A stretch of 64,000 nt of DNA from contig NZ_CP107918.1 of NCBI RefSeq assembly GCF_036014195.1, forward strand, positions 5,642,001-5,706,000, read 5' to 3'. The notes beneath the pieces were generated by a model. That model did not search any database. It saw only the letters and a list, made by a program, of their open reading frames with translations, and was not told the origin of the DNA. A program made the position numbers and the translations under genes. Below, piece after piece: positions 1-64,000 of the stretch. The DNA is from Streptomyces sp. NBC_00442. Lineage in GTDB: Bacteria > Actinomycetota > Actinomycetes > Streptomycetales > Streptomycetaceae. Within the stretch, counting starts at the first letter, position 1. Every line of letters starts with the position of its first letter.

Positions 1-804
1 CGCCTCGGTGACGGCCCGCGCCATCGCACCCAGCTGCTCCGGGTCGGTGGGCCGGATCTGCAGGGTGCGGCCGCCGACCCGTGCCTTGAGCTCGTCGACC
101 TCGCCGTTGGCGATGACCTTGCCGCGGTCGATGACGGTCAGCTCACCCGCCAGCTGCTCGGCCTCCTCCATGTACTGCGTGGTCAGCAGCACCGTGGAGC
201 CCTCGGCGACCATGCGGCGCACCTCGTCCCACACCTCGTTGCGGGTGCGCGGGTCCAGCCCCGTGGTCGGCTCGTCCAGGTACAGCACGGCCGGCTGGCC
301 GATCATGGAGGCGGCCAGGTCGAGCCTGCGGCGCATGCCGCCCGAGTACGTCAGCGCGGGCCGCTTGGCGGCGTCCGTGAGCGAGAAGCGCTCCAGGAGC
401 TCGTCGGCGCGGGAGCGGGCGTCCTTGCGGGACAGGTCGAGCAGCCGGCCGATCATGTACAGGTTCTCGCGGCCGGAGAGCTTCTCGTCGACCGAGGCGT
501 ACTGCCCGGTCAGGCCGATGGTGCGGCGCAGCTGGCGGGGCTGCCTCACCACGTCGTACCCGGCCACCACCGCGGTTCCGGCGTCCGGCACGAGCAGGGT
601 GGACAGACAGCGCACGAGCGTGGTCTTGCCGGCGCCGTTCGGCCCGAGGACACCGAGCACGGTGCCCTCGCGGACGTCCAGGTCGACGCCGTCCAGCGCC
701 TTGGTGTCGCCGAAGTGCTTCACCAGCCCCCGTACGGAGACGGCTGTGCCGGCACCGGCCGTGCCGTCCCCGTTGCTGCTGAACTTCTTGTCGATTCGCG
801 TCAT
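1..804 (-). CDS. DrrA-type ABC transporter ATP-binding protein, 3' end cut by window edge
   Basis: The visible 268 residues are the ATPase subunit of a drug or lipid exporter of the daunorubicin-resistance (DrrA) class, which would energise a partner permease lying beyond the left edge. The Walker A segment reads GPNGAGKTT (about residues 48-56), the signature is YSGGMRRRLDLA, Walker B is LYLDEPTTGLDP, and the H-loop region reads TTQYMEEAEQLA, where Gln replaces the usual His, as is common in DrrA proteins. The ATG at 804 follows a 127-bp gap after panB that holds a hairpin, so it is probably transcribed separately. The C-terminus is missing because the window ends. The family assignment is firm; the substrate cannot be told. 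Confidence 0.9.
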   Translation of the reverse strand, partial: MTRIDKKFSSNGDGTAGAGTAVSVRGLVKHFGDTKALDGVDLDVREGTVLGVLGPNGAGKTTLVRCLSTLLVPDAGTAVVAGYDVVRQPRQLRRTIGLTGQYASVDEKLSGRENLYMIGRLLDLSRKDARSRADELLERFSLTDAAKRPALTYSGGMRRRLDLAASMIGQPAVLYLDEPTTGLDPRTRNEVWDEVRRMVAEGSTVLLTTQYMEEAEQLAGELTVIDRGKVIANGEVDELKARVGGRTLQIRPTDPEQLGAMARAVTEA

Positions 805-856
805 GGACACCAAGGTGCCAGGTGCCACCGACAATCCGCCGACAGCCGGCCGACAG

Positions 857-902
857 ACGACGGACAGCCCGCCGATGGGGGAAGTCGGCGGACTGTCGTC
901 GT
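857..902. terminator. Imperfect hairpin between panB and the ABC gene
   Basis: Arms at 857-876 and 884-902 (ACGACGGACAG.. against ..CTGTCGTCGT) pair over roughly 19 bp with one bulge and one or two mismatches, around a short G-rich loop. It lies just past the panB stop codon. It has no T-run, as is usual in Streptomyces. Most likely it terminates panB transcription or stabilises its 3' end. Confidence 0.55.
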
Positions 903-931
903 GACCGCAGTGGCTGAAGGGGGAGCGACGG

Positions 932-1810
932 TCAGTGGAAGGTGTGCTCCTCGGCGGGGAACGCCCCGCCGACGACCTCTCCGGCGAACGCCTTCGCCGC
1001 GTTCCCGAGGGACTCGCGCAGGTTCATGTACTGCTTGGTGAAGCGCGGGGTCCTGCCGGGCGTGAGGCCCACCATGTCGGTGTAGACCAGCACCTGCGCG
1101 TCGCACGCGGCGCCCGCGCCGATGCCCACCGTCGGGATGTGCAGGTTGCGGGTCACCTCGGCGGCGAGCTCCGCGGGGACCAGTTCGAGCACGAGGGCGA
1201 AGGCGCCCGCGTCCTGGACCGCCTTGGCGTCGCGCAGCAGCTGGTGCGCCGCCTCGTCGCCACGGCCCTGCACCCGGTAGCCCAGGGTGTTCACCGACTG
1301 CGGCGTGAGGCCGACGTGGCCCATGACGGGAATGCCGGAGTCGACGAGCAGCCGGATCTGCTCGTGGCTGCGCTCGCCGCCCTCCAGCTTGACCGCGCCG
1401 ACGCCCGCGTCCTTGACCAGGCGCATGGCGCTGCGCAGCGCCTGTACCGGACCCTCCTGGTACGAGCCGAAGGGCAGGTCGGCCACGACGAGGGAGCGCG
1501 AGGTGCCCCGCACGACGGCCGCGGACAGCATGGTGATCTCGTCCAGAGTGACCGGGACGGTCGTCTCGTATCCGAGGTGGCAGTTGCCCATCGAGTCGCC
1601 CACGAGCAGGACCGGGATGCCGGCCTCGTCGAAGACGGACGCGGTCATCGCGTCGTAGGCGGTGAGCATGGGCCACTTCTCGCCGCGCGCCTTGGCGGCG
1701 GCGATGTCGTGCACGGTGATGCGCCGAGTGCCCTTGCCTCCGTACAGCGCCTTGGGATCGCTGCTGTCGGAAGCCTTCTGGTTCTGGGCAGCCTGAACGT
1801 GTTGCGTCAT
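932..1810 (-). CDS. panB: 3-methyl-2-oxobutanoate hydroxymethyltransferase (pantothenate synthesis)
   Basis: PanB transfers a hydroxymethyl group from 5,10-methylene-tetrahydrofolate to alpha-ketoisovalerate to give ketopantoate, the first committed step towards pantothenate and coenzyme A, in the cytosol. The 292-residue protein carries the family blocks MLTAYDAMTASVFDEAG (about 50-66), VLLVGDSMGNCHLGY with the metal-binding Asp, VVADLPFGSYQEGP, and PVMGHVGLTPQSVN. The C-terminal part includes IGAGAACDAQVLVYTDMVG. The ATG at 1810 has a CAGGAG ribosome site eight bases upstream. The N-terminal 30 residues (Gln/Ser/Asp-rich) are a linker typical of actinobacterial PanB. It stands alone here, divergent from the MFS gene across about 180 bp; panC/panD are not nearby. 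Confidence 0.97.
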   Translation of the reverse strand: MTQHVQAAQNQKASDSSDPKALYGGKGTRRITVHDIAAAKARGEKWPMLTAYDAMTASVFDEAGIPVLLVGDSMGNCHLGYETTVPVTLDEITMLSAAVVRGTSRSLVVADLPFGSYQEGPVQALRSAMRLVKDAGVGAVKLEGGERSHEQIRLLVDSGIPVMGHVGLTPQSVNTLGYRVQGRGDEAAHQLLRDAKAVQDAGAFALVLELVPAELAAEVTRNLHIPTVGIGAGAACDAQVLVYTDMVGLTPGRTPRFTKQYMNLRESLGNAAKAFAGEVVGGAFPAEEHTFH

Positions 1811-1953
1811 CGCAACGGCTCCTGTTCGTCATCTCGAAGCGCCCTCACGGCGTCTCCGGACCACATCCATGGTGGCATCCCGTGCCCCCCGCCGGGAAGT
1901 GGGTGTGACGCGAAGCCACATCGGCGCGGTGCCGTGAGCAAAGACTCCCTATA

Positions 1954-1971
1954 CGAGACGGCGCCGTATCG
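1954..1971. promoter_or_regulatory. Palindromic operator candidate upstream of the MFS exporter
   Basis: CGAGACGGCGCCGTATCG is an 18-bp dyad with a single mismatched pair, sitting 23 bp before the MFS start codon. Its size and symmetry suit a TetR-family dimer. The likely ligand is the TetR protein encoded just downstream of the exporter (3711-4331). This is an inference from position and symmetry only. Confidence 0.5.
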
Positions 1972-1993
1972 AAATTGATTTACGCTGGTGCAC

Positions 1994-3601
1994 ATGTCAA
2001 CCACGCCTGCCGCGTCCGGCGCCCCGGCCGCCCCCCGGATACCCGAAGCCGTCCACCGCCGACGCTGGGCGATCCTCGCCGTCCTGATGCTCAGCCTGCT
2101 GATCGTCGTCCTGGACAACTCGATCCTCAACGTCGCCGTCAAGACGATCGCGAGCCCCGCACCCACCGGTCTCGGCGCCACCCAGAGCGAGCTGGAGTGG
2201 GCGATCAACGCCTATACGCTCGTCTTCGCCGGACTGCTCTTCACCTCGGGACTGCTCGGCGACCGGCTCGGCCGCAAGAAGATCCTGCTCTTCGGCATCA
2301 CCGTCTTCGGCCTCGGCTCGGTGCTCGCGGCCTTCTCCAACTCCCCGGACCAGCTCATCGCGTTCCGCGCCCTGATGGGCCTCGGCGGCGCCTTCGTGAT
2401 GCCCGCCACCCTCGCCGTCCTGATGAACGTCTTCGAGCGCGACGAGCAGCCCAAGGCGATCGGCATCTGGGCCGGCGGCGTGGGCCTCGCCATCGCGATC
2501 GGCCCGATCACCGGCGGCGTCCTGCTCCAGCACTTCTGGTGGGGCTCGGTCTTCCTCGTCAACGTGCCCGTCGTGATCATCGCGCTGATCGCGATGGTCG
2601 TGCTCGTCCCGGACTCCAAGGACCCGAGCCCCGGCAAGCTCGACCCGGTGGGCGTGCTGCTGTCCGTCGTGGGTCTCGTGCTGCTCGTGTACGGCATCAT
2701 CCACGGCGGCGAACTCGCGGACTTCACCGATCCGACGGTGCTCGCCACGATCCTGGGCGGCATCGCGGTCCTGGTGGCCTTCGTCGTGTACGAGAAGCGC
2801 TGCGACCACCCCGCCATCGACATCGGCTACTTCAAGAAGCCCGCCTTCTCGGCCGCCGTCGTCGCCATCGCACTGACCTTCTTCGCGCTGATGGGCGTGA
2901 CCTTCTTCTCCGTCTTCTACATGCAGAGCGTGCGCGGCTACAGCGCCCTGCAGTCCGGGCTCCTCATCCTGCCGCTCGCCGTCGCCCAGATGCTCTTCGC
3001 GCCGCGCGCCCGGCTCGTCGTCGACCGGTTCGGCGCGCGCGCCGTCTGCACCGCCGGACTGATCCTGGTGGCCATCGGCCTCGCCGCCTTCGGCCTGTTC
3101 GACGCGAACACCCCGATCTGGCTCATGGAGGTCGTCTTCTTCCTCCAGGGCACCGGAATGGCGCACATCATGCCGCCCGTCACCGTCTCCATCATGCAGT
3201 CGCTGCCGCGCGAGAAGGCCGGCTCGGGCTCCGCGGTCAACAACACCTTCCGCCAGGTCGGCGGCGCGCTCGGTGTGGCCGTGCTCGGCTCGCTGCTCTC
3301 CACCGTGTACCGCGGCGACATCGAGGGCCACCTCGGCGCCGTCCCCGAAGGGGCGCGCAAGGCGGCCGGCGAATCCATCGAGGCGACCCTCGGCATCGCC
3401 GAGCGGATGGGCCCCGCGGGCAAGGCCCTGATCGGCCCGGCCCACGACGCCTTCATCCACGCCATGCACATCACCGCCCTCGCCTCGTCCGGGGTGGCGC
3501 TGCTCGGCGCGGTCGTCGTCGCCCTGTTCCTGCCGCCGAAGCCGCCCGCGGCCGCTTCCCCCACGGAGCAGGACCGTCCCACCGAGGCCGCCCGCCGCTA
3601 G
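1994..3601 (+). CDS. MFS drug:H+ antiporter, DHA2 (EmrB/QacA) family
   Basis: A 535-residue membrane protein of the 14-helix DHA2 family, which exports toxic compounds in exchange for protons. Family marks are [13 protein letters not shown] in helix 1 (motif D1), the motif A loop [16 protein letters not shown] near residues 80-95, and motif C-like [14 protein letters not shown]. The tail is hydrophilic and Pro/Ala-rich. A GTG six bases earlier (1988) is the alternative start; neither has a clear ribosome site, and a leaderless or short-leader message is possible. The TetR gene follows 109 bp downstream on the same strand and probably represses it through the dyad at 1954-1971. The substrate is unknown. 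Confidence 0.92.
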
Positions 3602-3710
3602 GGAGTGTCTTCGAAGTGGCGTCGTCCGCCCGCCGGCCGGACGGGACGTCGACGACACGCCCCAGGGCCTTTGGGACAATCGGGGGTCGGCGAGGAGAAG
3701 CGGAGCGGGC

Positions 3711-4331
3711 GTGACCCTGATGGACGACCAGCACAAGCACGGCGAACCACGGCGCGGGCGGCCCCGCTCCGAAGCCGTGGAGCGCCAGATCCTGGAAGCC
3801 GTGATCGCGCTGCTGGAAGAAGGCGTACCGCTCGCCGAGCTCTCCATCGAACGCATCGCCCGCACCGCAGGCGTCGGCAAGGCCACCATCTACCGGCGCT
3901 GGGCCGGCAAGGAGGAGCTGTACGTCGAGGTCGTCCGGTCCATGGAGTCGCCGAGCCCGCCGCTGCCCGGCCACTCCCTGCGGGGCGACCTCGTCGCCAC
4001 CGTCGACAACGTACGGCTGCGGGGCGCGGCCAAGCGGTCCTCCGCCCTGCTGCACAACGTCTTCGCCCAGATGCAGAGCTATCCCAAGCTCTGGTCCAAG
4101 TACCACAGCCTGGTCGTCGATCCCCGCCGCCGGCTCCTCGACGAGGTGCTGCGGCGGGGCATCGAGAACGGGGAGATCCGCGCGGACATCGACGTCGATC
4201 TGGTCGGTGACCTCCTGGTCGCCCCGATGCTGGTGCGCACCCTGTGGCGGCCCGACGCCGAACTGCCGGGACCCGAGCTCGCCGAGCACATCGTCGACGC
4301 CGTCCTCGAAGGGCTGCGCCCGGCCCGTTGA
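3711..4331 (+). CDS. TetR-family transcriptional repressor
   Basis: A 206-residue regulator. The N-terminal helix-turn-helix spans about residues 28-65 (LSIERIARTAGVGKATIYRRW followed by AGKEELYVEVV), which is canonical for TetR. The C-terminal part matches the TetR_C domain with a helical ligand/dimer region. GTG at 3711 is preferred because GGAG lies five bases upstream; an ATG nine bases further in is the alternative. It is co-oriented with the MFS exporter and is the obvious regulator for it, probably inactivated by an exported drug. Local regulation is inferred from adjacency. Confidence 0.9.
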   Translation: MTLMDDQHKHGEPRRGRPRSEAVERQILEAVIALLEEGVPLAELSIERIARTAGVGKATIYRRWAGKEELYVEVVRSMESPSPPLPGHSLRGDLVATVDNVRLRGAAKRSSALLHNVFAQMQSYPKLWSKYHSLVVDPRRRLLDEVLRRGIENGEIRADIDVDLVGDLLVAPMLVRTLWRPDAELPGPELAEHIVDAVLEGLRPAR

Positions 4332-4515
4332 ATGTGCGCGTTGTGTCACAGGGCCCCGCGCACGGCTCCGACCTGGAACCCCGCACCGCGCCCGTTCGTC
4401 CTGCTGGCCGTGGAGATGTCGTGCGAGGAGCGCGACGGCAGGGAAGGCCGCCCCGTTTTCGCCTAGGGTCGAACAGCGGGGAACGGTGTGCGAGAACAGC
4501 AGTGAGGACAGCGGT

Positions 4516-5538
4516 ATGGCGCGGGCGTACATGACGGAGACGGGCGACGGAAGCGCGGAGGACGAGCGCACCCGGTCCCGGTTCCAACGCCTGCTCGACG
4601 GCTGGCGCGGCGACCCCGGGATCTGGCGCCGAGGGATGGCGCTCACCGCCATCGCCGTCGTGATCGCCCTCGTGATGATCCTGCACTCGCACATTCCCAA
4701 CTCGGTCGGCAACCTCGGCTCGCTCTCCGAGACCTTCCTGCCCTGGCTCGGCGTGTTCGTGCCGGTCCTGCTCGGCCTCGCGCTGTGGCGCCGCTCGGCG
4801 ACCGCCCTGATCGCGCTGCTGCTTCCGGTCATCATCTGGCTCAACATGTTCGGCGGGCTGCTCACCGACAAGCAGAGCGCGGGCGGCAACCTGGTCGTGG
4901 CGACCCACAACGTCAACGCCGACAACCCCGACCCGGTCGGCACGGCCCGGCAGGTCGCCGCCTCCGGCGCGCAGATCGTGGCGCTCGAGGAGATCCCGGG
5001 CGACAAGGTGGCGACGTACAAGCAGGCCCTCGCCGACCTCTACCCGTACCACTCGGTGCAGGGCACGGTCGGCCTGTGGTCCAAGTACGAGCTGAGCGAC
5101 AGCCGGCCGGTCGACATCAAGATGGGCTGGACGCGGGCGATGCGCTCCACCGTGAAGACCCCGACCGGCGACGTCGCGGTGTACGTCGCCCACATGCCGT
5201 CCGTACGGGTCAAGCTGAACGCCGGCTTCACCGCCAACCAGCGGGACAACAGCGCCTACACGCTGGGCGAGGCGATCTCCGCCGAACCCAGCCAGAAGGT
5301 GATCCTGCTCGGCGACCTCAACGGCACGATGAACGACCGCTCCCTGAACAACATCACCGCGCAGATGCGCTCCACCCAGGGAGCCGCGGGCGACGGCTAC
5401 GGCTTCAGCTGGCCGGCCGCGTTCCCGATGGCCCGCATCGACCAGATCATGGTGAAGGGCATCCAGCCGAAGTCGTCCTGGACGCTGGCGAGGACGGGCA
5501 GCGACCATCTGCCGGTCGCGGCGCGCCTCCAGGTCTGA
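4516..5538 (+). CDS. Endonuclease/exonuclease/phosphatase-fold membrane protein
   Basis: A 340-residue protein with three hydrophobic helices near the N-terminus (about 38-58, 72-92, 95-115), then an extracytoplasmic EEP (DNase I-like) domain. Catalytic-type motifs are VATHNVNADNP (Asn), VALEEIPG (metal-binding Glu), LLGDLNGT (Asp/Asn) and SDHLPVAARL (terminal Asp-His). Members cleave phosphodiesters in nucleic acids, lipids or inositol phosphates; the substrate here is unknown. ATG at 4516 has GAGGA seven bases upstream. An in-frame GTG at 4486 would add ten residues. A Streptomyces-like -10 hexamer (TAGGGT) lies about 50 bp upstream. The stop codon lies within a tandem repeat. Confidence 0.85.
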   Translation: MARAYMTETGDGSAEDERTRSRFQRLLDGWRGDPGIWRRGMALTAIAVVIALVMILHSHIPNSVGNLGSLSETFLPWLGVFVPVLLGLALWRRSATALIALLLPVIIWLNMFGGLLTDKQSAGGNLVVATHNVNADNPDPVGTARQVAASGAQIVALEEIPGDKVATYKQALADLYPYHSVQGTVGLWSKYELSDSRPVDIKMGWTRAMRSTVKTPTGDVAVYVAHMPSVRVKLNAGFTANQRDNSAYTLGEAISAEPSQKVILLGDLNGTMNDRSLNNITAQMRSTQGAAGDGYGFSWPAAFPMARIDQIMVKGIQPKSSWTLARTGSDHLPVAARLQV

Positions 5539-5588
5539 GGCCGCGCCTCCAGGTCCGAGGCGCGCCCCGAGGTCCGAGGCCGGGCCTC
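5523..5588. repeat. 20-bp GC-rich tandem repeat running through a stop codon
   Basis: Three units of 19-20 bp (about GCGCCTCCAGGTCYGAGGCC) start at 5523, 5543 and 5562, and a fourth partial unit follows. The first unit encodes the last residues and stop codon of the EEP-fold protein; the others extend into the intergenic region. They end in a strong GC hairpin (GGCCGGGCC region) that may act as a terminator. Confidence 0.75.
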
Positions 5589-5654
5589 CCCGGCCGGGGC
5601 CCGGCCCGCCCCGGCCGACGTGCGCGAGCCCGCCCCCGCGCCGATCATGGGCGC

Positions 5655-7088
5655 ATGACGACCACGGATGCCTCCGACGAAGAAGTCGCCACGGACGAAG
5701 GGACCACACGGCGGTTCATCTCCTGGGTGACGCTCGGCCTGATGACGACGGCGTCCGTCGCGAGCCTGCGCCCGTCGCCCTCGATGGCCATCTACGGCCT
5801 GGCCGCCGTCTTCCTCTACCTCCTGCCGGCCGTCGTCTTCCTGCTCCCCACCGCCCTGGTCGGCGCGGAGCTGGCCTCCGGCTGGACCGGCGGCATCTAC
5901 CGCTGGGTGAGCGAGGCGCTCGGCAAACCGCTCGGCTTCCTCGCCGTCTGGTGCCAGTTCGCCATGACGATCGCCTACTACCCGAGCCTGCTCGCCTACG
6001 TCGCCTCGACCTTCGCGTACGTCATCAACCCGAGGCTCGCCGAGAACGGGCTCTACGTCGCCGTCGTCATCGTCGTCATCTACTGGACCGGGGTGTGGAT
6101 CTCCTCCCGGGGCACGAAGACGGTCGCCGGGCTCAGCTCCCTCGGTCTCGTCATCGGCACCCTCGTCCCCGGCGTCGTCCTGGTGATCCTCGGCTTCGTC
6201 TTCCTCGGCCAGGGCAACCCGTCGGCGGCTCCCATGAGCCCCTCGCACTGGCTGCCGCCGTGGACCGGCCTCGCCAGCCTGGTCCTCGTCGTCAACAACT
6301 TCCTTTCGTACGCGGGCATGGAGATGAACGGCGTCCACGTGTCCTCGCTGCGCCACCCCAAGCGCGAGTACCCCAGGTCGATGTTCCTCGCGACCGGCCT
6401 GGTGCTGCTGATCTTCATCCTTCCGGCCCTGGCCATCTCCTGGGTCATGCCGTCCGAGGAACTGAGCCTCACCGCGGGCCTGATGCAGGCCTTCCAGGCG
6501 TTCTTCGACCACTTCCACATCGGCTGGATGACCAGGATCGTCGGCGTGATGCTGGTGGCGGCCGCGCTCGGCGGCATGCTCACCTGGCTCGCGGGACCGG
6601 CCAAGGGCCTGGTGCTGCTGTCGCGCCAGGAGGGGTACCTGCCGCCGTTCCTCCAGCGGCTGAACCGGTACGGCGCCCCGCGGAACATCATGGTCGCCCA
6701 GGGCGTCGTCACCACCCTGATCGGCATCCTGTACGCGTTCAGCGGCGACGTGTCGAGCGCGTACTGGATGTTCTCGGTCATCACCGTGCAGATCTATCTG
6801 ATCGCCTATCTGCTGATGTTCGTGGCCGTGGTCCGGCTGCGCAGGACCCGGCCGGAGGTGGAACGCGGTTTCACCGTGCCGGCCGTCGCATGGGTGGCGG
6901 GCATCGGGTTCGTGGCGTCGGTGGCGGCGCTGTGCATCGGGTTCGTGCCGCCGGACCAGTTCGGCGGCCAGCCGCTGTGGCGCTACCTCCTGATCGTCGG
7001 CGGCGGCCTCCTGGTGCTCGGCCTCCTCGCGCCGCTCGCCTTCCTGCGGTTCCGCAAGCCCAGCTGGGTGCATCCGGACCACCGGTGA
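5655..7088 (+). CDS. APC-superfamily amino-acid permease (GadC/glutamate:GABA antiporter-like)
   Basis: A 477-residue, roughly 12-helix permease. The N-terminal helix holds TASVASLRPSPSMAIYGLA, similar to the unwound TM1 substrate segment of APC transporters. GWTGGIYRWVSEALGKPLGF matches the conserved loop after helix 2. LVLVVNNFLSYAGMEMNGVHV resembles helix 6 of the glutamate:GABA antiporter group. It probably moves amino acids or polyamine-related amines across the membrane; the substrate is not certain. ATG at 5655 lacks a clear ribosome site. A polar 17-residue N-terminus precedes the membrane domain. There is no enzyme partner nearby, so it is not a classical acid-resistance pair. Confidence 0.87.
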   Translation: MTTTDASDEEVATDEGTTRRFISWVTLGLMTTASVASLRPSPSMAIYGLAAVFLYLLPAVVFLLPTALVGAELASGWTGGIYRWVSEALGKPLGFLAVWCQFAMTIAYYPSLLAYVASTFAYVINPRLAENGLYVAVVIVVIYWTGVWISSRGTKTVAGLSSLGLVIGTLVPGVVLVILGFVFLGQGNPSAAPMSPSHWLPPWTGLASLVLVVNNFLSYAGMEMNGVHVSSLRHPKREYPRSMFLATGLVLLIFILPALAISWVMPSEELSLTAGLMQAFQAFFDHFHIGWMTRIVGVMLVAAALGGMLTWLAGPAKGLVLLSRQEGYLPPFLQRLNRYGAPRNIMVAQGVVTTLIGILYAFSGDVSSAYWMFSVITVQIYLIAYLLMFVAVVRLRRTRPEVERGFTVPAVAWVAGIGFVASVAALCIGFVPPDQFGGQPLWRYLLIVGGGLLVLGLLAPLAFLRFRKPSWVHPDHR

Positions 7089-7120
7089 GTGGCCGGCGCC
7101 CCGGTACGCTCGGCCCCATC

Positions 7121-7813
7121 ATGTCCCGCAGCGGAGTGCGCCCCCGGCCGGTGGCCGCCCTGCTCGCGCTCGGCGCCCTCGCCTACACCGCCTGGGTCCT
7201 CGAACTCCTCGTCCAGACCGGCCTCGACCCGGTCCGGGCGTACGTGAGCGAACTCGCCGCCGCCGACCAGCCGCTCGGCGGCCTCTTCCGCGCGACCGAC
7301 CTCGCGGCGGGGCTGCTGGTCCTCGCAGCCGCGGTCTGCGCGCTCCTGCGCTGCGACCGGCGGCCCTGGTCGTTGGCCGGCTGGTCCGGCCTCGCGCTCT
7401 TCGGCGCCGCCACCGCCCTCGACTCCCGGCTCCCGTTGAGCTGCGCCCCGACCGCCGACCCGGTCTGCCAGGCCCGCGAGACGGCGGGCCTGGTCCCCGC
7501 GACGCACACCGCGCACGCGGTGAGCAGCAGCCTCGCGATGACGGGCGCGCTGGTGGCCGTCGTCGCCCTCACCGTGGCGGCCCGCCGCTACGGGTGGTGG
7601 CGGCCGCTGGACGCGCCCCTCGGCCCGGCCCTCGTCGGCCTCGAACTCCTCGCCACCGCCTGGACGTTGGCCTCGGTCGCCGCCTTCCAGGCGGGCCGGG
7701 GCACCTGGGCGCTCGGCGCGGGCCAGCGCCTTCAGGTCCTCCTGGTGGCGCTGTGGCTCGCGGTACTGGCGTGGAGCGTGGCACGGGAGGAGCGGGCGTG
7801 CGGGTGTTCCTGA
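7121..7813 (+). CDS. DUF998 integral membrane protein
   Basis: A 230-residue protein with about six transmembrane segments and the DUF998 hallmark DPVRAYVSELAAADQPLGG after the first helix. The function of the family is unknown. Three cysteines lie in the central loop (LSCAPTADPVCQ). ATG at 7121 is used here; an in-frame GTG at 7085 would overlap the permease stop codon (GTGA) and allow coupling, adding 12 residues. Its 3' end overlaps the hydrolase gene by 16 bp, so the two are co-transcribed. Confidence 0.8.
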   Translation: MSRSGVRPRPVAALLALGALAYTAWVLELLVQTGLDPVRAYVSELAAADQPLGGLFRATDLAAGLLVLAAAVCALLRCDRRPWSLAGWSGLALFGAATALDSRLPLSCAPTADPVCQARETAGLVPATHTAHAVSSSLAMTGALVAVVALTVAARRYGWWRPLDAPLGPALVGLELLATAWTLASVAAFQAGRGTWALGAGQRLQVLLVALWLAVLAWSVAREERACGCS

Positions 7814-8631
7814 ACGTGGGAGGGGTGGCGCACCACGTGGTGGTGGAGGGGGCGGGCCCGGTGGTGGTGCTCAGCGCCGGGCTCGGCATGAGCTGGTTCG
7901 ACTGGGACCCCGTGGTGCCGCTCCTGGCCCCGCACCACACGGTCGTACGGTTCGACCGCCCCGGGCACGGGCTCTCCGGGCCGGCGCTCGTGCCGCCGAC
8001 CGCCGCGGGGGAGGCGCACCGGATCGCCGGGCTCCTGGACGCGCTGGGCATCGCCGGTCCCGTCACGGTGGCCGGCCACTCCATCGCGGGCTTCCACGCG
8101 GAGGCCTTCGCGCGGCTGTATCCGGCCCGCACGGCGCGGCTCGTCCTGGTCGACTCCAGCATCGAGGAACACGCCCGGCCTCCGTCGGCCCCGGCCCTCC
8201 GGCTCGCCCTCGCGCGGGCCGCCGCGGCGGTGCTATGCCGCACGGGGATCCCGGCGGCGCTCGGCCCGGCCGCGCGCCGGGCCACGGTGCGGATGTCCCG
8301 TACGGGGGGCGGGGATCCGGCCCCGCGGGATCTGGTGCGGCTGTGCTATCGCACGTCGCGAGTGATGCGGGGGATGGTGCTGGAGAACGCGACGTACGGG
8401 GCGGTGGCGGCCGAACTGCTGCTCCTGCGGCGCCGGTTGCCCCTGCCCGCCGTGCCGGTGACGCTGCTGGCGGGTGCAGCCGGGGGCCCCTCCTGGACCA
8501 CCCGCCACCGTGCCCTCGCGTCCGGGCTGGGGGCCACGTTCCAACTGGCCGCTGGGGCAGGGCACTTGGTGATGCTGGATGCGCCGGGGCTGGTGGCGGG
8601 GGCGATCTTCCCCACCCCGCCCCTTCCCTAG
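7798..8631 (+). CDS. Alpha/beta hydrolase-fold protein
   Basis: A 277-residue alpha/beta hydrolase. The nucleophile elbow is VAGHSIAG (Ser near residue 95), the oxyanion region follows strand 3 (LSAGLGMSWFDWDP), VVRFDRPGHGLSG is the typical loop after strand 4, and the late GAGHLVML supplies the His. It probably hydrolyses an ester or similar small substrate in the cytosol. GTG at 7798 is well supported by GGGAGGA six bases upstream, which lies inside the preceding gene. The 16-bp overlap implies translational coupling with the DUF998 protein. Substrate unknown. Confidence 0.86.
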   Translation: MRVFLNVGGVAHHVVVEGAGPVVVLSAGLGMSWFDWDPVVPLLAPHHTVVRFDRPGHGLSGPALVPPTAAGEAHRIAGLLDALGIAGPVTVAGHSIAGFHAEAFARLYPARTARLVLVDSSIEEHARPPSAPALRLALARAAAAVLCRTGIPAALGPAARRATVRMSRTGGGDPAPRDLVRLCYRTSRVMRGMVLENATYGAVAAELLLLRRRLPLPAVPVTLLAGAAGGPSWTTRHRALASGLGATFQLAAGAGHLVMLDAPGLVAGAIFPTPPLP

Positions 8632-8653
8632 ACCCTCCGGGGGGAGTTCGGTT

Positions 8654-8700
8654 CGGCCGCGGACCGTGCGTGGCTGGTCGCGCAGTTCCCCCGCGCCCCT
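8654..8700 (-). repeat. Dispersed GGGGAACTGCGCG-type repeat, minus orientation
   Basis: Read on the minus strand, 8679-8699 gives the core GGGGCGGGGGAACTGCGCG-like sequence followed by ACCAGCCACGCACGGTCCGCGG. This is the same family as the tandem units at 21499-21790 and the copies at 25035 and about 49320. It lies between convergent genes. Confidence 0.75.
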
Positions 8701-8729
8701 GAAGGCCCGGGGTGCCTCAAGGCGCGCTA

Positions 8730-8769
8730 CGGGGGCGGGGCGGTGAAAAACAGACCGCCCCGCCCCCCG
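8730..8769. terminator. Strong bidirectional hairpin between convergent genes
   Basis: A perfect 15-bp stem (CGGGGGCGGGGCGGT at 8730-8744, with its complement at 8754-8769) encloses the loop GAAAAACAG. It sits between the hydrolase (plus) and the S53 peptidase (minus), where a shared terminator is expected. Confidence 0.85.
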
Positions 8770-8811
8770 GCCACCACGTGGCCGAAGGGCGGGGCGAACC
8801 CTCGTAAGGGA

Positions 8812-10770
8812 CTAGCGGCGGAACGGGTTGGCGTACGAGGCGACGTAGCCGGGGGCGGGCGAGCCCACGCCCGTCACGTCGTCGTAGCCGCGCGTCGCGA
8901 CGAGCGAGGCGTCCTTGCCGAGCGAGCGCACCGAGGTCAGAAGGCCCCCGGACGCGTCGACGCTGTTGGCGAAGTCGACCCGGGCGACCGCGAGGTTACG
9001 GCTCGCACCCAGCGGGTGGTCCGTCACGTCGTGGTAGAGCCGCGAGTCGAAGCGCTCGTAGATCGACGGGTTCGCGAACCCGATCGGGGAGCGCTTGGCC
9101 TGCTGGGCGAGGGCCTGGATGCCCGCGGTGACCGGCGCGGCCAGCGAGGTGCCGCCGATGCGGTACTCGTCGTACTTGACCGACTTGTCGGGCCACGACT
9201 GCGTCTGGCCCACCAGGAAGCCGGTGTTGGGGTCGGCCACGGCCGCGATGTCCGGAACCGTACGCATCCGGGTCGCGCCGTTCGCCTTCGCCAGCGAGTC
9301 CGGCACGACGCCGTGCTGGTAGAACGGCTGCTTCACGGTGCCGCTGGTGCCGCCGCCCGCGCCGCCGGTGTAGGCGCCGGGGAAGTTCGTCCAGCTCTTG
9401 CCGTCCGCGGACAGGGCGGCCTTCTCGGTGCCCCAGCCGGTCTCGAACTGGTACTTGTCGTTCTTGCCGACCGCCAGCGAGGTACCGCCGACCGCCGTCA
9501 CCCACGCCGAGTTGGCCGGGGTGTCGACCTGCTTCTTGCCGGTGTTGGCGACCTCGTCGCCGTTGTCGCCGGAGGAGAAGTAGAAGCCGATGCCCTCGAT
9601 CGCGCCGAGCTTGAACGTCTGGTCGTACGCGGCCGCGGAGTCCGGGGTCTCATTGGCCTCGATGTCGCCCCACGAGTTGGAGACGATGTCGGCCAGGTGC
9701 CGGTCGACGACCTTGTTGAGGGCGTCGAGCAGATCCGGGTCGTTGCAGGACGCGCCGCCCACGTACACGATGTTCGCGTCCGGGGCGACCGCGTGCACGG
9801 CCTCGACGTCGAGGGACTCCTCGCCGTACCAGCCGGACGCGCCACACGCCTCCGTGCTGTTGTAGTCCGCCGGCAGGACCTCGGTGTACTGGCCCGTCTT
9901 GTAGGCCTTGTCACCGTTGCGCTTGGCGTACTTCGCGGCGTCCGACGCCATCGTCGGCGAGGCGTACGCGTCGGTGATCGCCACCGTCACGCCCTTGCCG
10001 GTGTACTTGCCCGCGCCGTACGCCGCCCGCAGCTGCTCGCCGGTGTAGCCGTGCACCGCGTACGGGATCTTCGTGCCGTACGCGTCCGGCAGCGTCTTGG
10101 CGACGTTCGAGCCGTAGTACGTGGAGAACGGACCCGCGTTGCGGAAGCCGGCGCCCGGACCCGGAAGGGTGTCCTGGTGCGTCGACTGGTGCGGCGCGTT
10201 GTCCAGGCCGGTCACCGTCAGAACGGCGCCCGCGAGCGCGTTCGGCGCGGAGGCGTTCTTGGCCGGGGCACGGTAAGTGCGGCCCGACTTGCGGAAGTTG
10301 TGCAGCTGAGTGGCGAACGCCTTCTGCGTGGCGGCCGCGTCACCCGACACCGAGATGTAGTGCTGGTTGGAGCCCGTGATGGTCAGTCCGGACGACTTCA
10401 GCCACGTGGTGACCGCGTCGATCTGCTCCTGGGTCGCGCCGAAGCGCTGCTGCGCCTGAGCGGCGCTGAGGTACTTGCCGTACGACGCCGACTGCGGGTC
10501 GGACACGGCCGCGGCGTATGCGTCGAGGCCCTTCGCGTCCCGCCCGGCGAGGTAGACCCGGGCGTTGACCTTGGTGGATGCGGCCGTCGCACCCTGGTCG
10601 GCGGAGCCGGTGGCCCAGACGGGCTGGGTGCCCGCGAGGGCCGCCCGTCCGCTCGGGACCGGGTCGGCCGCCTGGGCGGACGGTATGCCGAGGGCGAGCG
10701 CGCCGGCGAGCAAGGGCAGTGTCGCTGCCATGCTCATACCGGCGCGCCGCCTGGCGCGGCTGGTTCTCAT
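8812..10770 (-). CDS. Secreted S53 (sedolisin/kumamolisin) serine-carboxyl peptidase precursor
   Basis: A 652-residue secreted pro-peptidase. The Arg-rich N-terminus (MRTSRARRR) and following hydrophobic segment, ending in PSAQA, form a signal peptide. A pro-kumamolisin activation domain follows (about 45-190), then the subtilisin-fold catalytic domain. The Glu/Asp pair is in GEESLDVEAVHA, the oxyanion Asp in DIVSNSWGD, and the nucleophile in GGTSLAAP. The C-terminal DDVTGVGSP region is the usual Ca2+ site. S53 enzymes are proteinases that favour acid conditions. ATG at 10770 has AGGGGG five bases upstream; a longer frame exists but lacks this signal. It stands alone, with a terminator at 8730-8769. 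Confidence 0.95.
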   Translation of the reverse strand: MRTSRARRRAGMSMAATLPLLAGALALGIPSAQAADPVPSGRAALAGTQPVWATGSADQGATAASTKVNARVYLAGRDAKGLDAYAAAVSDPQSASYGKYLSAAQAQQRFGATQEQIDAVTTWLKSSGLTITGSNQHYISVSGDAAATQKAFATQLHNFRKSGRTYRAPAKNASAPNALAGAVLTVTGLDNAPHQSTHQDTLPGPGAGFRNAGPFSTYYGSNVAKTLPDAYGTKIPYAVHGYTGEQLRAAYGAGKYTGKGVTVAITDAYASPTMASDAAKYAKRNGDKAYKTGQYTEVLPADYNSTEACGASGWYGEESLDVEAVHAVAPDANIVYVGGASCNDPDLLDALNKVVDRHLADIVSNSWGDIEANETPDSAAAYDQTFKLGAIEGIGFYFSSGDNGDEVANTGKKQVDTPANSAWVTAVGGTSLAVGKNDKYQFETGWGTEKAALSADGKSWTNFPGAYTGGAGGGTSGTVKQPFYQHGVVPDSLAKANGATRMRTVPDIAAVADPNTGFLVGQTQSWPDKSVKYDEYRIGGTSLAAPVTAGIQALAQQAKRSPIGFANPSIYERFDSRLYHDVTDHPLGASRNLAVARVDFANSVDASGGLLTSVRSLGKDASLVATRGYDDVTGVGSPAPGYVASYANPFRR

Positions 10771-10907
10771 GTAACCCCCTGCGTGAGGTCTTCGCCTGCT
10801 GTACATGCGCTGTCGGATGCGCGCATGTAGTGCGTCACTCTTGTCAGGAACGGTTCATGCGGGGGGCATGTGATCACCAAGAAACGCCAAAGAGCGTTTG
10901 TGGGTGG

Positions 10908-11549
10908 TCAGTTGGAAAGCGGCGAAGCGCCCCTTTTCCTCAGCATCTGTGCCATCGCGCCGATTTCCGACTGCTGCGCGTCGACCATGCCCTGCGCCAG
11001 CCGCTTCTCCGCGCCCACCGTGCAGCGCTCCACACAGCCCCGTGCCATGTGGATGCCGCCCTGGTGGTGCGCGGTCATCAGCTGGAGGTAGAGCACCTCG
11101 GCGTCCTTGCCGCTGAGGCCGCGCAACCGGTTCAGATCGGTGTTGGTGGCCATCCCCGGCATCAGCGCGCCGTCGGCGCCCGGCTTCATGCTCATGCCCA
11201 TCCACGCCATCGGCGGCCGGGACGCGTCGTACGTCGCCAGCCCCCACAGGTCGAGCCAGCCGAGCATCATGCCCCGCTGGTTGGACTGGGTGTTGGCGAT
11301 GTCGTACGCGAAGCGCCGTACCTCCTCGTCGGAGGTGCGGTCGCGCACGATGAACGACATCTCCACCGCCTGCTGATGGTGGGTCGCCATGTCGCGCGCG
11401 AACCCGGCGTCCGCCGAAGTGGTCGTGGGAAAAGGGGACTTGGGCTCGGCCGTGGCCCGGCCGCCGCCCGCGGAGACGAGCACCGCGGCCGCCGCGAACA
11501 CCATCGCGAGCCCGAGGGCGGCGATCAGCCCCCAGGAGCGCCGGCTCAC
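10908..11549 (-). CDS. DUF305 family, membrane-anchored or secreted His-rich protein
   Basis: A 213-residue protein with an N-terminal hydrophobic segment (about 8-30) and two DUF305 blocks, each with a His pair: MATHHQQAVEMS and MTAHHQGGIHMA. Many Met residues (MAWMGMSMKPG) suggest metal, perhaps copper, binding; DUF305 proteins are ferritin-like four-helix bundles. The start is GTG at 11549, overlapping the DUF3105 stop codon by 4 bp (GTGA), so translation is coupled. The two genes form a conserved pair whose biochemical role is not settled. Confidence 0.85.
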   Translation of the reverse strand: MSRRSWGLIAALGLAMVFAAAAVLVSAGGGRATAEPKSPFPTTTSADAGFARDMATHHQQAVEMSFIVRDRTSDEEVRRFAYDIANTQSNQRGMMLGWLDLWGLATYDASRPPMAWMGMSMKPGADGALMPGMATNTDLNRLRGLSGKDAEVLYLQLMTAHHQGGIHMARGCVERCTVGAEKRLAQGMVDAQQSEIGAMAQMLRKRGASPLSN

Positions 11550-12238
11550 CGCGCGTCCAGGCCGCCGGTGCAGGGGGCGCCCGGTTCGGGTGTCTGGGGG
11601 CCCTGGACGTACTTCGTGAAGAACTGGTTCACCCGGGGATCGTCCGCGCCGGTGACGGTGACCTGCTTGCCCCAGGCACTCAGCATGACGGCCCCGGCCT
11701 GGTCCCGGTACGGGCTCATCAGCGAGTACGGCGTCGACGACACCTTGGCCGCGAGCTTCTTCACATCGGCGGCGGACGCCTTGTCGGTGTACGTCACCCA
11801 CACCGCGCCATGTTCCAGGGAGTGCACGGCGTTCATGTCGGGGACCGGCTTCTGGTAGACGTCGCCGCCGCAGTTCATCCACACCTGGTCGTGGTCGCCG
11901 CCCACCGGCGGCCGCATCGGATAGCTGACCTTCGTCGTCACGTGATTGCGGGTCAGCTTCGCGGCGTCCCAGTCCTTCTCGCCCGCTATCGCGACCGTCC
12001 CCGCCCGGGGGGCGTCGGACGGGGGCGTGACCTGGGCCGCACCGCCCTTGGCGCCGGAGTCGTCCGACGCGCCGAACGCGTACACACCGAATCCGACCAG
12101 ACCCGCGACGGTTATGACGGCGCCGGTGACCGAGGAGATCGCCACGATTCTGCCCCGCCGCTGCCGGGCCCGCTCGGTGCGGCGCAGCTCTTCCATACGG
12201 GCTCTGCGGGCGGCGTTGGGATCGTTCTGGATGGCCAT
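11546..12238 (-). CDS. DUF3105 family membrane-anchored protein
   Basis: A 230-residue protein. A basic cytoplasmic N-terminus (RRTERARQRRGR) is followed by one transmembrane helix (about 32-55) and an extracytoplasmic DUF3105 domain with MNCGGDVYQKPV, NAVHSLEHGAVWVTY and SPYRDQAGAVMLSAWG. The conserved Cys and His residues could bind metal. It is the first gene of a two-gene unit with the DUF305 protein. A hairpin-rich 383-bp region separates it from the divergent glnA2-type gene. Function unknown. Confidence 0.85.
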   Translation of the reverse strand: MAIQNDPNAARRARMEELRRTERARQRRGRIVAISSVTGAVITVAGLVGFGVYAFGASDDSGAKGGAAQVTPPSDAPRAGTVAIAGEKDWDAAKLTRNHVTTKVSYPMRPPVGGDHDQVWMNCGGDVYQKPVPDMNAVHSLEHGAVWVTYTDKASAADVKKLAAKVSSTPYSLMSPYRDQAGAVMLSAWGKQVTVTGADDPRVNQFFTKYVQGPQTPEPGAPCTGGLDAR

Positions 12239-12621
12239 GGATGCGTGATGTCCTTCTGTGGCGGGGAGCGGTGGAGCGGAGGATCGTCCTCACGCGCCGA
12301 ACGGGCTGAGGATGCCGCCCATCACCCACCCTGCCAAGCCCCACCCGCCGCGGCGGAGCCGCACCCGATGGGCGGGGTTGCCGGGGCTTCGCCCCGGGCG
12401 GGCCCCGGACGCCGGCACAGCGTGCCGCCCGGCGCGGCCCCGGCCCCGTGTCCCCATGGGTGAAGGACGCGGGGGCACACGCGGGGAGGGGAGGTGCCGC
12501 AGGTCATACCGGGTGCGTAATGTGGAGGTAATCCCGCGCCTCGATACTGAGGATTCCCCCGCCGCCCCCGGCTTCGACGGGGCAACGGTGCACAGGCCGT
12601 CTGAACTGCAAGGATGTGGCT
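12239..12621. other. 383-bp divergent intergenic region with GC hairpin, before the glnA2-type gene
   Basis: This holds no credible gene. CCGGGGCTTCGCCCCGG (12381-12397) is a compact hairpin of a type that recurs in Streptomyces intergenic DNA. Closer to the glutamine synthetase start, GTAAT occurs twice six bases apart (about 12516-12531), vaguely like half-sites of the nitrogen regulator GlnR, but this is weak. AAGGA at 12610-12614 is the ribosome site for the ATG at 12622. Confidence 0.5.
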
Positions 12622-13983
12622 ATGGACAAGCAGCAGGAGTTCGTGCTCCGAACCCTGGAGGAGCGCGACATCCGGTTCGTGCGCCTGTGGTTCACCGATG
12701 TGCTGGGCTTCCTGAAGTCGGTGGCGGTCGCCCCGGCCGAGCTGGAACAGGCCTTCGACGAGGGCATCGGCTTCGACGGCTCGGCCATCGAGGGCTTCGC
12801 CCGGGTCTACGAGTCCGACATGATCGCCCGGCCCGACCCGTCCACCTTCCAGATCCTGCCGTGGCGCGCGGAGGCCCCCGGTACGGCCCGGATGTTCTGC
12901 GACATCCGGATGCCCGACGGCTCCCCGTCCTTCGCGGACCCGCGCTTCGTCCTCAAGCGCATCCTGGCCAAGACCTCCGACCTCGGGTTCACCTTCTACA
13001 CCCACCCCGAGATCGAGTTCTTCCTCCTGAAGGACAAGCCGCTCGACGGCACCCGCCCGGTCCCCGCCGACAACTCGGGCTACTTCGACCACACCCCGCA
13101 GAACGTCGGCATGGACTTCCGCCGCCAGGCGATCACCATGCTCGAATCCATGGGCATCTCGGTCGAGTTCAGCCACCACGAGGGCGCGCCGGGACAGCAG
13201 GAGATCGACCTGCGCTACGCCGACGCCCTCTCGACGGCCGACAACATCATGACGTTCCGCCTGGTCATGAAGCAGGTCGCGCTCGAACAGGGCGTCCAGG
13301 CCACGTTCATGCCGAAGCCCTTCTCGGAGTACCCGGGCTCGGGCATGCACACCCACCTCTCCCTCTTCGAGGGCGACCGCAACGCGTTCTACGAGTCGGG
13401 CGCGGAGTACCAGCTGTCCAAGGTGGGCCGCTCCTTCATCGCGGGCCTGCTCAAGCACGCCGCCGAGATCGCCGCGGTCACCAACCAGTGGGTCAACTCC
13501 TACAAGCGGATCTGGGGCGGCTCGGAGCGCACCGCGGGCGCCGGCGGTGAGGCGCCCTCGTACATCTGCTGGGGCCACAACAACCGCTCGGCCCTCATCC
13601 GCGTCCCCATGTACAAGCCCGGCAAGACCGGCTCGGCCCGCGTCGAGGTCCGCTCCCTCGACTCCGGCTGCAATCCCTACCTCGCCTACGCCCTGCTCCT
13701 GGCGGCCGGCCTCAAGGGCATCGAGGAGGGCTACGAACTCCCCGAGGGCGCCGACGACGACGTGTGGGCCCTCACCGACGCCGAACGCCGCGCCATGGGC
13801 ATCGAGCCCCTCCCGCAGAACCTGGGCGAGGCCATCGCCCTGATGGAACGCAGCGAACTGGTCGCCGAGACCCTGGGCGAGCACGTCTTCGACTTCTTCC
13901 TGCGCAACAAGAAGTCGGAGTGGGAGGAGTACCGCAGCGAGGTCACCGCCTTCGAGCTGCGGAAGAACCTGCCGGTGCTGTAG
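12622..13983 (+). CDS. glnA2: GlnA2-type glutamine synthetase homologue (probable gamma-glutamylpolyamine synthetase)
   Basis: A 453-residue GSI-fold ligase. Seen: FDGSAIEGFARVYESDM (beta-grasp), EIEFFLL, GMHTHLSLFEGDRNAFY, YICWGHNNRSALIRVP and the substrate Arg in GSARVEVRSLDSGCNPYLAYA. The adenylylation loop NLYDLPPE of true GlnA is replaced by EGYELPEG near residue 370, so it is probably not a GlnE target. Known: its S. coelicolor counterpart in this synteny (SCO2241, GlnA2) has been reported to gamma-glutamylate polyamines rather than ammonia. Inferred: the same activity here, in polyamine use as a nitrogen source. ATG at 12622 (AAGGA seven bases upstream) is preferred over GTG at 12616. 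The tautomerase-like gene follows 141 bp later. Confidence 0.85.
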   Translation: MDKQQEFVLRTLEERDIRFVRLWFTDVLGFLKSVAVAPAELEQAFDEGIGFDGSAIEGFARVYESDMIARPDPSTFQILPWRAEAPGTARMFCDIRMPDGSPSFADPRFVLKRILAKTSDLGFTFYTHPEIEFFLLKDKPLDGTRPVPADNSGYFDHTPQNVGMDFRRQAITMLESMGISVEFSHHEGAPGQQEIDLRYADALSTADNIMTFRLVMKQVALEQGVQATFMPKPFSEYPGSGMHTHLSLFEGDRNAFYESGAEYQLSKVGRSFIAGLLKHAAEIAAVTNQWVNSYKRIWGGSERTAGAGGEAPSYICWGHNNRSALIRVPMYKPGKTGSARVEVRSLDSGCNPYLAYALLLAAGLKGIEEGYELPEGADDDVWALTDAERRAMGIEPLPQNLGEAIALMERSELVAETLGEHVFDFFLRNKKSEWEEYRSEVTAFELRKNLPVL

Positions 13984-14124
13984 GGGAGTTGCTGCGGATC
14001 GACGTGGCCTCGGGGCGGTCCGGCCGGATGCCGGGCCGTCGGGGCGCCCGCCAGTCGGACGGACCATCCCGCCCGGCCCCGCCGCCCGCTACGGTCGGAC
14101 CGCCTACTACCCAAGGATGTGCTC

Positions 14125-14484
14125 ATGCCCTTCGTCACCGTCGAATACTCCGAGCGGCTCGACGCCACGTTCGACCGGCGGGCGTTCGCCCGTGAGGTTC
14201 ACGAGGTCGCGTCCGGGCTGATCAACGCGCCCGTCGAGGCGTTCAAGAGCCGGTTCCGGCGGATCGAGGAGTCCTTCTTCGCCGCCACCGACGAGGGCAT
14301 CGACGCCGTCTTCGTCGAGGTCGCCATCGGGTCGGGGCGCACCCCGCACGCGATCGAGCGCCTGAGCGAGGCCGTTCTGGAGATCGCCCGCAAGCACGCG
14401 ACGGGGGTCGAGGGGCGGCGGCTGCACATCCTGGTCGAGTCCCGTGAGATCGAGCGGGACTTCTTCCGCACCTACAAGGAGTAG
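14125..14484 (+). CDS. Small tautomerase / 5-carboxymethyl-2-hydroxymuconate isomerase-like protein
   Basis: A 119-residue protein beginning MPFVTVEYSERLD. After Met removal it would expose an N-terminal Pro, the catalytic base of the tautomerase superfamily, and the length and alpha/beta pattern fit the CHMI group. The late segment GRRLHILVESREIERDFF also suits that fold. ATG at 14125 has AAGGA (14113-14117) seven bases upstream; GTG at 14119 would be too close. A TACGGT -10-like hexamer lies about 30 bp upstream. No aromatic degradation genes are nearby, so the substrate is unclear. Confidence 0.65.
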   Translation: MPFVTVEYSERLDATFDRRAFAREVHEVASGLINAPVEAFKSRFRRIEESFFAATDEGIDAVFVEVAIGSGRTPHAIERLSEAVLEIARKHATGVEGRRLHILVESREIERDFFRTYKE

Positions 14485-14494
14485 CGGGCCGCGC

Positions 14495-15517
14495 TCAGCC
14501 CAGGTATGCCGGGGCGAGCCCCGCCGTCAGCAGGCGGCGGGGCTTGCCCGTTCCGTCGGCCGGGACCGTGTACAGGTCGGTGCCGTAGTCCCCGGCCAGG
14601 GCGTAGGCGACCGTGTGGTCGTCCTGCCAGACCGCCTGGTCGTCCACGCTCCTCGGCTCCGCGAGGGCGGTCTCGCGCATCGTCGCCAGATCCAGGGCGT
14701 ACAGCCGCCACGGGGCGTCGGCGGGCAGACCCGCCACCCGCTTCTTGTAGACGATCCGGGTGCCGTCGGGGGAGAGCGAGGGGCACTCGACGTTGGTGTG
14801 CAGGGAGGTCACCGTGCGCTCCGCGAGGTCGCCCCGGACGAGATACGTGTGGCCGCCGGTCGCCATCGTCGCGTAGAAGTGCCGGTCGTCGGCGGCGAAG
14901 GTGACGCCCCAGAAGTTGGTGTCGGCCGCGTGGTGTTCCTTGCCGTCGAGCGTGGCCGTGAAGTCCTCGAGGGAGGACGTGAGGCGACCGGTCCGGGTGT
15001 CGAGGACCGCCGTGCGGGTGGAGAAGTTGGTGCCCGCGTACGAGTCGCCGCCCACGAACACCGTCCACGCCGCCCAGCGCCCGCTCGGCGAGACCCGGGC
15101 CCGGGTCGGGATGCCGGGGAGGGCGTAGTGCGCGCGTTCCCTCAGCCGTGCGTCGAGCAGCACCGCGCGGTAGGAGTCCGTCATCGTGCCGTGTTCGGCC
15201 TGGAGGCAGATACCGGTGCCGGCCGCCGCGTAGAAGCGCAGGCACTTCACGCCGGAGGCGGTGCGCGGGCCCGCCGCGTCGGCGGCGGGGACCGTGGCCA
15301 GCTCGTCGCGGTGCGGGCCCCACGCCATGTTGCGGAACACGATCCGGGGAGCGTCCGGCGTCAACGACACCGTTCCGGGGGTGACGTGGGGGCCGCCGGC
15401 CTGTGCCTGGTTCTTGCGGTTCTCACGGCCGGCCGCGTGCAGTACCGACACGGTGGCCACTCCCGCCAGGACCGCGAGGGCCGCCAGCAGGACGAGGATC
15501 TTGTTGCGAAGGGTCAA
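14495..15517 (-). CDS. Membrane-anchored TolB-like beta-propeller protein
   Basis: A 340-residue protein with one N-terminal transmembrane or uncleaved signal segment (KILVLLAALAVLAGVATVSVL) and an extracytoplasmic domain with PD40/WD40-type blades: RARVSPSGRWAAW, VTFAADDRHFYATMATGG, CPSLSPDGTRIVYKKRV and DDQAVWQDDHTVAYAL. Such propellers bind proteins or ligands. The start is TTG at 15517, overlapping the MFS stop by 4 bp (TTGA) with GAGGAAG upstream inside the MFS gene, so it is translationally coupled. It forms a three-gene operon with the phosphoesterase and the MFS transporter. Role unknown. Confidence 0.8.
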   Translation of the reverse strand: MTLRNKILVLLAALAVLAGVATVSVLHAAGRENRKNQAQAGGPHVTPGTVSLTPDAPRIVFRNMAWGPHRDELATVPAADAAGPRTASGVKCLRFYAAAGTGICLQAEHGTMTDSYRAVLLDARLRERAHYALPGIPTRARVSPSGRWAAWTVFVGGDSYAGTNFSTRTAVLDTRTGRLTSSLEDFTATLDGKEHHAADTNFWGVTFAADDRHFYATMATGGHTYLVRGDLAERTVTSLHTNVECPSLSPDGTRIVYKKRVAGLPADAPWRLYALDLATMRETALAEPRSVDDQAVWQDDHTVAYALAGDYGTDLYTVPADGTGKPRRLLTAGLAPAYLG

Positions 15518-16782
15518 GGCCGGGCTTCCTCGGGAGAGTTGGCGGGGCGGAGCAGGAACGCGGCCGTCGCGCACGCGGTCAGGGCGGCCGCCGCCGTGCC
15601 GAGCGCGGTCCGGTCGCCCCACGCCGTCCAGGCCGCACCGAAGGCGATGGAGCAGGCGAAGCGGGCCAGCGCCTGGCCGGTCTGGATCAACGCGAGGCCG
15701 GAGGAGCGGAGTTCGGCCGGAACGGACCCGGCCGCCGCCGCCATCAGGACACCGTCGGTCGCCGCGTAGAACCCGCCGTGCAGGGCCAGCGCGAGGAAGG
15801 GGAGGGCCGGGCTCTGCCAGCCGGTCAGGAGCAGCACGTACGCGAGGAGCAGGGCGGCGTGGCCGCCGAGGAACACCTGCCACCGGCCCACCCGGTCCGC
15901 GAGCCGCCCCAGCGGCACGGCGAGCAGCAGGAAGGCGGCGGCGGTACCGAGCGGCAGCAGCGCGAACCAGCGGTCGGGCACGCCGAGCCGGTGCTGGAGC
16001 AGGAGGTAGACGAACGAGTCGCTCACCGTGGCCAGTCCCAACAGCAGCGCCGCGAGGGTGAGGTGGCGTACGGGGCGGACACGCAGCAGGGCCAGGGCCG
16101 CCTTCAGGGAGGGCCGTGGTGCTCCCTGGACCGGCGTCGCGAGCGGGGTGCGCGAGGGGACGAACAGGAGCAGGACGAGCACGCCGACGGCGGCCACGCA
16201 GAAGCTCACCGTGAACACCGCGTCATAGCCGTCGGCGGCCTGACGCAGGATCAGGAACGCGGTCAGCGGGCCGAGCAGGGCACCCGCCGTGTCCATCGCC
16301 CGGTGCACCCCGAAGGCCCGGCCGCGGGCTTCCGGCGCGCAGGCCAGCGAGATGAGGGCGTCGCGCGGCGCGGTGCGCAGCCCCTTGCCGGTGCGGTCGG
16401 CGGCGAGCACCGCACCGATCACGGGGAGCGAAGTGGCCAGCAGGAGCAGGGGTTTGCACACGGCGGAGAGGCCGTAGCCGAGCGCCGCGACCGTCTTGTG
16501 GCGTCCGCCGCGGTCGGCGAGGTGGCCGCCGAGGAGGCGGACCAGCGCGCTGAAGCCGTTGTACACCCCGTCGAGCAGCCCGAAGCCGAGCGGGGAGAGT
16601 CCGAGGCCGGTGACGAGGTACAGCGGAAGCACGGCGGTGACCATCTCCGAGGAGACGTCCGTGATGAGACTGACCGTGCCCAGTGCCAGCACGGTGGAGG
16701 CGACGGCCGAACGCCGCCCGGTGCCTGACCGGGCGGCGTCGGCAGGAGCGGCGGGGGTGCCGCGACTGTCCGCTACGTACAC
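15514..16782 (-). CDS. MFS transporter, 12 helices
   Basis: A 422-residue major facilitator protein. Helix 1 carries LITDVSSEMVTAVLPLYL, the motif A loop reads GGHLADRGGRHKTVAALG, and its repeat in the second half reads PLGRLADRVGRWQVFLGG. The central hydrophilic loop separates two six-helix bundles. The DVSSEM signature is shared with a group of uncharacterised actinobacterial exporters. The start is GTG at 16782, one base after the phosphoesterase stop codon. It is co-transcribed with the phosphoesterase upstream and the beta-propeller downstream. Substrate unknown. Confidence 0.87.
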   Translation of the reverse strand: MYVADSRGTPAAPADAARSGTGRRSAVASTVLALGTVSLITDVSSEMVTAVLPLYLVTGLGLSPLGFGLLDGVYNGFSALVRLLGGHLADRGGRHKTVAALGYGLSAVCKPLLLLATSLPVIGAVLAADRTGKGLRTAPRDALISLACAPEARGRAFGVHRAMDTAGALLGPLTAFLILRQAADGYDAVFTVSFCVAAVGVLVLLLFVPSRTPLATPVQGAPRPSLKAALALLRVRPVRHLTLAALLLGLATVSDSFVYLLLQHRLGVPDRWFALLPLGTAAAFLLLAVPLGRLADRVGRWQVFLGGHAALLLAYVLLLTGWQSPALPFLALALHGGFYAATDGVLMAAAAGSVPAELRSSGLALIQTGQALARFACSIAFGAAWTAWGDRTALGTAAAALTACATAAFLLRPANSPEEARP

Positions 16783-16783
16783 G

Positions 16784-17671
16784 TCAGCTCGTCCAAATCC
16801 CCGTGATGTCCGAGGAGTTGGCGGCCTGTCCGGCGTGCGCGGTGCCGTACATGTCCTCGATGGTGCGCAGCAGGTTGTAGTGGTTGTACGTCGTCGGGGA
16901 CGAGGATCCCGGGGTCACCTGCTGGCCGTAGAGGACGGTGGGGATCTTGTTGCCGGCGAGCCGGTTGTCCTCGTCGAAGGTGATGACGAGCAGGCTCTTG
17001 TGGGTCTTGGCCCAGGTCGCGTACGCGCCCAGGTTGTTCTTCAGCCAGGTGTCGCCCGTGGAGACCGAGCAGTCGTGCATGTCGCTGCACAGGTTCGGCG
17101 TGACGAACGAGACCTGGGGCAGCTTGGTGTAGTCGCCGGGGAACTGGGCGAAGGTGTACGCCGATGACGTCGGCACGTTGGAGAAGCCGAACCACGGGTT
17201 GTGCTTCTGTGCGTACTTGCCGCTGGTGCACGTGGTCGAACCCTGGCTGGGCAGCGTCTCGTTGTAGCTCGCCCAGGTCTTGCCGGCGGCGATCACCTCG
17301 GATGCGAGGTTGGGCGCGGAGGAGAAGCCGGGGGTCACACAGCTGTCGTCGGTGACGCCCTGCGTGGAGCCGGAGAAGAGCGCGTAGTAGTTCGGCTGGC
17401 TGGGGTGCGTCTCGGCGTACGAGGCGGGCAGGCTGGCGCCGCCGGACTTCAGCGAGTTGATGTACGGGGCGCTGGAGCTGCCGATGACCTGGTTGTAGGC
17501 GTGGTTCTCGAAGACGACGACCACCACGTGGTCGGGGGTGGGGACGCTCGCCGCGGCCTGCGCCGAGGAAGCGGAGCCGAGACCGGCCCACAGGCCGGCG
17601 GACGCGGCCGCGAGGCCGAGGGCACAGAGGAACGCGGTACGGGTGCGGCGCGGAGCGGGGTCGCCGGGCAC
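16784..17671 (-). CDS. Secreted phosphoesterase family (acid phosphatase / phospholipase C-like)
   Basis: A 295-residue secreted enzyme with a signal peptide (Arg-rich start, hydrophobic core to about residue 40, ending AQAAAS). The PF04185 phosphoesterase domain starts at HVVVVVFENHAYNQVIG (metal-binding Glu/Asn), continues with HPSQPNYYALFSGST containing the probable nucleophile region, and closes with LLVITFDEDN and a late NHYNLLRTIED. Members hydrolyse phosphomonoesters or phospholipids outside the cell. It is the first gene of the operon with the MFS transporter and propeller protein, and divergent from the acyltransferase. A link to phosphate supply is possible, but I see no clear PHO box. 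Confidence 0.88.
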   Translation of the reverse strand: MPGDPAPRRTRTAFLCALGLAAASAGLWAGLGSASSAQAAASVPTPDHVVVVVFENHAYNQVIGSSSAPYINSLKSGGASLPASYAETHPSQPNYYALFSGSTQGVTDDSCVTPGFSSAPNLASEVIAAGKTWASYNETLPSQGSTTCTSGKYAQKHNPWFGFSNVPTSSAYTFAQFPGDYTKLPQVSFVTPNLCSDMHDCSVSTGDTWLKNNLGAYATWAKTHKSLLVITFDEDNRLAGNKIPTVLYGQQVTPGSSSPTTYNHYNLLRTIEDMYGTAHAGQAANSSDITGIWTS

Positions 17672-17866
17672 GGCTGCCTCCGGGGTGAGGGGGGCTCGGG
17701 CACGCGCCGGTCGGGACGCGGCCCTGGGGGAGAGGGCGCGCCCTGCTGCGGGCGCACCCAGAGGTTAGGGGTGTCCATGTCAACTCGGAAGGGGGAGGCG
17801 AGTGAAGACCCGGGGAACGTCCGGTGCACTCGGCGGCGGCTCCCCCGACAACCACACCGGGCCCCC

Positions 17867-17872
17867 TACGGT
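17867..17872 (+). promoter_or_regulatory. -10-like TACGGT placed for a leaderless acyltransferase message
   Basis: TACGGT is followed by seven bases and then the ATG at 17880. This is the spacing expected if transcription begins at the start codon. No good -35 is visible. The same layout recurs at other starts in this window. Confidence 0.4.
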
Positions 17873-17879
17873 GGGACGA

Positions 17880-18989
17880 ATGACCAGCTCCACCCTCCAC
17901 CCCGGTCCTGGCAGCCCCCGAACCCCCGATCGCAGCCCGTTCTTCGACAACGCCAAGTTCCTGCTGATCGTCCTGGTCGCGCTCGGCCACAGCTGGGAGG
18001 AGGTCATCACCCCGGACACCCCGGGCCTCAGAGCCCTGCACAACCTGGTCTACTGCTTCCACATGCCGGCCTTCATCCTGCTCTCCGGCCACTTCTCCCG
18101 CAGCTTCACCGCCCGGCCCGACCAGATCCGCCGGCTGCTCGGCGGAGTGCTGGTCCCGTACCTGATCTTCGAGACGCTCTACAGCCTCGTCTACCACTGG
18201 GTGCGCGGCACGGAACTCGCGATCACCCCGACCTCGCCGACCTATCTGTGCTGGTTCCTCATCGCCCTGTTCGTCTGGCGCGTCACCACGCCGATCTGGA
18301 ACTCCGTGCGCCACGCGCTGCCCATCGCCTTCGTCGTCTCGCTCGTCGCGGGCACGACCGCGGTCGGCGGGGAGCTGGCGCTCTGCCGGGTGCTGATGTT
18401 CCTGCCGTGGTTCGTCCTCGGGCTGCGGCTGCGTCCCGAACACTTCGCCCGGCTGCGCACCCGCGCGGCCCGCGTGATCGCGGTGCCCGTCTTCGCCGGC
18501 GCCCTCGCGCTCGCCTACTGGCTGTCACCGGACCCGAGCGACGACTGGCTGTCCTCGGACGCCGACGCCACCGTCCTCCAGGTGTCGCTGGTGCGGTATC
18601 TCCTGCTCAAGCTGGCCCTGTTCGCGGTGACCGCGCTCCTGGTGGCGGCCTTCCTCGCGCTGGTGCCGGGGCGCCGGACGTGGATCACGGCGTTCGGCGC
18701 GGTCACCCTCTACCCGTATCTGCTGCACGGGCTCCTGGTCCGGATCGCCGAGCACTACGGCTTCTTCCGGACCGTGGGGGCGGCGGGGCTCGCGGGGCAG
18801 CTGGGGCTCAGCGCGCTCGTGATGGCGATGGTGGTGCTGCTGTCGACGAAGCCGGTACGCGTGCTGGTCCGGCCCCTGGTGGAGCCGCGCTTCCCGGGTC
18901 GGCTCCTGCCGAGGACGCCGACGCCCGCGCCCACGCCCGTCACCGTACCCGCGGGCGCGGCGGAGCGGGAGAAGAGCCTCGTGCGGTGA
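17880..18989 (+). CDS. Acyltransferase-3 family membrane protein
   Basis: A 369-residue, roughly ten-helix membrane acyltransferase of the fucose-acetylase/OafA-like group, which O-acetylates surface sugars or secreted molecules. The N-terminus has FFDNAKFLLIVLVALGHSWE, with the His of the family's catalytic region in the first helix, and HMPAFILLSGHFSR follows. LYPYLLHGLLVRI near the C-terminus is the second conserved block. Pro/Thr-rich C-terminal tail. ATG at 17880 is chosen because of the leaderless-type -10; GTG at 17802, behind a strong GGGGGAGG, would add 26 residues and cannot be excluded. It stands alone. Confidence 0.85.
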   Translation: MTSSTLHPGPGSPRTPDRSPFFDNAKFLLIVLVALGHSWEEVITPDTPGLRALHNLVYCFHMPAFILLSGHFSRSFTARPDQIRRLLGGVLVPYLIFETLYSLVYHWVRGTELAITPTSPTYLCWFLIALFVWRVTTPIWNSVRHALPIAFVVSLVAGTTAVGGELALCRVLMFLPWFVLGLRLRPEHFARLRTRAARVIAVPVFAGALALAYWLSPDPSDDWLSSDADATVLQVSLVRYLLLKLALFAVTALLVAAFLALVPGRRTWITAFGAVTLYPYLLHGLLVRIAEHYGFFRTVGAAGLAGQLGLSALVMAMVVLLSTKPVRVLVRPLVEPRFPGRLLPRTPTPAPTPVTVPAGAAEREKSLVR

Positions 18990-19012
18990 AGAGCGAGGTG
19001 AGGGCGGGGTGA

Positions 19013-19060
19013 GAGCGCGCTGAGGGAGCGCTGAGGGCGCGGTGACGACGCTCTTTTTTT
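19013..19060 (+). terminator. Probable terminator with rare T-run
   Basis: A G/C-rich segment with nested GCGCTGAGGG repeats can fold with GAGCG pairing to CGCTC. It is followed at once by seven T residues (19054-19060). A T-run is unusual in Streptomyces DNA. It would end acyltransferase transcription before the convergent PIG-L gene. Confidence 0.55.
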
Positions 19061-19100
19061 GCGGACGCGTTCGAGGGATCGGCCGCGCCGACCGGGCGGG

Positions 19101-21218
19101 TCAGTTCGTCGTCGTGGGCTGCCACGGGGCGGCCGGGGCGGCCGGGCCCGGGGCCTGCGTCCAGTACAGCCGTCCGTCCAGGCCGATCGCGGCCGCCACC
19201 GCGCCGACCCCGTCCTCGGCCGCCGAGGGGGCGCCGGTGAACAGGACGTTCTCGTCCGGCTTCCAGTGCGGTCCCGCGGCGCCGGGCTCCAGCGTGGCGA
19301 GCGCGCCCGACGCGGTACGGCCCGCCACGAGCGGACCCGCCGCGCCGACCATGCCGTAGCCGGAGGCGCCGCCGAGGTCGGTGGGGGCGGAGGGAACCGC
19401 GCCGGTGAACAGTACGCTCCGCACGTCGCCGGAGTCCGCGGCACGGTAGTACACCCGCACGCCGGCGCCGTCCGCGCGGGCGGACAGACCCGTCGTGTTG
19501 GGCGGGAGCCCGGTGTCGACGGCGTGCGCGGTGGCCGGGGTGCCAGGGGCCGGCTGGACCCACGTGGACATGGTCTTCGGGGTGCTGGAGAACACGTGGA
19601 CGCGGCCCGCGCCGTCGGTGGCCGCCACCGGATCGCCGACGAGCGCGGCACCGCCCAGCGCGGTCCACCGGGTCCAGCCGCCGTCCTCGGTACGGGTCAG
19701 GGAGTGCAGCCGGCGGTCGCCGCCGCGCAGGAACACGGTGAGCCTGCCGGTGCCGTCGACCGCGGCGGAGGGCGTGGACATGTCGAAGATGCCGTTGCCG
19801 CCGCTGGCGTCGGGGGCGCCGAGCGAGGTCCAGGGACCGAAGCCGCCGTCCGCACGCTGCACGGTGGCCACCACCTCGCGGTGGTAGTCACCGAGGTCGG
19901 TGCCGAAGAGCGTGCGGGTGCCGAACACCGCGAGCCGGCCGTCGGGCAGACGCGTGGCGCTCACTCCGGGATCCAGGCCGTCGCCGGGCAGCAGCACGCG
20001 TTCGCCCCAGGCGCCGTTCGCGCCGGGCGCCCTGTGCCAGACGGCGAGCCGCTGGTCGAGCACGCCGAACGCCCACAGGCCGCCGTCCTTGCCGGCCTGC
20101 AGCCAGGACGTGGAGTTGGTGCGGCTGTAGCGGACCGACTCGGCCCAGTTGTTGCCGTGCGGGTCGGGCGCGACCTTGCGGTCGCCGCAACCGGCGGCGC
20201 TGGCACAGTAGTTGTCGTCCGGGTTCATCCAGGCGTACGTCTCCACGATGCCGGCCTTGGCGTCGCTCACCTGCTGGGTGAAGGTGTGCGGCAGGTGGCT
20301 GGTGTTGTACCCGAAGTAGGTCTGGACGCTGAAGTCCGGGTGGTTCACGGACCTCGCGTACTCCTGGAGGGCGGCCTGCGCGAAGCGGGCGCTGAAGATG
20401 TGGTCCTGGTGGTCGATGATCTTGCCCGGCTTGCCGTCCACGCTCGGCGTCGGGTCCATCGTGCGGACGTGCGTCGGGTGGAACCGCGTCATCAGGCCGG
20501 CGAGCGTCGTGACGAGCTGGTCCTTCGTGTACGCGAAGGGGTGCGCGGGGCTGCCCGATGCGAGCTGCGAGGTCAGCGCGGCGGTCTTGCCGTTCCACAG
20601 GCCGCGCAGACTGTGCGGCTGGTTGCCGAGGATCGTCTCGGACTCGCGCAGCTGCACCCACACCAGGTGGATCGCGGGGTGGGCGTCGAGCGTGTCGAGT
20701 TCCGCGGTGCCGCCGCCCGCGGTGGGTATGGAGCTGCGGGTCCAGGAGCTGGCCCGGTCGCCGGTCGCCATCTGCGCGTAGGCCCCGCGTATGCCGTTCT
20801 GGCGGGCCTCGGAGTAGGCGGCCCGGTCGGCCTTGGGCCGCGGGGCGCCCTTCTTGACCGGCGGCGAGTTCACGCCGTCCGCCTCGCCCGCCGTGACGTA
20901 GACCGACGTCATGGGGCGGCCCGAACGCAGGGACTGGCCGGTGTCCGGGTTCATGAAGAACAGGTCGTCGTCCGGGTGGGCCATGATCTGCATCACCGAG
21001 CCGCCGGTGGGCCGCACCGGGGGAGGGGACGCGATGGCCTGGCCGCTCGCGGGCCGTGCGTCCGCGGCGCGGGCGGCGGAGGCGTCCGCGCCCTCGCTGT
21101 CGGACGTGGCGAGTTCGGCGAACGCGCCGCCGGATATGAGCACGGCGACGAGCGCGGAGCCGGCGACGGCGCCGCGGCGTGAGAGCAGCGCGGAGCGCAG
21201 CGGCGGCCTGGACTTCAT
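19101..21218 (-). CDS. Secreted PIG-L (LmbE) family deacetylase with C-terminal propeller-like domain
   Basis: A 705-residue protein. The N-terminus (MKSRPPLRSALLSRRG, then a hydrophobic stretch) looks like a Tat or Sec signal. The PIG-L/LmbE domain (about 75-320) has the zinc motif MAHPDDDLFFMNPD, SVYVTAGEADG, and HQDHIFSARFAQ with the later His. From about residue 350 to the end, repeated units with Trp, NGAWG and DLGDYH-like turns resemble a beta-propeller or fucose-lectin-type carbohydrate-binding domain. It probably removes N-acetyl groups from extracellular amino sugars. ATG at 21218 has only a weak GAAAGA. A 14-bp palindrome lies 99 bp upstream. It is monocistronic. Confidence 0.88.
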   Translation of the reverse strand: MKSRPPLRSALLSRRGAVAGSALVAVLISGGAFAELATSDSEGADASAARAADARPASGQAIASPPPVRPTGGSVMQIMAHPDDDLFFMNPDTGQSLRSGRPMTSVYVTAGEADGVNSPPVKKGAPRPKADRAAYSEARQNGIRGAYAQMATGDRASSWTRSSIPTAGGGTAELDTLDAHPAIHLVWVQLRESETILGNQPHSLRGLWNGKTAALTSQLASGSPAHPFAYTKDQLVTTLAGLMTRFHPTHVRTMDPTPSVDGKPGKIIDHQDHIFSARFAQAALQEYARSVNHPDFSVQTYFGYNTSHLPHTFTQQVSDAKAGIVETYAWMNPDDNYCASAAGCGDRKVAPDPHGNNWAESVRYSRTNSTSWLQAGKDGGLWAFGVLDQRLAVWHRAPGANGAWGERVLLPGDGLDPGVSATRLPDGRLAVFGTRTLFGTDLGDYHREVVATVQRADGGFGPWTSLGAPDASGGNGIFDMSTPSAAVDGTGRLTVFLRGGDRRLHSLTRTEDGGWTRWTALGGAALVGDPVAATDGAGRVHVFSSTPKTMSTWVQPAPGTPATAHAVDTGLPPNTTGLSARADGAGVRVYYRAADSGDVRSVLFTGAVPSAPTDLGGASGYGMVGAAGPLVAGRTASGALATLEPGAAGPHWKPDENVLFTGAPSAAEDGVGAVAAAIGLDGRLYWTQAPGPAAPAAPWQPTTTN

Positions 21219-21316
21219 GGGTGCGGTCTTTCGGGGGGTGCGGGCGGCCTGCGGCCGGGCGGTGCGTGAGCACGGGGTCGGCGGGGGCCGTGGTGCTCGA
21301 TCAGGGGTTGTCAGAA

Positions 21317-21330
21317 CCTGATCGATCAGG
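21317..21330. promoter_or_regulatory. 14-bp perfect palindrome upstream of the PIG-L gene
   Basis: CCTGATCGATCAGG is a perfect dyad, and a half-copy (TCGATCAGG) lies at 21297-21305. It sits about 100 bp upstream of the deacetylase start. A repressor operator is plausible; the factor is unknown. Confidence 0.4.
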
Positions 21331-21392
21331 AAGACGAAAGGTCCAGGAATGAGGTTCCTTCTGGCAACTCGGCAAACCATGTGGCCTTGCTC

Positions 21393-21480
21393 ACCCCCTG
21401 GGGCTCCGCCCCAGACCCCGTTCGCGCCTGAAGGGCGCTCGTCCTCAATCGCCGGACGGGCTGAGGTGGCCCATGCCGCC
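21393..21480 (+). repeat. Composite dispersed repeat, left copy (upstream of glnE)
   Basis: It begins with a CTGGGGCTCCGCCCCAG hairpin (21398-21414) and continues with CGCGCCTGAAGGGCGCTCGT and TCAATCGCCGGACGGGCTGA. It then leads into the GGGGCGCGGGGAACTGCGCG units. The same order of blocks recurs at 24929-25070, downstream of glnE, nearly identical over about 75 bp. Confidence 0.85.
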
Positions 21481-21498
21481 CGGCACCGAGCCCCGTAA

Positions 21499-21790
21499 GG
21501 GGCGCGGGGAACTGCGCGGGAGGCGGGCACGGTCCGCTGACGAACCGGGGTTTTGGGGGCGCGGGGAACTGCGCGATCAGCCGTCCACGGTCCGCGCACG
21601 AAGGCGGGTTTCAGGGGCGCGGGGAACTGCGCGGGAGGCGGGCACGGTCTGCGGACGGAAGCGGGGTTAGGGGCGCGGGGAACTGCGCGGGAGGCGGGCA
21701 CGGTCTGCGGACGGAGGTGGGGAGAGGGGCACCGGTAACTGCGCTAGGTGCGGGCGTGGTCCGCACACGAAGGCGGGGTCGGGGGCGTGG
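21499..21790 (+). repeat. Five tandem units of about 57 bp, GGGGAACTGCGCG family
   Basis: The core GGGGCGCGGGGAACTGCGCG starts at 21499, 21556, 21614 and 21670, with a degenerate fifth core at 21726. Spacings are 57, 58, 56 and 56 bp. Between cores, GGAGGCGGGCACGGTCYGCGG and an A/G-rich GAAGSCGGGGTT stretch recur. The 21219-21865 gap holds this array, the composite repeat and the palindrome at 21317, and no credible gene. This family is, from general knowledge, widespread between Streptomyces genes; its function is not known to me. Confidence 0.85.
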
Positions 21791-21865
21791 CCCGGGGGGC
21801 TCGGCGGGGACGGCGGGGCGGGGTCCCGCTAGGCTCGGGCTACGTACGACGTGGGAGGCGGCCAG

Positions 21866-24865
21866 ATGACCGTGCCGGTGCCGGGGCGCAGGAGCAGTAC
21901 GTTCACTCGGCTACTGCGACATGGCTTCACCGATCCCTCCGCCGCCGAGCGCCTCCTGGAGACCCCCGAGCTGGCCCCCGTCCGCACCGACCCCGTCCTC
22001 CTGGACGCGCTCGGCGCCACCGCCGACCCCGATCTGGCCCTCATCGGCCTGGTCCGCATCGTCGAGGCGCAGGACGACGACGAGCGCCGCGCCCTCCTGG
22101 ACACCCTCGTCACCGCGAAGCCGTTGCGCGACCGCCTCCTCGGGGTGCTCGGCGCGTCCGAGGCGCTCGGCGACCACCTGGCCCGCCACCCGCACGACTG
22201 GCACGCCCTGGTCACCTACGAGGCCGCGGACCTGCACCCCGGCGTCGCCGAGTTCGAGCGGGGCCTGGCCGAGGCCGACGACCCCGTGACCCTGCGGGTC
22301 GCCTACCGGCGCTGCCTGCTGGCCATAGCGGCCCGCGACGTGTGCGGCACCACCGACGTGGCCCAGGCCGCCGCGGAGCTGGCCGACCTCGCCACCGCGA
22401 CGCTGCGCGCCGCCCTCGCCATCGCCCGCGCCGCCGCACCCGACGACGCGGCCCAGTGCCGGCTCGCCGTGATCGCGATGGGCAAATGCGGAGGGCACGA
22501 GCTCAACTACGTCTCCGACGTCGACGTGATCTTCGTGGCAGAGCCCGTCGACGGCTTCGACGAGGGCGCCGCGATGCAGGCCGCCGGGCGGCTCGCCGCG
22601 CACCTCATGCGGATCTGCTCGGAGACCACCGTCGAGGGCGTGATCTGGCCCGTCGACGCCAACCTGCGTCCCGAGGGCCGCAACGGCCCCCTCGTGCGGA
22701 CGCTCTCCAGTCACCTCGCCTACTACCAGCGCTGGGCCAAGACCTGGGAGTTCCAGGCCCTGCTCAAGGCCCGTCCGGTCGCCGGCGACCTCGAACTCGG
22801 CCAGGACTACGTCGAGGCCGTCGCCCCGCTGGTGTGGCAGGCCGCCGAGCGGGAAAACTTCGTCGCCGACGTGCAGAAGATGCGGCGCAGGGTCGTCGAC
22901 AACATCCCCGCCGCCCAGGTGGAGCGCGAGCTGAAGCTCGGCCCCGGAGGCCTGCGCGACGTCGAATTCGCCGTCCAGCTCCTGCAGTTGGTGCACGGAC
23001 GCAGCGACGCCACGCTGCACAGCGGCACCACCCTCGACGCTCTCGCGGCGCTGGCCGCCGGGGGCTACGTGGGCCGGGCCGACGCCGCCCAGCTCGACGA
23101 GGCGTACCGCTTCCTGCGGGCCATGGAGCACCGCATCCAGCTCCACCGGCTGCGCCGCACCCACCTCGTGCCCGAGGACGACGCCGACCTGCGCCGGCTC
23201 GGCCGGTCGCTCGGCCTGCGCACCGAGCCCGTCGCCAGCCTCCACAAGGAGTGGAAGCGGCACGCCTCGGTCGTGCGGCGCCTGCACGAGAAGCTCTTCT
23301 ACCGCCCGCTCCTGGACGCCGTCGCCCAGCTCGCCCCCGGCGAGATCCGGCTCAGCCCCCGCGCGGCCGCGCACCGCCTCGAAGCGCTCGGCTACGCCGA
23401 TCCGGCCGCGGCCCTGCGTCACCTGGAGGCGCTGAGCTCCGGCGTGAGCCGCAAGGCGGCCATCCAACGCACCCTGCTGCCCGTCCTGTTGGGCTGGTTC
23501 GCGGACTCCGCCGACCCCGACGCCGGTCTGCTCGGCTTCCGCAAGGTGTCCGACGCGCTCGGGAAGACCCCCTGGTACCTGCGGCTGCTGCGCGACGAGG
23601 GCGCCGCGGCCGAGAACCTGGCTCGGGTCCTGTCGGCCGGCCGGCTCGCCCCCGACCTGCTCCTGCGCGCCCCCGAAGCGGTGGCCATCCTGGGCGACCC
23701 GGACGGGCTCGCGCCGCGCGGCCGTGACCATCTCGAACAGGAGATCATGGCCGCGGTCGGCCGGGCCGAGACCACCGAAGGCGCGGTCGCGGCGGTCCGC
23801 GGGGTGCGCAGGCGCGAACTGTTCCGTACCACCGCGGGCGACCTCATCGGCTCGTACGGGACCGAGGACAGCCCCGCCGAGGAGGATCCGGGCGCCCTCG
23901 TCGACCGGGTCGGCGGCGCGGTCAGCGACCTGAACGCGTCCACCCTCGCGGGCGCCCTGCGGGCCGCCGTGCGGGCCGAGTGGGGCGACACCCTGCCAAC
24001 CCGCTTCACCGTCATCGGCATGGGGCGCTTCGGCGGCCACGAGCTGGGCTACGGCTCGGACGCGGACGTCCTGTTCGTGCACGAACCCCGCGAGGGCGTC
24101 GACGAGCAGGACGCGGCGCGGGCCGCCAACCGGATCGTCTCGGAGATGCGCCGGCTCCTCCAACTCCCCGCCTCGGACCCGCCGTTGATGATCGATGCCG
24201 ATCTGCGCCCGGAGGGCAAGTCCGGGCCGATGGTGCGCACCCTGAAGTCGTACGAGGCGTACTACCGGCGCTGGTCGCTGGTGTGGGAGAGCCAGGCGCT
24301 GCTGCGCGCCGAGGTGATGGCGGGCGACGCCGACCTCGGGGCCCGCTTCATCGAGCTGATCGACCCGCTGCGGTATCCGGTGGAGGGGCTGAGCGACGAG
24401 GCGGTGCGCGAGATCCGCCGCCTCAAGGCCCGGATGGAGTCCGAGCGGATGCCGCGCGGCGCCGACCCCACGCTGCACGCCAAGCTGGGACGGGGCGGCC
24501 TGTCCGACGTCGAGTGGACCGTCCAGCTGTTGCAGATGCGGCACGGCTGGGAGCTGCCGGGTCTGCGCACGACCCGGACCCGCGAGGCCCTGGCCGCGGC
24601 GCACGCCGCGGGGCTCGTCGAAACGGAGGCCGCGTCGATACTGGACGAGGCGTGGGTGCTGGCGACGCGGGTGCGCAACGGGGTCATGCTGGTCCGGGGC
24701 CGGGCCGGGGACACGTTTCCCTCCGACGGGCGGGAGCTGGCGGCGGTCGGGCGTTACCTCGGGTACGAGCCGGGGCATGTCGGGGACATGCTGGAGGACT
24801 ACCGGCGCCTTACGCGCAGGGCGCGGGGGGTTGTGGAGGAGCTCTTCTACGGGGCGCACCTCTAG
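21866..24865 (+). CDS. glnE: Bifunctional glutamine synthetase adenylyltransferase/adenylyl-removing enzyme
   Basis: A 999-residue, two-headed nucleotidyltransferase that adenylylates GSI (GlnA) to switch it off and removes AMP to switch it on. The N-terminal deadenylylase domain has VIAMGKCGGHELNYVSDVDV near residues 202-222, and the C-terminal adenylylase domain has VIGMGRFGGHELGYGSDADV near 715-736; both show the G-G-H-E-L and D-x-D catalytic signature. GlnD-UR helical domains follow each. ATG at 21866 has GGGAGG seven bases upstream; GTG at 21851 is less likely. In actinobacteria it acts on GlnA, which is not in this window. It is monocistronic and flanked by composite repeats. Confidence 0.98.
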   Translation: MTVPVPGRRSSTFTRLLRHGFTDPSAAERLLETPELAPVRTDPVLLDALGATADPDLALIGLVRIVEAQDDDERRALLDTLVTAKPLRDRLLGVLGASEALGDHLARHPHDWHALVTYEAADLHPGVAEFERGLAEADDPVTLRVAYRRCLLAIAARDVCGTTDVAQAAAELADLATATLRAALAIARAAAPDDAAQCRLAVIAMGKCGGHELNYVSDVDVIFVAEPVDGFDEGAAMQAAGRLAAHLMRICSETTVEGVIWPVDANLRPEGRNGPLVRTLSSHLAYYQRWAKTWEFQALLKARPVAGDLELGQDYVEAVAPLVWQAAERENFVADVQKMRRRVVDNIPAAQVERELKLGPGGLRDVEFAVQLLQLVHGRSDATLHSGTTLDALAALAAGGYVGRADAAQLDEAYRFLRAMEHRIQLHRLRRTHLVPEDDADLRRLGRSLGLRTEPVASLHKEWKRHASVVRRLHEKLFYRPLLDAVAQLAPGEIRLSPRAAAHRLEALGYADPAAALRHLEALSSGVSRKAAIQRTLLPVLLGWFADSADPDAGLLGFRKVSDALGKTPWYLRLLRDEGAAAENLARVLSAGRLAPDLLLRAPEAVAILGDPDGLAPRGRDHLEQEIMAAVGRAETTEGAVAAVRGVRRRELFRTTAGDLIGSYGTEDSPAEEDPGALVDRVGGAVSDLNASTLAGALRAAVRAEWGDTLPTRFTVIGMGRFGGHELGYGSDADVLFVHEPREGVDEQDAARAANRIVSEMRRLLQLPASDPPLMIDADLRPEGKSGPMVRTLKSYEAYYRRWSLVWESQALLRAEVMAGDADLGARFIELIDPLRYPVEGLSDEAVREIRRLKARMESERMPRGADPTLHAKLGRGGLSDVEWTVQLLQMRHGWELPGLRTTRTREALAAAHAAGLVETEAASILDEAWVLATRVRNGVMLVRGRAGDTFPSDGRELAAVGRYLGYEPGHVGDMLEDYRRLTRRARGVVEELFYGAHL

Positions 24866-24928
24866 GGCGCAGCGGCGCCCGGGACGCGTTTTCCCACCCA
24901 CCCGCCCGTGCGGCAACTCTGAAGGTGC

Positions 24929-25070
24929 GGCCCCCTGGGGCTCCGCCCCAGACCCCGTATCGCGCCTGAAGGGCGCTCGTCCTCAATCGCCGGACGGGCT
25001 GAGGTGGCCTGTGCTGGCCGGCACCGAGTAGCTAGGGGCGCGGGGAACTGCGCGAGACGCGGGCACGGCC
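24929..25070 (+). repeat. Composite dispersed repeat, right copy (downstream of glnE)
   Basis: It has the same block order as 21393-21520: CTGGGGCTCCGCCCCAG (24935-24951), the GAAGGGCGCTCGTCCTCAAT block, then one GGGGCGCGGGGAACTGCGCG core (25035-25054). It lies in direct orientation relative to the left copy. Only one terminal unit is present here, against five on the left. Confidence 0.85.
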
Positions 25071-25104
25071 CGCACTCGACACACTCGACAAGCCGGCCCG
25101 GGGG

Positions 25105-26010
25105 CTACGCGCCGGACGGGTGGCCCTGGCGGCGGCGCCGGAGAGGGGAACCCGGCCGCTTGGATTCGACCAGTTTCGGCAGCCGGTGAGGCAACGCGCC
25201 GTACCAGGCGCGCGAGACCAGCAGCCCGAAGCTCAGGCACAGCAGGCCCCCCACCGCGTCCAGCCAGAAGTGGTTCGCCGTGGACACGATCACCACCAGC
25301 GTGGCCATCGGGTAGAGCAGACCGAGGATCTTCGCCCAGGGAGCGGAGGCCAGTGCGAAGATCGTCAGGCCGCACCAGGTCGACCACCCGATGTGCATGG
25401 ACGGCATCGCCGCGTACTGGTTCGACATGTTCTTCAGGTCGCCGGAGGCCATCGAGCCCCAGGTGTGATGCACCAGAACGGTGTCGATGAAGCCGCCGCC
25501 GTTCATCAGGCGGGGCGGCGCGAGCGGGGCGAAGAAGTAGCCGACCAGGGCCACGCCCGTCGTCGCGAAGAGCACGAGGCGGGACGCCGCGTAGCGGCCC
25601 GGATGACTACGGAACAGCCACACCAGAACACCGATGGTGATGATGAAGTGCAGTGTCGCGTAGTAGTAGTTCATGCCGACGATGAGCCATGTCACCGAAT
25701 TCACGGCGTGGTTGACCGACTGTTCCACCGCGATGCCCAGGTGGTGCTCGACGCTCCAGATCCAGTCGGCGTTCCTGAGCGCCTGCGCCTTCTGTTCGGG
25801 TACGGCGTTGCGGATCAGCGAGTACACCCAGTAACTCACCGCGATCAGAAGGATTTCGAACCAGATGCGCGGCCGACGCGGACGGCGCAGGCTGCGCACC
25901 CGGGCGGTAAATCCATTTCGTCCGGGTTCGCTGGTCGTGGGTGAGGCCGACGGTCCCTTGGTTGGAGCGGCCGTCCGGCCTTCCAGAGTCTTCACGGTCA
26001 TGTCACCCAT
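25105..26010 (-). CDS. PAP2-superfamily membrane phosphatase / inositol phosphoryltransferase-like
   Basis: A 301-residue protein with about six helices. PAP2 motifs are reduced: NQYAAMPSMHIGW (PSxH, with Met for Gly) and STANHFWLDAVGG (S-x3-H-x3-D). The first motif (KxxxxxxRP) is represented only by PPRLMNGGGF. This pattern is seen in the inositol-phosphotransferase-like branch. It probably removes or transfers phosphate from isoprenoid or lipid phosphates at the outer face of the membrane. ATG at 26010 is chosen; ATG at 26001 or a GTG slightly upstream are alternatives. It lies 110 bp downstream of the malR-type gene on the same strand. Confidence 0.85.
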   Translation of the reverse strand: MGDMTVKTLEGRTAAPTKGPSASPTTSEPGRNGFTARVRSLRRPRRPRIWFEILLIAVSYWVYSLIRNAVPEQKAQALRNADWIWSVEHHLGIAVEQSVNHAVNSVTWLIVGMNYYYATLHFIITIGVLVWLFRSHPGRYAASRLVLFATTGVALVGYFFAPLAPPRLMNGGGFIDTVLVHHTWGSMASGDLKNMSNQYAAMPSMHIGWSTWCGLTIFALASAPWAKILGLLYPMATLVVIVSTANHFWLDAVGGLLCLSFGLLVSRAWYGALPHRLPKLVESKRPGSPLRRRRQGHPSGA

Positions 26011-26120
26011 AGGGAGAGAGTCTGCCAGATGCACATACCCCCCGCCGATCATCCTCCGGTCGGGTTCGTTCCGCACCCGCTACTCCCCAAGGACGATGTG
26101 CCCCCGGACGGGGCTCGGGG

Positions 26121-27173
26121 TCACGGCCCGCCGTGCGGGCGCGCGCCGGAGGTCGAACCGCGTACGACCAGCTCCGGCATGAACACGAACTCGCTGTGCG
26201 GTGCGGGGGTGCCGCCCACCTCTTCGAGCAGGGCGCGGACCGCGGCCTGGCCCATCGCCGTCACCGGCTTGCGGATCGTGGTCAGCGGTGGGTCGGTGAA
26301 CGCTATCAACGGAGAGTCGTCGAATCCCACCACAGAGATGTCGCGCGGCACGTCGAGCCCCGCCTGGCGGGCGGCCCTGATCGCGCCGAGCGCCATCATG
26401 TCGCTGGCGCACACCACCGCGGTGCAGCCCTGGGCGATCAGCGCGGAGGCGGCCGCCTGGCCGCCCTCCAGGGTGTAGAGCGAGTGCTGGATCAGGGACT
26501 CGGCTTCGGTGAGGCTCAGACCGAGCCGGTCCTGCATGCCGGCCGTGAACCCCTCGATCTTGCGCAGGACCGGCACGAAGCGCTTGGGCCCCACCGCCAG
26601 GCCGATCCTGGTGTGACCGAGCGCCGCGAGATGCGTGACGGCGAGCCGCATCGCGGCCCGGTCGTCGGGGGAGATGAAGGGCGCCTGCACCTTGGGCGAG
26701 AAGCCGTCCACCAGGACGTACGGGACGCCCTGGGCGCGCAGCTGCTCGTAGCGCTCCATGTCGGCGGTGGTGTCCGCGTGCAGCCCGGAGACGAAGATGA
26801 TCCCGGAGACGCCCCGGTCCACCAGCATCTCGGTGAGCTCGTCCTCGGTGGAGCCGCCCGGGGTCTGGGTGGCGAGCACGGGCGTGTATCCCTGCCGGGT
26901 CAGCGACTGGCCGATGACCTGGGCGAGGGCGGGGAAGATCGGGTTCTCCAGCTCCGGCGTTATCAGGCCGACGAGCCCCGCGGAGCGGCGGCGCAGTCGT
27001 ACGGGCCGCTCGTAGCCCAGCACGTCGAGTGCGGCCAGGACGGATTCGCGGGTGCCCGCGGCCACACCGGGCTTGCCGTTGAGCACGCGGCTGACTGTGG
27101 CTTCGCTGACCCCCGCCTGGGCTGCGATGTCGGCGAGCCGTGCGGTCACGGGATTGGACTGTACCGGTCGCAC
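26121..27173 (-). CDS. malR: LacI-family maltose regulator (MalR/Reg1-type), first copy
   Basis: A 350-residue repressor. The LacI DNA-binding domain is LADIAAQAGVSEATVSRVLNG (about 12-32) followed by the hinge helix region. The periplasmic-binding-like core includes GLVGLITPELENPIFP, GYTPVLATQTPGG, and ISVVGFDDSPLIAFTDPPLTT. This strongly resembles Streptomyces MalR (Reg1), which represses maltose and amylase genes and is released by maltodextrins. The start is GTG at 27173, one base after the alpha-glucosidase stop, so it is an operon member. A paralogue (34225-35262) shares most of these blocks. It probably binds the CTTGCAG-type sites in 28780-29087. Confidence 0.92.
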   Translation of the reverse strand: MRPVQSNPVTARLADIAAQAGVSEATVSRVLNGKPGVAAGTRESVLAALDVLGYERPVRLRRRSAGLVGLITPELENPIFPALAQVIGQSLTRQGYTPVLATQTPGGSTEDELTEMLVDRGVSGIIFVSGLHADTTADMERYEQLRAQGVPYVLVDGFSPKVQAPFISPDDRAAMRLAVTHLAALGHTRIGLAVGPKRFVPVLRKIEGFTAGMQDRLGLSLTEAESLIQHSLYTLEGGQAAASALIAQGCTAVVCASDMMALGAIRAARQAGLDVPRDISVVGFDDSPLIAFTDPPLTTIRKPVTAMGQAAVRALLEEVGGTPAPHSEFVFMPELVVRGSTSGARPHGGP

Positions 27174-27174
27174 G

Positions 27175-28779
<1,605 letters not shown>

Positions 28780-29087
28780 ATGTGGTCCCCTTCGTATAAC
28801 CCTGCACCTGCGGGATCGGCTGAATCAGCGGGATCAACGCCGATGGCCCCTCGAAAGTAACAGCCGTGCAAGGTCTTGCGGAAGCCTTGCAGAGATCCCG
28901 CAGGTGCGTGTGGACCAGCGATACCGCCTTTGACAAGGCGCACAACGGCAACCGTGCGGACACGCTGATGTAACGATCGACCGGCCTTGCAGAAATTCTT
29001 CGCAAGCTCTTTCGGTCGTCTTTCATCCTTGTTACGTTCCTGGCGATCCGGCGCCGTGACGGAACGGCACCCAGTGAAGGAGTTCTC
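28780..29087. promoter_or_regulatory. 308-bp divergent control region between aglA-malR and malEFG, with MalR-type sites
   Basis: Three dyads stand out. TGCAAGG...CCTTGCA has arms at 28867-28873 and 28885-28891, and contains CTTGCGG and CTTGCAG. CTTGCAGAAATTCTTCGCAAG (28986-29006) is a second near-palindrome. GCTGAATCAGC (28819-28829) is an 11-bp palindrome nearer aglA. CTTGCAG-type repeats are what I recall for the Streptomyces maltose repressor. GAAGGAG at 29076-29082 is the malE ribosome site. On the minus strand a TTATAC-like -10 lies near 28795 before aglA. Exact transcription starts cannot be placed by eye. Confidence 0.65.
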
Positions 29088-30362
29088 ATGCGACGTGGCA
29101 TAGCGGCCACCGCTATCGCGGCGACCCTCGCGCTCGCGGCGACGGCCTGCGGCGGCAGCGACAGCGATGGCGGCACGGCGGACGGGCCGGTCACCATCAC
29201 CTGGTGGGACACCTCGAACGCCACGAACGAGGCACCCACGTACCAGGCGCTGGTCACGGAGTTCGAGAAGGCGAACCCGAAGATCAAGGTCAAGTACGTC
29301 AACGTCCCCTTCGACCAGGCGCAGAACAAGTTCGACACCGCCGCGGGCGCCAAGGGCGCCCCGGACGTGCTGCGCGCCGAGGTCGGCTGGACGCCCGCGT
29401 TCGCGAAGAAGGGCTACTTCGTGCCGCTCGACGGCACCGAGGCCCTCGCCGACCAGGCCAAGTTCCGGCCCAACCTGATCAAGCAGGCCCAGTTCCAGGG
29501 CAAGACCTACGGCGTCCCGCTGGTCACCGACACCCTCGCCCTCGTCTACAACAAGGCCCTGTTCGCCCAGGCCGGCATCACCAAGGCCCCCGCCACCTGG
29601 GACGAGCTGAAGGCGGACGCCGCGCTCGTCAAGGAGAAGGCCGGCGTCGACGGCTACTGGGGCTCCACCGCCGGCTACTACGCCCAGCCGTTCCTGTACG
29701 GCGAGGGCACCGACACGGTCGACACCGCCGGCAAGAAGGTCACCATCGCAAGTGCCCCCGCCGTCAAGGGACTTGAGACCTGGAAGGGCCTGTTCGACGG
29801 TCCCGGCCTGCACAAGGCGGACGTCACCGCCGACGCGTACGCCCACATCCAGGACGCCTTCGTGAACGGCAAGGTCGCAGCGATCGTGCAGGGCCCGTGG
29901 GAGATCACCAACTTCTACAAGGGCGCCGCCTTCAAGGACAAGGCCAACCTCGGCATCGCCACCGTCCCGGCCGGCTCCACCGGCAAGGCCGGCGCCCCGA
30001 CCGGCGGCCACAACCTGTCCGTGTACGCGGGCTCCGACAAGGCGCACGCGGCCGCCGCCATGACGTTCGTCAACTTCATGACCTCGGCCAAGAGCCAGGA
30101 GACCATCGCGCTGAAGAACTCCACGCTGCCCACCCGCGAGGACGCCTACACCGCGCAGGTCAAGGCGGACCCGGGCATCGCCGGCTTCCAGGGCGTGCTC
30201 CCCGCCGCCCAGCCGCGGCCCGAGCTGCCCGAGTACAGCTCGCTGTGGACCCCGATGGACACCACCCTGCCGAAGGCCGCGGACGGCAAGGAGTCCGTCG
30301 CCGACGCCGCCAAGAGCCTTCAGCAGGACATGGCCAAGCTGGTTCCCGACTTCACCAAGTGA
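29088..30362 (+). CDS. malE: Maltose/maltodextrin-binding lipoprotein of ABC importer
   Basis: A 424-residue solute-binding protein. The signal peptide ends in the lipobox LAATAC (Cys near 21), so it is a lipoprotein on the outer face of the membrane. The mature protein starts with a Ser/Asp/Gly linker and shows the family-1 solute-binding fold, with TITWWDTSNATNEAPTYQ, FVNGKVAAIVQGPWEITNF and VNFMTSAKSQETIAL. It delivers maltodextrins to MalF-MalG; the ATPase is probably a shared MsiK-type subunit encoded elsewhere, as is known for Streptomyces. It is the first gene of malEFG with a good ribosome site and lies downstream of MalR-type operators. Confidence 0.93.
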   Translation: MRRGIAATAIAATLALAATACGGSDSDGGTADGPVTITWWDTSNATNEAPTYQALVTEFEKANPKIKVKYVNVPFDQAQNKFDTAAGAKGAPDVLRAEVGWTPAFAKKGYFVPLDGTEALADQAKFRPNLIKQAQFQGKTYGVPLVTDTLALVYNKALFAQAGITKAPATWDELKADAALVKEKAGVDGYWGSTAGYYAQPFLYGEGTDTVDTAGKKVTIASAPAVKGLETWKGLFDGPGLHKADVTADAYAHIQDAFVNGKVAAIVQGPWEITNFYKGAAFKDKANLGIATVPAGSTGKAGAPTGGHNLSVYAGSDKAHAAAAMTFVNFMTSAKSQETIALKNSTLPTREDAYTAQVKADPGIAGFQGVLPAAQPRPELPEYSSLWTPMDTTLPKAADGKESVADAAKSLQQDMAKLVPDFTK

Positions 30363-30443
30363 GCCCCGCCGCCGGGCCGTTCCCCACCCGGGGGCGGCCC
30401 GGCGGCACGCACGTCCGCCGAACTTCCCGGAAAAGGTGTCGAG

Positions 30444-31436
30444 ATGACCGTTGCCGTCGATGGCGCGGCCCCCACGAGCGCGGCCACGGCGCGCCCGGGG
30501 CCGCGGGAGCGCCTCAGGCGGTCCTGGCAGAAGCACTGGTACGCGTACGCGATGGTCGCGCCGATCGTCGTCGTCCTCGGCGTCCTGGTGCTCTATCCGC
30601 TCGTCCAGGGCGTCTACTACACGCTCACCGACGCCAACAGCCTCAACTCGGCGCGCACCATCGGCGCCAACCACATCGCGGGCACCTACGAGTTCGTCGG
30701 CCTGCACAACTACGCGGACATCCTGTGGGGGCCGACCGCCTGGGACCGGTTCTGGTCGCACTTCATCTGGACGGTGGTGTGGACCGTCGCCTGTGTGACC
30801 CTGCACTACGTCATCGGGCTCTCGCTCGCCCTGCTGCTCAACCAGAAGCTGCGCGGCCGCACCTTCTACCGGATGATGCTGATCCTGCCGTGGGCGGTGC
30901 CCACCTTCGTCACCGTCTTCTCCTGGCGCCTGATGCTCAGCGACTCCGGCATCGTGAACACCGTGCTCGGCACGCTCCACCTGCCGCAGCCCGAGTGGCT
31001 CGAACAGCCGCACTTCCAGCAGCTCGCCGCGATCCTCGTCAACACCTGGGTCGGCGTCCCCTTCATGATGGTGTCGCTGCTCGGCGGGCTCCAGACGATC
31101 CCCGCGGAGCTGTACGAGGCCGCCGAGATGGACGGCGCGAGTCCCTGGCAGCGCTTCCGCCACGTCACGCTGCCGGGCCTGCGTCCCGTGAGCGCCACCG
31201 TCGTGCTGCTCGGCATCATCTGGACGTTCAACCAGTTCGTGATCATCTTCCTGCTCTTCGGCAACGGCGGCGCCCCCGACGCCCAGATCCTCGTCACCTG
31301 GGCCTACCGGCTCGGCTTCGGACAGCAGCCCCGCGAATTCGCGCAGTCCGCCACCTACGGCGTGCTGCTGCTCTCCATCCTGATCGTCTTCTCCTCCCTC
31401 TACCGTCGCTGGCTGGCCCGCAATGAACAGGTCTGA
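30444..31436 (+). CDS. malF: Maltodextrin ABC transporter permease
   Basis: A 330-residue permease with six or so helices, and the ABC coupling loop EAAEMDGASPWQRFRHVTLPGL (EAA motif) near residue 225. The N-terminal 35 residues are cytoplasmic and Arg/Pro-rich. It lacks the large periplasmic loop of enteric MalF, as in Gram-positive relatives. AAAGG precedes the ATG at 30444. It overlaps malG by 14 bp and is transcribed with malE. Confidence 0.92.
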   Translation: MTVAVDGAAPTSAATARPGPRERLRRSWQKHWYAYAMVAPIVVVLGVLVLYPLVQGVYYTLTDANSLNSARTIGANHIAGTYEFVGLHNYADILWGPTAWDRFWSHFIWTVVWTVACVTLHYVIGLSLALLLNQKLRGRTFYRMMLILPWAVPTFVTVFSWRLMLSDSGIVNTVLGTLHLPQPEWLEQPHFQQLAAILVNTWVGVPFMMVSLLGGLQTIPAELYEAAEMDGASPWQRFRHVTLPGLRPVSATVVLLGIIWTFNQFVIIFLLFGNGGAPDAQILVTWAYRLGFGQQPREFAQSATYGVLLLSILIVFSSLYRRWLARNEQV

Positions 31437-32295
31437 TGCCCCCATGACCACCAAGGTCGTCTCCCGGGACCACGGCCGGCGCCGCACCGCGGTCCTGTCG
31501 CACCTCGCGCTGTGCCTCGCCAGTCTCGTCGCGCTCTTCCCGATCGTGTGGCTCGTCTTCGTCTCGCTCGGCCCCGACAAGGACGACTACCTGCACCCGG
31601 GCCGCATCTGGTCCAAGCTGTCCCTCTCCAACTACGCGTTCGTCACCGAGCACACCAAGTTCTTCACCTGGCTCGGCAACACCGCCTTGATCGCCGTGCT
31701 GACCTGCGTCATCGGCGTGATGTTCGCGGCGACCACCGGCTACGCGGTCTCCCGGATGCGCTTTCCCGGCTACAAGAAGCTGATGTGGGTGCTGCTCGTC
31801 ACCCAGATGTTCCCGATCGCCGTGCTGATCGTGCCGATGTACCAGATCCTCGGCGACCTCGGCCTCATCGACACCTACGGCGGCCTGATCCTCGTGTACT
31901 GCTCCACCGCGGTGCCGTACTGCGCGTGGATGCTCAAGGGCTACTTCGACACCATCCCGGTCGAGATCGACGAGGCGGGCCGCGTCGACGGGCTCAGCCC
32001 GTTCGGCACCTTCTTCCGGCTGATCCTGCCGCTCGCCCGGCCGGGCCTCGCCGTCGCCGCGTTCTACACCTGCCTCACCGCGTGGGGCGAGGTGGCGTTC
32101 GCCTCCACCTTCATGCTCGACGACAGCAAGTACACGCTCGCCGTGGGCCTTTCCAGCTTCGTCAGCGAGCACGACTCCCAGTGGAACTACATGGCCGCCA
32201 CCGCCGTGCTCATCGCCATCCCGGTCTCCGTCATCTTCTACCTGGTGCAGAAGCACCTCGTCACCGGCATGACCGCAGGCGCCACCAAGGGCTGA
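31423..32295 (+). CDS. malG: Maltodextrin ABC transporter permease
   Basis: A 290-residue permease with six helices and the EAA coupling loop DEAGRVDGLSPFGTFFRLIL near residue 185, followed by LARPGLAVAAFYTCL. It pairs with MalF. ATG at 31423 overlaps the malF end by 14 bp; an in-frame ATG at 31444 is the alternative, and neither has a clear ribosome site, which suggests translational coupling. A MITE-like hairpin follows 36 bp after the stop codon, before the second alpha-glucosidase. Confidence 0.92.
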   Translation: MNRSDAPMTTKVVSRDHGRRRTAVLSHLALCLASLVALFPIVWLVFVSLGPDKDDYLHPGRIWSKLSLSNYAFVTEHTKFFTWLGNTALIAVLTCVIGVMFAATTGYAVSRMRFPGYKKLMWVLLVTQMFPIAVLIVPMYQILGDLGLIDTYGGLILVYCSTAVPYCAWMLKGYFDTIPVEIDEAGRVDGLSPFGTFFRLILPLARPGLAVAAFYTCLTAWGEVAFASTFMLDDSKYTLAVGLSSFVSEHDSQWNYMAATAVLIAIPVSVIFYLVQKHLVTGMTAGATKG

Positions 32296-32331
32296 GCCGG
32301 GCTCCGCCCCGGCTCCGCAAGCACCAGGTAT

Positions 32332-32500
32332 CTAGGGGGTGTCTGGTGGATCAGGGCCGGGGGCGCGACGCCTGGCACGGCACCTCGCGGCGTTGCCGAA
32401 ACGCCCCGATAGCTCCGCTATCACGACGTTCCGGCGCCTTGCGATGCACCGCACCAGACGCCGCGCCCTGACCGACCCTGATCCACCAGACACCCCCTAG
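32332..32500. mobile_element. 169-bp MITE-like long hairpin with CTAG ends
   Basis: The 25-base ends are perfect inverted repeats (CTAGGGGGTGTCTGGTGGAT and its continuation at the left, and its complement up to 32500). Internally the two halves continue to pair imperfectly all the way to the centre, GATAGC-TCC-GCTATC (32408-32422). The outer CTAG may be a 4-bp target duplication or part of the end. There is no reading frame for a transposase. A non-autonomous element mobilised by an IS elsewhere is the likeliest reading; family unknown. Confidence 0.75.
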
Positions 32501-32533
32501 GGGGCCCGTGCTCCCAGACCCCGTTAGGACGAC

Positions 32534-34228
32534 ATGCCCCAGCACATCGCTGCCCCCCGCCCCCAGACCACCAGCACCCAGTGGTGGCGGGACGCCGTGA
32601 TCTACCAGGTCTATCCGCGCAGCTTCGCCGACGGGAACGGCGACGGCATGGGCGACCTCGACGGCGTGCGCGCCCGGCTGCCCTACCTGCGCGACCTCGG
32701 CGTCGACGCCGTCTGGCTCTCGCCGTTCTACGCCTCGCCGCAGGCCGACGCCGGATACGACGTCGCCGACTACCGGGCCATCGACCCGATGTTCGGCACC
32801 CTGCACGACGCCGACGCGCTGATCCGCGACGCCCACGAGCTGGGCCTGCGCATCATCGTGGACCTCGTGCCCAACCATTCCTCCGACCAGCACGAGTGGT
32901 TCAAGCGGGCCCTCGCGGAAGGCCCGGGTTCACCCCTGCGGGCCCGCTACCACTTCCGGCCCGGCAAGGGCGAGGACGGTCAACTCCCGCCCAACGACTG
33001 GGAGTCCATCTTTGGCGGGCCCGCCTGGACCCGTACCGAGGCGCCGTCAGGCGATGGGGGCACCTCCCAGCCGGAGGCTGGGGGAGAGTGGTACCTGCAC
33101 CTCTTCGCCCCCGAGCAGCCCGACCTCAACTGGGACCACCCCGCGGTCGCCGACGAGTTCCGCTCCATCCTGCGCTTCTGGCTCGACATGGGCGTCGACG
33201 GCTTCCGCATCGACGTCGCCCACGGCCTCGTCAAGGCGCCGGGCCTGCCCGACATCGGCGGCCACGACCAGCTCAAGCTGCTCGGCCACGACGCCATGCC
33301 GTTCTTCGACCAGGACGGCGTGCACGAGATCTACCGCTCGTGGCGCACCATCCTGGACGAGTACGACGGCGAGCGCATAGCCGTCGCCGAGGCGTGGACC
33401 CCCACGGTCGAGCGGACCGCGAACTACGTACGCCCCGACGAACTGCACCAGGCCTTCAACTTCCAGTACCTGGGCGCCCCTTGGGACGCGAAGGCGCTGC
33501 GCGACGTCATCGACGTGTCGCTCGCCGCGATGCGGCCGGTCGGCGCCCCCGCCACCTGGGTCCTGTCCAACCACGACGTGACCCGGCACGCCACCCGCTT
33601 CGCCAACCCGCCGGGCCTCGGCACCCAGCTGCGCACCCCGGGCGACCGCGAACTCGGGCTGCGCCGGGCCCGCGCGGCCACCCTCCTCATGCTGGCCCTG
33701 CCGGGCTCGGCCTACGTCTACCAGGGCGAGGAGCTGGGCCTTCCCGACGTCACCGACCTGCCCGACGAGGTGCGCCAGGACCCGTCGTTCCTGCGCGCGG
33801 CCGGCCAGGACGGGTTCCGCGACGGCTGCCGCGTCCCCATCCCGTGGACCGTCGAGGGCACCTCGTACGGCTTCGGCAGCGGCTGCAGCTGGCTCCCGCA
33901 GCCCGACACCTGGGGCGGCCTCAGCGTCGAGGCGCAGACCGGCGACGCGGACTCCACCCTTGAGCTGTACCGCCGGGCCATCGCGGCCCGCCGCGCCCAC
34001 CCGGGCCTCGGCGCCGGGAGCGACGTCGAGTGGCTGGAGGCGCCCGACGGCGTGCTCGCCTTCGCCCGCGAGGGCTTCGTGTGCACGGTCAACCTCACCG
34101 GACGCCTCGTATCGCTGCCGGTGCCCGGCCGGGTCGTCCTGGCCAGCGGCCCCTTCACGGTGGACGCCGCGGTGGACGGCGACCACGTCGAGCTCCCCGG
34201 TGACACGACGGTGTGGTGGACGGTGTGA
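32534..34228 (+). CDS. GH13 alpha-glucosidase, second copy, with in-frame repeat insertion
   Basis: A 564-residue cytoplasmic alpha-glucosidase, a paralogue of the one at 27175-28779. Shared motifs: WWRDAVIYQVYPRSFADGNG, LVPNHSSDQH, GFRIDVAHGLVK (nucleophile), IAVAEAWTP (acid/base) and WVLSNHDVTRH. Between WTR and WYLHLF it has about 13 more residues than its paralogue (including GDGGTSQPEAGG), encoded by a palindromic repeat at 33056-33088. It also has an extra PPGLGTQLRTPGDRELG segment near residue 360. AGGA precedes the ATG at 32534. It lies after malG and the hairpin element and overlaps the second regulator gene. Confidence 0.93.
   Translation: MPQHIAAPRPQTTSTQWWRDAVIYQVYPRSFADGNGDGMGDLDGVRARLPYLRDLGVDAVWLSPFYASPQADAGYDVADYRAIDPMFGTLHDADALIRDAHELGLRIIVDLVPNHSSDQHEWFKRALAEGPGSPLRARYHFRPGKGEDGQLPPNDWESIFGGPAWTRTEAPSGDGGTSQPEAGGEWYLHLFAPEQPDLNWDHPAVADEFRSILRFWLDMGVDGFRIDVAHGLVKAPGLPDIGGHDQLKLLGHDAMPFFDQDGVHEIYRSWRTILDEYDGERIAVAEAWTPTVERTANYVRPDELHQAFNFQYLGAPWDAKALRDVIDVSLAAMRPVGAPATWVLSNHDVTRHATRFANPPGLGTQLRTPGDRELGLRRARAATLLMLALPGSAYVYQGEELGLPDVTDLPDEVRQDPSFLRAAGQDGFRDGCRVPIPWTVEGTSYGFGSGCSWLPQPDTWGGLSVEAQTGDADSTLELYRRAIAARRAHPGLGAGSDVEWLEAPDGVLAFAREGFVCTVNLTGRLVSLPVPGRVVLASGPFTVDAAVDGDHVELPGDTTVWWTV
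33056..33088 (+). repeat. Palindromic repeat inside the alpha-glucosidase coding frame
   Basis: GGGGGCACCTCCCAGCCGGA then GGCTGGGGGAG forms a stem (CTCCCAGCC against GGCTGGG-GAG) typical of short palindromes scattered in Streptomyces genomes as I recall them. Here it lies in frame, adding residues near GDGGTSQPEAGG without a stop or frameshift. The paralogue lacks it. Confidence 0.85.
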
Positions 34229-35262
34229 GCCATGCCGCGCAGCCGGGCGGCCCGCGCCTCGCCGACATCGCGGCCCAGGCCGCGGTCAGCGAGGCCACCG
34301 TCAGCCGTGTGCTCAACGGGAAGCCCGGGGTCGCCGATGCCACCCGGCAGCGGGTGCTCGCCGCCCTCGACGTCCTGGGCCGCGAGCGCCCGGCCCGGCT
34401 GCGCCGGCGCAGCGAAGGGCTGATCGGTCTGGTCACCCCGGAGCTGACCAACCCGATCTTCCCCGCCTTCGCCCAGGCGGTGGAGCAGGTCCTCGCCGGC
34501 CACGGCTACACCCCCGTCCTGTGCACCCAACTGCCGGGCGGGGCAACGGAGGACGAGCTGGTCGAGCAGCTGGAGGAGCGCGGCGTCAACGGCATCGTGT
34601 TCCTTTCAGGACTGCACGCCGACACCTCCACCGACCCGGCCCGCTATCTGGCCCTGGCCGAACGGGGCATCCCCTACGTCCTGGTCAACGGCTACAACGA
34701 AGCGCTGCGCGGCCCGTTCGTCTCGCCCGACGACCACGCGGCGATGCGGATGGCGGTGGGCCACCTCGCCGACCTCGGGCACACCCGGATCGGCCTCGCG
34801 ATCGGACCGCTGCGGTACGTGCCCTCCCGCCGCAAGTGCGAGGGGTTCACGGCCGCGCTGGGCCAGCGGCTCGGCCTGCGCGAACCGGAGGCGGCGGCCT
34901 GGATCCGGCCCACCCTCTACAGCGTGGAGGGCGGCCAGGTGGCGGCGGGCGCCCTGCTCGACCAGGGCTGCACCGGCATCGTCTGCGGCAGCGACATGAT
35001 GGCGCTCGGCGTGGTGCGCGCCGCGCGCGAACGCGGCCTGACGGTGCCGGGCGACGTCTCGGTGGTCGGCTTCGACGACTCCCAGCTCATCGCCTTCACC
35101 GACCCGCCCCTGACCACGGTCCGCCAGCCCGTCCAGGCCATGGCCACGGCCGCCGTCTCGGCCCTCCTGGAGGAAATCGCCGGAACCCCGGTCCAACGCA
35201 CGGAGTTCGTCTTCCAGCCGGAGCTGGTCGTGCGGGCATCGACGGCGCGCGTACGGAAGTGA
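34225..35262 (+). CDS. LacI-family maltose regulator, second MalR-type copy
   Basis: A 345-residue LacI-type repressor. The helix-turn-helix LADIAAQAAVSEATVSRVLNG differs at only one position from that of the first copy over this stretch, so both may bind the same operators. The core has GLIGLVTPELTNPIFP, GYTPVLCTQLPGG and VSVVGFDDSQLIAFTDPPLTT, again parallel to the first copy. The effector-domain residues around FVSPDDHAAMRMA versus FISPDDRAAMRLA differ. The start is GTG at 34225, overlapping the alpha-glucosidase stop (GTGTGA); GTGs at 34213 and 34216 are alternatives. It is translationally coupled. Confidence 0.9.
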   Translation: MSHAAQPGGPRLADIAAQAAVSEATVSRVLNGKPGVADATRQRVLAALDVLGRERPARLRRRSEGLIGLVTPELTNPIFPAFAQAVEQVLAGHGYTPVLCTQLPGGATEDELVEQLEERGVNGIVFLSGLHADTSTDPARYLALAERGIPYVLVNGYNEALRGPFVSPDDHAAMRMAVGHLADLGHTRIGLAIGPLRYVPSRRKCEGFTAALGQRLGLREPEAAAWIRPTLYSVEGGQVAAGALLDQGCTGIVCGSDMMALGVVRAARERGLTVPGDVSVVGFDDSQLIAFTDPPLTTVRQPVQAMATAAVSALLEEIAGTPVQRTEFVFQPELVVRASTARVRK

Positions 35263-35284
35263 GCGGGAGCGGCCCGGCCGGTAC

Positions 35285-35662
35285 TCACCGGATGAGGACG
35301 CTCCCGCCCTCCGTCTCCAGGGCCCGGCGGCCGGCTGCGACGAAGTTGTCCAGCTTGCTCCGTACGTGGTGCAGGAGCTCGGGGCCGGCGGGCTGCCGCA
35401 GAGCGGAGACGAAGGATTCGCTCCCGGCCCGCAGTCGTACGCACTCCGCCACGAAATCGGCGACGTCGTCCCCCTCGATGTAGAGGTCCTCGCTCGCGCG
35501 TCGAGGCAGGAAGCGGGCGCCCGAAGCCTGGGCGGCCTCCGATCCCCATACGGTGGTGCGCCGGCGCTCCGGGCCGCCCAGGTCCCGCCCACAGGGCGGG
35601 TCGTCCAGCAGCGTCCGCCTTCCGTCGGCTCTCCTCCTGTACGTGTGCACCAGCAGGCTCAT
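35285..35662 (-). CDS. Hypothetical small protein
   Basis: A 125-residue protein with no recognised domain. It begins MSLLVHTYRRRADGRRTLLDD and has a hydrophilic, Arg-rich first half, then a helical second half with EGDDVADFVAECVRLRAGSESF and HHVRSKLDNFVAAG. A G-rich ribosome site (GGGGGGG) precedes the ATG at 35662. No signal or membrane segment is apparent. It converges on the second malR gene. It might be an immunity or regulatory protein, but nothing in the sequence proves that. Confidence 0.55.
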   Translation of the reverse strand: MSLLVHTYRRRADGRRTLLDDPPCGRDLGGPERRRTTVWGSEAAQASGARFLPRRASEDLYIEGDDVADFVAECVRLRAGSESFVSALRQPAGPELLHHVRSKLDNFVAAGRRALETEGGSVLIR

Positions 35663-35770
35663 CCCGGCCCCCCCTCGTCACCGAGCTGTACATCCTGGCC
35701 TCCGCGGCGGACAGCAATCGAGGTCGAGCACCACAGGGCATCCGTGTCCTCACGGGCGCGCGGTCCTCGT

Positions 35771-35822
35771 GGTCACCGGGCGTGGTCACCGGGCGTGGCC
35801 ACTGCGCGTGTTCACTGCGCGC
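35771..35822. repeat. 13-bp tandem repeat running through the SDR stop codon
   Basis: Two identical units GGTCACCGGGCGT (35771-35783, 35784-35796) are followed by two variants GGCCACTGCGCGT and GTTCACTGCGCGC. The last unit spans the SDR stop codon (35812-35814). Confidence 0.8.
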
Positions 35823-36579
35823 TCGCCGCGGGACGGACGACGATCTCGTTGACGTCGACCTCGGCCGGCTGCGCCACGGCGTACGCGATGGCGGCGGCGA
35901 TGGCGGACGCGGGGAGCGCCACGGCGCGGTAGGCCTTCATGGCCTCCCGTGCCGCGGGATCGCTGATGCCGTCGGCGAGTTCGGACTCGGTCACGCCGGG
36001 GGAGACGAGCGTGACGCGGATGTCGCCCGCGGACTCCTGGCGCAGCCCCTCGGAGATCGCGCGCACGGCGAACTTGGTGGCGCAGTACACGGCGGCGGTG
36101 GGCGAGACCTCGTACGCGCCGACGGAGGCGATGTTCACGACGTGCCCGCCGCCCTGAGCGCGCATCGTGGGCAGCGCGGCGGCGATGCCGTGCAGCACCC
36201 CGCGCACATTGACGTCGATCATCCGGTCCCACTCGTCGGTCCTGAGCGTGTCCAACGGTGCCAGCGGCATCACCCCGGCGTTGTTGACGAGCACGTCCAG
36301 GCGGCCGTAGCGCTCACGGGCGGCGGCGACGAACGCCCGGACGTCGTCGGCGTCCGTGACGTCGAGGCGCCGGAAGGCCGCGGTGCCGCCCGCGGCGGCG
36401 ATCTCCTCGGCCAGGGCGGCGAGCCGGTCGGTGCGGCGCGCCCCGAGCAGCAGACGGTGGCCGTCCGCGGCGAGACGCCGCGCGGTCGCCTCGCCGATCC
36501 CGCTGCTCGCCCCGGTGATCGCCACGACCTTGGCCGCGCCGGCACGTTCAGCCGCGGTTCCTGCTTCTGTCCCTGTCAT
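35812..36579 (-). CDS. Short-chain dehydrogenase/reductase
   Basis: A 255-residue classical SDR of the NADP-dependent, broad-substrate kind. The cofactor motif is TGASSGIGEATAR (about 23-35), followed by NNAG, the Ser of NIASVGAYE, and YCATKFAV (Tyr-x3-Lys). It has the cytosolic YdfG/serine-dehydrogenase-like profile. ATG at 36579. It is divergent from the XRE-type regulator at 36721; a perfect inverted repeat lies between, so that regulator probably controls it. A tandem repeat overlaps the stop codon. Confidence 0.9.
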   Translation of the reverse strand: MTGTEAGTAAERAGAAKVVAITGASSGIGEATARRLAADGHRLLLGARRTDRLAALAEEIAAAGGTAAFRRLDVTDADDVRAFVAAARERYGRLDVLVNNAGVMPLAPLDTLRTDEWDRMIDVNVRGVLHGIAAALPTMRAQGGGHVVNIASVGAYEVSPTAAVYCATKFAVRAISEGLRQESAGDIRVTLVSPGVTESELADGISDPAAREAMKAYRAVALPASAIAAAIAYAVAQPAEVDVNEIVVRPAASAQ

Positions 36580-36666
36580 GGGTGGGGTCCCTTGTCCTCG
36601 GGTGGGGGAGTGCTCCGTCCCGGCCGAGTCTTGGCGAGCACCACACCCCCCACCAGGGCGAACGCA

Positions 36667-36689
36667 GCCTGGGTGCGGCACACCCAGGC
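36667..36689. promoter_or_regulatory. Inverted repeat between SDR and XRE genes
   Basis: GCCTGGGTG (36667-36675) and CACCCAGGC (36681-36689) are perfect 9-bp arms around CGGCA. It would overlap the -35 area of the XRE promoter and the SDR leader. A likely operator for autoregulation and SDR control. Confidence 0.5.
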
Positions 36690-36708
36690 GGCCGTCCCGT
36701 CCGCCGCC

Positions 36709-36714
36709 TAGCCT
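36709..36714 (+). promoter_or_regulatory. -10 TAGCCT of probable leaderless XRE message
   Basis: TAGCCT is followed by six bases and the ATG at 36721, the spacing expected for a transcript that begins at or near its start codon. Confidence 0.5.
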
Positions 36715-36720
36715 GGGCGC

Positions 36721-37587
36721 ATGAGCGACCGCCACCCGACCGACAACCCGCTGGGCGAGTTCCTGCGCGCACGCAGGTCGGCCGTGCGGCCGAGGGACGT
36801 CGGCATGGTGAGCCACGGCGTGCGCAGGGTCGCCGGGCTGCGCCGCGAAGAGGTCGCGGTGCTCGCCGGGATGAACGTGGACTACTACACCCGCCTTGAA
36901 CAGGGCCGCGAGCGCCACCCGTCGGCGCCCGTACTGGACGCGCTCGCCGACGCCTTCCGGCTGGGCCCCGACGCTCGCGCGCACCTGCACCGGCTCGCCG
37001 GGACCACCCCGGGCAACCGGATCACCCCCGCCACGGACCGCGTGAGCCCGGCGCTGCGCCAGTTGATGGACGCGTATCCGGGCGCCCCGGCATTCGTCGT
37101 CAACGGGGCCCTGGACATCCTGGTGGCCAACGCCCTGACCGAGGCGCTGCACGCACCCTTCGCGCGCGCGGACAACCTGGCCCGCATGGCCTTCGCCGAC
37201 CCGGCCGGCCGGGCGTTCTACGCCGACCGGGACCACACGGCGCGGGCCGTGGTGGGCCATCTGCGCGCGACGGCCGGCCTCGACCCGGACCACCCGCGGC
37301 TGCGGGACGTCGTGCGCGAACTGACCGGACACAGCGCGGACTTCACCCGCCTGTGGAACGCCCACGAGGTGCAAAGCAAGACCCAGGACGCCAAGCACCT
37401 GCTCCACCCGGACGTCGGGCCGCTGACCCTCACCTACCAGGCGTTCGACGTGCGGGCCGCTCCCGGCCAGCAACTCATCGTCTACCAGGCCGAACCCGGC
37501 AGCCCCAGCGCCCAGGCCCTGCGCCTGCTCGGCTCGCTGCACGCGACCGCGCCGCGGCCGCCGGCGGAGCGCTCGCCCGAGCGGTGA
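36721..37587 (+). CDS. XRE-family regulator with MmyB-like ligand domain
   Basis: A 288-residue regulator. An N-terminal Cro/XRE helix-turn-helix (LRREEVAVLAGMNVDYYTRLEQGRER region, about 38-65) is joined to a C-terminal MmyB-like ligand-binding domain (APAFVVNGALDILVANALTEALH, FTRLWNAHEVQSK, QLIVYQAEPGSPSAQAL). This architecture typifies Streptomyces regulators divergent from SDR or oxidoreductase genes, where it probably senses a small molecule such as a fatty acid. ATG at 36721 has a leaderless-type -10. It likely controls the SDR through the inverted repeat at 36667-36689. Confidence 0.9.
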   Translation: MSDRHPTDNPLGEFLRARRSAVRPRDVGMVSHGVRRVAGLRREEVAVLAGMNVDYYTRLEQGRERHPSAPVLDALADAFRLGPDARAHLHRLAGTTPGNRITPATDRVSPALRQLMDAYPGAPAFVVNGALDILVANALTEALHAPFARADNLARMAFADPAGRAFYADRDHTARAVVGHLRATAGLDPDHPRLRDVVRELTGHSADFTRLWNAHEVQSKTQDAKHLLHPDVGPLTLTYQAFDVRAAPGQQLIVYQAEPGSPSAQALRLLGSLHATAPRPPAERSPER

Positions 37588-37623
37588 GGCCGTGCGTCCG
37601 CACGGACACGGCGGCCGGTGGGC

Positions 37624-38094
37624 TCAGAACGGCTTGGTGGGAAGGTACTTGCCGTCCAGCGTGATCACGGCGCGCTCGCCGCCCTCGGGGTCCGCGACCT
37701 TCTTCACGTCGAGCCTGAAGTTGATCGCGCTGATGATGCCGTCCCCGAACTCCTCGTGCACCAGGGCCTTCAGGGTGGTGCCGTACACCTGGAGCATCTC
37801 GTAGAAGCGGTAGATCGTCGGGTCGGTGGGGACTCCTCCCGGGATCGAGCCGCGGCTCGGGACCGTCGTCAGGAGCGGCGCCGCATCGTCGTCGAGCCCG
37901 AGCAGGGCGGCGACGGCCCGCGCCGAGTCGGCGGGCAGCGCGTGCTGGCCGAGCACGGCGGCGGTCACGAAGGCGACGGAGAGGCCCGCGGCATCGGCGA
38001 TCTCCCGCCACGAGAGGTCCTTGCGCAGCTTCGCCTCGACGGCGGCGACGGCGAGGTCCTGGCGGGCGGTGGTGTCGTACTGGGACTGGATCAT
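37624..38094 (-). CDS. cynS: Cyanate hydratase (cyanase)
   Basis: A 156-residue cyanase, which converts cyanate and bicarbonate to ammonia and CO2. The N-terminal helical domain is followed by the C-terminal decamer domain. Catalytic residues match the E. coli numbering: Arg96 and Glu99 in YRFYEML, and Ser122 in DGIISAINF. The family length is 156, as here. GGAG precedes the ATG at 38094. It lies 37 bp downstream of the carbonic anhydrase gene on the same strand, and the LysR gene is divergent, forming a cyn locus that supplies nitrogen from cyanate. Confidence 0.97.
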
Positions 38095-38131
38095 GAGGGT
38101 AACTCCTGTGTGGTGAGGGCTAGTTGCGGTG

Positions 38132-38731
38132 TCAGGCGAGGGTGCGGGAGTGCTGGGCGGTGTCGAGTTCCTCGATCCTGCCGGTGGGGATGTCGTAGAC
38201 CCAGCCGTGCAGCGTGAGGCGCCGCTCGGTCAGGGCGCGGGCCACCGAGGGGTGTGTCGCCAGGTTCGCCAGCTGGGCCCGCACATTGCCGCGGACCAGG
38301 GCCGCCAGGTCCGTAGCGGCGGCGTGGGCCGGAGCCGCGTCGGCGTGCCGCAGCCAGTCGGCGATCGCGGGCATCGTCGCGAGGTCGTGGTGCTCGGCCA
38401 GCGCCGTCATCGCGCCGCACGCGGAGTGGCCGCAGACCACGACGTCGCCGACGCCGAGGACGGAGACGGCGTACTCGATGCTCGCCGCCACACCGTCCGG
38501 GCCCGGGGTGTACGCGGGCACCAGGTTCCCGGCCGTGCGGATGACGAACAGCTCGCCCGGCTCGCTCTGGGTGATGAGCTCGGGCACCACGCGGGCGTCC
38601 GAGCAGCCGATGAACAGCGTGCCGGGACGGTGGGCGCCGGCGAGGCGGGCGAAGAGGTCCGTCTTGGCGGGGAAGACGTCGCGCTGGAAACGCGCGACGC
38701 CCTCGGCGAGGTCATGCAGGGGGTCCGGCAT
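38132..38731 (-). CDS. cynT: Beta-carbonic anhydrase (cyn locus)
   Basis: A 199-residue beta-class carbonic anhydrase. Zinc ligands are Cys in [12 protein letters not shown] (with the Asp-Arg dyad) and His/Cys in [10 protein letters not shown]. It rehydrates the CO2 made by cyanase, sparing bicarbonate needed for the reaction. ATG at 38731 has AGGGAG five bases upstream; GTG at 38737 would be too close. It is the first gene of a unit with cynS and divergent from the LysR gene. Confidence 0.92.
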
Positions 38732-38803
38732 GGTCACTCCCTTCGATGGCGGTCAGCCGGCCCCCTCGGGGTCGACAACGCCCACCCTGCATGAGCTGGA
38801 CCT

Positions 38804-38872
38804 ATAGCGTCCAAGACGCAGTTTCCATCTCTGCTATTGGTCTCATCTATGGTCGGGCCTACAGTGGGTCGT
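38804..38872. promoter_or_regulatory. Divergent cyn control region with LysR-type dyad and leaderless -10
   Basis: ATAGC (38804-38808) and GCTAT (38833-38837) form an interrupted dyad between cynT and the LysR gene, a plausible CynR site. TACAGT at 38860-38865 followed by seven bases and the LysR ATG (38873) fits a leaderless promoter. Assignment is by position only. Confidence 0.4.
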
Positions 38873-39769
38873 ATGGCTCCCGAACTGCGTCATCTGCGCT
38901 ATCTGCTCGCCGTCGCCGAGCAGGGCAACTTCACCCGCGCCGCCGAACAGCTGCGGATCTCCCAGCCCACCCTGTCGCAGCAGACCAAGCAGCTGGAGCG
39001 CACCGTCGGCGTCCAGCTCCTCGACCGCACCGGGCCCGCGGTGCGGCTCACCGACGCCGGCGAGGCCTACGCGCACTACGCGCGGCGCGCCCTGCGGGAC
39101 CTGGCCGCCGCCGAGCGCGCCGTCCTGGACGTCGCCGACCTCACGCGCGGCAGCCTGCGCCTCGCGGTGACCCCCACCTTCACCGCGTACCTCGTCGGGC
39201 CGCTCGTCGCCGAGCTGCACGCCCGCCACCCCGGAATCACGGTGGACGTACGGGAGCTGGCGCAGGACCGCATCGAGGCGGAACTGCTTGCCGACCGGCT
39301 CGACCTCGGCATCGCCTTCCACGGCCCGCACCTGCCCGGCGTCGCCGCGACCCCTCTGTTCACCGAGTCCCTCACCCTCGTCACCCGCGCCCCCGCGCCG
39401 GAGCCCGCCGTCCTCACGGCGCGCGACCTGGGTGAGTGCCAACTCGCCCTGCTCAGCGGTGACTTCGCCACCCGGGAACACATCGACGACTACCTCGGCC
39501 GGCACCGCGTCACCCCGCGCATCGCCGTCGAGGCGAACTCGATCCAGGCGCTCACCGAGATCGTCCGCCGCACCCCGCTGGCCACCGTGCTGCCCGACGC
39601 CGTCACGCACGAGCACCCCGGCCTCGCGCCCGTCGCGCTCGATCCGCCGCTGCCCGCCCGCACCGTGACCCTGCTGCGGCGCGAGAGCGGCTACCGCAGC
39701 GCCGCGGCCCGGGAGTTCACCCGGCTCACCCGGGAGGTCGTCCGCTCCCGCGGTTACGCCCCCGCCTGA
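38873..39769 (+). CDS. cynR: LysR-family regulator of cyanate genes
   Basis: A 298-residue LysR regulator. The N-terminal winged helix-turn-helix is LRHLRYLLAVAEQGNFTRAAEQLRISQPTLSQQ, followed by the dimer helix and an inducer-binding domain from about 90 (GSLRLAVTPTFTAYLVG). It resembles CynR and CynR-like regulators, and the divergent cynT-cynS genes make cyanate the likely inducer. ATG at 38873; longer in-frame starts exist but the leaderless -10 supports this one. Confidence 0.88.
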   Translation: MAPELRHLRYLLAVAEQGNFTRAAEQLRISQPTLSQQTKQLERTVGVQLLDRTGPAVRLTDAGEAYAHYARRALRDLAAAERAVLDVADLTRGSLRLAVTPTFTAYLVGPLVAELHARHPGITVDVRELAQDRIEAELLADRLDLGIAFHGPHLPGVAATPLFTESLTLVTRAPAPEPAVLTARDLGECQLALLSGDFATREHIDDYLGRHRVTPRIAVEANSIQALTEIVRRTPLATVLPDAVTHEHPGLAPVALDPPLPARTVTLLRRESGYRSAAAREFTRLTREVVRSRGYAPA

Positions 39770-39857
39770 GCCGGCCCCGCCGACCCGCCGCCCACCGACC
39801 CGCCGCCCGCCGACCCTATGACCCTTCGACCCTTCGGCCCGCCGGGCGGTGCAACTC

Positions 39858-39974
39858 CTTGCAGAACGGCAATCCAGCGCCCCGGATTCTGCCCAAACCG
39901 TTGACCTGAGCCTTACCTCCCTCCTACGGTCACCTGCTCAGAAGCGCTTTCAGTCTTGCAGCAAGAACATGCAA
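39858..39974 (+). promoter_or_regulatory. Amylase promoter with MalR-type operators
   Basis: TTGACC (39901-39906) and TACGGT (39925-39930) are spaced by 18 bp, a good Streptomyces promoter. CTTGCAG at 39858-39864 lies upstream. Downstream of the -10 are GAAGCGCTTTC (39941-39951), a LacI-family-type dyad with central AGCGCT, and TCTTGCAGCAAGA (39954-39966), a perfect 13-bp CTTGCAG-type palindrome. Repressor bound here would block transcription. Confidence 0.65.
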
Positions 39975-40017
39975 TCCCCACTGAGAGGCCTCCCCGAGCC
40001 GCAGGAGGACCCGCCCC

Positions 40018-41748
40018 ATGAAGCCCCCCAGCAGACAACGCCGTTCCGCCTCAGCCCTCGCCCTCGTGACGGCCGCATCGGCGGCCTTCCTCATCGCGCC
40101 CGGCGCCCCCACCGCCGCCGCATCGGCCCCCGGTGACCGGGACGTCACCGCCGAACTCTTCGAGTGGCGCTACGACTCGGTCGCCCAGGAGTGCACGTCC
40201 ACCCTGGGCCCGGCCGGCTACGGCTACGTCGAGGTGTCGCCCGCCACCGAGCACATCCAGGGCAGCCAGTGGTGGACCTCGTACCAGCCCGTCAGCTACA
40301 AGATCGCCGGCCGCCTCGGTGACCGCGCGTCCTTCGCGCACATGGTCGCCGCCTGCCACGCGGCCGGAGTGAAGGTCGTCGCCGACGCCGTCATCAACCA
40401 CATGGCCGCCGGCTCCGGCACCGGTACCGGCGGGTCCTCGTACACCAAGTACGCCTACCCCGGCATCTACCGGCCGGCCGACATGGACGACTGCACCGGC
40501 CAGGTCACCAACTACGCCGACCGCTGGAACGTGCAGCACTGCGAGCTGGTCGGGCTCGCCGACCTCGACACCGACGAGCCGTACGTCCGCACCAGGATCG
40601 CCCAGTACCTCGACGACCTGCTCGCGCTCGGCGTCGACGGCCTGCGCATCGACGCCGCCAAGCACATCGCCGCCGACGACATAGCGGCCATCAAGGCGCA
40701 GCTCAGCAACCCCGGCGTCTACCTCAAGCAGGAGGTCATCCAGGGGGCGGGCGAGGCGGTCCAGCCCTCGGAGTACCTGGGCAACGGCGACGTCCAGGAG
40801 TTCCGGTACGGGCGCGACCTCAAGCGGGTCTTCACCGGCGAGAAGCTCGCCGAACTGAAGAACTTCGGCGAGGCCTGGGGGTATGTGCCGAGCGACCGGG
40901 CGGGCGTGTTCGTCGACAACTGGGACACCGAACGCAACGGCTCCACCCTCACCTACAAGGACGGCGCCGACTACACCCTCGCCAACGTCTTCATGCTGGC
41001 CTGGCCCTACGGCTCGCCCGACGTCCACTCGGGGTACGAGTTCTCCGACAACGACGCGGGCCCGCCCAACGGCGGTACGGTCAGCGCCTGTTACGCCGAC
41101 GGCTGGAAGTGCCAGCACCGGTGGCCGCAGATCCAGAGCATGGTCGGCTTCCGCAACACCGCGCGCGGCGAGTCCGTCACCAACTGGTGGGACAACGGCG
41201 CCAACCAGATCGCGTTCGGGCGCGGCGCCAAGGCGTACGTCGCCATCAACCACGAGTCCACCACGCTGACCCGCACCTTCCAGACCGCGCTGCCCGCCGG
41301 CGACTACTGCGACGTGCAGAGCGGAAAGGGCGTGACGGTCGACTCCGGGGGCCGGTTCACCGCCACCCTCGCCGCCGACACAGCGCTCGCGCTCCAGGTC
41401 GACGCCCGTAGCTGCGGCGGCAGTTCAGGCACTGGCACCGGCAACGGCACCACGGCATCCCGCGCCGCCTTCTCCGTCAACGCCACCACCGTCTTCGGCC
41501 AGAACATCTACGTCACCGGCGATCAGGGCGCGCTCGGCGCCTGGAACACCGCCGCCGCCCTGAAGCTCGACCCCGCGAGCTATCCCGTGTGGAAGCTCGA
41601 CGTCGCGCTGCCCGCCGGCACGTCGTTCGCCTACAAGTACATCCGCAAGGACGCGAGCGGCCAGGTCACCTGGGAGAGCGGCGCCAACCGCACCGCCACC
41701 GTCCCCGCCGACGGCAAGGTCACGCTGAACGACACCTGGCGCGGCTGA
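40018..41748 (+). CDS. Secreted GH13 alpha-amylase with C-terminal starch-binding domain
   Basis: A 576-residue extracellular alpha-amylase. The signal peptide is about residues 1-40 (ending AAAS), followed by the GH13 barrel: [13 protein letters not shown] (region I), [11 protein letters not shown] (nucleophile Asp near 211), LKQEVIQG (Glu near 239), and [12 protein letters not shown] (Asp near 302). In region IV the usual His of NHD is Trp. The linker [15 protein letters not shown] leads to a CBM20 starch-binding domain ([25 protein letters not shown], then [18 protein letters not shown]). AGGAGGA precedes the ATG at 40018. It is controlled by a MalR-type operator and followed 49 bp later by pullulanase. 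Confidence 0.95.
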
Positions 41749-41797
41749 CCCGCCCCGCCCGGCACACCCCGAGACCCGTACGACCGAGGAGCACCCG

Positions 41798-44700
41798 GTG
41801 ATCCCCCTGCGAAGAACGGCGGTCGCGGTCGCGGCCGCCCTGTGTGCGGCGCTCGTCCCCGCGCTGCCCGCGACCGCCGCGCCCAGGCCGCCGGCGCCAC
41901 CCGGCGACGCGCGCCTCGCCGCCGAGCCGGCCCGGCACGACGCGACGCGCGAACAGTTCTACTTCGTGCTCCCCGACCGGTTCGCCGACGGCGACCCCTC
42001 CAACGACCGCGGCGGCCTGACCGGTTCGCGCCAGGACACCGGGTACGACCCCACCGACAAGGGCTTCTACCAGGGCGGGGACCTCAAGGGGATCACCCAG
42101 AGGCTCGACTACATCAAGGGGCTCGGGACGACCGCCATCTGGCTCGCCCCGATCTTCAAGAACAAGCCCGTCCAGGGCACGGGCAAGGACGCGTCCGCCG
42201 GCTACCACGGCTACTGGATCACCGACTTCACCCAGGTCGACCCGCACTTCGGCACCAACGCCGACCTCACCCGGCTGATAGCCGGCGCCCACGCCAAGGG
42301 CATGAAGGTCTTCTTCGACGTCATCACCAACCACACCGCCGACACCGTCGACTACGCCGAGCGGCAGTACGGCTACCGCCCCAAGGGCGCCTACCCCTAC
42401 CTCGACACCAGCGGCCGCCCCTTCGACGACCGCGCGGGCATGAGGAAGGTCGACGCCGGCTCCTTCCCGTACACGCCCGTCGTCACGGAGAACAAGGTCC
42501 CGGCCTGGCTGAACGACCCCACGATGTACCACAACCGGGGCGATTCGACGTTCGCGGGCGAGAGCGGCGAGTACGGCGACTTCTCCGGGCTCGACGACCT
42601 GTGGACCGAGCGGCCCGAGGTCGTCTCCGGCATGGAGAAGATCTACGAGAAATGGGTCCACGACTTCGACGTGGACGGCTTCCGCATCGACACCGTCAAG
42701 AACGTCGACCTGGACTTCTGGACCCAGTGGGCGACCGCGCTCGACGCGTACGCGAAGAAACAGGGCCGCCCGCGCTTCTTCATGTTCGGCGAGACCTACT
42801 CCGCCGACCCAGCCGTGACCTCCCCGTACGTCACCCGGGGCCGCCTGGACGCGACCCTCGACTTCCCCTTCCAGGACGCGGCCCGCCAGTACGCCTCCCA
42901 GGGCGCCCCCGCCACCAAGCTCGCCGCCCTGTTCGCCGACGACTACCGCTACACCACCGACAAGGCCAACGCCTACGAACAGGTCACCTTCCTCGGCAAC
43001 CACGACATGGGTCGCATCGGGAGCTTCCTCAGGCAGGACCACCCGGACGCCACCGATGCCGAACTGCTCCAACGCGACCGCCTCGCCAACGAGTTGATGT
43101 TCTTCAGCCGCGGCAACCCCGTCGTCTACTACGGCGACGAACAGGGCTTCACCGGCGCGGGCGGCGACAAGGACGCCCGCCAGACCATGTTCGCCTCCAA
43201 GGTCCCCGACTACCTGGACGACGACGAACTGGGCACCGACCGCACCCACGCATCCGACGCCTACGACCCCGCCCACCCGCTCTACCGCACCATCGCCGAC
43301 CTCTCCCGCCTCACCCGGGCCAACCCGGCACTGCGCGACGGCGTCCAGACCGAGCGCTACGCCAAGGACTCCGTCTACGCCTTCTCGCGCACCGACATCA
43401 CGACCCGTACCGAGTACGTCGTCGCCGTGAACAACGCGACCGGGGCGAAGAAGGTGAGCGTGCCCACCGGGTCGGCGAGCACCGACTTCGCCGTCCTGTA
43501 CGGCGGTTCGGGCTCGGTACGCAGCAGCTCGGACGCCACCGTCGAGGTGACCGTGCCCGCCCTGTCCTCCCTCGTCCTGAAGGCCGCGGTTCCGCTGCCC
43601 GCGCCGGCCGCCAAGCCGTCGATCACCCTCAGGGCCCCGGCCCCCGGAGCCACCGGAACCGTCGAGGTGTCCGCCGACGTGAGCGGCGCCGGGCTCGACC
43701 GGGTCGTCTTCGCAGCCCAGAGCGGCACCGGAGCGTGGCAGACGCTCGGCTCCGCCGACCACGCCCCCTACAAGGTCACCCAGTACCTGAACCTGACTGC
43801 CGGAACTCCCGTGCGCTACAAGGCCGTTGTGATCGACAGCCGGGGCCGCACCGCGAGTGCGCTCGCCGCCACCACGGCGGGGCAGGCGCCCGCGCCCGGC
43901 AGACCGACGGCCGTGGCACGCGACTACGCCGTCGTCCACTACAAGCGCCCGGCCGGCGACTACGACGGCTGGCAGCTGACGTCCGGAGACCAGAAGGCGG
44001 CCTTCACCGGACGCGACGCCTACGGCGCCTTCGCCTGGCTCAAGGTCCCCGAGGGCGCGTCATCGCTGACGTACACCGTCACCGGCGGGGGCGGCGCCGA
44101 CGGGCCCGCACGCACCGTCGACCTCGCCGCCACCGGTGAGGTGTGGATCGCACAGGGCGACGACGGCCAGTCCGGCCAGGCGCCGCCCGGCGCCCACCCG
44201 CCGCGGGACACCTCCACGGCGGTCCTGCACTACTACCGGCCCGACGGCGACTACGACGGCTGGGGCCTGCACACCTGGACCGGCGCCGCCTCGCCCACCG
44301 ACTGGACCAAACCGCTGGCGCCGACCGGCCGCGACGCCTACGGCGTGACCTTCGAGGTGCCGCTCGCCCACGGCGCCACGACGCTCAGCTACATCCTCCA
44401 CAAGGGCGACCAGAAGGACCTGCCCGACGACCGGTCCCTCGACCTCGCCGCCTCCGGCACCGAGGTGTGGCTGCTCGCGGGACAGCCCAAGTACCTTCTC
44501 CCGCAGGCGAATTCCGGCGTCTCGCTCGACCTCACCAAGTCCGCGGCCCAGTGGATCGACCGGAACACCGTGGTCTGGAAGGTCAAGGCGAGCGCCGCGA
44601 CCAGCCAGCAGCTCGTGTACGCACCCGGCGGCGGCATCACCGTCGAGGACGGCGCGCTCTCCGACGAGGGCCAGTGGCTGCGCCTCGCGCCGTCCTCGCT

Positions 44701-47098
44701 GAGCGACGCGCAAAAAGCCAGGTTCCCCCAGCTGAAGGACTACCCGGCCTTCACCGTCGACGCCCGCGACCGCTCCCGGGTGCGGGAGTCCCTCACCGGG
44801 CAGCTCATCGCGACCCAGCGCGCCGCCGACGGTGCGCTGCTGGCCGCGACCGGCGTCCAGACCCAGGGCGTCCTCGACGACCTGTACGGCGCCGCCGCCC
44901 TCAAGGCGCCGCTCGGCCCCGTCTTCGCCCGCGGACGTCCCACCCTGTCCCTGTGGGCGCCGACCGCACGGAAGGTCTCCCTCGAACTCGACGGGCGCAC
45001 GCTCGCGATGCGCCGCGACGACGCCTCGGGCGTCTGGTCGGTGACCGGGCCCGCCTCCTGGTCGGGCAAGCCCTACCGGTACGCCGTCACGGTGTGGGCG
45101 CCCAGCGTCCAGCGGGTGGTCACCAACCTGGTCACCGACCCCTACGCGACGGCCCTCACCGCCGACTCCGCGCGCAGCCTCGTCGTGGACCTCGCCGATC
45201 CGAAGCTCGCCCCCACGGGCTGGTCCTCGCTGAAGAAGCCGGCCGCGGTGCCGCTGCGCGACGCCCAGATCCAGGAGCTGCAGATCCGCGACTTCTCCAT
45301 CGCGGACCCCACCTCCCGCCACCCCGGCCAGTACCTGGCGTTCACCGACACCGGCTCCGACGGCATGCGGCACCTGGCCCGGCTGGCGAAGTCCGGCACC
45401 TCCTACGTCCACCTGCTGCCCGCTTTCGACATCGCGGGCATCCCGGAGAAGAAGTCCGAACAGGCCTTCCCTGCCTGTGACTTGAAGGTGTACGCACCCG
45501 ACTCCGAGGAGCAGCAGGCCTGCGTGGCGAAGGCGGCCGCGAAGGACGCGTACAACTGGGGCTACGACCCGCTGCACTACACCGTCCCCGAGGGCTCCTA
45601 CGCGAGCGACCCCGACGGGACCCGCCGCACCGTGGAGTTCCGGCAGATGGTGCAGGGGCTCAACGGGGCAGGCCTGCGGACCGTGATGGACGTCGTCTAC
45701 AACCACACCGCGGCGAGCGGACAGGCCGACAACTCCGTCCTCGACAAGATCGTGCCCGGCTACTACCAGCGGCTGCTCGACGACGGCAGCGTCGCCACCT
45801 CGACCTGCTGCGCCGACACCGCGCCGGAGAACGCCATGATGGGCCGACTCGTCGTCGACTCGGTGGTGACCTGGGCCAAGCAGTACAAGGTCGACGGGTT
45901 CCGCTTCGACCTCATGGGTCACCACCCCAAGGCCAACATCCTCGCGGTGCGGGCGGCCCTGGACGCGCTGACCCCCGCCAAGGACGGCGTCGACGGCAAG
46001 AAGATCATCCTGTACGGGGAGGGCTGGAACTTCGGCGAGGTCGCCGACGACGCCCGCTTCGTGCAGGCCACGCAGAAGAACATGGCCGGCACCGGCATCG
46101 CCACGTTCTCCGACCGGGCCCGCGACGCGGTGCGCGGCGGCAGCCCCTTCGACGCCGACCCGGGCGTCCAGGGCTTCGCCTCGGGCCTCTACACCGACCC
46201 CAACTCCTCGACGGCGAACGGGACTCCGGCCGAGCAGAAGGCCCGCCTCCTGCACTACCAGGACCTCATCGAGGTGGGCCTGAGCGGCAACCTCGCCGCG
46301 TACACCTTCACCGACAGCACGGGCCGCACCGTCAAGGGGTCCGACGTCGACTACAACGGCGCGCCCGCGGGCTACGCGGCGGCCCCCGGTGACGCGCTCG
46401 CCTACGCGGACGCCCACGACAACGAGTCGCTCTACGACGCGCTCGCGTACAAGCTCCCCGCGGACACCCCGGCCGCGGACCGCTCCCGCATGCAGGTCCT
46501 CGCGCTCGCGACCGCCACGCTCTCGCAGGGGCCCGCCCTGTCGCAGGCGGGCAGCGACCTGCTGCGCTCCAAGTCGCTCGACCGCAACTCCTTCGACAGC
46601 GGCGACTGGTTCAACGCCCTGCACTGGGACTGCCGGGCGGGCAACGGGTTCGGCAGGGGACTGCCCACGGCCGCCGACAACCAGGCCAAGTGGCCCTACG
46701 CGAAACCCCTGTTGGCCAACCCGGCGCTCAGTCCCGGATGCGCGTCCATCGAGGGGACCTCGGCCGCGTACCAGGACCTCCTCGCGATCCGGCACTCGGA
46801 GAGCGCGTTCGGGCTCGCCACGGCCGCCCAGGTCCAGTCCGCCCTCTCGTTCCCGCTCTCGGGGTCCGGCGCGACCCCGGGCGTGATCACCATGCGGCTC
46901 GGCCCGCTGGTCGTCGTCTTCAACGCGACTCCGCAGCGCCGGACGCAGCAGGTCGCGGCCCTCGCGGGCGCCGCCTACGCCCTGCATCCGCGCCAGGCCG
47001 CCGGAGCCGATCCGGTGGTGAGGACGGCCACATACGATCAGGGTTCGGGGAGCTTCACGGTCCCGGCCCGCACCGTTGCGGTCTTCAAGCAACGCTGA
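41798..47098 (+). CDS. Secreted double-GH13 amylopullulanase-type enzyme (pullulanase)
   Basis: A 1766-residue secreted starch debranching enzyme. A signal peptide (to about 35) precedes an N-terminal GH13 alpha-amylase domain: [11 protein letters not shown] (nucleophile near 293), [19 protein letters not shown]. Two pullulanase-associated domains of the PUD/CBM41 kind follow, each with HYxRPxGDYDGW (near 709 and 806), then a CBM48-like domain ([16 protein letters not shown], near 1039). The second GH13 is a pullulanase: [29 protein letters not shown] (near 1366), ILYGEGWNF, and [12 protein letters not shown]. It should cut alpha-1,6 and alpha-1,4 links. GTG at 41798 has GAGGAG upstream. It is probably co-transcribed with the amylase. 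Confidence 0.93.
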
Positions 47099-47170
47099 AC
47101 CGATCATTCCAGGACGCTCGGCGAGCGATTTCGGTTGTTCCCCGCCTCGGGTTCCGTCAAAGGCCGCACC

Positions 47171-49246
47171 GTGGTCCAGACTGTGCCCGTGGTGGGGAAT
47201 CTTCCTGCGGAGAGCACGAGTTTCATCGGACGGTCGGGCGAACTGGCCGCCCTGGACGGCCTCCTCGGACAACATCGGCTGGTCACCGTCACGGGACCCG
47301 GCGGCGTCGGCAAGTCCCGGGTCGCCCTGCGGGCGGCCAAACGGATCGAGGACCGCTATCCCGACGGCGTCTGGTGGGTGGAGCTGTCCCCGCTGCGGGA
47401 CCGCGACCTCCTCGCGGCCACCGTCGCCGACGCCTTCGACGTCACCGACCAGAGCCTGCGCACCGCCTGCGAGGCGCTGTGCGGCCGGCTCGCCGACAAA
47501 CACTCCCTGCTGGTGCTCGACACCTGCGAGCACCTGATCAGCGCCTGCGGACACCTCATCGGCGAACTGCTCCAGGCATCGCCCGGCCTCACCGTCCTCG
47601 CCACCAGCCGCCAGCCCCTCGGCAGGCCCCAGGAGCGCGTCTTTCCCCTGGAACCGCTGCCCGTCGCGGGCGCGGCGCTGACCCTGTTCAAGGAACGCGC
47701 CACCGAGGCCGCGCCCCACCTCAGCTTCGACGACCCCGTCCGGGCCGCCGCGGCCACCGACGTCTGCCGTCGGCTCGACGGCATCCCGCTGGCCCTCGAA
47801 CTCGCCTGCGCACGGCTCAAGCTGTGGTCGGTGGAGCAGCTCGCCGCCCGGCTCGGCTCCCGCTTCGAGGTGCTCACCGGCACCGGCACGGGCGCCGGGA
47901 CCGGCGTCGGCGTCGCCGCTCTCCCGCGCCACCAGGCCATGCGGACCGCCATCGGCTGGAGCCACGAGCTGTGCGAACCCCTGGAGCGGCTGCTGTGGGC
48001 CCGGCTCTCGGTCTTCGCCGGCGGCTTCGACCTCGCCGCGGCCCAGGCCATCGGCGCCGGCGGTCCGCTGCCCGCCCGTGCCGTCGAGCAGGTCCTTGCC
48101 GGGCTCGTCGACAAGTCGGTGGTCCGCACCCGCCTCGAACCCTCCGGCCGGCTGGGCCACCGCATGCTGGACACCATCCGTGAGTACGGGCTGCGCTGGC
48201 TCGACGAACTCGGCGAGACCCACGAGGTGGCCGACCGGCACGCCCGCCGCTTCCGCCACATCGCCCACGAAGGGGAAGCAGCCTGGATGGGCCCCGGCCA
48301 GCTCGACTGGTACGTACGCCTGGAAGCCGAGCACGCCGATCTGCGCACCGCGCTCGAACACCTCCTGGCCACCGACCCCGAGGCCGCCCTCGACATGGCG
48401 GGCTCCCTCTGGTTCGTCTGGTTCTGCTGCGGACGGCTGCGCGAGGGCCGGGCCTATCTCCAGCGCGCCCTCGACGGCTGCCCGGGGCCCGGCCCGCACC
48501 GTGCGGCCGCCGTCTGGGCGCTCGGCATGTGCGCCTTCCTCCAGGGCGACTTCGTCATCGCGCACCGACTGGGCGAGGAGAGCTCCCGCGCCGCCCGCGA
48601 CCCCGAACAGCGGCTGCGCGCGGCCTACTTGTACGGCGGCAGCGTACTCATGCCGGGCGACCCCGAGCGGGCGCTCGACATCCTCGATCCGGCCCTCGCC
48701 CAGGACACCGGATTCTCGCCGGGCCGCGCGCTGTGCGCGCTCGCCCGGATCTTCGCCCTCAATAACCTGGAGCGCTACACCGAGGCGTCCGCGGAAGCCG
48801 TCCGGCTGCGCGACGAGTGCGCCGCGCGGGGCGAACGCTGGATGCGGGCCTACGCCGACTACATGCTGGCCGCCGGCGCGCTCGCGCTCGGCCGGCCCGC
48901 CGAGGCGGCGGCCCACGTCCGCGCCATGCTCGCCGGAAAACGGCTCCTGCACGACAGCTTCGGCATCGCGATGGGCCTCGACCTGCTGGCCTGCGCCGTC
49001 GCCGCACAGGGCGACGGCGAGGACGGCGCGCTGCTCCTGGGCATCGGCCAGGAATGCTGGCGCACCGTCGGCAAGGCACAGATGGGTGCTCCCGAGCTTG
49101 CCGCGGTGCGCGAGCAGTGCGAGCGCCGGGCCCGCGCCGCACTCGGCGACGGTGCCTTCGACTCGGCCTTCGGCCGCGGGGTGGCCACCGGCCTGGACGA
49201 CGGTCTCGTCCTGGCGCTCAAGGGACCTCGTCGACACCGGAGTTGA
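47171..49246 (+). CDS. NB-ARC/AfsR-like ATPase with TPR repeats, no DNA-binding domain visible
   Basis: A 691-residue STAND-type ATPase. The P-loop reads VTGPGGVGKSRVALRAA near residues 44-60, Walker B reads LLVLDTCEHLI, and the sensor-type LDGIPLALELAC follows, as in AfsR-like and LuxR-fused regulators. From about 350 to the end there are Ala/Leu-rich TPR-like repeats. I see no SARP or LuxR winged helix at either end, so it may act by protein contact or be a degraded regulator. GTG at 47171 is chosen; a TTG start at 47135 would add 12 residues. It follows pullulanase by 72 bp, but a link to starch is not shown. Confidence 0.8.
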   Translation: MVQTVPVVGNLPAESTSFIGRSGELAALDGLLGQHRLVTVTGPGGVGKSRVALRAAKRIEDRYPDGVWWVELSPLRDRDLLAATVADAFDVTDQSLRTACEALCGRLADKHSLLVLDTCEHLISACGHLIGELLQASPGLTVLATSRQPLGRPQERVFPLEPLPVAGAALTLFKERATEAAPHLSFDDPVRAAAATDVCRRLDGIPLALELACARLKLWSVEQLAARLGSRFEVLTGTGTGAGTGVGVAALPRHQAMRTAIGWSHELCEPLERLLWARLSVFAGGFDLAAAQAIGAGGPLPARAVEQVLAGLVDKSVVRTRLEPSGRLGHRMLDTIREYGLRWLDELGETHEVADRHARRFRHIAHEGEAAWMGPGQLDWYVRLEAEHADLRTALEHLLATDPEAALDMAGSLWFVWFCCGRLREGRAYLQRALDGCPGPGPHRAAAVWALGMCAFLQGDFVIAHRLGEESSRAARDPEQRLRAAYLYGGSVLMPGDPERALDILDPALAQDTGFSPGRALCALARIFALNNLERYTEASAEAVRLRDECAARGERWMRAYADYMLAAGALALGRPAEAAAHVRAMLAGKRLLHDSFGIAMGLDLLACAVAAQGDGEDGALLLGIGQECWRTVGKAQMGAPELAAVREQCERRARAALGDGAFDSAFGRGVATGLDDGLVLALKGPRRHRS

Positions 49247-49319
49247 GGCAGGAACGGACACGGAGTCCCGCCGCCGGGGTGGGTGCGACCGGTCGGTTGC
49301 GGGTGCGGGTGCCCTGAGG

Positions 49320-49400
49320 GGGCGCGGGGCTGTGGCTCTTGCACGGCTCCGCCGTGGTGGGCGCGGGACGCGGGCCCGGTCCGCGGACGAAGACGGGGCT
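49320..49400. repeat. Degenerate copy of the GGGGCGCGGGG repeat family
   Basis: GGGGGCGCGGGGCTGTG, a central insert with GCACGGCTCCGCCGTGG, then GCGGGCCCGGTCCGCGGACG followed by GAAGACGGGG match the order of blocks in the 57-bp units at 21499-21790. It lies between the convergent NB-ARC and TetR genes. Confidence 0.55.
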
Positions 49401-49422
49401 CAGCGGGACGGGCTCAGACCCC

Positions 49423-50124
49423 TCACGCGGACGCCCGGGGGAGCAGCGCGGTCAGGCGGCCCACCAGCTCGCCGAACGGGCCGTCGGCCGGCTCCCGCGC
49501 GAGCATCCGCAGCAGGATCGCCGCCATCTCCTCGTCGTAGGCGGCACTCACCGCGGCGAGCGCCGCGAAGTCGTGCACCAGCTGCAACTCCAGCTCGGCG
49601 CGGTCGATCCGGCGTCCGTCCAGCCAGATCAGCGCGGTCGACTCGGCGAGCGACACCCAGGAGCGGACCACCAACTCAAGCCGTGCGGGCGGCTGTTGGA
49701 CACCCAGGTGCGCCAGGATCTGGAGGTGGGCGGCGTTGCGCACCTCGTCGATCATGGCGTTCGCGGTGGACGAGCCAACGGCCGGCCCGCCGCGCATCAG
49801 GGCGGAGAAGCCGGGCCCGTGATCGTCGACGAAGTCGAAGAACCGGCCCATCACCCGCAGCAGGCGGGCGCCGAGCGGGCCCTCGTGCGGCTCCACGAAG
49901 CGGTCCGCGAGCTCGTCCGCGGCCCGGCGCAGCGCCGCCTCGTACAGGCTCTGCTTGCCGGGGAAGTAGTGATACACCAGCGGCCGCGAAATCCCCGCGG
50001 CCGCCGCTATCTCGTCGATGGACACGTCGTCGGGCGAGCGATGGCTGAACAGATCGAGGGCGACCCCGATCAACTGCTGCCTGCGCTCGTCGACGCCCAT
50101 CCTGCGCCGTACCCCGGTCGTCAT
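49423..50124 (-). CDS. TetR-family transcriptional regulator
   Basis: A 233-residue TetR protein. The helix-turn-helix is VSIDEIAAAAGISRPLVYHYF (about 35-55), followed by PGKQSLYEAAL, typical of TetR. The C-terminal ligand domain has FFDFVDDHGPGFSALMRGGPAV. A -10 TAGTCT (50131-50136) six bases before the ATG suggests a leaderless message separate from the genes upstream. It lies downstream of the ferredoxin reductase and the PF10118 protein, and is a likely regulator of that pair. Confidence 0.88.
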   Translation of the reverse strand: MTTGVRRRMGVDERRQQLIGVALDLFSHRSPDDVSIDEIAAAAGISRPLVYHYFPGKQSLYEAALRRAADELADRFVEPHEGPLGARLLRVMGRFFDFVDDHGPGFSALMRGGPAVGSSTANAMIDEVRNAAHLQILAHLGVQQPPARLELVVRSWVSLAESTALIWLDGRRIDRAELELQLVHDFAALAAVSAAYDEEMAAILLRMLAREPADGPFGELVGRLTALLPRASA

Positions 50125-50147
50125 GCGAACAGACTACCCAGGAGGCC

Positions 50148-51212
50148 CTACAGGTCGAGCACCAGCTTCTCGCCGAGGCACCTCGATACACAGATCAGCA
50201 TCGTGTCGTCGCGCTCCGCATCCGTGAGCAGCTCGTCCCGATGGTCGATCTCGCCCTCGACGACCCGCTGTTGGCAGGTTCCGCAGAAACCCTGCTCGCA
50301 GGAGTAGGAGACGCCCGGCGCCTCGGCGCGCAGCACGGAGAGCAGCGAGCGGTCCGCCGGAACGGCCAGGGTGCGGCCCGAGCGGCGCAGCTCGACCTCG
50401 AAGGCGGCGCCCGCGGTGGCCGCGCCGGGGGCGAACCGCTCCAGGTGCGGCGGCCGCGCGGGGCCGAGCGCCGCGGTGACCGCGTCCATCAGGGGGTCGG
50501 GCCCGCAGCAGTAAACCAGCGCGTCGGAAGGGGAGTTGGCGAGGAACGCGGCGAGGTCGGGCAGCCCGTGCTCGTCCTCGGGGACGAGGATGACCTTCGC
50601 GCCGAACCCCTCGATCTCGTCGAGGAACGGCATGGTGGCCCGCGAGCGCCCCCCGTACAGCAGTCGCCACGCGGCGCCCGCCGCCTCAACCTTCCTGATC
50701 ATGGGGAGGATCGGCGTGATCCCGATGCCGCCCGCGACGAACGCGTACGACCCGGCCGCCGCCAGCGGGAAGCGGTTGCGGGGGCCCCGTACCGAGAGCT
50801 CGACCGCCTCCTTGAGCTGTTCGTGGACCTCGCGCGAGCCGCCCCGGCCGTCCTCGATGAGACGGGTGGCGACGGTGTAGGAGGTGCGGTCGGCCGGGTC
50901 GCCGCAGAGCGAGTACTGCCGGACGAGGCCCGAGGGCAGTACCAGGTCGAGGTGCGCGCCGGGCTCCCAGGCGGGCAGTTCGGCGCCGTCGAGCGCTGCG
51001 AGCCGCAGCGCCACGACGCCTTCGGCGGGCTCGGTCCGCTCGGTGACGCCCAGCCTCAGGGCGACGGTGGAGCGCCGGGTGCCGTGCCCCGATATGGGGT
51101 CCTCAAGGGCGGGCAGCGGCCACAGCGGCGAGGCGCCGATGCGGCGGCGCAGCGCGCGCCGGGCGAGCAGCGCGGCTCCGGCGGCCAGCGCGAGGGCGGG
51201 GACGCGGCGCAT
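50148..51212 (-). CDS. Ferredoxin-NAD(P)H reductase of the phthalate-dioxygenase type, fused to 2Fe-2S
   Basis: A 354-residue reductase. A short N-terminal hydrophobic or Arg-rich segment precedes an FAD/FMN domain (RQYSLCGDPADRTSYTV), an NAD domain (FVAGGIGITPILPMI and VYCCGPDPLMDAV), and a C-terminal plant-type ferredoxin domain with CEQGFCGTC and a distant Cys (ICVSRC), all four cluster ligands. It shuttles electrons from NAD(P)H to an oxygenase. It starts one base after the stop codon of the PF10118 gene, so the two are co-transcribed; that protein is the obvious acceptor. Substrate unknown. Confidence 0.93.
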   Translation of the reverse strand: MRRVPALALAAGAALLARRALRRRIGASPLWPLPALEDPISGHGTRRSTVALRLGVTERTEPAEGVVALRLAALDGAELPAWEPGAHLDLVLPSGLVRQYSLCGDPADRTSYTVATRLIEDGRGGSREVHEQLKEAVELSVRGPRNRFPLAAAGSYAFVAGGIGITPILPMIRKVEAAGAAWRLLYGGRSRATMPFLDEIEGFGAKVILVPEDEHGLPDLAAFLANSPSDALVYCCGPDPLMDAVTAALGPARPPHLERFAPGAATAGAAFEVELRRSGRTLAVPADRSLLSVLRAEAPGVSYSCEQGFCGTCQQRVVEGEIDHRDELLTDAERDDTMLICVSRCLGEKLVLDL

Positions 51213-51213
51213 G

Positions 51214-52101
51214 TCAGCGGCCTCCGTTGGCGCCGGGCGAGGAGGCGAGATAGGCCACGGCCTGGGCCGTGCTGCCCTCCTGCGAGGGGTGGTAGGAGCG
51301 GCTCAGATAGCGGGGGACGGACTTCAGCATGGACGGGGTGGAAGGCAGCATGCCGGTGCGGCCGGCCCGGTAGAACGCGCCGAGGCTCGCCTTGCCGACC
51401 CCGGGCGTCGGGTCGTGGTCCATGAAGAAGCGGGCCCCGCGCTGCCACAGGAAGGCGAGCGCGGTGAACGCGGTCGCCCAGGTGCGCACCCGGCGCCGGT
51501 AGCCGCCGTCGACGTGCATGAACAGTTCGAAGGCGACCGAGCGGTGCTCGACCTCCTCCGCGCCGTGCCAGCGCAGCAGGTCCAGCATCATCGGGTCGGC
51601 GCCGCGCTCGTCCAGGGTCTCGGCGTTGAGGATCCAGTTGCCGAGGAAGGCGGTGTAGTGCTCGATCGCCGCGATCGTGGCGACCCGCTCCATCAGCCAC
51701 CACTTCCGCGCCTTGCCCGGCGGCAGCGTGCGGTCCCCGAGGAGCTTCTCGAAGAGCCAGTCCACCTGCGCGGTGTACGGCGCCGGGTCGAGGCCGAGCT
51801 TCTTCAGATGGGGGAGCACGTCGTCGTGTGCGGCCGAGTGCATCGCCTCCTGGCCGATGAAGCCGATGACGTCCTCGCGGAGCCGGTCGTCGGTGATGTA
51901 CGGCAGGACCTGCTTGTAGACGTGCACGAACCAGCGCTCACCGGCCGGAAGCAGCAGGTGCAGCACATTGATGGTGTGGCCGGTGAACGGGTCGCCGGGT
52001 ATCCAGTGCAGGGGCGTCTCGTCCCAGGCGAACGAGACGTTCCGGGCCTTGAGCTCGATGCGCTCCTCCGCGACCGGAGCGGGCTGCGGCGTATTAGACA
52101 T
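51214..52101 (-). CDS. PF10118 predicted metal-dependent hydrolase (diiron-like fold)
   Basis: A 295-residue cytosolic protein of the predicted metal-dependent hydrolase family PF10118. Helical blocks carry FIGQEAMHSAAHDDV (about 80-94), AIEHYTAFLGNW (about 145) and WHGAEEVEHRSVAFE (about 180-194). This spacing of Glu and His resembles a ferritin-like diiron centre. The C-terminal third lists helices and a Trp-rich region. The tight coupling to a VanB-type reductase suggests redox, not hydrolytic, chemistry, but that is inference. ATG at 52101. Confidence 0.85.
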   Translation of the reverse strand: MSNTPQPAPVAEERIELKARNVSFAWDETPLHWIPGDPFTGHTINVLHLLLPAGERWFVHVYKQVLPYITDDRLREDVIGFIGQEAMHSAAHDDVLPHLKKLGLDPAPYTAQVDWLFEKLLGDRTLPPGKARKWWLMERVATIAAIEHYTAFLGNWILNAETLDERGADPMMLDLLRWHGAEEVEHRSVAFELFMHVDGGYRRRVRTWATAFTALAFLWQRGARFFMDHDPTPGVGKASLGAFYRAGRTGMLPSTPSMLKSVPRYLSRSYHPSQEGSTAQAVAYLASSPGANGGR

Positions 52102-52179
52102 GGCGTCAATGTACTGACGGGTACGCCGCAGCGACAGGGGTCGGCGCCGGATTGTTCGCGAGAAGGGCCCGGGGGCCGC

Positions 52180-54114
52180 TCAGCGCAGGGTGGCGATCGG
52201 ACTGCCGTCCGCGAGCCGCCCGTTGAGCTCGGCGCGCGCCCCCTCCTTGGCCCGTGTGGCCAGCAGGTTGCCCTTTTCGGTGGCGGACATCCCGCCGGAC
52301 AGGGTCACCGACGCCACCTGCTCGCTGCCCGCCGCCAGGACGAACCAGGTGCCGCCGCGCGACTTCCACAGCACCCCGGCGAGCACCCGCGCCTCGCGCG
52401 GCCCGCAGGCCGCCGAATTCTCGGCGCGGGCCGCGATGGCGCCGGGCGCGAGCCGCGTGGAGGGCGCCTGGAACTGGGCGAACACCCGGCTGCCCGCGCC
52501 CCGCCACGTCTCGGCGCGGGTGCAGATCCAGGCGGCGGTGCCGTTGTTCTCGGGCATCGTCTGCTGGGCGAACTGCCAGTCGTTCACGGAGCGCACCCCG
52601 TGCGAACGGACCGTCGGCAGCAGACACGCGGTCCGCGCCCAGCCCTCGCGCGCGGCGCGGTCGCCCACGTCGTGCGGGCCCGAGGGCGGCCCCCACGTCA
52701 GCCGGGCCGGGGCGAGTTCCCCGAGGTCGGTGACGAGCCGCACCCCGCTGTCGTCGCGGAACTCCAGTGCGTCCCAGGACGTGCACTGGCCGGCTTGCGA
52801 GGGCGAGATGACCGGGTCGGTCACCCCGTCCTCGTCCCGGTGCAGGGGGCGCGCCGCCGCGTCCGGCGTGAGCAGATCGCGTACGGAGGCCTCCCGCACC
52901 CAGGGCGCGGTCAGATACCGCACGTTGCCGTCGGTCCTGCCCACCACGAGCGCGCTCGCGGACGCGGCGTCCGCCGCGTCCACCCGCGCGAAGTCGAGCG
53001 CCGCACCCGCCGTGCCCTGGCGCGGCTCGGCGTAACGGGCGACCCGCAGACCGTCGTAGAGCAGCACCACCCGTGCCCGGTCCACATCGCCGGCGAACAG
53101 CAGCTGGGGCGCGCCCATCGGAGGACCCGACGGAGTGCCCGGCGTCGCCGACACCTGGACCGACTCGCCCGGCCGCGCCCACACGGCGAGCGCGCGCCGC
53201 AACAGCCCCGCGTCGCCGGTGAGATCGCCCCGGGCAGGCCAGACCGAGAAGTCCGTGCGCGTCGCCGTCGTCCACGCCGTGGGCTCGACGCGCAGCAGAT
53301 GGCCGGGGTCGAGCGCGGCCTGCGCCGCCGGGTTCTGCGCGTAGGCCGGCGCGGCCGCGCCGTCGGGGCCCCAGCCGTCGCCCGGCAGTCCGATGAGCGC
53401 GCCGCACACCACGAGCGCGGCGACGGCGGCGAGCGCGGCCCGGCCGTGCTGGCGGCGCCGCATCAGATCCGTGGGCCGGGCCTGGAGCGAGCAGGGGTCG
53501 AACTCGGCGGATTCGAGCAGTCCGGGCTCCGGCTCCACGCCGTCCGCCTCCGCGAGGGCCTGCCGCGCCCCGGTGGCGCCCGCCGCGGTGAGCTCGGCGA
53601 CCACCGCGTCGTCGCTCAGCCGCTCCAGGGCGCGCAGCACACAGGCCGCGCGCGCGGGCCCCGACAGGGCGGACAGGCGCTGGTCGAGGGCGAGTTCGTC
53701 GGCGCCGCCCGAACGCGGGAACAGCCTCAGGCCCCAGACCTGGGGCAGCAACGGCGGGAACTGCGCCCGCTTGGGCCAGGCCCTGCGGCGCAGCGGAAGG
53801 CCCGCTTCGAGGGCCTGGCGCACCACGCGCCGCCGCACGTACACATACCCCGGGCCACCCCCCGCCTCGGACCGCCGGGCCGCCGGGATCAGCGCCTCGT
53901 CACCGCCGTCGCCGGGGCCGCCGCGCCCGCGCGGCAGTGAGCGCTGCACGATCGCGTGCGCGGTCACCACCCGGCGGTTGCGCCCGAGCGAGGGCGGGAG
54001 TACGAGGTAGGCGAGCCGCACCAGCCGCGGATAGTGCTCGACGAGCGCGGCCTCGGCCTGCTCGACGCCGACGGAGGGGGCGGGTGGGTTGAGGATGTCC
54101 TGCTCTGGGGCCAC
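52180..54114 (-). CDS. Sigma-factor-like N-terminus fused to a membrane helix and an extracytoplasmic domain
   Basis: A 644-residue protein of unusual build. Residues about 15-55 (AALVEHYPRLVRLAYLVLPP) look like sigma-70 region 2, and about 165-205 (LSALSGPARAACVLRALERL then SDDAVVAEL) look like region 4 of ECF sigma factors, though both are degenerate. A single transmembrane helix (ALAAVAALVVCGALIGLPG) sits near 225-245, followed by about 400 residues outside the cell, with propeller-like or lectin-like character and several Cys. The start is GTG at 54114; TTG at 54123 is an alternative. It is monocistronic. Family recognition is partial; the role is unknown. Confidence 0.75.
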   Translation of the reverse strand: MAPEQDILNPPAPSVGVEQAEAALVEHYPRLVRLAYLVLPPSLGRNRRVVTAHAIVQRSLPRGRGGPGDGGDEALIPAARRSEAGGGPGYVYVRRRVVRQALEAGLPLRRRAWPKRAQFPPLLPQVWGLRLFPRSGGADELALDQRLSALSGPARAACVLRALERLSDDAVVAELTAAGATGARQALAEADGVEPEPGLLESAEFDPCSLQARPTDLMRRRQHGRAALAAVAALVVCGALIGLPGDGWGPDGAAAPAYAQNPAAQAALDPGHLLRVEPTAWTTATRTDFSVWPARGDLTGDAGLLRRALAVWARPGESVQVSATPGTPSGPPMGAPQLLFAGDVDRARVVLLYDGLRVARYAEPRQGTAGAALDFARVDAADAASASALVVGRTDGNVRYLTAPWVREASVRDLLTPDAAARPLHRDEDGVTDPVISPSQAGQCTSWDALEFRDDSGVRLVTDLGELAPARLTWGPPSGPHDVGDRAAREGWARTACLLPTVRSHGVRSVNDWQFAQQTMPENNGTAAWICTRAETWRGAGSRVFAQFQAPSTRLAPGAIAARAENSAACGPREARVLAGVLWKSRGGTWFVLAAGSEQVASVTLSGGMSATEKGNLLATRAKEGARAELNGRLADGSPIATLR

Positions 54115-54199
54115 GTTCAGCAAAACGAGCGAATGTGGAGATGGTCACCCCTGCCCAACAGGCTCGCCCCCCGCGCGAGTTGACGGCCGCGCGAGGTGA

Positions 54200-54994
54200 T
54201 CAGGCGATGAGCCGTTCGCGCAGCCGGGCGATGGCGTCGTCCGGCACCCCGAGGCCCTCGCGCGCGTACTTCTCCATCGAGCCGTACGCCGTGGAGACCT
54301 CGTCCAGGGCCGCGGCCAGGTACTCGGGCACCACCCCGATCACGGCGAGCGCGATCTCGGGGTCGCCGCCCTGCGTGACGAAGCCCTCGATGAGCGGGGC
54401 GAAGGCCTGGCGCACCGCCGGGTTGACCGACAGGTACTCCCGCTCGACGGTCGCCTCGTCGGCGCCGAGCAGCGAAAGGATCACCGTCGCGCCCCAGCCG
54501 GTGCGGTCCTTGCCCGCCGTGCAGTGGAAGAGCAGCGGGCCCGCGTCCTCGGCGGCCAGCTCCGTCAGGAGGGTGCGGTAGGCGGCGCGGGCCGAGCCGG
54601 AGGAGACCAGCGAACGGTAGGTGTCGGCGAACAGTTCCTGCGCCTTGCCGCCGCCCAGGTACTCCTCGGCGACGGCGGGGTCGGCCAGGACGTGCTTGAG
54701 CTGGGCGGCGGCGGGCGCTCCCGCCGCCGACATCTTGTCCGCCAGCGCGTCGGCGATCAGCAGGCGGGCTCCCGCGGGCACCCGGTCCGGGTGGTCGGCG
54801 CGCTCGGCGGCGGTGCGGAAGTCCACGATCGTCCGCAGCCCGAGCGCGGCCACCGCCGGGTCGGCGGCCGCGTCCATCCGGTCCAGCTGGCCGGCGCGGA
54901 AGACGAGGCCGGATCGGACCGTGCGGCCGCCGGCGAGCGGAGTGGAGCCGAGGTCGCGCAGGTTGGCGACGGAGGTGGCGGGGATCGCGATCAT
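54200..54994 (-). CDS. Protein-tyrosine phosphatase (PTP/dual-specificity type)
   Basis: A 264-residue phosphatase of the Y_phosphatase3 (MptpB/TpbA-like) family. The P-loop is FHCTAGKDRTGW near 157-168, with the nucleophilic Cys and Arg; TIVDFRTAAERADHPD is the upstream family block. N-terminal NLRDLGSTPLAGG starts the fold. It removes phosphate from Tyr/Ser/Thr or phosphoinositides. ATG at 54994. It is on the same strand as, and downstream of, the rhomboid-like gene. Confidence 0.9.
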   Translation of the reverse strand: MIAIPATSVANLRDLGSTPLAGGRTVRSGLVFRAGQLDRMDAAADPAVAALGLRTIVDFRTAAERADHPDRVPAGARLLIADALADKMSAAGAPAAAQLKHVLADPAVAEEYLGGGKAQELFADTYRSLVSSGSARAAYRTLLTELAAEDAGPLLFHCTAGKDRTGWGATVILSLLGADEATVEREYLSVNPAVRQAFAPLIEGFVTQGGDPEIALAVIGVVPEYLAAALDEVSTAYGSMEKYAREGLGVPDDAIARLRERLIA

Positions 54995-55022
54995 GGGCGG
55001 GCGGCTCCTGAGCAGGTGAAAT

Positions 55023-55604
55023 CTACCGGTTTCGAACCGAACGGTAGTCCACGGCCGCCGCCGCCCCGAGACCGAGTCCCACAGCCGCGGCATGTCCCGC
55101 GTCGGTGAAGGTGCGCCCGGCCCGCAGCAGGGGCCGCACCGCGAGCGCGAGCAGGGCGGCACGGGCGGCCCCGCGCACGGGCCCCCGCGGCAGGACCGAG
55201 GTCAGTGCGCCGAGCACGGCGTAGAAGCCGTAGCTGGGCCCGACATCGACGGCGGAGCGGGTGGCGGGGGAGGGGCGGCCCGCGCGAAGTCCCCCGTACA
55301 CCAGGAGCGTCGCCCCGGCGTGGCCGAGCAGGAAGACCCCGGCCGTCCACCAGGCGCCGTACGCGTGCTCCGCGAAGCCGAGCACGGCGAGCAGGAGCAG
55401 CGCGTAGGGCAGCTCCATGGGCTCCTCGACGAGCAGCGCGCCGGCGGCGATCGTCGCCCAGCGCCCGGCGGACAGGTTGTCGACGTTGGTGGAGCACGAC
55501 CGCAGCAGGTCCCGGCGGGCCGTGGAGCCGAGCAGCCGCCGGCCGGCGTACGCGATGAGCTGGACGCCGCCCACGTACCCGGGGGCGAGGAGAGGAGCAC
55601 GCAT
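55023..55604 (-). CDS. Rhomboid-like integral membrane protein
   Basis: A 193-residue protein with about six helices. STNVDNLSAGRWATIAAG and FLLGHAGATLLVYGG, plus DVGPSYGFYAVLGA, match the rhomboid-like membrane family of Actinobacteria (related to rhomboid folds but lacking a clear Ser-His pair). Start ATG 55604; further upstream in-frame ATGs give up to 17 more residues. It is upstream of the phosphatase gene by 28 bp, so they may be co-transcribed. Function unknown. Confidence 0.7.
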   Translation of the reverse strand: MRAPLLAPGYVGGVQLIAYAGRRLLGSTARRDLLRSCSTNVDNLSAGRWATIAAGALLVEEPMELPYALLLLAVLGFAEHAYGAWWTAGVFLLGHAGATLLVYGGLRAGRPSPATRSAVDVGPSYGFYAVLGALTSVLPRGPVRGAARAALLALAVRPLLRAGRTFTDAGHAAAVGLGLGAAAAVDYRSVRNR

Positions 55605-55659
55605 GCGCCCATGATCGGGCATCGCGCGCCGTGCCGCCCGCCGGTGGTACGTCAATCCT

Positions 55660-55686
55660 CAACTCCCCTTGTATTTACTGGAGTTG
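55660..55686. promoter_or_regulatory. Inverted repeat upstream of the small lipoprotein
   Basis: CAACTCC (55660-55666) and GGAGTTG (55680-55686) are perfect 7-bp arms around CCTTGTATTTACT, an A/T-rich spacer that could hold a -10. The lipoprotein ATG is 16 bp further on. It may be an operator or a leader hairpin. Confidence 0.4.
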
Positions 55687-55702
55687 GGTGCAGGATGGGG
55701 TG

Positions 55703-56098
55703 ATGCGCACTGAAGCACGAGTGGTCATCGGGGCGGTCGTGGCCGCTGTGGTCCTGACCGGATGTACGTCGCCGTCGCCGTCGCCCGCGCCCGCAATCGA
55801 GACCGCGAGCGGCACCCTGGAACAGCTCGCCGCGCGGGCCGCCTGTCATCCCGTCGTCTCCACCGACTCGGCCGAGCTGCGCCAGGCCAACTGCACGACG
55901 GCGGACGGCCGTTACGTCCTGGCGACCTTCGCCACCGACCGCGGCCAGCGCGAGTGGATCAACGAGGCGAAGGACTACGGCGGCGTCTACCTGGTCGGCC
56001 GCAAGTGGGTCGCGGTCGGCGCGCAGGCGGTGGTCACGGCACTGCACGGCCGGCTCGGTGGCAGTGTCGAGACCGGGACCGTGCATTCCGGACACTGA
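55703..56098 (+). CDS. Small secreted lipoprotein, uncharacterised
   Basis: A 131-residue protein with a lipoprotein signal: VVIGAVVAAVVLTGCTSPSP (Cys near 24), then a Ser/Pro linker. The mature domain of about 100 residues contains two Cys (ARAACHPVV and RQANCTTAD), probably disulfide-bonded, and an Asn/Gln/Gly-rich WINEAKDYGGVYLVGRKWVAV. No known family is obvious. ATG at 55703 has AGGA seven bases upstream. It is monocistronic. Confidence 0.75.
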   Translation: MRTEARVVIGAVVAAVVLTGCTSPSPSPAPAIETASGTLEQLAARAACHPVVSTDSAELRQANCTTADGRYVLATFATDRGQREWINEAKDYGGVYLVGRKWVAVGAQAVVTALHGRLGGSVETGTVHSGH

Positions 56099-56150
56099 CC
56101 GGACCGGCCGCGCAGCGGCAGGTGCCTCTTCGCGCTCGCGCGCGCGGATG

Positions 56151-57644
56151 TCAGGCGCAGGAGCGCCCCGTATTGATACAGGTCACCGCCTTCCCCATCA
56201 GCTGATCGCTGAAGACGTCGATGAAGTCACCGTGATCGGTGACCGGCTTGTGGAGCTGCTCGGGGAACGAGTCCACGGCGAAGGCGCCGGCCTTGGCGGG
56301 CACGTCGTAGACGATGCGCTGCACGAGCTGGGGGATCGCCTTGAATCCGGCGGGGCAGGCGCCCCGCCTGTCGGCGAAGGCGACGTGGGTGCGGTGGTTG
56401 GCGCTGTCGGTGTTCCGCCCGTCCCAGCAGCTCTGGAACCTGAAGGTGCGGACCACCTTGCTGCCCTGCGGACAGAGCGGGTACTTGTCCTTGAGCTGGC
56501 GGTTCTCGAATCCGGTGCAGCTCCAGGAGGCGTTGGCATTGGCGTTGCCGTTGGTGAACGCCTTGGCGTCACCGGTGATGATGCGCAGGAAGCGCGGCAT
56601 GGCGGTGACCTTGCTCACCGGGCTGCCGACGAACTGGATCGTCGCCTGGACCGGTGTCTGGATCTTCCCGACGTTCCTGTCCTTGCCGCCGCCGTCGGCC
56701 TGCGCGTCGTTGTCGTCGCCCTGGTTCAGGACCCGCACGACCGGCCAGTAGTACGTGGACCTGTCGCCCTGGTTGCGGCAGCTGGTGGCGCCCCTGGCGA
56801 GATCGGCGTCGCCGGCGAACGCGTCCGTCGCCTGGTTCCCGACGTAGTCGTGCATGTGGTGGGCGCCATTGCTCACGCCCGGCGCGACGATGACGTTGTC
56901 GGGGTTGCGCTTGCCGTTCTGGTTGCGCCCGCAGTCGCTGGTGAAGGTGCCGGTGGAGGCGCCGCGCCGGGGGGCGGGGGCGGCGGCGTTCGGTCGTACG
57001 GACCGGATGTCGACGAAGTCGCGGCGGGAGAGCCCGGAAGCCGAAGCTGCGGCGGAAGCGGCGTTGGCTGCGGCCTGGCCGTCACCTTGGCCGTCGCCTT
57101 GGCCGTCGCCCTGCGCGTCACCCGGGCCGCTTCCCTGTGTGTCACCCGGGTCGCCGGGCTGCGGGGCGTCGGCGGCCCGCATCGAGCAGGCGGCCAGCCC
57201 CTTGCCGTTGAGGTCCGGCCGGCCGGTTGCGTCCGCGATCTGTCCGATCGAATCGGTCCGCTTCGCCTTCAGCGGGGCGAGCACCATGCTGTCGGCGAGG
57301 CCGGGGTCGCGCTGGATCCGGTCCTTGTTGTCGGCGAACTTCGTATACGCGTCGGTGATCTGCGTATCGAGATCGGCGAGCCGGCGGTCGACCCGCTGCT
57401 TGGCGGAATCGGGCACGGTGGACAGGACATTGCCGACGTCCGGGCAGTCGATGGTCGACACCATGCGCATCGACGACATGTCGTGCCCGGCCGGCGCACG
57501 GCCGCGCGCGCCGCCTTCACTGGCCGAGGCATAGAAATTGACCGCGGCGAGCCCTCCTGCGCCCAGGATGAGCGCGGCCGCCGCCAGCATCATCCGGCGG
57601 GGCAGGGCCGGCCGTTTTCGGGGAGAGCGTGCGATGCGTCCCAT
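56151..57644 (-). CDS. Secreted DUF1996 protein with GDGQ repeats
   Basis: A 497-residue protein. One hydrophobic segment near the N-terminus (MMLAAAALILGAGGLAAVNF) makes it secreted or anchored. A low-complexity linker with QGDGQGDGQGDGQ (about 178-190) precedes a DUF1996 domain (about 235-480) with GAHHMHDYVGN, YWPVVRVLNQGDD and SANHRTHVAF; several Cys may pair. DUF1996 occurs in secreted fungal and bacterial proteins. The start is ATG 57644 with AAGGAG four bases upstream. It is separated from the methyltransferase gene by a strong terminator. Function unknown. Confidence 0.85.
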   Translation of the reverse strand: MGRIARSPRKRPALPRRMMLAAAALILGAGGLAAVNFYASASEGGARGRAPAGHDMSSMRMVSTIDCPDVGNVLSTVPDSAKQRVDRRLADLDTQITDAYTKFADNKDRIQRDPGLADSMVLAPLKAKRTDSIGQIADATGRPDLNGKGLAACSMRAADAPQPGDPGDTQGSGPGDAQGDGQGDGQGDGQAAANAASAAASASGLSRRDFVDIRSVRPNAAAPAPRRGASTGTFTSDCGRNQNGKRNPDNVIVAPGVSNGAHHMHDYVGNQATDAFAGDADLARGATSCRNQGDRSTYYWPVVRVLNQGDDNDAQADGGGKDRNVGKIQTPVQATIQFVGSPVSKVTAMPRFLRIITGDAKAFTNGNANANASWSCTGFENRQLKDKYPLCPQGSKVVRTFRFQSCWDGRNTDSANHRTHVAFADRRGACPAGFKAIPQLVQRIVYDVPAKAGAFAVDSFPEQLHKPVTDHGDFIDVFSDQLMGKAVTCINTGRSCA

Positions 57645-57733
57645 GGAACTCCTTCGCTCGAAGCGCGCCGTTCCATACGGGTGGGAGGCGTGGGGCGTTC
57701 AACGGTCCAGGAGATTGGGGGGAGTTGAAACAC

Positions 57734-57780
57734 GACAAGGGGGCGACGGATGCGCCCACGCGCCCCGTCGCCCCCTTGTC
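57734..57780 (-). terminator. Terminator of the methyltransferase gene
   Basis: A perfect 16-bp stem (GACAAGGGGGCGACGG at 57734-57749 and its complement at 57765-57780) with a 15-base loop lies just past the stop codon of the methyltransferase gene. It insulates the downstream DUF1996 gene. Confidence 0.85.
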
Positions 57781-57817
57781 CTCGTCCGTCCTCGTGCGCC
57801 CTTGTCGCTGACAGGCG

Positions 57818-58972
57818 CTAGCGCTCCCGCTTCACCGCCCGCAGCACCACGAACTTCGGGTCGGACGCCACCAGTTCGCACGCGCCGAACATGCGCTTGA
57901 GCTTCTCGTGGTAACCCAGGTGCCGGTTGCCGACGACCCACAGCTCTCCGCCGTCGCGCAGCGCGGTGCGGGCGTCCGCGAACATCCGCGACGACGTGCG
58001 GTCCGTCGTCGTCTGGTGGCTGTGGAACGGCGGGTTGTTGAGCACGAGGTCGGCCGTGCCGGGCGGGAACGCGGCGAGCCCGTCACCGAGGTGGAAGTCG
58101 GCGCGTCGCACGGGACCCGCGCACATCCGGAAGGTGGCCTCGGCGGAGGCCATCGCCGGATGCGACTCGTCGGCGAAGGTGATGCGCGCCTCGGGGTTGG
58201 CGAGTGCCGCCGCCGTGCCGACGATGCCGTTGCCGCAGCCCAGGTCCACCACGTGATCGGGCCCGGTGCGCTCGGGCAGGTGCTGGAGCAGGAAGCGGGT
58301 GCCGATGTCGAGGCGGTCGGCGCAGAACACCCCGGCGTGGTTGGTCACCGCGAGCCCGGAGGCGGGGCCGATGCCGAGCTCGAGGGAGTACGTCAGGGGC
58401 CAGGGGTTCCTCGGCCTGACGAGCTTCGGATCCGGGGTGGTGAAGATCAGCCGGGCCTTCTTCTCGGCCAGCGACGTCTTCGTCGGGCCCAGGATCCGCT
58501 CGAACAGGTTCAGGGTGGAGGTGTGGATCTCCTTCACCATGCCGGTGCCGACGACGACGGTGCCCGCGTGCACCGCCGGGGCGATCCGGTGCAGCTGGTC
58601 CTCCAGGAGACCGAGGCTCTTGGGCACCCGCACGAGCAGCACGTCCACGCGCTCGGGCACCTCGTCCCGGGTGGACAGGAGCCGTACGGCATCCGGCGCG
58701 AAACCGGCCCGCGTCAGGTTGGCCCGGGTCGCCTCCTGGGCCAGGAACGAGTCGCTGATCTGTACGGGGTGGTGCTCGGCGAGCGCCGTCGTGAGCGCGC
58801 CCCAGCGGTCGCCGGTCACGACGACGGTCCCCGAGAGGTCCAGCTCCCCGGTCTCGGCGAGGTGGCGCAGCAGATAGTCGTCGGCGGCGTCCCAGGCCCG
58901 CAGCGGGTCGCGGGGGTCTTCGGGGAATCGGGTCAGGTCGTGCTCGCCCCAGGGCGTGATCATGCGGTTCAT
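57818..58972 (-). CDS. RlmG/RsmC-type rRNA guanine-N2 methyltransferase
   Basis: A 384-residue two-domain methyltransferase. The C-terminal Rossmann domain has the SAM loop VVDLGCGNGIVGTAAALA (near residue 240) and the catalytic NPPFH, the mark of N2-guanine methyltransferases (VLNNPPFHSH). The N-terminal half is a second, degenerate Rossmann-like domain (GTVVVTGDRWGALTTALAEH), as in RlmG and RsmC. It probably methylates a guanine of 23S or 16S rRNA. ATG at 58972. It is monocistronic with the terminator at 57734-57780. Confidence 0.88.
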   Translation of the reverse strand: MNRMITPWGEHDLTRFPEDPRDPLRAWDAADDYLLRHLAETGELDLSGTVVVTGDRWGALTTALAEHHPVQISDSFLAQEATRANLTRAGFAPDAVRLLSTRDEVPERVDVLLVRVPKSLGLLEDQLHRIAPAVHAGTVVVGTGMVKEIHTSTLNLFERILGPTKTSLAEKKARLIFTTPDPKLVRPRNPWPLTYSLELGIGPASGLAVTNHAGVFCADRLDIGTRFLLQHLPERTGPDHVVDLGCGNGIVGTAAALANPEARITFADESHPAMASAEATFRMCAGPVRRADFHLGDGLAAFPPGTADLVLNNPPFHSHQTTTDRTSSRMFADARTALRDGGELWVVGNRHLGYHEKLKRMFGACELVASDPKFVVLRAVKRER

Positions 58973-59063
58973 TGCTTGCCAGGCTAACCCGAAACCACGG
59001 GGGCGCCCCGCCGCGGCGGGCACGGCCCCGGCCGGGGCCGTGCGGGACCCCGCACGGGGCGGC

Positions 59064-59711
59064 TCAGCCGCGGTCGAGGTGGGCGAGCACCGCGAGCACC
59101 CGGCGGTTGTCGTCGTCGGAGACCGGCAGGCCCAGCTTCGCGAAGATGTTGGAGGTGTGCTTGGCGATGGCCCGCTCGGTCACCACCAGGCGCTCGGCTA
59201 TCGCCGCGTTGGAGCGGCCCTGCGCCATCAGCTCCATCACCTCCAGCTCGCGCGGGGTGAGCCTGCCGAGCGGCTCGTCCCGGGCCTTGCGGGAGAGCAG
59301 CTGCTGGATCACCTGGGGATCCATCGCGGTGCCGCCGCCCGCCACCCGGCGTACCGCGTCGATGAACTGCTCCGCGTCGAAGACCCGGTCCTTGAGGAGG
59401 TAGCCGACCCCGCCGTCGCCGTCCGCGAGGAGCTCGCGCGCGTACAGCTGCTCCACGTGCTGGGACAGGACGAGGACCGGCAGGCCGGGCCGGGCGCGGC
59501 GGGCGGCGAGCGCGCACTGGAGCCCCTCGTCGGTGTGTGACGGCGGAAGCCGTACGTCCACGATCGCCACGTCCGGATCGAGCTCGGCGAAGGCCCGGGT
59601 CAGTTCGGGACCGCTCTCCACGGCGGCGAGGATCTCGAAGCCGAACGCCTCCAGCATCCTGACCAGGCCGTCGCGGAGCAGGAACAGGTCTTCGGCTAGG
59701 ACAACACGCAA
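59064..59711 (-). CDS. NarL/LuxR-family response regulator
   Basis: A 215-residue response regulator. The receiver domain has the acidic pocket (VVLAEDLFLLRDG), the phosphorylated Asp in VAIVDVRLP (near 54) and the Lys in GYLLKDRVF. The LuxR winged helix-turn-helix begins near 150: LTPRELEVMELMAQGRSNAAIAERL. The start is TTG at 59711, chosen for GGAG five bases upstream within the histidine kinase gene; it overlaps that gene by 16 bp (coupled). The cognate kinase is upstream on the same strand. The signal is unknown. Confidence 0.92.
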   Translation of the reverse strand: MRVVLAEDLFLLRDGLVRMLEAFGFEILAAVESGPELTRAFAELDPDVAIVDVRLPPSHTDEGLQCALAARRARPGLPVLVLSQHVEQLYARELLADGDGGVGYLLKDRVFDAEQFIDAVRRVAGGGTAMDPQVIQQLLSRKARDEPLGRLTPRELEVMELMAQGRSNAAIAERLVVTERAIAKHTSNIFAKLGLPVSDDDNRRVLAVLAHLDRG

Positions 59712-60961
59712 GGGATCTCCATGTTCACCAACGTGGGACCGCCCGCGGGACTGCTGACGGCCAGGACGCCGTCGAATGTACCGAGCCGCCGCTCGACCCC
59801 GCTCAGGCCGCCGCCCGCGCCGGCCCGCGCCCCGCCCCTGCCGTCGTCGCCGACGGAGACGCGCAGCGCGCCCGCCCCGTACGACAGGTCCACCCAGATG
59901 CTGTCCGCCGCCGCGTGCTTGACGGCGTTGGTGAGCAGCTCGCTGACCGCGAAGTACGCGGCCGACTCGACGGGCGCCTCGGCGCGGGCCCGCTCCGGCA
60001 GGTCCACCGTCACCTCGGTCGGCACCGGCAGGCGCAGCGCCAACGCCCGTACCGCGTCGGCGAGTCCACGCTCGGCGAGGACCGGCGGGTGGATGCCGCG
60101 CACCAGGTCGCGCAGCTCGGTCAGGGCCTCTGCCGAGGACGCGCGGGCCAGCGCGAGGAGCTTCTTGGCCTGGGCCGGGTCCTTCTCCACGAGCGCCTCG
60201 ATGGTGCCCAGGTTCATGCCCATGGCGACCAGACGGGCCTGCGCCCCGTCGTGCAGGTCCCGCTCGATGCGGCGCAGTTCGGCCGCCGAGGTGTCCAGGG
60301 CGTCGTGCCGGGTCTCGGTCAGGCGGTCGACCCGCTGCGCCAGCCGGGCCTCGCGCGAGGGGGACAGGAGCGCCCGCGCGAGCTGGAAGTGGCCGCGCAG
60401 CAGGGCCGGGTTGACGAACAGGCCGAGCACGAACAGGGCGGTGCCGAGCGCGGCCGCGGCGTACGCGCTCGACTGGCCGGTGATGTGGATGAACAGGAAC
60501 CAGTCGCCGCCGGCGTCGGCGATCGGCCGCCACACGCCGAGCGCGAGCACCCAGCCGTACGCCACGTACAGGAGCAGGACGGGAGGCAGGATCGCGGTGA
60601 AGACCCCGGCCGTCATGTCGACGAGCATCCAGCGCAGGTCGTGCCAGGTCGCCGGGTCCCGCAGGAGCGTGGTGCACCGCTCGATCCGGCCCGCGAGCCC
60701 CGGGCGGCCCGGGAGCGGGCGGTAGGCGGACGCAATGCGCACGCCGCTCCAGCGCAGGGCCAGGTCGCGCCGGTGGTCGGCGTGGGCACGCACCCGCTCG
60801 ATGACCAGGGGCGCGGCGAACACGCCGAAGCCGACGGGTATGAGGCCGATCGAGACGACGGTCAGGGTGAACAGGAGGATCGACCCGGTCATCGAGACGA
60901 GCGTCAGCGCGAAACCGCGCACGCCCGCCAGGAGCGCATCGCGTGCCTTGGTCGCATTCAT
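59696..60961 (-). CDS. Sensor histidine kinase (HisKA_3/NarX-like)
   Basis: A 421-residue kinase. A predicted N-terminal membrane region with several helices (up to about 190) leads to the dimerisation helix with ELRRIERDLHDGAQARLV (phosphorylated His near 235) and a HATPase_c domain: YFAVSELLTNAVKHA (N box), VSVGDDGRGG (G1 box) and GGLSGVERRL (G2 box). A coupled pair with the LuxR-type response regulator. ATG at 60961 has GGGGAA five bases upstream. Signal unknown. Confidence 0.92.
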   Translation of the reverse strand: MNATKARDALLAGVRGFALTLVSMTGSILLFTLTVVSIGLIPVGFGVFAAPLVIERVRAHADHRRDLALRWSGVRIASAYRPLPGRPGLAGRIERCTTLLRDPATWHDLRWMLVDMTAGVFTAILPPVLLLYVAYGWVLALGVWRPIADAGGDWFLFIHITGQSSAYAAAALGTALFVLGLFVNPALLRGHFQLARALLSPSREARLAQRVDRLTETRHDALDTSAAELRRIERDLHDGAQARLVAMGMNLGTIEALVEKDPAQAKKLLALARASSAEALTELRDLVRGIHPPVLAERGLADAVRALALRLPVPTEVTVDLPERARAEAPVESAAYFAVSELLTNAVKHAAADSIWVDLSYGAGALRVSVGDDGRGGARAGAGGGLSGVERRLGTFDGVLAVSSPAGGPTLVNMEIPCVLS

Positions 60962-61103
60962 CGTGGTTCCCCGTCTCCCTCAACGCCGGTGGTCCGGCCC
61001 TCAGTGTCGCCGGGCACCGCGCCCGCGGTCACTGGGCTTCGCCCCCCGGCCCGGGGGTGGTGCTGGCAACACCCCCTGGCCTCGCATTTTGCCCTGACGG
61101 CGT

Positions 61104-61191
61104 GGCGGCACATGCGGGAGGGCGGGGCGCACATGAGGGGGCGGGGCGCACATGAGGGGGGCGGGGCGCCCGGTGACGCCCCGCCCCCCTC
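61104..61191 (-). terminator. Terminator hairpin preceded by a short tandem repeat
   Basis: GAGGGGGGCGGGGCG (61154-61168) and its complement (61177-61191) form a perfect 15-bp stem close past the winged-helix gene stop codon. Just beyond, GCGGGGCGCACATGAGGG recurs at 61122 and 61141 (period 19), so the hairpin arm itself appears to grow out of this repeat. Confidence 0.75.
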
Positions 61192-61201
61192 AACTGCCGT
61201 G

Positions 61202-61786
61202 TCAGGGCGTGTACTTGTAGCCCACGCGCCGTACGGTCTGGATGGCCGCGCGGTGCTCGGCGCCCAGCTTGCGGCGCAGCCGGGCCACATGGACGTCCAC
61301 GGTGCGGCCGTCGCCCACGTGTCCGTACCCCCACACGGTGCTCACCAGCTGGTCGCGGGTGTGCACCCGGTGCGGGTGTGCCACGAGGTGGGCGAGCAGC
61401 TCGAACTCCAGGTAGGTGAGGTCGAGTTGCTCGCCGTCCACCTCGGCGGTCCTGCGTACGGTGTCGATCCGCACGCGGGCGTCGCCGCCCGTCGCGGCGG
61501 CCTCGACCGGTACCGGTGTCAGCGGCTCGGGCGCCGCGGCGAGCAGCGGGGGCTGCTGGTCGGCCGGGACGAGCACGAGATAGCCGACCATCGGCGGCCG
61601 GCCCGGCAGCGCGGGCAGGGTGTGCTGGGGCGCGGGCAGCCAGGTGGCGCCGGGCGGAAGGAAGTCGAGGACCTGTGCGGCGGCCGGCCGGGCCGTCTCG
61701 TCGCGGTCCACGGCCCGCAGCCGATGGCGGCCGAGCGGCAGGGGGGCGGGGGCGTCGGGGGCGGGGAGGGTACGGGTGTTCGCCAT
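61202..61786 (-). CDS. OmpR-type winged-helix transcriptional regulator without a receiver domain
   Basis: A 194-residue protein. The C-terminal half is a winged-helix DNA-binding domain of the OmpR/PhoB type: LTYLEFELLAHLVAHPHRVHTRDQLVSTVWG, then GDGRTVDVHVARLRRKLG and a terminal VRRVGYKYTP. The N-terminal half is Pro/Ala-rich and is not a receiver domain, so control is not by phosphorylation of the usual Asp. It lies downstream of glnII and of a tiny frame encoding two adjacent Cys. Ribosome site weak (GAAAGAG, about ten bases). Target unknown; a nitrogen or sulfur link is conceivable. Confidence 0.83.
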   Translation of the reverse strand: MANTRTLPAPDAPAPLPLGRHRLRAVDRDETARPAAAQVLDFLPPGATWLPAPQHTLPALPGRPPMVGYLVLVPADQQPPLLAAAPEPLTPVPVEAAATGGDARVRIDTVRRTAEVDGEQLDLTYLEFELLAHLVAHPHRVHTRDQLVSTVWGYGHVGDGRTVDVHVARLRRKLGAEHRAAIQTVRRVGYKYTP

Positions 61787-61873
61787 GAGGGGTCAGCTCT
61801 TTCGCGCGGAGAGTCGTCGGCAGGGGACGTACGTCGGTGCGCGCGGGCCGAAGGCCTGGAGAGGATCGAGGCG

Positions 61874-61993
61874 TTAGAGGGCCGGCGCGTTCGTCGCGCG
61901 GCAACACACCCGGTCGAAGTCGTGGTCCTGGCGGGACGGCCAGAACGGTTCGAGGTCGCTGCGACCTGTCACGGAGTTCTGGATGCTGGACAT
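61874..61993 (-). CDS. Possible 39-residue leader-type peptide with Cys-Cys
   Basis: A 39-codon frame starts with ATG at 61993 and ends with FDRVCCRATNAPAL. The translation starts MSSIQNSVTGRSDLEPFWPS. It lies 87 bp upstream of the winged-helix regulator gene. A tandem pair of Cys near the end invites comparison with attenuation leaders that sense cysteine or sulfur, but no terminator/antiterminator pair is proven here. Only a weak -10 (TTGAAT) precedes it. Confidence 0.45.
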   Translation of the reverse strand: MSSIQNSVTGRSDLEPFWPSRQDHDFDRVCCRATNAPAL

Positions 61994-62103
61994 GCGCCCA
62001 TTCAACCAGACGATCCGCCCCGAGCAGCAGCCCCCTCCCACGGACTGGTACGGATCCCTGGCACAGCGTGACCGGAACCTGCGCCTCCGCGAGGACCGCC
62101 CCA

Positions 62104-62164
62104 CGCCGAAGAACGGGTGCGCCGAAGAACGGGAGCGCCGAAGGGCGGGTGCGCCGAAGGGCGG
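62104..62164. repeat. 16-bp tandem repeat downstream of glnII
   Basis: Four units of CGCCGAAGRRCGGGWG-like sequence begin at 62104, 62120, 62136 and 62152 (last partial). They lie past the glnII stop, between it and the tiny frame at 61874-61993. Nothing else recognisable occurs in 61994-62228. Confidence 0.75.
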
Positions 62165-62228
62165 AGGTACGCCACAGGGCGCCCACCGCCGCAGCGGGGA
62201 CGCCCTGGTGACGACGAGAGGCGGCGGC

Positions 62229-63260
62229 TCAGACCTGGCCGGCCTTCTCCAGGCTCGTGCAGCAGGTGTCGACGATGAGACGGGTCACCACGTACGGGTC
62301 GACGTTGGCGTTGGGGCGGCGGTCCTCGATGTAGCCCTTCTTGTCCACCTCGACCTGCCACGGGATGCGCACCGAGGCGCCGCGGTCCGAGACGCCGTAC
62401 TTGTACTCGTCCCACGGGGCCGTCTCGTGCAGGCCGGTGAGGCGGTCGTCGATGCCCGCGCCGTAGTTCTTGACGTGGTCCATCGGCTTGGAGCCCTCGC
62501 CGAGCGCCTCGCACGCGGTGATGATCGCGTCGTAGCCCTCGCGCATGGCCTTGGTGGAGAAGTTGGTGTGCGCGCCCGCGCCGTTCCAGTCGCCCTTGAC
62601 CGGCTTCGGGTCGAGGGTGGCCGACACGTCGAAGTCCTCGGCGGTGCGGTAGAGCAGCCAGCGGGCGATCCACAGCTGGTCGGAGACCTCAAGGGGGCCG
62701 ACCGGGCCGACCTGGAACTCCCACTGGCCCGGCATGACCTCGGCGTTGATGCCGGAGATGCTCAGACCGGCGGCCAGGCAGTGGTCCAGGTGCTTCTCGA
62801 CGATGTCGCGGCCGAAGATCTCGTCCGATCCGACACCGCAGTAGTAGCCGCCCTGCGCGGCCGGGAAGCCGTTCACGGGGAAACCGAGCGGGCGGGCGCC
62901 GTCGAAGAACGTGTACTCCTGCTCGATGCCGAAGATCGCCTCCTGCGCCGTGAACTGCTCGGCCACGGGGCGCAGCAGCGCGCGGGTGTTGGACTCGTGC
63001 GGCGTCCCGTCGATGTCGAAGACCTCACACAGGACGAGGATGTTCTCACCGCCACGGATGGGGTCCGGGCAGGAGAAGACGGGCTTCAGGACCCGGTCCG
63101 ACGCGTGCCCCTCGGCCTGGTTCGTGCTGGACCCGTCGAAGCCCCACAGCGGCAGCTCGGAGACGCCGGCCGGCGAACCGCCCATGATCTTCGTCTTGGA
63201 GCGGAGCTTGGCGGTCGGCTCGGTGCCGTCGATCCAGATGTACTCGGCCTTGAACGTCAC
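62229..63260 (-). CDS. glnII: Glutamine synthetase II (eukaryotic-type)
   Basis: A 343-residue GSII, which joins ammonia to glutamate; typical of Streptomyces and Frankia and heat-labile. Motifs: ELPLWGFDGSSTNQAEG (substrate loop), GIEQEYTFFD, GDWNGAGAHTNFSTKAMREG (ATP/Glu binding) and DRGASVRIPWQVEVDKKGY. There is no adenylylation site, as expected for GSII. GTG at 63260 gives 343 residues, the family length as I recall it, and has AAAGGA eight bases upstream; ATG at 63269 lacks space for that site. GlnR probably controls it through a site near 63365-63386. It is monocistronic. Confidence 0.97.
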   Translation of the reverse strand: MTFKAEYIWIDGTEPTAKLRSKTKIMGGSPAGVSELPLWGFDGSSTNQAEGHASDRVLKPVFSCPDPIRGGENILVLCEVFDIDGTPHESNTRALLRPVAEQFTAQEAIFGIEQEYTFFDGARPLGFPVNGFPAAQGGYYCGVGSDEIFGRDIVEKHLDHCLAAGLSISGINAEVMPGQWEFQVGPVGPLEVSDQLWIARWLLYRTAEDFDVSATLDPKPVKGDWNGAGAHTNFSTKAMREGYDAIITACEALGEGSKPMDHVKNYGAGIDDRLTGLHETAPWDEYKYGVSDRGASVRIPWQVEVDKKGYIEDRRPNANVDPYVVTRLIVDTCCTSLEKAGQV

Positions 63261-63623
63261 GGAAGCCATCCTTTGCGGGAGCTGCGGGGTGTCGGCGCGC
63301 TGCCACGCTGCGGCGCTGCTGTACGCCCGGCAGACTCACACCTCGAAATTTCCCGCCCGTTGCCCGTTTGTGAACCCGGTGTTACCTGGGGGCCTCCGGA
63401 ACCATGAAACGGCCCATGCCTCTGCGGTTCCTCCGAGAGCGGCCCCCGGCCCCTCGGCGGTTCGTCCCAAGAGGCGTCGGGAAAGGGCCGTTCACCCCGG
63501 CCCTGCCCCGCCCCGCCGCGACATGGTCCCGTTCGTATACCGCGAACCGTGGCGCGTCGTACGGACGCACGGGCCGTGGCCGTCCCTCGTGGCCCGGATG
63601 CCGCTCGGGGCAGACTGGTCCGC
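63261..63623. promoter_or_regulatory. 363-bp divergent region upstream of glnII, with a possible GlnR site
   Basis: On the minus strand, GTAAC (63385-63381) and TTCAC (63374-63370) are spaced to give AC-n9-AC, roughly the GlnR box pattern (gTnAC-n6-GaAAC). Further upstream, GGAAC and GAAAC motifs (63398-63410, plus strand) form another pair. A CAGACT -10-like hexamer (63611-63616) seven bases before the Gfo/Idh ATG suggests leaderless transcription. Otherwise the region shows no gene. Confidence 0.4.
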
Positions 63624-64000
63624 ATGAACCAGATCGCCGGAACCCCCCGCATCGGCCTCCTCGGCACCGGCCCCTGGGCCGTCGCCACCCACGCACCGGC
63701 GCTCGCCGCACACCCCGGCGTCGACTTCGCCGGCGTGTGGGGGCGCCGGCCGGAGGCCGCGGCCGCCGTCGCGCGCGAGCACGGGGTGGCGGTGTACGAG
63801 GACCCGGACGCGCTGTTCGCGGACTGCGACGCCGTCGCGTTCGCGCTGCCGCCGGACGTGCAGGCGCCGCTCGCGGTCAGGGCCGCAGCGGCCGGCTGTC
63901 ATCTGCTCCTGGACAAGCCGGTCGCCACCGACGTGGCCGGCGCCCGCGCGGTGGCGGACGCGGCCGAGCGGGCCCAGGTCGCCTCCGTCGTGTTCTTCAC
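63624..64000 (+). CDS. Gfo/Idh/MocA-family oxidoreductase, 3' end cut by window edge
   Basis: The first 125 residues of an NAD(P)-dependent sugar or inositol dehydrogenase-like enzyme. The Rossmann motif is IGLLGTGPWAVATHAPAL (GxGxxA), and LLLDKPVATDVAGARAVADAA carries the conserved EKP/DKP Lys-Pro of the family. The substrate cannot be told from this part. ATG at 63624. It is divergent from glnII across 363 bp. The rest lies beyond the window. Confidence 0.9.
   Translation, partial: MNQIAGTPRIGLLGTGPWAVATHAPALAAHPGVDFAGVWGRRPEAAAAVAREHGVAVYEDPDALFADCDAVAFALPPDVQAPLAVRAAAAGCHLLLDKPVATDVAGARAVADAAERAQVASVVFF

Follow-up and report, generated by a model that had tools for sequence, protein, structure and literature searches.

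A widespread MITE family with a conserved RNA-like core and changing ends, represented by a recent insertion in a Streptomyces maltose operon

Bacterial MITEs such as the Correia and ERIC elements are short and have no transposase gene; they carry terminal inverted repeats, are bordered by a doubled target, occur in many copies and give rise to foldback RNA. The REP and BIME palindromes, which are moved by RAYT, are imperfect hairpins with conserved internal mismatches and are commoner at the 3' ends of genes. Within the IS5 family of insertion sequences (IS), the DUF4096-type transposases belong to the IS427 group. Cleavage by RNase III of transcripts that contain Correia elements is described in a review whose main text (PMC10969869) does not contain the word Streptomyces. 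No published description of the element treated below, or of its core, was found in the literature searched.

This element is located in the maltose operon of Streptomyces sp. NBC_00442, in the stretch of 64,000 nucleotides that was analysed (the window). It has general MITE features in common with the Correia and ERIC elements, but unlike them it has a core that is common to many tip classes and that covaries as a strand-biased RNA hairpin. The imperfect hairpin with conserved internal mismatches is shared with REP and BIME sequences, whereas the doubled target and the DDE-type ends set the element apart. Its CTAGGNNNTGTC-type tips and CTAG edges are those of the DUF4096-type IS5 family, for which like-ended IS were identified at three loci (L333, L282 and L139). 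The IS of this family differ in that the core was present in 4 of 70 transposase loci and, where it could be placed, beside the IS: three copies adjoin the IS by position and the fourth, in L308, is about 1 kb from the transposase domain.

A sequence-only reading of the window had described a hairpin of 169 bp at 32332-32500, with perfect 25-bp ends, a loop of three bases, CTAG on either edge and no transposase, between malG and a co-oriented second alpha-glucosidase gene. Direct reading bore out the hairpin and its place between these two genes. The features are as follows, the two neighbouring genes being named after that reading, from their translations.

32332..32500, no strand: whole MITE including both CTAG target copies, 169 bp (from the sequence, the genome copies, the empty site and the folds)
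32332..32335, no strand: left CTAG target copy, or TA duplicated inside CTAG (a lone CCAG stands in the empty site of genome G328)
32497..32500, no strand: right CTAG target copy (from the empty-site comparison)
32332..32356, plus strand: perfect 25-bp terminal inverted repeat on the left, counting the target copy, CTAGGGGGTGTCTGGTGGATCAGGG
32476..32500, minus strand: perfect 25-bp terminal inverted repeat on the right, counting the target copy, the exact reverse complement of CTAGGGGGTGTCTGGTGGATCAGGG
32361..32467, minus strand: conserved core on its canonical strand (covariance model R1, 108.2 bits)
32435..32445, minus strand: conserved internal loop, 5' side, with motif ATCGCAAGGCG
32384..32395, minus strand: conserved internal loop, 3' side, with motif CAACGCCGCGAG
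31423..32295, plus strand: malG, upstream neighbour
32534..34228, plus strand: second alpha-glucosidase gene, downstream neighbour
26121..27173 and 27175..28779, minus strand, with 32534..34228 and 34213..35262, plus strand: mirror-order genes of the maltose locus

Folded as RNA, the 169-bp element reached -153.9 kcal/mol on the minus strand (z -16.33) and -116.0 kcal/mol on the plus strand (z -12.55), with 0 of 200 shuffles as stable in either case and an apical loop of three bases in both folds. A scan of positions 32200-32700 yielded no promoter-like and no U-run terminator-like sites. Two open reading frames of at least 180 amino acids overlap the element besides the malG and glucosidase frames (31512-32471 on the plus strand and 32351-32893 on the minus strand); neither matched a Pfam family, in agreement with the earlier statement that no transposase is encoded here. 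The locus as a whole (26121-35262) appears symmetric by eye, the transporter genes being flanked in mirror order by an alpha-glucosidase gene (27175-28779, minus strand, and 32534-34228, plus strand) and a gene for a LacI-type regulator (26121-27173, minus strand, and 34213-35262, plus strand).

The hairpin is a real insertion that arrived fairly recently. Among 392 genomes of the genus, the best match after the own genome was G328, with 96% identity over query bases 1-640 and an alignment that breaks at the element. The empty site in G328 has GGTACCCAGGGGGCCC in place of the GGTATCTAGGGGG...CCCCCTAGGGGGCCC of the window, which corresponds to a net gain of 165 bp, with CTAG doubled in the window and a single CCAG in G328. 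Since one CTAG (or its TA) is the duplicated target, the transposed unit is 161 bp long if CTAG was duplicated and 163 bp if TA was; both duplication lengths fit the G328 site. The element was absent from all 58 orthologous malG-glucosidase loci examined, which comprise two sets of 29 with the own genome excluded and three genomes counted twice.

Copies of the element were abundant elsewhere in the genus. The own genome (7.73 Mb) contains, in addition to the maltose-locus copy, one diverged copy of 73% identity (C1:5068587), and matches at E <= 0.001 were obtained in 121 of 150 genus genomes, the own genome included, with multiple copies in G147, G056 and others. Equal-scoring multiple copies were observed within single genomes. 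The element was also present in 50 plasmid records, all from Streptomycetaceae, the best plasmid copy being 89.9% identical and overlapping no annotated gene. No match to the element was found in the phages searched; the sole exact motif match among viral contigs was at L540:1256-1317, on a contig of 49,740 bases. The sequence-only reading had offered a recent non-autonomous transposon as one possibility, to be judged by copies elsewhere, empty sites and an IS with the same ends, and to be given up if no genome held another copy and all relatives shared the same ancestral sequence. The copies in other genomes, the G328 empty site, the unfilled orthologues and the like-ended IS described below all support the transposon interpretation, and the attempt to refute it failed.

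Several copies had unusual structures or surroundings. In G004 we observed deletion derivatives of 39-85 bp that retain little beyond the two tips (L068, L069, L071, L075, L077, L078 and L079). A pair of tips 3.2 kb apart in the same genome was considered as a single element and rejected; it reads as an isolated tip plus an independent 60-bp derivative, and inspection of the list of open reading frames by eye revealed no transposase. The copy in G070 (L006, near 1501-1666) lies midway between the arms of an extended, perfect inverted repeat (142 bases aligned per arm), which is either an assembly artefact or a duplication. At L050:1500, L022:1500 and L116:2334 the copies are directly adjacent to one end of an IS-type element, with which they have CTAG in common, as if earlier insertions create new targets.

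To search beyond the genus, we used covariance model R1, which was built from own-genus copies only, the maltose-locus core being one of the 74 copies used; the opposite strand of this core (32362-32468, plus) scored 31.3 bits. In the order the model matched 207 of the 245 genomes that were sampled, six of the 207 being from outside the genus. In the class it matched 82 of 296 genomes, and the own genus accounts for 26 of these 82. The matches in the class were distributed over 25 of 114 genera and, among the matches listed, over at least 13 families besides the own. Copy numbers from these scans are lower bounds because the candidates scored per genome were limited to 15 for the order and 13 for the class. 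Exact matches to the core motifs were found at no fewer than 119 loci: among the matches listed were Nocardioides, Rathayibacter, Pseudonocardia, Microbacterium and Kribbella and, outside the phylum, Delftia, Acidovorax and Allofranklinella. From 80 of these loci we obtained arm counts for the 19 outside Streptomycetaceae, while the other 39 gave names only; all 22 exact-motif loci tested were also matched by model R1. Three elements in Comamonadaceae (L431:171-437, L445:5537-5803 and L447:2234-2503) were 267-270 bp long, and their 20-bp tips matched each other at all 20 positions or at 19. The model detected a second core in opposite orientation in L445 and L447 and not in L431, and the model matches per genome were 4 (L431), 3 (L445) and 24 (L447). 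One further exact motif match, L497, is on a contig titled MAG Vicinamibacteria and would add another phylum if real. The element is a member of a widespread MITE family in which an RNA-like core is conserved while the ends change.

By its tips and CTAG target, the maltose-locus element is a MITE of IS5-family type. The like-ended IS at L333 and L282 encode DUF4096 and DDE domains and match the NCBIfam IS5 model (NF033580). L333 has 918 bp between its ends and two overlapping transposase frames; its right end, the best-fitting single end, differs by eye from that of the maltose-locus element at 2 of 25 positions, and its left end fits less well, with 4 mismatches of 19. At L326 the element's own tip, with 0 mismatches at 19 specified bases, adjoins by eye the remnant of a transposase C-terminus, and the L139 end is identical to that of the MITE L254 over the 26 bases compared. 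L139:829-2498 (G115) is itself a 1.67-kb IS5-type element with matching ends, in which a methyltransferase-like gene, named by eye, is next to the transposase. IS with like ends are therefore present in other genomes; within the own genome no IS carried the maltose-locus tip within 3 mismatches of 22.

To quantify these similarities, we compared the 186 tips of 93 elements with the 70 transposase loci, masking the tips of MITEs that adjoin IS elements. At least 18 of 20 bases matched at 25 sites in 19 loci, at least 19 at 7 sites and all 20 at 1 site, as compared with 0 sites at the 18-base threshold for reversed tips and 0, 0 and 1 for three shuffles. A threshold of 17 of 20 is weak alone because 5 reversed-tip sites reach it. 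The IS ends at 18 of 20 or better were matched by 3 of 23 tip classes, T00, T01 and T04, which comprise 58 of the 93 elements, while the other 20 classes had no such IS end among the 70 loci. T00, the class of the maltose-locus element, has its sites at this threshold in DUF4096 loci (controls 0-1), and DUF4096-type IS5 elements have CTAG/TA as their target.

The sequence-only reading missed the core, which is conserved and strand-specific and is the more interesting part of the element. The 110 copies contain a core of about 107 nt with near-invariant ATCGCAAGGCG and CAACGCNGCGAG motifs. For the structural analysis 74 of the 110 were kept, L211, L212, L271 and near-identical cores being left out. 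RNAalifold predicted 33 pairs, 20 of them with compensatory change, and 97.1% of the cells at these positions were paired. Double changes were observed in 335 cells as compared with 99.4 in shuffled alignments, and 0 of 500 shuffles, which ignore relatedness, reached any of five measures; the covariation score was 0.443 as compared with at most 0.133 when the partners were slid. Some unpaired bases were near-invariant, for example at columns 28-30 (AAG) and 77-78 (AA). Covarying structure with conserved unpaired bases is also a property of the structured RNAs in Rfam, but no Rfam family reached its gathering score on a core (29 sources), the best being mir-1397 with 22.4 bits against the 70 needed. 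The likeness of CGCAAGG to twister-sister ribozymes received no support from Rfam and was dropped.

The pairing is asymmetric between strands. With the motif strand taken as canonical, the core pairs included 425 G·U cells and 20 A·C cells, and each of the 74 copies was more stable as the canonical RNA, with a mean margin of 22.4 kcal/mol. In the arms outside the core the counts were 111 G·U versus 29 A·C for 93 elements, and 88 versus 17 for the 19 elements outside Streptomycetaceae, in all 19 of which the canonical strand was the more stable. The tips alone also had an excess of G·U (59 versus 25 A·C), so the bias is not special to the core. When mapped on the core tree, single changes from Watson-Crick pairs led to G·U 41 times and to A·C 19 times, a modest bias, and a cruder tree gave 49 versus 19 events. 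Plain C>T mutation bias was not supported as the cause since the excess was missing from unpaired columns: C>T changes giving G·U and G>A changes giving A·C numbered 32 and 9 in paired columns, while the corresponding changes in unpaired columns numbered 32 and 36 (Fisher p 0.0024). The body of the core looks selected as a one-stranded RNA hairpin, its action as RNA being suggested by this pattern of evolution.

Outside the core, the outer 20 bp or so fell into 23 tip classes among the 93 elements with clean tips, the 17 of 110 without clean tips being excluded; the number derives from one clustering, in which T10 probably represents T05 shifted in register and T00 combines several tips. Different tip classes occurred on cores that were 96-99% identical (L254 versus L277, L231 versus L229), and the identities of core and tip were only weakly correlated (r = 0.18 for 5460 pairs, some tips being badly placed). 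On core trees built from about 107 nt, tip class changed 29 times, as compared with a minimum of 22 and a shuffled mean of 48.6. The tip classes thus follow the core tree more than expected by chance, so that much of the tip diversity may be due to divergence and not exchange; from the sequences, both processes may have contributed.

We also examined the orientation of the elements relative to neighbouring genes. At the maltose locus the minus strand is the canonical one and runs antisense to the maltose genes. In one survey the canonical strand was sense to both flanking genes in 18 cases and antisense to both in 35 (p 0.027), and the 3'-side gene was antisense in 68 of 99; a second survey gave 18 sense and 25 antisense (p 0.36). 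The two surveys, both based on crude gene calls, disagree, and orientation to the neighbours is not consistent; co-transcription of the canonical strand with them was supported by neither. Elements were located between convergent genes more often than between divergent genes (24 versus 11 and 22 versus 5 in the two surveys), as expected if promoters are avoided.

The sequence-only reading had also proposed that the hairpin uncouples expression of the transporter and the glucosidase or serves as an RNase III site. Such a hairpin, kept for the maltose operon, is very improbable: although the co-transcribed plus strand is also very stable (-116 kcal/mol) and RNase III cleavage has been reported for Correia-containing transcripts (PMC10969869, in the text cited above), none of the 58 orthologous loci contains the element, no terminator-like site is present, and the strand co-transcribed with the maltose genes gives the weaker hairpin, which makes these regulatory readings less simple than proposed. 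Any effect of the element on the maltose genes is putative and probably incidental.

The conserved body could also be explained without any RNA. If this were an ordinary MITE, the body would be a palindromic spacer, conserved by recent horizontal spread and with its pairing kept by hairpin-templated correction of the DNA. The plasmid copies and the equal-scoring copies within one genome are in line with such spread, the core tree is partly followed by the tip classes, and the G004 derivatives keep little but tips, so that movement may be possible without the body. Correction of DNA is expected to yield Watson-Crick palindromes, yet G·U pairs have been kept, as have the same asymmetric internal loops, with a bias to one strand across families that extends to Comamonadaceae, and we regard this explanation as unlikely. 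Alternatively, the core may act as DNA, as a subterminal or cruciform site bound in transposition by the transposase or a host protein. Its near-invariant short motifs look like binding sites, and 93 of the 110 core copies have clean tips around them, but duplex DNA gives no grounds for one strand to favour G·T over A·C, the IS elements are mostly without the core (present in 4 of 70 transposase loci) and tip-only derivatives exist; we give such a DNA site little credence.

We consider it likely that the maltose-locus element is a non-autonomous IS5-type MITE that inserted at CTAG, with a conserved body whose canonical strand, once transcribed, functions as a hairpin of RNA or is recognised as one. 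The insertion between malG and the glucosidase gene, seen in the empty site and the doubled target, would have followed the split from the 96%-identical relative, and an IS5-family (DUF4096/DDE) transposase, of which none with matching ends was detected in the own genome, would have moved the element in trans by way of its tips. The body is a hairpin module conserved in MITEs with different tips rather than a decayed transposase gene, with covariation, conserved internal loops and a strand-specific preference for G·U over A·C. Its canonical strand, here the minus strand, would be transcribed and then function or be recognised as an RNA hairpin. The tips appear to change faster than the body and were perhaps recruited from the ends of other IS lineages, one arm being copied onto the other through the hairpin. 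More tentatively, with somewhat less than even probability, the core may represent a new functional RNA family across Actinomycetota and Comamonadaceae, residing in MITEs whose ends are swapped between IS lineages. In that case, one RNA module would be exploiting an entire radiation of IS5-type transposases.

MITEs are usually described as shrunken insertion sequences, the insides of which are of no importance. Here, the conserved part is the inside, which looks selected as RNA on one strand, occurs across phyla and seems slower to change than the ends. If the RNA works, it would account for the persistence of a non-autonomous element without a fixed transposase, and a hairpin present in 207 of the 245 genomes from the order would gain a testable function.
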